A DNA stretch of 23,812 nt. Source: a virus. The stretch is taken from positions 1-23,812 of the IMG/VR virus record IMGVR_UViG_3300013101_000097; one strand, given 5' to 3'. Positions 1 to 23,812 of this stretch are shown piece after piece (the first letter of the stretch is position 1; each line of letters begins with the position of its first letter). Made by a program: the position numbers and the translations under genes. Under the pieces are notes generated by a model. That model saw only the letters and a list, made by a program, of their open reading frames with translations. It ran no database searches and was not told the origin of the DNA.

Positions 1-142
1 ACCTGAGAAGGGCCATCCTGAGTCAGACCTCGCTGATGGCTTACAGTATCTGTGCCTCAGTGCCGCCTCTAACGTGCTTGCGCGCGCCATGACAGCGCCC
101 ATAGCCATAGCGCCTAAGCCTCCGGCGGCAGCGTGGACATAG
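1..142 (+). CDS. terL: Terminase large subunit, C-terminal end (partial)
   Basis: Frame 2 is open from the window start to TAG at 140-142 and encodes the last 46 residues of a protein whose 5' part lies outside the window. It reads HPESDLADGLQYLCL near its start. A His-Pro-x-Ser/Glu-Asp-x-Ala-Asp-(A/G)-Leu-Gln-Tyr stretch is typical of the end of the nuclease domain of phage large terminases, where the Asp residues sit close to the metal site. The last 20 or so residues are Ala/Pro-rich and probably disordered. The protein would be the ATP-driven packaging motor and nuclease that cuts concatemers and docks on the portal, and the portal gene follows directly. The call rests on one short motif plus context. 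Confidence 0.7.
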   Translation, partial: PEKGHPESDLADGLQYLCLSAASNVLARAMTAPIAIAPKPPAAAWT

Positions 143-147
143 ACCCA

Positions 148-288
148 ATGGCACTGGAGTTATTAGCACTGCTTGACCGTATTGAGGTTGAGGATGACGT
201 GACATTAGCTACCCAACGATTTGAGATTGCTGAGAAGTATGGGTATGAAGTCGTTTGGGGTGCTGAGTGCTCAGCAGAACACCATTGA
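148..288 (+). CDS. Small acidic protein of unknown function, 46 aa
   Basis: ATG at 148 lies five bases after the terminase stop, and the ORF ends with TGA at 286-288. The product begins MALELLALLDRIEVEDDV and is acidic and probably helical. No strong SD precedes the ATG, so expression would rely on coupling to the terminase. A GTG at 133 in the same frame is an alternative start that would overlap the terminase end. I do not recognise a family. It is kept because it fills the gap before the promoter in a module that otherwise has no empty space, but it could be a chance ORF. Confidence 0.4.
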   Translation: MALELLALLDRIEVEDDVTLATQRFEIAEKYGYEVVWGAECSAEHH

Positions 289-324
289 GTAAAACTACTC
301 AGTGACGTAAAACAGTACCTTATG

Positions 325-353
325 TTGACAAGCACTCAGCATAAACTTATTCT
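325..353 (+). promoter_or_regulatory. Candidate sigma70 promoter upstream of the portal
   Basis: TTGACA at 325-330 is a perfect -35 box. A 17-base spacer separates it from TATTCT at 348-353, a 4/6 match to the -10 consensus. Transcription would begin near 360, about 20 bases before the portal start. It lies in the largest uncoded gap of the window (289-380), consistent with a promoter for the head genes. A second TTGACA at 354-359 has no usable -10 box. The call is by eye only. Confidence 0.45.
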
Positions 354-368
354 TTGACAAACCTACGT

Positions 369-373
369 TAGGA
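369..373 (+). promoter_or_regulatory. Ribosome binding site setting the portal start
   Basis: TAGGA at 369-373 ends seven bases before ATG 381. An in-frame TTG at 375 would leave only one base between the SD and the start codon, so ATG 381 is preferred. Confidence 0.6.
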
Positions 374-380
374 TTTGTCT

Positions 381-2531
381 ATGCCGTCTGGCATCACCAC
401 ACAAGCGGATGTTCGCAACCTGTCGCTAGGCGGGGGTAATCCTGCGCGACCACCACAGGACCGTAACACGGTAGGCATCCCCGCACCTGTCCAAAACGAA
501 GGCTCACAAGGTATGCTGCGCGTCATTTCCAATGGCGAAATGCAGAACGCCGAAATGGCTGAGCAGGAGCAGATACGCCGTGAAGCCTCGCAAGCAGAAG
601 AATTCAAAAAACAAGGCATCGCCGGACACATCCGCACCCAGTTTTTCCAGATGCGCTCAGACCGAGAGACCCGGGGTATATCTAACCGGTTGGTTGAGTC
701 GCTACGGGCATACAGAGGTGAATACACTCCGCAGAAGCTTACTGCTATCGCCCAGTTTGGTGGTTCTGAAGTCTACGCTAAGCTTACCCAAGTCAAATGC
801 CGTGGAGCTACTTCCATGTTGCGGGACATCTACCTGTCAGGTGATCGTCCGTGGTTCATCGAACCGACCCCAGACCCCACATTACCTGAAGATGTAACCA
901 AGTCAGTATTGGAGCTCGTCACCTCTGAAGTGGCGAAATTACAGGAGGCTGGTCAACCCATTGATCATAATACGGTCACTGATCGTATAAAGCAGCTGAC
1001 AGGGAGCGCCAAGAAAGCCGCGCTGAAGGAAGCCAAAAAGGAGGCTGACAAAGCGACCAGATACCTTGATGACATGCTGGTCGAAGGCAAGTTCTACGAA
1101 AAGCTAACTGAATTTCTGCACAACATCGCCATATTCCCATACGCATTTATGAAGGGTCCCGTAGTCAGGATGGCCACAGATGTGAAGTGGGAGAATGGTA
1201 AGGCAGTCGTCAAGGACATACCAAAAATGTACTGGACTGCCCCGAGCCCATTTGATATCTACTGGAGCAGCCAAGTTGACTACTTCGAAAACTCCCCAAT
1301 CATCGAGCATCTACGCCTTCAGAGGTCTGACCTCAATAATTTAATTGGAGTCCCCGGGTATGACGAAGCCGCAATTCGTGCAGCTCTGGAAGAATATGGG
1401 CAGGGTGGGCTTTCTGACTGGCTTGATTACACAGACACCGAAAAAGCTCACCTTGAGGGTCGCCAAGACCCCCACATCAATCACTCTGATGAAATTGATA
1501 CACTAGAATTTCACGGGAATATGCAGGGCAAAATGCTGCTGGAGTATGGATTTACTGCCGAAGAAGTACCTGATGAACAGAAAGATTATTTCTGCACCGC
1601 GTGGCTTGTCGGGTATCACATTATCAAGGTTCAGATTGACCCGAACCCTCGCAAGAGACACCCATATTACAAGTCGTCATTCGAGAAAATCCCGGGGGCG
1701 ATAATTGGCAACGGCGTGCCTGAGATTATGTCCGATGTCCAAGATGTTGCTAACGCCTCACTGAGAGCACTGGTCAATAACTTGTCGATCGCATCAGGAC
1801 CGCAGGTCGTCATCAATGATGACCGCGTCTCACCCAACACCAACACGGATGATTTATACCCGTGGAAGCGGTGGCACACCCTGACTGACCCATTTGGCTC
1901 GTCTGAGAAAGCTATTGATTTCTTCCAGCCTGACTCCCGCTCGGCTGAGCTTATTGCCGTCTACGAGAAAATGAGCATACTTGCTGACGAGATATCAGCA
2001 ATACCGCGATACATGACCGGTTCAGCAGCTGGTCAAGGAGCCGCTGGCCGCACGGCCTCAGGATTAAGTATGCTGATGGAGAATGCGGGTAAAATCATGC
2101 AGAGCGTGGCGGCGAACATCGATACCGATATTTTCCAGCCCCTGTTGGCTCGGCTCTATGATACGGTGCTATTGACTGATGAAAGCGGAAGACTTAATGG
2201 TGATGAAAATATTAGGGTGCGAGGTGTCACTTTTGCGAATCAGAGGGAGACGGAACGCGCTCGAATCCTCGAATTTCTCCAGCTTACAGCAAACCCAATG
2301 GATGCTCAGATTGTGGGTATGGAAGGTCGCGCTGAACTCTTGCGTGAGACTGCTGATCGCATTGGGTTGGATTATGCAAGTATCGTGCCGGATGAAGAAG
2401 CTATGGCCGGTCGACAAATGCAGCAACCTGATGGCGGGACCCAAGAAGGTAAGCCGGGAACTGGCGAAGCGGGTGCCGTTGACGAAGGTATGAAGGGAGC
2501 CCAATTCGGCCCCGGGGGCAAAGCAGTATGA
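381..2531 (+). CDS. Portal protein, 716 aa
   Basis: This is the dodecameric ring at the special capsid vertex through which DNA is packaged and ejected. The start is ATG 381 because of the SD just upstream. The length matches the large portals of P22-like and related podoviruses (about 700 aa), longer than T7-type portals (about 530 aa). Visible features are a charged N-terminal arm (to about residue 85), a helical RGEYTPQKL segment, a Cys-x-Gly-Ala-Thr region followed by DIYLSGDRPWFIEPTPDP (about 150-170), a long middle domain with a DVQDVANASLRALVNNL helix near 450-470, and GRTASGLSMLM near 560, resembling the helix-rich stem of portals. The C-terminal 45 residues are Gly/Gln-rich and look disordered. 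Its place between the terminase and the scaffold supports the call. It overlaps the next gene by ATGA. Confidence 0.82.
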   Translation: MPSGITTQADVRNLSLGGGNPARPPQDRNTVGIPAPVQNEGSQGMLRVISNGEMQNAEMAEQEQIRREASQAEEFKKQGIAGHIRTQFFQMRSDRETRGISNRLVESLRAYRGEYTPQKLTAIAQFGGSEVYAKLTQVKCRGATSMLRDIYLSGDRPWFIEPTPDPTLPEDVTKSVLELVTSEVAKLQEAGQPIDHNTVTDRIKQLTGSAKKAALKEAKKEADKATRYLDDMLVEGKFYEKLTEFLHNIAIFPYAFMKGPVVRMATDVKWENGKAVVKDIPKMYWTAPSPFDIYWSSQVDYFENSPIIEHLRLQRSDLNNLIGVPGYDEAAIRAALEEYGQGGLSDWLDYTDTEKAHLEGRQDPHINHSDEIDTLEFHGNMQGKMLLEYGFTAEEVPDEQKDYFCTAWLVGYHIIKVQIDPNPRKRHPYYKSSFEKIPGAIIGNGVPEIMSDVQDVANASLRALVNNLSIASGPQVVINDDRVSPNTNTDDLYPWKRWHTLTDPFGSSEKAIDFFQPDSRSAELIAVYEKMSILADEISAIPRYMTGSAAGQGAAGRTASGLSMLMENAGKIMQSVAANIDTDIFQPLLARLYDTVLLTDESGRLNGDENIRVRGVTFANQRETERARILEFLQLTANPMDAQIVGMEGRAELLRETADRIGLDYASIVPDEEAMAGRQMQQPDGGTQEGKPGTGEAGAVDEGMKGAQFGPGGKAV

Positions 2532-2803
2532 CTTACCCAAATCCTTATGTGAGGAAGGTACGCAAGCGCGTTAAAATGGCGAAGGGTGGCGAGGTCGCTG
2601 GTGGACCCAATGACGCCAAGCTGAAAGAAGCTGAGAAGCGGTTCGGCAAATACAAAGGCACCGAGAATGAACGCCATGGCCATCCCCTGATTGATGCAGC
2701 AGTCAATCTGATGGGTGGATCAAAGGCAACAGACAAAGCTCAGAAAGGCTACGCCGCGCGGCGCAAGCATCTTGTTGATAAAGAAGTGAAAAAAGCGGAG
2801 TAA
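2528..2803 (+). CDS. Small basic protein of unknown function, 91 aa
   Basis: ATG 2528 overlaps the portal TGA (ATGA), so translation is coupled to the portal. The product is Lys/Arg-rich with a very basic N-terminus (VRKVRKRVKMAKGG). It contains GGEV-x-GGPND at residues 20-28, which resembles the GGEV-x-GPGGPTDD motif of the 399-aa internal virion protein far downstream. A second in-frame ATG at 2576 would give a protein starting MAKGGEV. The rest is charged and helical, ending in a KKAE tail. No family is recognised. Its charge and location suggest a minor head or DNA-contacting protein, which is inference. Confidence 0.65.
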   Translation: MTYPNPYVRKVRKRVKMAKGGEVAGGPNDAKLKEAEKRFGKYKGTENERHGHPLIDAAVNLMGGSKATDKAQKGYAARRKHLVDKEVKKAE

Positions 2804-2806
2804 ATT

Positions 2807-3151
2807 ATGACCAGACGATCACAAGCAACATCACGCGCCCGATACGGAGTTGATTCCTCTGGGTGGAACGGCTCAGTGCTTAGTATTAGCAACCCCTTAC
2901 CAATTACCGGTGCCCCCGGTGGTGGGTCAGTGGCAGCTAATTTGAGTGGCCCTGATGGTCCTTTGGTTGGTGTCACCTTGTTGGGTACAACTGAAGACGC
3001 TGCCGTGGCTACTATTGATGCATCAGAAGTAACTGATTCCAATGGTAATGCCTCGTTTACATATTCTCGGGTAGCTACAGGTAAGACCAACCTCAACATT
3101 ACCTATGTCGGTGCTCCGCATGTAACGCATCTGGCAGTAGTGGTGACATAA
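2807..3151 (+). CDS. Ig-like (Big_1-type) domain protein, possible capsid decoration, 114 aa
   Basis: ATG 2807 is preceded by GGAG at 2797-2800. Residues 1-40 are an extended arm with a basic start (TRRSQATSRARYG). Residues about 42-113 have alternating beta-strand character, with a VTDSNGNASFTYS hairpin followed by G-x-T-N-L-N-I-TYVG. This is the signature of invasin/intimin-type bacterial Ig-like domains, where a D-x-N-G-x-A turn precedes a strand and a final I-T-Y strand closes the sandwich. Ig-like domains are common on phage surfaces as decorations of capsid and tail. Its place between portal and scaffold suggests a capsid decoration protein; a tail or adhesion role is possible. The fold call is by motif only. 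Confidence 0.65.
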   Translation: MTRRSQATSRARYGVDSSGWNGSVLSISNPLPITGAPGGGSVAANLSGPDGPLVGVTLLGTTEDAAVATIDASEVTDSNGNASFTYSRVATGKTNLNITYVGAPHVTHLAVVVT

Positions 3152-3200
3152 GGCATTTGATGTCACGTACTCACCACTATCTTCACAAGTGCGCAAATTG

Positions 3201-3220
3201 CTGTTACCATTTGGTAACAG
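3201..3220. repeat. Perfect 9-bp inverted repeat (dyad) in the gap before 3251
   Basis: CTGTTACCA at 3201-3209 and TGGTAACAG at 3212-3220 are exact reverse complements with two bases (TT) between them. It lies in a 99-base gap (3152-3250), 30 bases before the next start codon. No T-run follows, so it is not a standard terminator. It could be an operator-like site or an mRNA hairpin that protects or processes the transcript. The rest of the gap shows no clear feature except the GGAG SD of the next gene at 3240-3243. Confidence 0.6.
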
Positions 3221-3250
3221 ACCTGTAAATTTATAGATCGGAGAAATCCA

Positions 3251-3445
3251 ATGACTAACGCATCAATCGCCAAAATCACGGGCCAGCCGCTCAACCTGTC
3301 GAAAGGTCAGACTACCCGCACCGCACCGGTTTCTGGCCCCTCTGCATGTGGGTGTGGCAAATTCTCACCCCGTGCTGGCGCGAACAAGCAGGGCAAATAC
3401 ATCGTTGACGGTGTAACTGCTTACGGCTCAAGCGGCAAGGGGTAA
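3251..3445 (+). CDS. Small Gly/Ser-rich protein of unknown function, 64 aa
   Basis: ATG 3251 has a good SD (GGAG at 3240-3243). The product is rich in Gly, Ser, Thr and Lys. It has a Cys-Gly-Cys pair in the segment SACGCGKFSPRAG and an aromatic-poor tail ending AYGSSGKG. No membrane segment or recognisable domain is present. It is the first of three short proteins of similar character and spacing that sit between the Ig-like gene and the scaffold. A minor virion role is plausible from position only. Confidence 0.6.
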   Translation: MTNASIAKITGQPLNLSKGQTTRTAPVSGPSACGCGKFSPRAGANKQGKYIVDGVTAYGSSGKG

Positions 3446-3452
3446 CCAAGCC

Positions 3453-3686
3453 ATGTATGAAATATATCCGAAAAAAGCCAGCGCCGGTAAAGCTGGGTCC
3501 AAAGCTGGGTGGCCTGATGGCTACGGGGATAAGTACCCTGACAAAATGCCTACCAAGCAGGATGACCACAACAAAGTCGTGTGCAACACTCAGCACGGCA
3601 ACGGTCAGAAACCTGCAGCCAAGACTTACCCCAAGAACCCGGGGTATGGCGGTATGTTTTCTGCGCTGAACGGCCTTCCCTCTTAG
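3453..3686 (+). CDS. Small Lys/Gly-rich protein of unknown function, 77 aa
   Basis: ATG 3453 follows the previous stop by seven bases. A purine-rich AAGGGG stretch lies about a dozen bases upstream. The protein is hydrophilic, with many Lys, Gly, Pro and Tyr residues in short repeats (YPKK, KYPDK, YPKNPGYGG) and a short hydrophobic end (MFSALNGLPS). Another ORF starts four bases later in a different frame (3457-3669), but it ends before the SD of the next gene and has less protein-like composition. Function unknown. Confidence 0.6.
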   Translation: MYEIYPKKASAGKAGSKAGWPDGYGDKYPDKMPTKQDDHNKVVCNTQHGNGQKPAAKTYPKNPGYGGMFSALNGLPS

Positions 3687-3695
3687 GAGCCCAAA

Positions 3696-3920
3696 ATGTT
3701 CGACACAGCAGCCAAAAAAGGTAGTAGGGGTTTCGTCCCCGGCGCTCAGGTCATTAATGGCATGAAGCTGTCGAATCAGCGAGATACGGGTTTTTATGAA
3801 GGTCAGAATCTCATTGGCGATGCTGACAAAACCCGCATGAATATTTATTCGAAGACTGGTGGTCCAGACCCTTCGAGTGTGAGTTACCCGATTACAAGAT
3901 ATCGTAGTCGGAGACCATAG
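3696..3920 (+). CDS. Small protein of unknown function, 74 aa
   Basis: ATG 3696 has a strong SD, AGGAG at 3685-3689, which overlaps the stop of the previous gene. The product begins MFDTAAKKGSRGFVPGAQV and ends in a basic tail, RYRSRRP. It has no hydrophobic segment and no domain I recognise. The tight SD-stop overlap shows that it belongs to the same operon as its neighbours. Confidence 0.62.
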   Translation: MFDTAAKKGSRGFVPGAQVINGMKLSNQRDTGFYEGQNLIGDADKTRMNIYSKTGGPDPSSVSYPITRYRSRRP

Positions 3921-3922
3921 CC

Positions 3923-4153
3923 TTGCGGCTATCGGTCAAGCAGGCGGAGGCAGCTCTTCGACTTAGGAGTAATCCAGATTTTATGGATATTCTTGAGGCC
4001 CTGAATGCCTACCGTCAAGAAGCGATTGAATTTACTTTATACGGCCCCGGTGACGTGGCCAATGTAAATAGAGGCATCGCACGCGGCGCTACCGAAGTAT
4101 TACGCGGACTCGGTAAGGCTGAAGCAATAGTGAAGGGCGCGTCAGGAAAATAA
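3923..4153 (+). CDS. Small helical protein of unknown function, 76 aa
   Basis: The best start is TTG 3923, two bases after the previous stop, with GGAG at 3910-3913 about nine bases upstream. ATG 3984 is a later alternative that would remove the first 20 residues. The product has a run of predicted helix (VKQAEAALRLRSNPDFMDIL), a turn, and a second Ala/Gly-rich helix (RGIARGATEVLRGL). Short helical proteins with an ALRLR-x-NPDF segment occur beside scaffold genes of podoviruses as I recall them, but I cannot name a family. It ends one base before the scaffold start. Confidence 0.6.
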   Translation: MRLSVKQAEAALRLRSNPDFMDILEALNAYRQEAIEFTLYGPGDVANVNRGIARGATEVLRGLGKAEAIVKGASGK

Positions 4154-4154
4154 A

Positions 4155-5240
4155 ATGGGCAAAGTACTGCCAAAGCAAGTACAGAAGCAGATTGATGAAG
4201 CTGACCGTATAGCCAGCGAAATGGAAGCCGCGCAGTCAGGTGGCACACCTGAATTGCAGGTAGTTGGTGATGAACCACCAGCACCGACTGACAATACGGA
4301 CCCAACCCTGACACCTCAGGACAAAAACCTGAGTTTCGAGGCCCCTCAGCCGGAAGCAGACGCGCTTGATACACCCATCGTCGCTCCTGCTGAGCCGGTA
4401 GTAGCAACTGAGCTCGGTGAACCTGACAACTGGGAGCATAAGTACAAAACGCTCCAAGGTATGTTCAACAGTGAGAAGCAAAACGTGCTGAACCTCACTA
4501 CTCAGGTTGAATCGATGCGTAACACGCTGGCGGGATTATCCGCAGCGCGCGAGGCTCAAGTTGTTGACGAGCCCGTAGCAGCAGCTGCAAAAAGCGCGCT
4601 GACTGAGGACGAGATTAAGGACTATGGTCCTGATCTGATTGACGTGATGAAACGCGCTGCAGTTGAGGCCGTACAGGGAGAACTCTCTGAACTCCGTCGA
4701 GAAAATGCTGACCTTAAAGCCGTAGTTGGCTCGGTCGGCCACACGCAGGAAGTCACTGCGAAAGATAAGTTGTACGCAGGTCTAGTCGCCGCAGTGCCAA
4801 ACTGGAGGCAGGTGAATAATCATCCTGACTTCCTCGCTTGGCTTAACGAGAAAGACGTGTATGCTGGCGTAGCCAGAGGGCAGATGCTCACAAGGGCATT
4901 TGGCGCGAATGATACCGATAGGGTCATTCAATTTTTTAAAGGCTTTTTGAGTGAAAATGCAGCTTTACAACCCGCAGCAGTGGCAGACACATCAACGGTG
5001 GGGGTCCCGAGACCTACCCCTAAAGTGGACTTGGCATCGCTAGCATCACCCGGGCAAGGCTCAGGTGGTGGGGCTGACAATATCAACGAAACTGGTCATT
5101 TGTGGAAGGAATCGGAAATCGGTGCCTTTTATGAAGATTGCCGCAAGGGGGTCTTCAAAGGTCGTGATGCTGAAAAGCAGGCGACTGAACAGGAAATCCA
5201 GAATGCCCTTACCCAAGGCAGAATCTTGGTCGGGCAGTAA
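4155..5240 (+). CDS. Capsid assembly scaffolding protein, 361 aa
   Basis: The call rests on position directly before the coat gene, acidic and helical composition, and two typical segments. Residues about 30-85 are Pro/Asp/Glu-rich and disordered. Residues about 93-130 (EHKYKTLQGMFNSEKQN onward) form a coiled coil; a KYKTLQGM motif is familiar from podoviral scaffold-region proteins. A second coil covers about 165-190. The last 45 residues (from WKESEIGAFYEDC to the GRI near the end) form an amphipathic helix of the kind that binds coat protein in P22-type scaffolds. The protein would fill the prohead and leave or be cleaved before packaging. No protease motif is visible. Confidence 0.72.
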   Translation: MGKVLPKQVQKQIDEADRIASEMEAAQSGGTPELQVVGDEPPAPTDNTDPTLTPQDKNLSFEAPQPEADALDTPIVAPAEPVVATELGEPDNWEHKYKTLQGMFNSEKQNVLNLTTQVESMRNTLAGLSAAREAQVVDEPVAAAAKSALTEDEIKDYGPDLIDVMKRAAVEAVQGELSELRRENADLKAVVGSVGHTQEVTAKDKLYAGLVAAVPNWRQVNNHPDFLAWLNEKDVYAGVARGQMLTRAFGANDTDRVIQFFKGFLSENAALQPAAVADTSTVGVPRPTPKVDLASLASPGQGSGGGADNINETGHLWKESEIGAFYEDCRKGVFKGRDAEKQATEQEIQNALTQGRILVGQ

Positions 5241-5264
5241 CCGTTTAATTAGGAGATATTTGTC

Positions 5265-6257
5265 ATGTCATATCCAGTTAGTTCAACCCCGTATCCCGGT
5301 GGTGCTGGCGCAGTAGCCAACCCCGCATACACGGGCATTTTCATCCCGGCCCTATGGTCTGGAAAGCTCATCGAGAAGTTTTACGATGCCACGGTTCTGG
5401 CAGCGATTGCCAACACCGATTACGCTGGCGAGATTGCGAATCAGGGCGACACCGTCCATATCCGCACCAAGCCGACTCTGACCATCAACGATTACGAGGC
5501 TGATCAGGACATTGATATCGAACGTCCTTCCAGCAACCTCGTCGATCTGCTTATCGACAAAGGTAAGTATTTCGCAGCGATCGTGGATGACGTCATGGAG
5601 ACTCAGGCTGATCTGAATCTTCTGGGCATGTGGTCTGACGATGCTTCCGAGCAGATGAAGATTGCAATCGACTCCGATGTTCTGGGGAACATAGCTGCCG
5701 GTGTCATTACCAATTACCCCGCTGGTACTGCTGGTAATTCCGGTAATCAGGGTCTGACTGCTGGTCGTATTTCAGCAGACATCGTCCTCGGTGTAACTGG
5801 TACGCCGGTATCGCTGGTCGCCAAAGGTGGTGATGGTACGACTACTGTCGACATCATCGACGCAATCCTGCGTATGGGCCAATGTCTGGACGAAGCCAAT
5901 ATCCCCGAACAGGGTCGTTGGTTGCTTCTCCCAGCATGGGCTACCGCGATGATCAAAGGCTCCGAGCTGCGTGATGCGTCTCTTACCGGTGACGGTATGA
6001 CGATGCTTCGCAATGGTCGTTTGGGCATGATCGATCGTTTCACCCTCTACGCGTCAAACCTGCTGCCTGTAGCTACCACGGAGACCACAATCTTCGCTGG
6101 CCACAGCCACGGCCTGACGTTTGCCAGCCAGCTGACCAAGATGGAAACCATCCGTGCAGAACGCACGTTTGGTACTATCATGCGCGGTCTGCAGGTGTAC
6201 GGATACAAAGTTACTGATGGCACCGCCATCTGTGCTCTGGTTGCCGACAAAGGCTAA
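5265..6257 (+). CDS. Major capsid protein, HK97 fold, 330 aa
   Basis: ATG 5265 has a clear SD (AGGAG near 5251-5255). The sequence is typical of coat proteins of podoviruses: an N-terminal arm with FIPALWSGKLIEKFYDATVLAAIANTDY, then GDTVHIRTKPTLTINDYEAD and a helical LLIDKGKYFAAIVDDVMETQAD segment. This order of N-arm, beta strand and long spine helix fits HK97-fold coat proteins of the P22/T7-related kind. Residues about 170-190 may form the extra surface loop. No Lys/Asn crosslink system or N-terminal protease-cleaved domain is evident. It is the last gene before a strong terminator, as expected for an abundant product. Confidence 0.85.
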   Translation: MSYPVSSTPYPGGAGAVANPAYTGIFIPALWSGKLIEKFYDATVLAAIANTDYAGEIANQGDTVHIRTKPTLTINDYEADQDIDIERPSSNLVDLLIDKGKYFAAIVDDVMETQADLNLLGMWSDDASEQMKIAIDSDVLGNIAAGVITNYPAGTAGNSGNQGLTAGRISADIVLGVTGTPVSLVAKGGDGTTTVDIIDAILRMGQCLDEANIPEQGRWLLLPAWATAMIKGSELRDASLTGDGMTMLRNGRLGMIDRFTLYASNLLPVATTETTIFAGHSHGLTFASQLTKMETIRAERTFGTIMRGLQVYGYKVTDGTAICALVADKG

Positions 6258-6261
6258 GTAG

Positions 6262-6290
6262 TTGAAGTAATTGAGGGGTGGGGCTATTAT
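6262..6290 (+). promoter_or_regulatory. Possible promoter overlapping the terminator
   Basis: TTGAAG at 6262-6267 and TATTAT at 6285-6290 are 17 bases apart and match the sigma70 boxes at 4/6 and 5/6 positions. The -10 box would lie in the loop of the terminator. Transcripts would start near 6297, beyond the left arm of the stem, so they would escape the terminator. The signal may be chance. Confidence 0.25.
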
Positions 6291-6308
6291 GGCCTCACCT
6301 CTTTTTTT
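6273..6308 (+). terminator. Rho-independent terminator after the capsid gene
   Basis: A GC-rich stem pairs GAGG..TGGGGCT with GGCCTCACCTC (with a two-G bulge and wobble pairs), closes on an ATTAT loop, and is followed by seven T residues at 6302-6308. It sits 15 bases after the coat stop and separates the head operon from the tail operon. Read-through at some level is likely, because no strong promoter follows. Confidence 0.82.
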
Positions 6309-6323
6309 GACTAGAGATTTTTA

Positions 6324-6596
6324 ATGGCTAAACGACGAGTGCTACGGCATAAAGTGACAGGTGCGATTTTCGGTTGGAACCCAGCAATGGCGAAAAACCC
6401 AAAGGTCGAAGAAGTTGAGCTGGATTTGACTAAGCCACAATCCAAGCCTGATGATAAGCCTGCTACGGTTTCGGTGAAGAAAGCTGCGCCGAAGAAGAAA
6501 GCTGCCAAAGCCCCAATGACACCATTGGTCGCAGACTCTGAAGAAGAGCTCGACGAATTGCTTGCGGGGTTAGATAAGGATGGCGAAGACGGTTGA
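6324..6596 (+). CDS. Small protein with K/A-rich linker and acidic tail, 90 aa
   Basis: ATG 6324 is the first gene after the terminator; its SD (AGAG at 6313-6316) is weak. Residues 1-22 contain a short aromatic segment (GAIFGWNPA). Residues 51-64 are VKKAAPKKKAAKAP, like the basic tail of histone H1 or other DNA-associated proteins. Residues 71-90 are strongly acidic (DSEEELDELLAGLDKDGEDG). The clustering of charges suggests a flexible minor virion protein. No family recognised. It overlaps the next gene by 17 bases in another frame. Confidence 0.6.
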   Translation: MAKRRVLRHKVTGAIFGWNPAMAKNPKVEEVELDLTKPQSKPDDKPATVSVKKAAPKKKAAKAPMTPLVADSEEELDELLAGLDKDGEDG

Positions 6597-6942
6597 ACAA
6601 ATTCTGGGTGGTGCTCGGATAATACTGCAGGATTTAGTACTCCCGTACCGAAATTCTCAAGACGACCTCTTGAGCGCCTTGAACGCTGGCCTCTACGAGT
6701 TAAAGCGCATTCGCCCTGATGCATGGCTCACTTACTATGGTCAGGAACTCCCCCAATACGCGGATAATGCTACCGACTTAGCAGCAAGTATCCCTACTAA
6801 CCCCATGTTCTACCAGAGCCTGATTTATTTCGTGGCTGGTTATGCTGAGTTGAAAGATGATGAATACTCTGTCGACTCCAGAGCATCCCTGCTGTTGCGT
6901 GCATTCGGTTCCAATAACACCAAGCCGGGGAGTATCGGATAA
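6580..6942 (+). CDS. Head-tail adaptor protein, 120 aa
   Basis: The product begins with a helical segment (VEQILGGARIILQDL), then LLSALNAGLYELKRIRPDAW, the pattern of podoviral adaptor proteins that attach beneath the portal (a helix with ILQD, then LN-x-G, then RPDA). The remainder is helical and ends in a short tail. In such phages the adaptor forms a dodecameric ring linking the portal to the tail tube. ATG 6580 overlaps the previous gene; GGGG near 6566 may serve as SD. Its stop TAA overlaps the next start (TAATG). The family call is from pattern memory and context. Confidence 0.65.
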   Translation: MAKTVEQILGGARIILQDLVLPYRNSQDDLLSALNAGLYELKRIRPDAWLTYYGQELPQYADNATDLAASIPTNPMFYQSLIYFVAGYAELKDDEYSVDSRASLLLRAFGSNNTKPGSIG

Positions 6943-7604
6943 TGTCAGTTAAAATAAATGATTGGCTTCCCGACCTGATGCCTCGCTTGCCGGGGATCAC
7001 TGAAGAATTCCTCCTGTTGGAAATATTCTCCGCTGTGCGTCAGCTATGCGAAGACGGTCGTGCGTGGACTGAGTTGTTCGGACCACTTAGCTCCAAAGCA
7101 AATAATCCTACTATCTATCTGGACCCACTGTTTCAGAATGCTCGGGTTGGTTATGTTTGGCGTGCTACTTTCCGTGGTAATTCCAATGTCGAGAAAATTC
7201 TGACTCCTGCGCCTCAGGCACCACTGATAAGAAATACAGCGATTGAGCCGCGCGCGTTTATGATGGTAGGTCCGGGGACTGTGGAGTTAATCCCTACCCC
7301 AAATCAGGACTGGGACAATAGATACCGGTTTGACCTATCTGTTATCCCCACAGCAGCGACTGTGTACCTCCCTGACTACTTTATGACCCACTGGCAGGAT
7401 GCTGTCATAGATGGCACCTGTGGGCGCTGTATGTCCATGATATCCAAGCCTTGGACCAACCAGCAGCAGGCAATCATACATAACCGCCTATTCCGCAATC
7501 ATATCAAGCGATGCCGCGCGATTACTTCATCCAAATTCTCAACAGGTCAGGCGTGGACATACCCAGATTTTGCACGCCAGCGTACTGGAGGGGGGGCCAT
7601 TTGA
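6942..7604 (+). CDS. Tail tubular protein A-like, 220 aa
   Basis: The N-terminal 50 residues are a helical LPGITEEFLLLEIFSAVRQLCE segment. The middle is beta-rich. The last 80 residues carry YFMTHWQDAVIDGTCGRCMSM then KPWTN and RLFRNHIKRCRA. A short block of the form HW-x-DA-x-x-DG followed by KPW and a basic helix is characteristic of podoviral gatekeeper/tail-tubular-A proteins that sit between the adaptor and the nozzle. The gene starts at ATG 6942 by a one-base overlap with the adaptor stop. Unlike in T7, the nozzle gene is not adjacent but about 7.4 kb downstream. A G7 run lies just before the stop. Confidence 0.68.
   Translation: MSVKINDWLPDLMPRLPGITEEFLLLEIFSAVRQLCEDGRAWTELFGPLSSKANNPTIYLDPLFQNARVGYVWRATFRGNSNVEKILTPAPQAPLIRNTAIEPRAFMMVGPGTVELIPTPNQDWDNRYRFDLSVIPTAATVYLPDYFMTHWQDAVIDGTCGRCMSMISKPWTNQQQAIIHNRLFRNHIKRCRAITSSKFSTGQAWTYPDFARQRTGGGAI
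7587..7596 (+). promoter_or_regulatory. Strong SD (GGAGGGGGGG) fixing the TTG start at 7601
   Basis: GGAGG at 7587-7591 extends into a run of seven G bases (7590-7596) and precedes TTG 7601. The frame also extends upstream to an ATG at 7511 inside the previous gene, but that start has no comparable SD. TTG 7601 is therefore preferred. The G run is also a possible slip site. Confidence 0.6.
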
Positions 7605-7987
7605 ACGCTCTGTATCCATCGTTTAAGGATCAGCTATTAACCAAGCAGTTTTCTTGGCTCGGGGATACGCTGGCCGTTGCTTTGTATGACGTGCTGGCGA
7701 TCTATGTCCCAACTGATAGCAATATTAGCGAGATTGCAGGTACACAGATTGCTCCCGGCGACCCTATAGCCAATAAAACTGTTGTAGATGGTTATGCAGG
7801 GTCTTTCCCTTCTGTATACACTGGCCTGCTGAATCCTTTGGAAGTAGCAACCGCTATTATTTATCGTGTCTCTGATGGCGCTCTGGTGGCTTACTTGGAT
7901 ACTGTGGACGGATTTACGTTCAAACCAACAGGTGCTAATTACACACTCACGCCGGGAGGCCCGGGCGGGACCTATTTCGCCCTCTAA
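7601..7987 (+). CDS. Tail-associated protein of unknown function, 128 aa
   Basis: I place the start at TTG 7601, overlapping the previous stop (TTGA) and preceded by a strong SD. The product (NALYPSFKDQLLTKQFSWL onward) has helix in its first 25 residues and then beta-rich sequence with Gly/Thr turns, ending in GPGGTYFAL. A start at ATG 7511 would add 30 residues encoded inside the tube gene and is less likely. Similar small proteins beginning with a YP-x-F-x-x-x-L-L segment occur in podoviral tail operons, but I cannot assign a name. Position suggests a tail accessory or fibre-linking role. Confidence 0.6.
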   Translation: MNALYPSFKDQLLTKQFSWLGDTLAVALYDVLAIYVPTDSNISEIAGTQIAPGDPIANKTVVDGYAGSFPSVYTGLLNPLEVATAIIYRVSDGALVAYLDTVDGFTFKPTGANYTLTPGGPGGTYFAL

Positions 7988-7990
7988 GCC

Positions 7991-8419
7991 ATGAGTATTG
8001 CAGGCAAGTCAATTGCGGGTTGTTCTCCGATAGCAGGGATGTCCTGCCTCTCAGCCCCTCTGACAACGGTGTTCTGGGGCCCGACTTCAGAAGTATTTGT
8101 ACCAACCGCTACGATTGAGCTTGTTACTGTATTCTGGGGACCCACAGCCAGAGTTTTCAAGCTGGTATTGATAGACCCGAACGCCGGGAAAGGCGATTGC
8201 ATTATAGTACCGCGCCATTTGCGGGATATGACACCATTCGGCAATGCCGAGATGGTCCCTCAACCGGTGCCAGAAGAGGCAGAACCAATACACATAGTTG
8301 TGGCGGGATATAACAGTACCATGATTGCTTACAAAGTACCTGATACGGTCTTAGCACCACCACACAACAACGAGGCTATTGTTTCTGGCTTCCAAAAATG
8401 TAAACAGGAGGCTGCATAA
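7991..8419 (+). CDS. Tail-associated protein with repeated VFWGPT motif, 142 aa
   Basis: ATG 7991 follows the previous stop by three bases without a clear SD, so coupling is likely. The notable feature is a tandem repeat: T-V-F-W-G-P-T at residues 26-32 and again at 46-52, each followed by x-x-V-F, exactly 20 residues apart. The rest is beta-rich, with a PRHLRDMTPFG segment and a C-terminal KCKQEA end. Three Cys lie in the first 20 residues or near the end. No family recognised. Its position among fibre-attachment genes suggests a tail structural role. Confidence 0.6.
   Translation: MSIAGKSIAGCSPIAGMSCLSAPLTTVFWGPTSEVFVPTATIELVTVFWGPTARVFKLVLIDPNAGKGDCIIVPRHLRDMTPFGNAEMVPQPVPEEAEPIHIVVAGYNSTMIAYKVPDTVLAPPHNNEAIVSGFQKCKQEAA
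8406..8411 (+). promoter_or_regulatory. Perfect SD (AGGAGG) for the gene at 8419
   Basis: AGGAGG at 8406-8411 lies inside the end of the previous gene, seven bases before ATG 8419. It is the best SD in the window and supports the overlapping TAATG start. Confidence 0.7.
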
Positions 8420-8715
8420 TGCTGCTAGGAAGATTCAGGGTCCAACCCGCTGAGAACCGCAAATTCACCGTTGATTACGGGGAAGAGCGCCTGCAGGATG
8501 ATAACCTCTTATTTGCTGTCAATAGCGTAACAGTAGATGTCGTCACTGACCCTCCATTTACCGTGACTGCTGGGATGAGCGCCGACCAAAAAAATGTTGT
8601 CCTGTTCACTGCTGGAGGGGTTAGCAACACGCAATACAAAGTTGAAATCACCGTCTCAGCAGAAGACAGCCAGATATGGCAAGATGAAATAATTTACCAG
8701 TGTGAGGATGTCTAA
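8419..8715 (+). CDS. Fibre-tail adaptor-like protein, 98 aa
   Basis: The sequence FRVQPAENRKFTVDYGEERLQDDNLLFAV is close to the pattern of small phage fibre-tail adaptor proteins (a QPAE-x-x-x-F/Y segment, then an aspartate-rich turn and D-x-L/I). The remainder is beta-rich (TVDVVTDPPFTVTAG and so on), consistent with an Ig-like or small beta fold. Such proteins attach tail fibres to the tube. The gene has a perfect SD and one-base overlaps at both ends. The family call is from memory and not checked. Confidence 0.55.
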   Translation: MLLGRFRVQPAENRKFTVDYGEERLQDDNLLFAVNSVTVDVVTDPPFTVTAGMSADQKNVVLFTAGGVSNTQYKVEITVSAEDSQIWQDEIIYQCEDV

Positions 8716-9035
8716 TGGAAGTCCTATTTAATAATTTCGCCTCAGGGGTATTATTGTTAGATATTCTGGCAGGTGATACCGAGATATCCCTAGATGTTGG
8801 TGAAGGGGTATTCTTCCCTGACCCTATTGAGGGTGTTGAGTACTGCGTGCTGGTTATTGAAGACATCAGTGGCATCAAAGAAGTGGTCCACATGACTAAG
8901 CGTACCGGTGATGTTCTGACCTGTACCCGGGCTCAGGAAGGGACCATAGCTCAGGGGTATTCAGCTGGCTCCCGCATAGAGCTTCGTGCTACTGCTGGAT
9001 TTTTCACTGATTTCGTGGACGCCGGGACGTACTAA
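8715..9035 (+). CDS. Stand-alone copy of a fibre N-terminal domain, 106 aa
   Basis: The whole protein aligns by eye with residues 1-100 of the large fibre encoded immediately downstream. Shared features are an N-terminal short beta region with Leu pairs (VLLLDILAGDTEISL against SLLTTAVGIGDASIEV), a Pro-containing turn, then Glu-Val-Val before a Gly-(D/N)-Val-Leu-Thr strand and an Arg-x-x-x-Gly-Thr-x-Ala-Gln block, ending with an (F/L)-x-DF segment. It therefore looks like a duplicated attachment domain, either an adaptor for a fibre or a spacer in the baseplate ring. TAATG overlaps link it to both neighbours. Confidence 0.6.
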   Translation: MEVLFNNFASGVLLLDILAGDTEISLDVGEGVFFPDPIEGVEYCVLVIEDISGIKEVVHMTKRTGDVLTCTRAQEGTIAQGYSAGSRIELRATAGFFTDFVDAGTY

Positions 9036-12000
9036 TGGGTGATCTTCAGTTTGCCAATAAGGGAACTAGCTTACTAACCACTGCAGTTGGTATAGGTGAT
9101 GCATCGATCGAGGTTGATGATGCGTCTTCGTACCCACCAATAACAGGCACTCAGTACTATTATCTGGTGCTCGAAGCTCTGGACCTGACCCATTTCGAAG
9201 TGGTTAAAGTCACTGCAGTTGCTGGTAATGTCTTGACAGTAGATCGAGGTATCGGCGGGACACTGGCGCAGGCTTTTGATGCTGGGGACCGCGCTGAGAA
9301 TCGTGTCACCAAAACCACACTGGATGATTTTCTACCAGCTGAGAATTGGCAGGATTTTTTGGCTGGTTATGCTGACAATTCAACTCACGTAGACTATGCC
9401 GGTGATTTGGATGACATAGTCGTCAACTCGGTCTATAACATTAACTCTGGTGTTGTCACTAATGCTCCGGTAGATATGTCAGATAGGGGCTTTATTGTCA
9501 GTTACATCAACACTGACAACCCCGCCAATATCACACAGGTTATATATGGGTTACGCGACCTTGACTCATATAAGATGTGGATGCGGCATAAAAGCGGGGG
9601 TGTCTGGGGCGCGTGGAAACTGACTGTGGGGGACCTGCATAACGCATTAGCCGGTCGCGCAGATGCCGAGGCACACCCTTCGACTGCTATATCTTTCGAG
9701 GATTCTGTTGTTGGTTCTGGCGAAGATAACCTGCAGGACTTGATCGATAATTTTCTCGACCCGCAGATAGGTCTCCGAGAGACTGCTGCCTCAGGTGTCC
9801 TAGAGGGTGGCGGCCTTACAATGGCTAGCTCTACGACTATTGACATCGCTTCAGGTGCAGGTGAGATTGTAGATGGATACACAGACCGGAGAGCCCCTAC
9901 ACGGATAAACATTTCGTGGGCTCAGAGCCTTGGCTTTACTATCAGTATGCCCAGTATCGTAGGCGTGGCATATATCTATGTTGACAACACTGGGACGATT
10001 TTCCAGCAGGCTGGGCAGCTGACACCGAGCCAGAGGCGAACCAATATCCAGCTTGGCTTCGTTGGTTATGAAAATGGCGCAATTTCTGCAGCGTATGATG
10101 CCCCTATCCTGTCAAATGAAGTCGGTAATTCGTTATATGACTGGATGGAATTCGTGCCAACTGCTGACCGCGCCAAGGGGATGGGGATTAATTCAGTCAC
10201 TGGGGCTTTGTCTATATGGGGTGATTCTGGTGAGCTTTTATCTCACGGCGCCAATGTCTCAGTCAGTCTGACCAACCCGAACATAAAGCAATTCCCCGCT
10301 ATTGGTGACGTCTCAACACCAGAGCCTTTCACGGTCATTTTTTCCGATGGTACGGCTTACCTCGCGGCCCAGACTGTGATGCCAGATGTAATCGAAGTAT
10401 CCCCCGGGGTTACTGATGCACTGACTGGCAATAACGCGGCTATCCATTATGTTTACCGGACCTTCGGAAATGAGCTTATTCTTCAGTTGGGGCAGACCGA
10501 ATATAACTCAGCCCAGATTGCGCGGGACTCGTTGGAAGTAGACCGGGTTTCGTATAATTATTTCACGGGTAACAAGCATGTATTGTTATCAGCGCAGTCG
10601 TACCACTCGGGGCTCGCATCTGATTACTCCAACCCGAACCAAGCAGGGCTGGTTAGTCTTATCGGCTCGGGAGCAGGCGCATCTGGTGGTGTAGCTGTCT
10701 CCAACTATCTTGACCTGACGGATGTAATATCAACGACTTATATCGGGCAAAAAACAAAGGTCCCGGTGGTCGATGACGCAGAGTCAGGGCTTGAGTTCAT
10801 GTCTCGTATGGACTGGAAGAACCTCTGGATTGCTGGGACCTATGAGGTAGCTCAGGTCGTGCGCGATGGCAGCTGGACTATGGTGGCGAATAAGCAAACC
10901 GAAGACCGGCCAGCCCCCCAAACTTCTGGCGACCCATTTAATATATACGCGGGTACGTTGGTTGATGGGGCTACTCTTGCCAGCCAAGTGATTTTTGGCA
11001 ACCGGTATACTATTACTGATGGTGGATACCTCACAGGCATAAGGATTAATACTGTAGCAGGGAACCACTACACTGTATTTTCTATAAAAGACCCGCTCGG
11101 GACTCCCATAGTCAGCCAGTTGATGGATTTTTTGTCTGATAATACTGGCTGGGTTATGGCCACTATTGACCCAATTGTAGTCGGCAGCGTTACCTTCGAC
11201 CTTGTGGCAATTGTGAGCGAGCCAGACCCGACCCCAACCATTTTTAGTGGTAACTGGGACTATACAACTCCGAATAATACAGGCGTACCCGGAGCTGGTG
11301 TTGTTATTCACGCCTCCAAAGAACCTGAGTCCTTGCAGGTTTCCTATACCGATGATGACGCTGGGGACAGGTCAGTTGCACTCAAGGCTCTGGTTGTTGG
11401 TGACGTTATAGAAAGTGGCAATTTGCGGTGGGCCATTCAGAGTAATACAGACGCTGGTGCCTATGCTACTTTTGGTATATCCCCCGCAGTAGTAGATACT
11501 CCTGACGGTGTCCGTAACTTTAATTTTGAGACGGTGACACCAACACCCATCACCACAGGCGCAGATATTGGCTACTGGGCCTCAAATTATGTGGGGCAGG
11601 TGCAGGGACTGCTTGGCGTGGACGTGGCCTATGCAGATATCGTACCCAACGATAATGCCTATGGTACTGATATCGTGGTGCAACGCGCCACAATGTCCCC
11701 TGACTGGGATATCCTTGCTGTCTATGGTGGTAGCGCCAGTGGTGGCTCAGGGGGCGCAGGAGGGCTCACATGGAGCTTCCCGATAACTGATTTTACTGCT
11801 GATACCAGTAATGCCTATGTGTTTCCGGCTGGTACTATAACGCAGGTGACTTTACCGGCAGATGCTGCAGTAGGCGACCAGATTATCCTTGCTGATTTGG
11901 GTGACACATGGGATGGGACAATCAATGTAGATGGTAACGGCAATACCATTGAGGGGCTTGCCGATGTCGATCTTCAGGTTGCCGGTGGCGTGCTGGAGAT

Positions 12001-12649
12001 TGTCTTCAGTGAGACTGAGTGGGAAATAGTTGGCTTGGTTAGTGGTGTCTACCGGGGTGCGACTCCACCGGCAGCGCCTCAGGCCGTTGGTCGTTGGTGG
12101 GATAACAATACAGGCCGCGCATATATCTGGTACGACGATGGTGACAGCAAGCAGTGGGTCGAGGAAGACCCGCCTGTTGCACCTGCTAGCGGGGGTGTTA
12201 TTGGTGAAGTCAAGATGTGGCCTACTACTGCCATTCCAGCGTTCCATCTTCTCTGTGACGGGTCCTCTATTAGCCGTGCTACCTACCCTAGCCTGTTCGC
12301 GGTGCTTGGTGTCGAGTATGGGAGCCTAGATGGCAATACCTTCAACCTGCCGGATTATCGTGGTACGTTCTTACGTGGTACAGATAATGGTGTAGGTGTC
12401 GATCCTGATGCAGCTACCCGCACGGATCGTGGCGATGGCACCACAGGTGATGCGGTCGGTACAAAGCAAACCCACAAGACAGAAGAACACACGCACACGA
12501 TTGCGAATGATAGTAAGTCTGTCGGTACTGGTTCCAGTGCGTACAGACTACGGCAACAACAGACTGGCTCTGTGATTTCTCAAGTTGCTGGGGAAACCCG
12601 CCCGGTCAACACCAACATAAACTTCATCATCTACACAGGGGTAGCATAA
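9035..12649 (+). CDS. Large tail fibre with C-terminal collar domain, 1204 aa
   Basis: This is the largest complete gene in the window and likely a receptor-binding trimeric fibre. Residues 1-100 are the attachment domain shared with the upstream gene. Residues about 122-200 resemble pyocin/fibre knob domains (GDLDDIVVNSVYNI up to GGVWGAWKL). About 202-225 is an AEAHPSTAIS segment common in fibre shafts. Middle residues are long beta-rich sequence with Gly/Asp turns and no catalytic motif that I can see. Residues about 1005-1045 (TPPAAPQAVGRWWDNNTGRAYIW) form a short linker module found before collar domains. From about 1054 to the end lies a phage tail collar domain, with LLCDGSSISRATYPSLF, FNLPDYRGTFLRG and ETRPVNTN. 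An HxH motif (H1152, H1154) could bind a metal at the trimer axis. Confidence 0.78.
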   Translation: MGDLQFANKGTSLLTTAVGIGDASIEVDDASSYPPITGTQYYYLVLEALDLTHFEVVKVTAVAGNVLTVDRGIGGTLAQAFDAGDRAENRVTKTTLDDFLPAENWQDFLAGYADNSTHVDYAGDLDDIVVNSVYNINSGVVTNAPVDMSDRGFIVSYINTDNPANITQVIYGLRDLDSYKMWMRHKSGGVWGAWKLTVGDLHNALAGRADAEAHPSTAISFEDSVVGSGEDNLQDLIDNFLDPQIGLRETAASGVLEGGGLTMASSTTIDIASGAGEIVDGYTDRRAPTRINISWAQSLGFTISMPSIVGVAYIYVDNTGTIFQQAGQLTPSQRRTNIQLGFVGYENGAISAAYDAPILSNEVGNSLYDWMEFVPTADRAKGMGINSVTGALSIWGDSGELLSHGANVSVSLTNPNIKQFPAIGDVSTPEPFTVIFSDGTAYLAAQTVMPDVIEVSPGVTDALTGNNAAIHYVYRTFGNELILQLGQTEYNSAQIARDSLEVDRVSYNYFTGNKHVLLSAQSYHSGLASDYSNPNQAGLVSLIGSGAGASGGVAVSNYLDLTDVISTTYIGQKTKVPVVDDAESGLEFMSRMDWKNLWIAGTYEVAQVVRDGSWTMVANKQTEDRPAPQTSGDPFNIYAGTLVDGATLASQVIFGNRYTITDGGYLTGIRINTVAGNHYTVFSIKDPLGTPIVSQLMDFLSDNTGWVMATIDPIVVGSVTFDLVAIVSEPDPTPTIFSGNWDYTTPNNTGVPGAGVVIHASKEPESLQVSYTDDDAGDRSVALKALVVGDVIESGNLRWAIQSNTDAGAYATFGISPAVVDTPDGVRNFNFETVTPTPITTGADIGYWASNYVGQVQGLLGVDVAYADIVPNDNAYGTDIVVQRATMSPDWDILAVYGGSASGGSGGAGGLTWSFPITDFTADTSNAYVFPAGTITQVTLPADAAVGDQIILADLGDTWDGTINVDGNGNTIEGLADVDLQVAGGVLEIVFSETEWEIVGLVSGVYRGATPPAAPQAVGRWWDNNTGRAYIWYDDGDSKQWVEEDPPVAPASGGVIGEVKMWPTTAIPAFHLLCDGSSISRATYPSLFAVLGVEYGSLDGNTFNLPDYRGTFLRGTDNGVGVDPDAATRTDRGDGTTGDAVGTKQTHKTEEHTHTIANDSKSVGTGSSAYRLRQQQTGSVISQVAGETRPVNTNINFIIYTGVA
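12398..12468 (+). repeat. Collar block copy 1 (71 bp)
   Basis: First copy of a 71-bp stretch encoding DPDAATRTDRGDG..GTKQ in the fibre collar. It matches the copy at 12985-13055 at 67 of 71 positions by my count, including many third codon positions. Confidence 0.7.
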
Positions 12650-13725
12650 TGTTAAATTTTCCCAACGCCCCCGTCGACGGTGACCTGAGCAGCCAGCCTA
12701 ACGGTGTCACCTATCAGTGGTCTGCTACCAATGAACGCTGGACTTCTGTCGGCTCCCTTGATGGTAACAATGCTGTCGTGGCTGTCGGTGCCATCTTCCC
12801 CTTTGCTGCTGCCCCGCAAGATGCGACATGGTTGCGATGCAACGGGCAAGCGGTCAGTCGTGACGCCTACAAGCACCTGTTCAACTTCATCGGTGTCATG
12901 TATGGCAACGGTGATGGCAGCACCACGTTCAACCTCCCCGACTATCGCGGCACGTTCCTACGTGACGTTGACGATGGTGCGGCTGTCGATCCTGATGCCG
13001 CTACCCGCACGGATCGTGGCGATGGCGTCACAGGTGATGAGGTCGGTACAAAGCAGGCTGACGAGTTTGAGAGTCACTCCCATACGATGAATGTGGATGC
13101 GTCAACTGCTGCCTCTGGCGGCTCTGCCCGTGCTGGTGTGTTGGCGAATACCACTGGCCTGACAGGCGGCAACGAAACCCGCCCTGTCAACACCTACGCT
13201 CTGCATTACATCTACAGTGGGTTGAACCTGACCGTTGCTCCCACACCCAATGTCTTATACACCGAAGGCGTGTTTGACGGAGTAAACAGACTTGATATGC
13301 TAAGTCCGTTACTGGTGTCTGTGAAGCGGATCATTATCGGGTTTGATGACGTGCGACAAGCCGATAGCAGCAATATGCGTATCCGCTTTTCGCTAGCTGG
13401 TGTTGAGTACACGTCTGATTATCAGACTGTCTGCGCGCGCACCCGTATTGACGGGGTAGCTAACAGCGGCGATTCTGCAGGTGGCCATTTTATTGTTACA
13501 GTAACGTCAACTGCTGCGCTCCTTAATGGCAGTGTTACACTTGATCGTGTCAGTGATAATAAGTGGTCTTGTAATGGCTTACTGGTACGATATGAAACTA
13601 GCGAATTTGTGCAGTCTATCGCAGGCATGTGGAACAACCCCGGTAATGGCGAGATTGATGGCTTCGCTGTTGGTGGCTCAGGCCAAAACAATTCAGGCAC
13701 TTTGCGGGTTCGCTGGGAAGGATAA
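12649..13725 (+). CDS. Second collar-domain tail protein with C-terminal beta domain, 358 aa
   Basis: Start ATG 12649 overlaps the fibre stop (TAATG). Residues 1-35 (NFPNAPVDGDLSSQPNGVTYQW) form a short N-terminal module common at the start of fibre proteins. Residues about 45-190 are a collar domain with LRCNGQAVSRDAY, FNLPDYRGTFLRD, DPDAATRTDRGDG, an HSH motif at 143-145 and ETRPVNTY. Residues about 195-358 are an extra beta-sandwich-like domain (LTVAPTPNVLYTEGVF to GTLRVRWEG) that the other two collar proteins lack and that may contact the receptor. The lipoprotein gene follows after the stop with no gap. Confidence 0.75.
   Translation: MLNFPNAPVDGDLSSQPNGVTYQWSATNERWTSVGSLDGNNAVVAVGAIFPFAAAPQDATWLRCNGQAVSRDAYKHLFNFIGVMYGNGDGSTTFNLPDYRGTFLRDVDDGAAVDPDAATRTDRGDGVTGDEVGTKQADEFESHSHTMNVDASTAASGGSARAGVLANTTGLTGGNETRPVNTYALHYIYSGLNLTVAPTPNVLYTEGVFDGVNRLDMLSPLLVSVKRIIIGFDDVRQADSSNMRIRFSLAGVEYTSDYQTVCARTRIDGVANSGDSAGGHFIVTVTSTAALLNGSVTLDRVSDNKWSCNGLLVRYETSEFVQSIAGMWNNPGNGEIDGFAVGGSGQNNSGTLRVRWEG
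12985..13055 (+). repeat. Collar block copy 2 (71 bp)
   Basis: Second copy of the 71-bp block, 67/71 identical to copy 1 and 59/71 to copy 3 by my count. The two close copies lie 587 bases apart in adjacent genes. Confidence 0.7.
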
Positions 13726-13887
13726 ATGAAGTCAACCGCGTGCATCATGCTGGCCTCCATCGTGTTATTTATGATCACAGCATGTACCATTATCTTCGGT
13801 GATAGTAACACTGTGAAAACTGAGGAAGATGTTGGTCTAATCAGGATTCAGCCCAAAGCTGAAGGGTCAGAAACAGATAAAGATTAG
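13726..13887 (+). CDS. Small lipoprotein, possible superinfection-exclusion factor, 53 aa
   Basis: ATG 13726 follows the stop of the second collar gene directly, with GAAGGA at 13717-13722 as SD. The product starts MKSTACIM, then a hydrophobic core, then the lipobox I-T-A-C with Cys20. The +2 residue is Thr, which in Gram-negative cells does not retain a lipoprotein in the inner membrane, so sorting to the outer membrane is predicted. The 34-residue mature part starts CTIIFGDSNTV and is acidic and hydrophilic. Small lipoproteins next to receptor-binding genes include T5 Llp, which blocks the phage receptor after infection. That role here is inference from location and signal type; no sequence match is claimed. 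A lysis (Rz1-like) role is less likely because no Rz or holin is nearby. Confidence 0.72.
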   Translation: MKSTACIMLASIVLFMITACTIIFGDSNTVKTEEDVGLIRIQPKAEGSETDKD

Positions 13888-13900
13888 CGGTATATACCGC
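13887..13900. repeat. Perfect 14-bp palindrome before the third collar gene
   Basis: GCGGTATATACCGC reads identically on both strands. Its first G is the last base of the lipoprotein stop TAG, and it ends two bases before the GGAG SD (13903-13906) of the gene at 13915. It could be an operator half or a small hairpin affecting the SD. The 27-base gap holds nothing else. Confidence 0.6.
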
Positions 13901-13914
13901 ACGGAGAATTAAAA

Positions 13915-15000
13915 ATGTCAGTTCGTACAAAGAGTCTCAGGAGCAGTTCCCCCGGCATCCGGCCTACCCCCGGCAGTCGTGATGTTGGTGAACTTTATAC
14001 CAACTATCCTGATGGCCAGTTGGGTGTTATCGACACAAATCAAGACCCACAAGACCTGATTGCAGTTCGGTACTTTTCCGCACTGGCGGCATATGTTGTC
14101 GATGATGTTATTGTAAACGTGCTGGATAATACGATGTACCGGTGCATTCAGGACAATGGCCCCGGTGCGTTTACCCCTACTGACTGGACCACTGCTGCTG
14201 ATTCTTTCGTGCAGCGACTGAAAGGTTACGAGACCAATGGATTGCATTCTGCATTTACTGGTGACCTGAATACGCTTTTGCACAACAGCACTTATACAAT
14301 CATTGCAAGCGGGGTTACTAATGACCCTGCCGAGTTCTCCACAATAGGCTTTATCACTACTAATTTATGGACAGCTACCTCAGCTGCCATCCAGACACTT
14401 ACTGGTATGACAGGTGCAGACCAAGGTCGTGTGTGGTTTCGCACGCGTGATGGCAGTGTGTGGGGTAATTGGTTTATCCCCAATGACCTTAGTATGACTG
14501 CAGCAGTCCAATCTTTCGCTGTTCCCCCCAACAACGTAGGTTCGATCTGGCTGCTGTGTGATGGCCAAGCTGTGAGTCGGGATGATTACGCAGATTTATT
14601 CCTACTCCTTGATGTTATATATGGTAATGGTGATGGGACGACTACGTTCAATATCCCTAACTACCAAGGCCAGTTTTTGAGAGGTCAGGACCAAGGGGCG
14701 GGTGTTGATCCTGATGCCGGGACACGTACTGACCGTGGTGATGGTGTTACAGGTGATGAAGTCGGCACAAAGCAGGAGGGTGGTAATCTGTCACATGACC
14801 ACGGAATAACGGACCCGGGGCATACTCATTCCAATGGTAACAAGGACGGTTCTTCAGTCCGCAACAGTGGGACGGATCGCTGGAGTAGAGCGAATGTCGG
14901 AACCTCGGTAACTGGGATTAGTATTAAGGCTCGCGGCGGCAACGAGGCACGCCCGACTAATGTCAATGTCCTGTATTACATCAACACTGGCAGAGTCTAA
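13915..15000 (+). CDS. Third collar-domain tail protein, 361 aa
   Basis: ATG 13915 has a good SD (GGAG at 13903-13906). Residues 1-60 are a distinct N-terminal arm (SSPGIRPTPGSRDVGELY). Residues about 115-185 resemble a knob domain (TGDLNTLLHNSTYTII to GSVWGNWF), as in the large fibre. Residues about 205-361 form a collar domain with LLCDGQAVSRDDY, FNIPNYQGQFLRG, DPDAGTRTDRGDG and NEARPTNV. Two HxH pairs are visible, H294/H296 (HDH) and H303/H305 (HTH), one more than in the other two collar proteins. A short fibre or adhesin role is likely. It overlaps the nozzle start by TAATG. Confidence 0.75.
   Translation: MSVRTKSLRSSSPGIRPTPGSRDVGELYTNYPDGQLGVIDTNQDPQDLIAVRYFSALAAYVVDDVIVNVLDNTMYRCIQDNGPGAFTPTDWTTAADSFVQRLKGYETNGLHSAFTGDLNTLLHNSTYTIIASGVTNDPAEFSTIGFITTNLWTATSAAIQTLTGMTGADQGRVWFRTRDGSVWGNWFIPNDLSMTAAVQSFAVPPNNVGSIWLLCDGQAVSRDDYADLFLLLDVIYGNGDGTTTFNIPNYQGQFLRGQDQGAGVDPDAGTRTDRGDGVTGDEVGTKQEGGNLSHDHGITDPGHTHSNGNKDGSSVRNSGTDRWSRANVGTSVTGISIKARGGNEARPTNVNVLYYINTGRV
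14704..14774 (+). repeat. Collar block copy 3 (71 bp)
   Basis: Third and more diverged copy of the 71-bp block, 59/71 identical to copy 2 by my count, with most differences at wobble positions. It encodes DPDAGTRTDRGDGVTGDEVGTKQ. Confidence 0.65.
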
Positions 15001-16838
15001 TGACAGGTTCACGCGTCAGGATTGAAAACTTCGCAGGGATGGTCCCTAAGCGAAGTAATCGCCTGCTTGGTAACTCACAAGCGCGTGAGGCCAATAACGC
15101 ACGCCTGTCGTCAGGTGAGATTCGTGGATTCCGAGACTGGTCCGCTCTCCATAATTTCAATGACTCAGCTATCCAGAAGGCTTACCGACTCCCTGACCCC
15201 GGGTCCCCCGGTGGGTTCCTTTGGGTAGGCTTCACAAGCCCCCTGATTACGCTGTTCCCGGGGCCTCTACTGAATGATGCCTATGACCGGTACTACAAGT
15301 TTGGTGACGGTAGGCCGCAATACAACACGCTGGAGCGCCTACGCAATGGTGACCCCTACTACTGGCTCGGAGTCCCAGCGCCTGTACTCCCCGGTGCCTT
15401 GGCGGCTGCTGGCGGCGCGGCCTTGGATGAAGAGCGGTATTATGTCTACACTCTGGTGTCTGAATATGGTGAAGAGGGTCAGCCGTCTATACCAGTGACG
15501 GATACAGGTAAGGAAGACGGGACATGGACCCTCAGTGGTATGGACGCCTCAGTACCAAACCCTGCTGAACAGCCAATTACTCACAAAAATATCTACCGCA
15601 CGGTGGCAGGGTTTACAACTTCTGAATTTTTCTTCGTGGCGCAGATACCACTGGCTCAGGATTCGTATGCTGACAGTGTTGGCTCAGACATAGTTGCGCG
15701 GAATAATATCCTCGCCTCTGGTAGTTGGGCTGAACCACCTGTAGATATTGAGGGCGCGGTCGTAATGCCAAATGGATTCTTTCTGGCATGGTCAGGGCGG
15801 GATATCCACTTTAGCGAGACCTATCGCCCACATGCATGGCCTGCTGCCTATGACCTGAGTACTCAGTATAAAATCATCGGTGCAGGTGTGTTTGGGCAGT
15901 CAGCAGGTATCGTTACCTCTGGCCATCCTTATTTCGCTACGGGCACTGCACCTGAAAATACCACCCTGACTAAAAATAATTCAGCTGAGCCGGGGCTGTC
16001 CCCCCTGTCAATTGTCCCTCTGCCCTATGGCGTCTTGTATGCCAGCCAGAATGGTCTGACCCTTATGAGTGCCAAAGGCGTCACATCAGCGACCAGTGGC
16101 ATAATCACCAAGGATGAATGGCTGAATAATTACAGCCCAGAAACTCTGGTGGCTGCACAGTATGAGGAACAATATCTCGGGTTTTTTACTGAGAATCAGG
16201 GCATTGCTATTAACCCTTCAGAGCCACAGGAGTCATTCATCCAGTTCGATGCATTCAACCGTATAGATATGGTGCAAACTGACGAGCAGACTGGTGAGCT
16301 TTATGTTATTCGAGCTGGTGTAGTATATTTGTGGGATGACCCAGCGCAACAGCGAGTAGCGTATAAGTGGAGGTCCAAAACTTTCTATTTTGCGAAGCCT
16401 TGTAACATGGGTGCAGCAGTTGTTGATATGGAACCACTGGCTGATATTATCGAGGACCTTGAGACGGTAGTAGCAGAGGCACGCGCATACAATACTGAAC
16501 GCATCAAGACTCGCCTGCAGCCAATTGCGACAGCAGCTATGGGTAGCTCTTATGTTGAGCCAATGCCACCACCTTTTGATGAAATTCCACAAAACCGGAT
16601 GTCGATCGGTGGTTCACCACTGCTTGATCTATCCCAGCTAATGGCGCGTAATTCAGACGTGCGGTTTACTGTATATGTCGATGGTGAGGTAGTGTTCTCA
16701 GAACAGGTCAGTGACAAAAAAATGTTCAAGCTGCCCTCTGGATTCAAGAATGATATCTGGGAGTTTGAGGTCTCTGGGAGGCGTACCATATTCTCAATCA
16801 CTGTGGCGGAGACTGCTAGGGGATTAGCAGATGTCTAG
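15000..16838 (+). CDS. Tail nozzle protein / tail tubular protein B-like, 612 aa
   Basis: This protein is typical of podoviral nozzles, which form the distal tail tube and hold the genome in. Residues 1-45 show NFAGMVPKRSNRLL then EANNARLSSGEIRGF. Residues about 115-165 have YWLGVPAPV and YYVYTLVSEYGEEGQPS. About 195-225 has KNIYRTVAGFTTSEFFFVAQIPL. About 250-285 has EGAVVMPNGFFLAWSGRDIHFSETYRPHAWPAAYDL, a well-known nozzle-type segment. The remainder is beta-propeller-like repeats ending with a jellyroll-like domain. Its distance from the tube-A gene, with fibres between, departs from the T7 order. It overlaps the next gene by eight bases. Confidence 0.78.
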   Translation: MTGSRVRIENFAGMVPKRSNRLLGNSQAREANNARLSSGEIRGFRDWSALHNFNDSAIQKAYRLPDPGSPGGFLWVGFTSPLITLFPGPLLNDAYDRYYKFGDGRPQYNTLERLRNGDPYYWLGVPAPVLPGALAAAGGAALDEERYYVYTLVSEYGEEGQPSIPVTDTGKEDGTWTLSGMDASVPNPAEQPITHKNIYRTVAGFTTSEFFFVAQIPLAQDSYADSVGSDIVARNNILASGSWAEPPVDIEGAVVMPNGFFLAWSGRDIHFSETYRPHAWPAAYDLSTQYKIIGAGVFGQSAGIVTSGHPYFATGTAPENTTLTKNNSAEPGLSPLSIVPLPYGVLYASQNGLTLMSAKGVTSATSGIITKDEWLNNYSPETLVAAQYEEQYLGFFTENQGIAINPSEPQESFIQFDAFNRIDMVQTDEQTGELYVIRAGVVYLWDDPAQQRVAYKWRSKTFYFAKPCNMGAAVVDMEPLADIIEDLETVVAEARAYNTERIKTRLQPIATAAMGSSYVEPMPPPFDEIPQNRMSIGGSPLLDLSQLMARNSDVRFTVYVDGEVVFSEQVSDKKMFKLPSGFKNDIWEFEVSGRRTIFSITVAETARGLADV

Positions 16839-17166
16839 GATTAAGAAAGGCCGTTTATTTTATGCTCTGGAACCTCGGGGCCCGGCTCAAGTTGGTGCTC
16901 TCAGTGCAGTATTCGATAAACGAAAGTGGCCAGCTATACCTCAGCCACTGGAAGAGATTGCCTCTATTAACAGCGCAGTCGTAGCGTTGAAGGAGAGGAC
17001 TCAGGTACAGTCACGCGAACAGGGAGATATTCTGTCCAGCTTTGTATCAGTGCAGGACCTGATCAACCTTGGCGTAATCACTGTTGATGGCAAGCTGGCT
17101 ATATCTGCGCTGGAAGCACGAATTGTGGATATCGAGAAACGCCTCGCTGATGCGGCGATACCATAA
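16831..17166 (+). CDS. Small helical tail protein of unknown function, 111 aa
   Basis: ATG 16831 overlaps the nozzle stop by eight bases, with GGGGA near 16820 as SD. The first 35 residues are basic and Pro-rich (RIKKGRLFYALEPRGPAQVG). The rest is helical with heptad-like Leu/Ile/Val spacing (LEEIASINSAVVALKERTQV, ISALEARIVDIEKRLADAA), suggesting a coiled-coil trimer or a needle-like structure. The position directly after the nozzle agrees with a small tail-tip or plug component. No family recognised. Confidence 0.6.
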   Translation: MSRIKKGRLFYALEPRGPAQVGALSAVFDKRKWPAIPQPLEEIASINSAVVALKERTQVQSREQGDILSSFVSVQDLINLGVITVDGKLAISALEARIVDIEKRLADAAIP

Positions 17167-17603
17167 TGCTTATCGTTGAACCTCAAGGTGTCATTAAGCA
17201 CTGGCTCTGTGAGCAGATTGGGTATATCCCTACTGCTGAGTTCATATGCATAGGGCAGTATGACGAGCAGAGGAAAGATTTAACGGGGGCCGTTGGGTAT
17301 GATGGCTGGTCTGAAAATATGGTAGAAATACACGTTGCTTCGGTTCCCGGCGCCTACTGGTTCACCAAGGAATTACTATATAAAAGTTTCCATTTCCCTT
17401 TTGTTGTTCATGGCCGAAATATTGTAGCTTCAAAGGTATCTTCAAGCAACGAAGCTGCGGTAAATTTCAACCGCAAGTTGGGCTTCAAAGAGCAGTGCCG
17501 AATAAAAGGCGGCTCAAGTAGCGGGGATTTGATAATATTCACCATGTACAGAGCCGAGTGTAAGTGGCTCGACATGGACTTACGGTTCAAAGAGGCAGCG
17601 TAA
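17166..17603 (+). CDS. GNAT-like acetyltransferase fold virion protein, 145 aa
   Basis: The protein has the outline of phage GNAT-like proteins of the internal-virion cluster: GQYDEQRKDLTGAVGYDGW, then MVEIHVASVPGAYWFTKELL (motif A region), a basic HGRNIVASKV, and SNEAAVNFNRKLGFKEQCRIKGG with N95 and L105-G106-F107, the usual N-x-x-A-x-x-x-x-x-x-x-GF motif B. T7 gp13 belongs to the same broad fold and sits at the same place in its operon. Whether it acetylates anything is not clear: the canonical acetyl-CoA P-loop (Q/R-x-x-G-x-G/A) is not evident. One-base overlaps (TAATG) link it to both neighbours. Confidence 0.72.
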   Translation: MLIVEPQGVIKHWLCEQIGYIPTAEFICIGQYDEQRKDLTGAVGYDGWSENMVEIHVASVPGAYWFTKELLYKSFHFPFVVHGRNIVASKVSSSNEAAVNFNRKLGFKEQCRIKGGSSSGDLIIFTMYRAECKWLDMDLRFKEAA

Positions 17604-18802
17604 TGGGCGACAAAAAATCCACACCTTCTAGCGTCAAAGACGCACTGGAAGGCTTCTCAGAAATGAGTGGCATCTCGGCAGAGCAGCTAACCAAACACTA
17701 TGACAGTGCTAACGAACGGCAAGATTATGATCAGGCGCAGTGGCGGAAAAATAAGAAGCGTCTGGCTGGTATAGATGACCAAGCACTCGACTATTCCGAA
17801 AACGCAATACGCCGCGCGGAAGAGGATCGCCAGAAGTACGAGGAACTTTATCAACCAATCGAGGCACAGTATCTTGACAAAGTTAAAAATTATGACACAG
17901 CGGAAAGGCGAACTTCCGAAGCCGCGTCCGCACAAACGGAGGTTGCCTCACAAGCAGACGCCGCTCGACAAAGCGCGCTTAGGCGGCTCGAATCCTATGG
18001 CGTCGACCCTTCGCAGACCCGCAATTCAGCCCTTGATGCTGGCGTCCGTATGGAGGAAGCCAAAGCAAAGGCTGGTGCAGCAAATACTGCGCGCCGGGAT
18101 ATAGAAAAAACAGGTATGGCACTCGAAGAAGGGACCATAGGGGCTGGTCGTGGGCTCGATACACAGAGCAAGCGAGGCTTCACTTCAGGTGCTGGAGGTA
18201 TTCCAGAATACGGTATGGGTCAAGGGGAAATGTTTAGTCAAGGGAATCAGGTTATGGGCCAGTGGGGTGATGCTCTGGGCTCCGCAGCCACTGCTGGTTC
18301 ACAAGACCGATCCAATAAAAATGCAGTCCATTCAGCAAACTTGGGGGCCGCTACATCTATAGCTGGTATGGCTATGATGGCCGAAGGTGGTGAGGTTGAA
18401 GGTCCCGGTGGCCCAACCGATGACGCTATCCCTGCTGCCCTCAGTGATGGTGAATTCATCATCCCTGCTGATGTTGTCAAGCGCAAAGGCACAGAGTTTT
18501 TCGACAAGCTGATCCAGAAGGTCAAGACTGAAAACGCTGAGCGAGAAGAGAATGCACAGGTCACTGCTGAGGCAATGGCGATACCTCCCCCTGAGGCCGT
18601 ACCACCAGAAGGTATGGGGATGGCAGAAGGTGGTGAGGTCTCAGCAGTAAGACCACTTCGCGGACAGTTGATGCCTCGTAATCCTGATATCAGGAAGGGC
18701 TACGCTGCCACGCGTCCTGAGGGTGTCCACAATTATGCTGGTCCTGAGACCAAGTGGCCGACGATGGAATATCCCCCAGCACCGAATGCAGGAGTGAATT
18801 GA
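17603..18802 (+). CDS. Internal virion (ejection) protein, 399 aa
   Basis: Start ATG 17603 overlaps the GNAT gene stop and has AGAGG at 17591-17595 as SD. An earlier in-frame start at 17564 would add 13 residues encoded inside the GNAT gene and has no SD. Residues about 30-180 are highly charged helix with coiled-coil character (RQDYDQAQWRKNKKRLAG onward). The next stretch is Gly/Ala-rich. Residues 258-298 have MAEGGEV-x-GPGGPTDDAIPAALSDGEFIIPADVV, a motif seen in phage internal and tape-measure-like proteins, and MAEGGEV recurs at 340-346. A role in genome ejection is inferred from position and composition. Confidence 0.65.
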   Translation: MGDKKSTPSSVKDALEGFSEMSGISAEQLTKHYDSANERQDYDQAQWRKNKKRLAGIDDQALDYSENAIRRAEEDRQKYEELYQPIEAQYLDKVKNYDTAERRTSEAASAQTEVASQADAARQSALRRLESYGVDPSQTRNSALDAGVRMEEAKAKAGAANTARRDIEKTGMALEEGTIGAGRGLDTQSKRGFTSGAGGIPEYGMGQGEMFSQGNQVMGQWGDALGSAATAGSQDRSNKNAVHSANLGAATSIAGMAMMAEGGEVEGPGGPTDDAIPAALSDGEFIIPADVVKRKGTEFFDKLIQKVKTENAEREENAQVTAEAMAIPPPEAVPPEGMGMAEGGEVSAVRPLRGQLMPRNPDIRKGYAATRPEGVHNYAGPETKWPTMEYPPAPNAGVN

Positions 18803-18803
18803 A

Positions 18804-20408
18804 ATGGCTAGATACGTTAATGCTTCCGATTTGCGGATAGACCCCGTTGATTACCAAGGTGCCATAGAGGCTGGAATTAAGGGGTATCAAACTGGTCAGG
18901 GCATCAGGGATGATATACAACAGCGAAAATTAGGCCAAGCAATAGCCACAGGTCCTGAGGACGTGACAACAGATACTTATTCTGGAGGCACCGACCAAGA
19001 GAAAATGCTGGCCGAGCAGGGTATGGATTTCACTGAAGGCTCCGGTGCTATTCCTGAGCAGGAAGCTGGCCTGTATAAAGACACCAAACGCAAGCGCACC
19101 ACAGCAAAGGACTGGAAGTCGTGGGAAGACGAGGTGATGAAAATCGCTGGTTCTCGTGGTGGCCCTAAACAGGCAGAGCAGGCACGGCAGCATATAACCA
19201 ATACCCAGATGGGGGCTTTCCAAAAGGCTGCTGGTCGCGCTACTAACGCCCTCGAAATGGGTGACCTCCGCACGGCAAAGGACCACCTTGAGGACGCATA
19301 CTCAAACATCCCAGATGGCAACAGTGTTGAAGTTGATATTACTGGCGGCAAGCTGATGGCCACGGTCACCAATGAAGAAACAGGTGATACTGTAGGCCAG
19401 AAAGAAATCACGGCTGAAGATATTGGTAATTACATAACCCAACTCAGTGACCCAAAAGCATGGTCTGCTATGGTCCAATCCAGCAGGGAATCTGATAGGA
19501 AAGCCGGTTTGGATGAACGCAAGGTTGCAGTTGACGAAGGTAACTTGGGTCGATTGGTAGCTGCTGACGAAGAGGCTGCATCACAGTTTGATATCAAGGA
19601 AACACGCCTGTCCAGTGCCGATGCTGACAAGATGTCCATAGCTGACCGTACTGCGGCTGTTGCTGAAGGTCGCGCTGCAATCGAGGCCATCCGCTCTGGT
19701 GTTCAGAATGAAACCAGTAATGCTCAGATCAAGCAAATCATCGCAAGCATGGAGGAAGTGGTCAAAGCATCTAAGCGAGCTGATGATAAAGCCGCACTGA
19801 ATACTAAAATTTACGATGAAGGTGCTGAACAGCGTAAGGTAGACCTCGAAAAAACTGAGACCACTATCGAAACGATGAAGGCTGAGCAAAAATTGGCTGA
19901 GGTGAAGCAGGCGCTGGAATTAGTCGAATTGGATAAAGCTGGTCCTCAACGTGATGCTGATTTGAAGAAGACATTAGCTCAAGTAAAAGAGCTCGAAGCC
20001 AAGGCTAAATATTACAGCAATGGCGGTACGAGCAAAGGAGCTAAGACATTCTTCTCGAAGATGAATGACCTGTTTCAGCGTCAGAATACAGCCAGCACAT
20101 CCAAGATGAAGGCGGCTGAGGAAATTGCCAAGTACCAGCGCCGGGGTGGTGATATCCCTGCTGCCATCCAGAAGGCTTATGACGAAGAGGTCAAGAAGTA
20201 CGATGCCATAGGTGGGCAGCTGAGTCAGTTGTATGTGGATAACGGGTTCAATCCAGATGGCACAGCTAAGGCCGAAGGTATTCCCAGTGGTGCTGGTGGG
20301 CAAAGCCAAGCACCCAAGGAAGCACTTGATATGCTGGCAGCAGACCCCAGTGACCAGAATAAAGCATTCTTCCAACAAACATTTGGGTACTTACCTGAGG
20401 GCATCTAG
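18804..20408 (+). CDS. Internal virion (ejection) protein with long coiled coil, 534 aa
   Basis: ATG 18804 follows the previous stop by one base with AGGAG at 18790-18794. Residues about 110-160 are helical, 175-200 contain beta segments (SVEVDITGGKLMATVTNEETGD), and about 210-420 form long charged helices with heptad-like spacing (ERKVAVDEGNLGRLV, TTIETMKAEQKLAEVKQALEL, LKKTLAQVKELEAKAKYY). The C-terminus (EALDMLAADPSDQ to FGYLPEG) resembles the end of podoviral internal proteins. It has no membrane segment. It probably sits in the head core around the portal and enters the cell with the DNA. The stop TAG overlaps the next start GTG by one base. Confidence 0.65.
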   Translation: MARYVNASDLRIDPVDYQGAIEAGIKGYQTGQGIRDDIQQRKLGQAIATGPEDVTTDTYSGGTDQEKMLAEQGMDFTEGSGAIPEQEAGLYKDTKRKRTTAKDWKSWEDEVMKIAGSRGGPKQAEQARQHITNTQMGAFQKAAGRATNALEMGDLRTAKDHLEDAYSNIPDGNSVEVDITGGKLMATVTNEETGDTVGQKEITAEDIGNYITQLSDPKAWSAMVQSSRESDRKAGLDERKVAVDEGNLGRLVAADEEAASQFDIKETRLSSADADKMSIADRTAAVAEGRAAIEAIRSGVQNETSNAQIKQIIASMEEVVKASKRADDKAALNTKIYDEGAEQRKVDLEKTETTIETMKAEQKLAEVKQALELVELDKAGPQRDADLKKTLAQVKELEAKAKYYSNGGTSKGAKTFFSKMNDLFQRQNTASTSKMKAAEEIAKYQRRGGDIPAAIQKAYDEEVKKYDAIGGQLSQLYVDNGFNPDGTAKAEGIPSGAGGQSQAPKEALDMLAADPSDQNKAFFQQTFGYLPEGI

Positions 20409-23400
20409 TGGATACCAACCCATTCGCTAAATTTGTACAGGACCCAGAGGCCGAGGGTCACGGTGTCAACCCATTCGATAAGTTTGCGGCAGTGTCCGAG
20501 ACTGAACTCGCTGAGCCTGTTGAAGAAAAAGGCATCCTTGAAAATCTCGGAACACTCTGGGACCGTAGTACTACGACCATAGCCCAGCAGGGTGGTGGTG
20601 TTGGAGAAATGGCCGCGCGGCAGGAAGGCATATCCACTGAGGGTATAGCTGATGCATTACTACCCCCCGAAAGTGATAACTCCCTGCTCGATATGATCAC
20701 GAACCCGATGGGATATACGCCCGTTCTGGACATCGCAACCGAAATTGGTGGTGGGCTTGTCAAAGAAGCTGTGGATGCTGCTGACCAGATAATATCTGGT
20801 GATGTGCGGCAGGCGATGCAGCAAACAGGTGAAATGCTGCGCTCTGAGGCTAACGCTGAGCTGACCGCGCCCGAGAACCAGTATGACGCCGAGGGTATTG
20901 AGAAGTACCTGTACGAGGTCGCTGAGGCCACCACAGGCATGGTTGTTCCTCTGGCTACTGGTGCAGTCACAAAGAGCCCAGCTTTGGCTATGGCTATCCT
21001 GTCGGCTCAGGTAGCAGGCAACACCTATGCGACCACTATGGAGAAGACCGAAGGTGACCATGCCAAGTCGATGGGTGCTGCAAAGTTCAGTATCATTGCC
21101 GAGGCATTACCTGAAGCCCTTCCTGTCACTGCTGCCCTCCGTAAAACAGGCGCAGGCGAAGCCATCAGCAGGCTCATTGAAACCACCTTAGGTGAGGGTG
21201 GTCAGGAAATGCTGACTGAGATACTGACCAGTGTCTATGATGATACCCAGCTTGAGAATATGACGTTCAAAGAAGCGTTGACGAATATCGACTGGAATGA
21301 AGTTGGTCACGCTGGCCTGATTGGTCTGGGTGTTGGTACAGCTATCGGTACTCCCGGCAGCATAGCGGATGCAGCTGCCACACTGGAAGAATATAGCGTT
21401 GCAGTAAACCAAGGTGATTTTCGTGGTCAGTCTCCAGAAGCTCAAGCGGCTGAAATTGTCGAGGCTGCGACCCCGGGCGATGTAGCCCCGCCAGCTGGGA
21501 CCTCTGGTGGTCCAGTTGAAGTCATGCCCGACCCGCGTGATGATCCTAATTATGACCCAGACACAGCACCTACCCTCGACACAGCTGATACGTTTAGTTC
21601 AGATATGGATTTGGAGCTTAACGATGCGGTCGTAGCAGACATGATCGCTGAACAGGAAGCACAAGTAGTTGCCGATGCAGTCCCGCTGCCTGAGCCTGAC
21701 GAGACCATCAACCGTCAGATCGAGGTGATGGATGACCCTGCTACTGACCGCTCAGCAGTATACCTCCCTCCCGGCGCCAAAGAACCAGCTGTTGATCCCG
21801 ATACGCATCTAGTTATTGAGCTCGGTGATGGTGGATTGGCAATTGTCCCAGCTACTCCTGAAGGGAGACAGACTGCGCAAGAACTGAATTCGATCGATTG
21901 GGATAACGAAGCCACCAAGCAAGCAACCATCGCAAAGGCTACTGGTATCGGCGGTGAGGGTAAGACCCCCGGTGCTACTGAGGCCGTGGTAGTAACTGAT
22001 CCTGATGGCACTGTTGTTCAATCCGCTGTGGCCGACCCTGCTGGTGAGGTCTTGGCAGCAGCACAAGCCGTGGCTGATACCCGTGAGGGCACAGTAGAGG
22101 TAACCACTCCAGAGGAAGTTCTTGCTGAGCGCGTGGAGACAGGTGACCTCGAAGCTGGTCTCGACACAGCACCACTTAATGACCTTGAGGCTGGGCTTGA
22201 TGAAGTGGTTGAGTTCAAGGAAGCAACAACTAATGCAACTGGAGCATTAAAGGAAGCTGTTGCTGGTGTAGGTTTCGCATTTGATGCTCACCAGTTCGAG
22301 CGCGACAAGCAAAAAATGGGTGCCAAGCCTACAGGTAGTCGAGAGCAGTTAGCCATTGCTGATAAGGTATGGGCTGATATGGCAAAGGCGCTGCCTAAAC
22401 TTACTACTGAGGGGTATGACACAACACAGCTATATGCAATTCTCAGCACTGCTGCTGGTGGGCGGAAAGTTAACCAAGACACACTCAATGAACGTGGTGG
22501 CAATGCTATATCAGGTCGTAAGAATAGTGGGGTAGGGAAAAAATTTACTTCGAAGCAAACTCCAGCGAAAGGTTGGGGTGGCGTGATAAAAGATTTGTAT
22601 GCTGGACTTGATACTGAAATGCGCCGTATGGCTTCCGAAGGTCCTACCATTGCGCAGGAAGACATCATCGGCACCGATGCATACAAAGCCAAAAAGAAAG
22701 TTGAGAAAGCCGCGAAGGCCAAAGTTACTCGACTGGCCAATAAAGCCAAGCTTGAATCGAAGATGGCAGTACCACCACAAGCTGATATTGACCTCGACCT
22801 TGATCTTGTCGAAGAGGCCAATGTTGTTGAGCCCGTAGCACCAGAGACTAAGGCTGAAAAAGCCAAGAAGGTAAGCAAGAAACGTACCAAGCCAACTCCT
22901 GAAGAACGCCAAGCCAAAATGGAAGCTGACTCGAAGGCATTCGCTGCCGAGCGAAAAGGTGGAGGTCGTGGCAGGATAGTGGATGGCAAGATAGTGCCTG
23001 CAGCTGTTGTTGAGGAAGTAACCAAAGCTGAGACTGACGCTGAAGTGCGTGGTACTCGCGCGTTCCTCAAGGGTAAACCCACCACCAAAGCCGCTTTATT
23101 GGCGATGATTACGTCACGACAAAAGGGTAATGAGCGAATCGCGCTAAATGATCCATCCATATACAGCACTCAACAGGTTGTTGATCTATATAACGGGGTA
23201 ACAGCGCCAGAAACTGCGTCAGCTGTTGAAGAGGAAGTGACACAGGAGGAAAAAGATATCCTCGCTGCTGACCGTATGGCCCCGGGCGATGTTGTCGATG
23301 ATGGTGCTGGTGAATCTATCAATGACGAAGGTGAGCTGTCAGGGCAGGAATATGATGATGAGACTGGCGAGGCGTCAGAAGAATCTAACCTGAACAGGGT

Positions 23401-23812
23401 CGAAGCATCAGCTGTCGATGACATCACAGGGCATGTCCAGTCTACTAATCCTAAGCATCAGAAAGTAATCGATAAGTTTGAAGAGAGCATTCTGAATTCG
23501 CCCGAGGAAGAGGCTGAAATCCTGATGAAGCGCCAGCAACAGGAGGCGTTTGATGCTGCTGTAGGCGGTGCCGAGGAAGTAGCCCTTCAGGCCAAGATGG
23601 ATGAAATCCGCAAGCAGCTCGCTGGGCAGGCCGAAGCCAATGCCGAAGCCAACAAAGCCGCCGCCGCTCAAGCCGCCGCATCCAAGCCAGTTATTCAGAC
23701 CAAGAAGAAACGTCGCATTGCTGAACTGACAAAAGCTGCGAAAGATGGTGCTCCAGCCGCTAAGCGCACCGGTAAGCTGTCAATCAAGCCTCGCGTCCTG
23801 AAAGACATGGCT
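20408..23812 (+). CDS. Giant internal virion protein, N-terminal 1135 aa (runs off the end)
   Basis: GTG 20408 overlaps the previous stop (TAGTG) with GAGGG at 20397-20401 as SD. The frame is open to the window end, so the true length is unknown. The first residues carry NPFAKF at 4-9 and NPFDKF at 21-26, a motif seen at the start of phage ejection proteins. Residues about 160-330 are helical and partly hydrophobic (ATTGMVVPLATGAVTK, PEALPVTAALRK, GEGGQEMLTEIL, GLIGLGVGTAIGTP), resembling a conserved block in large polyvalent phage proteins. Residues 350-640 are acidic and low in aromatic content, likely disordered. About 755-900 is Lys/Ala-rich (KAKKKVEKAAKAKV, KVSKKRTKPTPEERQAK). No RNA polymerase, peptidase or transglycosylase motif is seen so far. 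Confidence 0.72.
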   Translation, partial: MDTNPFAKFVQDPEAEGHGVNPFDKFAAVSETELAEPVEEKGILENLGTLWDRSTTTIAQQGGGVGEMAARQEGISTEGIADALLPPESDNSLLDMITNPMGYTPVLDIATEIGGGLVKEAVDAADQIISGDVRQAMQQTGEMLRSEANAELTAPENQYDAEGIEKYLYEVAEATTGMVVPLATGAVTKSPALAMAILSAQVAGNTYATTMEKTEGDHAKSMGAAKFSIIAEALPEALPVTAALRKTGAGEAISRLIETTLGEGGQEMLTEILTSVYDDTQLENMTFKEALTNIDWNEVGHAGLIGLGVGTAIGTPGSIADAAATLEEYSVAVNQGDFRGQSPEAQAAEIVEAATPGDVAPPAGTSGGPVEVMPDPRDDPNYDPDTAPTLDTADTFSSDMDLELNDAVVADMIAEQEAQVVADAVPLPEPDETINRQIEVMDDPATDRSAVYLPPGAKEPAVDPDTHLVIELGDGGLAIVPATPEGRQTAQELNSIDWDNEATKQATIAKATGIGGEGKTPGATEAVVVTDPDGTVVQSAVADPAGEVLAAAQAVADTREGTVEVTTPEEVLAERVETGDLEAGLDTAPLNDLEAGLDEVVEFKEATTNATGALKEAVAGVGFAFDAHQFERDKQKMGAKPTGSREQLAIADKVWADMAKALPKLTTEGYDTTQLYAILSTAAGGRKVNQDTLNERGGNAISGRKNSGVGKKFTSKQTPAKGWGGVIKDLYAGLDTEMRRMASEGPTIAQEDIIGTDAYKAKKKVEKAAKAKVTRLANKAKLESKMAVPPQADIDLDLDLVEEANVVEPVAPETKAEKAKKVSKKRTKPTPEERQAKMEADSKAFAAERKGGGRGRIVDGKIVPAAVVEEVTKAETDAEVRGTRAFLKGKPTTKAALLAMITSRQKGNERIALNDPSIYSTQQVVDLYNGVTAPETASAVEEEVTQEEKDILAADRMAPGDVVDDGAGESINDEGELSGQEYDDETGEASEESNLNRVEASAVDDITGHVQSTNPKHQKVIDKFEESILNSPEEEAEILMKRQQQEAFDAAVGGAEEVALQAKMDEIRKQLAGQAEANAEANKAAAAQAAASKPVIQTKKKRRIAELTKAAKDGAPAAKRTGKLSIKPRVLKDMA

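Follow-up and report, generated by a model that had tools for sequence, protein, structure and literature searches.

The open reading frame (ORF) at 13726-13887 is a true late-operon gene that encodes a small predicted outer-membrane lipoprotein, and it is an accessory gene in a variable slot bounded by the tail collar genes and the internal virion protein gene. It was found in the window, the whole stretch of DNA analysed here, which is a 23,812-base IMG/VR virus fragment of an uncultured podovirus-like phage. The lipoprotein is an orphan without recognised lysis partners, since the window lacks the lysis cassettes that relatives carry in this slot as well as a recognised endolysin, holin or i-spanin. 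Any functional claim for the lipoprotein would at present be positional only.

Genomic Context of the Lipoprotein Gene

The window carries a podovirus-like structural module. Profile matches identified an SU10-type portal (PF23899), a major capsid protein (phrog_267), a GP4 gp77-type fibre-tail adaptor (PF23148), three collar-domain genes and an internal virion protein (phrog_511). The capsid protein showed 58% identity to those of Rhizobium phages such as RHph_TM3_14A, and many relatives of the phage were present in IMG/VR. The features around the lipoprotein gene were as follows:

9035-12649, plus strand: large collar/fibre gene (PF07484, 5.3e-17)
12649-13725, plus strand: upstream tail collar gene (PF07484, 3.6e-19)
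13718-13722, plus strand: AAGGA Shine-Dalgarno-like site, 3 nt 5' of the lipoprotein ATG and within the 3' end of the upstream collar gene
13726-13887, plus strand: lipoprotein gene, 53 aa, ATG start; signal at residues 1-19, lipobox I-T-A-C, predicted lipidated Cys20
13887-13900, plus strand: perfect palindrome GCGGTATATACCGC, beginning with the final base of the lipoprotein stop codon
13915-15000, plus strand: downstream tail collar gene (PF07484, 4.6e-15), with a conserved N-terminal domain common to relatives
15000-16838, plus strand: internal virion protein (phrog_511), the syntenic anchor

The ATG of the lipoprotein gene abuts the TAA of the collar gene at 12649-13725, and the next collar gene starts at 13915, so that the arrangement given in the preliminary description, directly after one collar stop and before another collar gene, was correct. 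The same description spoke of receptor-binding collar genes. The PF07484 Collar domain was present in all three neighbouring genes, and the abutting collar protein is a putative receptor binder. A related collar domain, 44-50% identical across about 150-180 aa, was found in the three consecutive genes at 9035-15000, and this sequence relationship suggests duplication and tip swapping. The upstream collar gene has a unique C-terminal region of about 168 aa, for which no relative was found in phage or IMG/VR searches and whose single-sequence structure model was unusable (pLDDT 30).

The palindrome GCGGTATATACCGC occurs once in the window and can form a 5-bp hairpin (-7.5 kcal/mol, z -2.0). It was ruled out as a typical terminator, as no T-run follows on the plus strand. 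A promoter search near the lipoprotein gene gave nothing above chance. Amid the virion genes, a 145-aa protein at 17166-17603 matched the acyl-CoA N-acyltransferase family phrog_4470 (3.9e-31), and a gene of the same type was located at the equivalent place in two related contigs (L006 and L007).

Identification of the Lipoprotein

A 53-aa lipoprotein with an ITAC lipobox at Cys20 had been proposed for this ORF, and the consensus rule, Shine-Dalgarno site, codon usage, shuffled sequences and helix model all agreed with it. Its translation, in two consecutive parts, is MKSTACIMLASIVLFMITAC and TIIFGDSNTVKTEEDVGLIRIQPKAEGSETDKD. The protein has a basic N-region (K2), a hydrophobic stretch and the ITAC motif with Cys20, which agrees with the consensus [LVI][ASTVI][GAS]C. 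When the DOLOP-style consensus rule was applied to the ORFs of the window, two matches were obtained, namely ORF 13726-13887 and a TTG-initiated ORF antisense to the large 3' gene in which it lies. In first-order Markov shuffles, lipoprotein-like ORFs on either strand numbered 0.15 per window, and a plus-strand ATG lipoprotein-like ORF of at least 50 aa appeared in none of 40 shuffles. ORF 13726-13887 is the sole credible lipoprotein gene in the 23.8-kb fragment, far beyond chance.

The codon log-likelihood of the ORF was 0.164 per codon, which corresponds to the 38th percentile of the real genes of the window and exceeds all wrong-frame windows. Codon usage, the Shine-Dalgarno site and tight packing indicate that the gene is kept and translated like its neighbours. 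The mature part comprises 34 aa counting Cys20, is largely hydrophilic and ends in SETDKD. A single-sequence AlphaFold model gave a confident signal helix at residues 3-24, while the mature part was of low confidence and unstructured. In E. coli, the Lol rule sends lipoproteins without Asp at position +2 to the outer membrane by default. With Thr at +2, outer-membrane sorting is predicted by the E. coli Lol rule only, which may not be the rule of the host.

Homologue Searches

A tblastn search of 50,697 phage records (E<=10) with the lipoprotein returned only partial and insignificant matches. There was no match in PHROGs at E<=1 or among PDB sequences at E<=10, and PADLOC reported nothing. 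Sub-threshold Pfam/NCBIfam matches to MSP1a and LPXTG-type entries were taken as composition noise. Pattern scans of IMG/VR and GTDB genomes found no homologue; these scans were seeded with short exact peptide patterns, and their reach was limited to close relatives. The lipoprotein was also not found in the 26 related contigs searched. In agreement with the statement that the mature part matches nothing nameable, neither profile libraries nor PDB sequences yielded a credible match. Disruption of the ORF in close relatives had been raised as evidence against a role in exclusion; the gene was absent there, not disrupted.

The lack of a homologue in any search and the absence of the gene from close relatives are consistent with another kind of passenger that takes part in neither adsorption nor lysis, for example a moron or envelope modifier, or a gene in decay. 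Kongari et al. recorded a lipoprotein gene without a linked i-spanin in 31 phage genomes (PMC6139136), which we counted in the same direction, whereas codon usage, the Shine-Dalgarno site and tight packing speak against decay. We give this explanation about the same modest weight as receptor shielding. The weights given to it, to receptor shielding and to an o-spanin, both treated below, are judgements and were not computed.

Genes Located in the Same Slot in Relatives

The closest relatives are five contigs (L003-L007) whose internal virion protein is 71-74% identical to that of the window; L003-L005 are near-identical to one another. Lysis genes fill the intervals flanking the second collar gene in these relatives. 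L007 and L003 carry the second collar gene followed by an M15 peptidase endolysin and a membrane protein, and L006 carries an endolysin (phrog_894, 3e-18) and the homologous membrane protein between the collar genes, which is the slot of the window lipoprotein. In the window, the lipoprotein gene stands alone between the collar genes, and the stop of the second collar gene overlaps the start of the internal virion protein gene, leaving no space there for the lysis cassette of the relatives. The slot is empty in L053 and L054, which encode a GH108 endolysin downstream of the internal virion protein; this position is also empty in the window. The lysis cassette is mobile in the lineage, as contigs differ in whether it precedes or follows the internal virion protein.

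A small lipoprotein is encoded in the same interval in more distant relatives. Counting that of the window, seven of the nine types were located within lysis cassettes:

L020: lipoprotein with GH108
L030: lipoprotein with CHAP
L047 and the near-identical L055/L081: lipoprotein matching phrog_1275, Rz-like spanin (1.6e-13)
L049/L050: endolysin, Rz-like i-spanin and overlapping lipoprotein
L051: lipoprotein with GH108
L063: lipoprotein with GH108 and Rz-like i-spanin
L146: lipoprotein weakly like phrog_456, with M15 peptidase

These lipoproteins look like o-spanins. Location had been offered in support of an exclusion role. The gene does lie beside collar genes, but the same slot houses lysis cassettes with o-spanin-like lipoproteins in relatives, so location alone favours exclusion no more than lysis.

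The two remaining types were those of the window and L029. In L029, a lone 96-aa lipoprotein is encoded at 14347-14637, between the internal virion protein gene and a fibre gene that ends shortly upstream, with no adjacent lysis genes. This fibre gene is 42% identical to part of the large fibre of the window, and the mature lipoprotein contains seven cysteines (six besides the lipidated one). A group of soil phages (L114, L116/L117) shares the N-terminal domains of its collar proteins with the window. Lipoproteins of 62-81 aa are encoded at or shortly after a fibre gene stop in L114 (4924-5169), L116 (5167-5355), L117 (2053-2241) and L107 (10252-10440), all with a cysteine pair in the mature part and without lysis genes alongside. 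The soil-phage lipoproteins look like better candidates for superinfection exclusion than the window protein. Those of L029, L114 and L116/L117 resemble the window lipoprotein in lying directly or nearly directly after a homologous fibre or collar gene without adjacent lysis genes, but they differ in sequence and have several cysteines in the mature part.

Comparison with Spanins

The lipoprotein could be an o-spanin left in an old lysis slot, with its i-spanin partner and the endolysin encoded beyond the fragment; at lysis, such a pair would fuse or disrupt the outer membrane. Like the o-spanins lambda Rz1, T4 PseT.2 and those of L047, L049, L063 and L146, the window protein is a small outer-membrane lipoprotein encoded by a late and co-directional gene, and it shares its genomic slot with the lysis lipoproteins of these four relatives. 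The cassettes of L007, L003 and L006 in the same interval, and the seven cassette-borne types, agree with this origin. The mature size of lambda Rz1 is also close to that of the window lipoprotein. The absence of further cysteines is compatible as well, as cysteine is absent from 124 of 526 o-spanins (PMC6139136).

However, the window protein differs from o-spanins in lacking a partner i-spanin, nearby lysis genes, a proline-rich region and a spanin-family match. The scanned window proteins included no recognisable endolysin, holin or i-spanin, and of the other ORFs that start with a membrane segment, only a borderline tail gene had coding-like composition. The 13.7 kb before the gene and the 9.9 kb after it contained no i-spanin candidate, and the members of known i-/o-spanin pairs are encoded at most about 1 kb apart (PMC6139136), which makes an ordinary spanin half unlikely. 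The protein had no PHROG, Pfam or NCBIfam spanin match, whereas some lipoproteins of relatives did, and it showed no similarity to the spanin lipoproteins of the lineage. Nor does it resemble a u-spanin, as the mature 34 aa contain no C-terminal hydrophobic segment. We consider an o-spanin plausible, but somewhat less likely than receptor shielding. It is highly improbable that the lipoprotein pairs with a hidden i-spanin encoded in another frame of the 3'-terminal collar gene sequence (ORF 13526-13729, 67 aa): this ORF overlaps the lipoprotein start at ATGA and has an N-terminal hydrophobic segment (stretch mean 2.44), but it was rejected because such an ORF arose at that place in 6% of synonymous collar-gene shuffles, it has no Shine-Dalgarno site, its codon likelihood is below zero, and its basic residues lie after and not before the hydrophobic segment, the reverse of a type II i-spanin.

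Comparison with Superinfection-Exclusion Lipoproteins

A self-exclusion role modelled on T5 had been put forward for the lipoprotein, with receptor binder and blocker in one transcript. The T5 llp gene, however, lies on the strand opposite to oad and has its own promoter, and rtp45 is likewise opposite in strand to its J-like gene; a single transcript does not follow from T5. The window lipoprotein gave no BLASTP alignment with Llp, Rtp45 or N15 Cor at E<=100. These three proteins have a cysteine pair in the mature part, whereas the window protein has no cysteine besides Cys20. T5 Llp (77 aa, with a disulphide) is like the window protein a small lipoprotein, encoded beside the receptor-binding gene as the window protein is beside a putative one, but llp is expressed early (PMC9586334), unlike the late window gene. 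Rtp45 is also a small lipoprotein, encoded downstream of its J-like receptor-binding gene, but rtp45 adjoins the membrane protein gene rtp44.

The closest layout was that of N15, in which cor, an established superinfection-exclusion gene with kin in T1, phi80 and HK022, encodes a small lipoprotein and is located between tail fibre genes 21 and 25 on the same strand. N15 Cor differs from the window protein in its cysteine pair, its longer mature part and its total length of 78 aa, and its gene is preceded by two genes for membrane-associated proteins and flanked by annotated putative terminators. The self-exclusion proposal is partly supported: N15 and distant fibre-lipoprotein pairs are precedents for the gene layout, but there was no similarity to Llp, Rtp45 or Cor and no cysteine pair. 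Sequence features place the window protein outside the Llp/Cor group and linkage places it outside the o-spanins; either function may still apply.

Possible Late Shielding of the Receptor

Late shielding of the cell surface or receptor is a tentative reading of the lipoprotein and, of the mechanisms considered, the one we favour; its weight is close to that of a passenger role and somewhat above that of an o-spanin. In this mechanism, the lipoprotein would be made together with the tail fibres, lipidated at Cys20 and then placed on the periplasmic side of the outer membrane, where its short tail would bind or crowd the surface receptor that this phage uses. Progeny would then no longer be captured by infected cells or by the debris left after lysis. 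It would do the same job as T5 Llp or N15 Cor by means of an unrelated peptide. Exclusion proteins of this kind are recognised to shield post-lysis debris (PMC12685063, PMC9586334).

Several observations are consistent with receptor shielding. The gene is real, its position and strand are as in N15, and the window offers no endolysin, holin or i-spanin candidate. Lipoproteins without lysis genes follow homologous fibre genes elsewhere (L029, L114, L116/L117), and superinfection-exclusion lipoproteins are known beside or downstream of receptor-binding loci (PMC9586334, PMC13164509, PMC12685063). Moreover, both the lipoprotein and the C-terminal region peculiar to the upstream collar protein are private to the lineage, as expected if tip and lipoprotein swap together.

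Other observations speak against receptor shielding. Besides the lack of similarity and of the cysteine pair, the mature part is only 34 aa long, where Llp, Cor and Rtp45 have about 57-62, and it is unstructured in the single-sequence model. The opposite strand of llp and rtp45 counts against it too, and so does the early action of llp and T1 Cor (PMC9586334, PMC13164509). The closest relatives use the slot for lysis cassettes, and collar-domain fibres may bind glycans, beyond masking by a periplasmic lipoprotein. A more specific proposal, that the lineage swaps fibre tips together with dedicated, non-homologous and cysteine-free self-exclusion lipoproteins on the same late transcript, for a debris-shielding purpose distinct from Llp and Cor, is improbable.

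Implications

Phage outer-membrane lipoproteins beside tail genes were already known, and the window lipoprotein is a new and private one. A lipoprotein gene adjoining a tail gene is by itself no evidence of exclusion, because lysis cassettes use the same slot in this lineage. An o-spanin role would make the protein an unusually distant member of that class, with relevance to the question of unlinked spanin partners that Kongari et al. put forward (PMC6139136). If the protein is a receptor blocker, superinfection exclusion by lipoproteins would reach beyond siphophages with protein receptors into a podovirus-like lineage, and a fibre gene followed by a lipoprotein gene without lysis genes would be the gene order by which more of them could be found.
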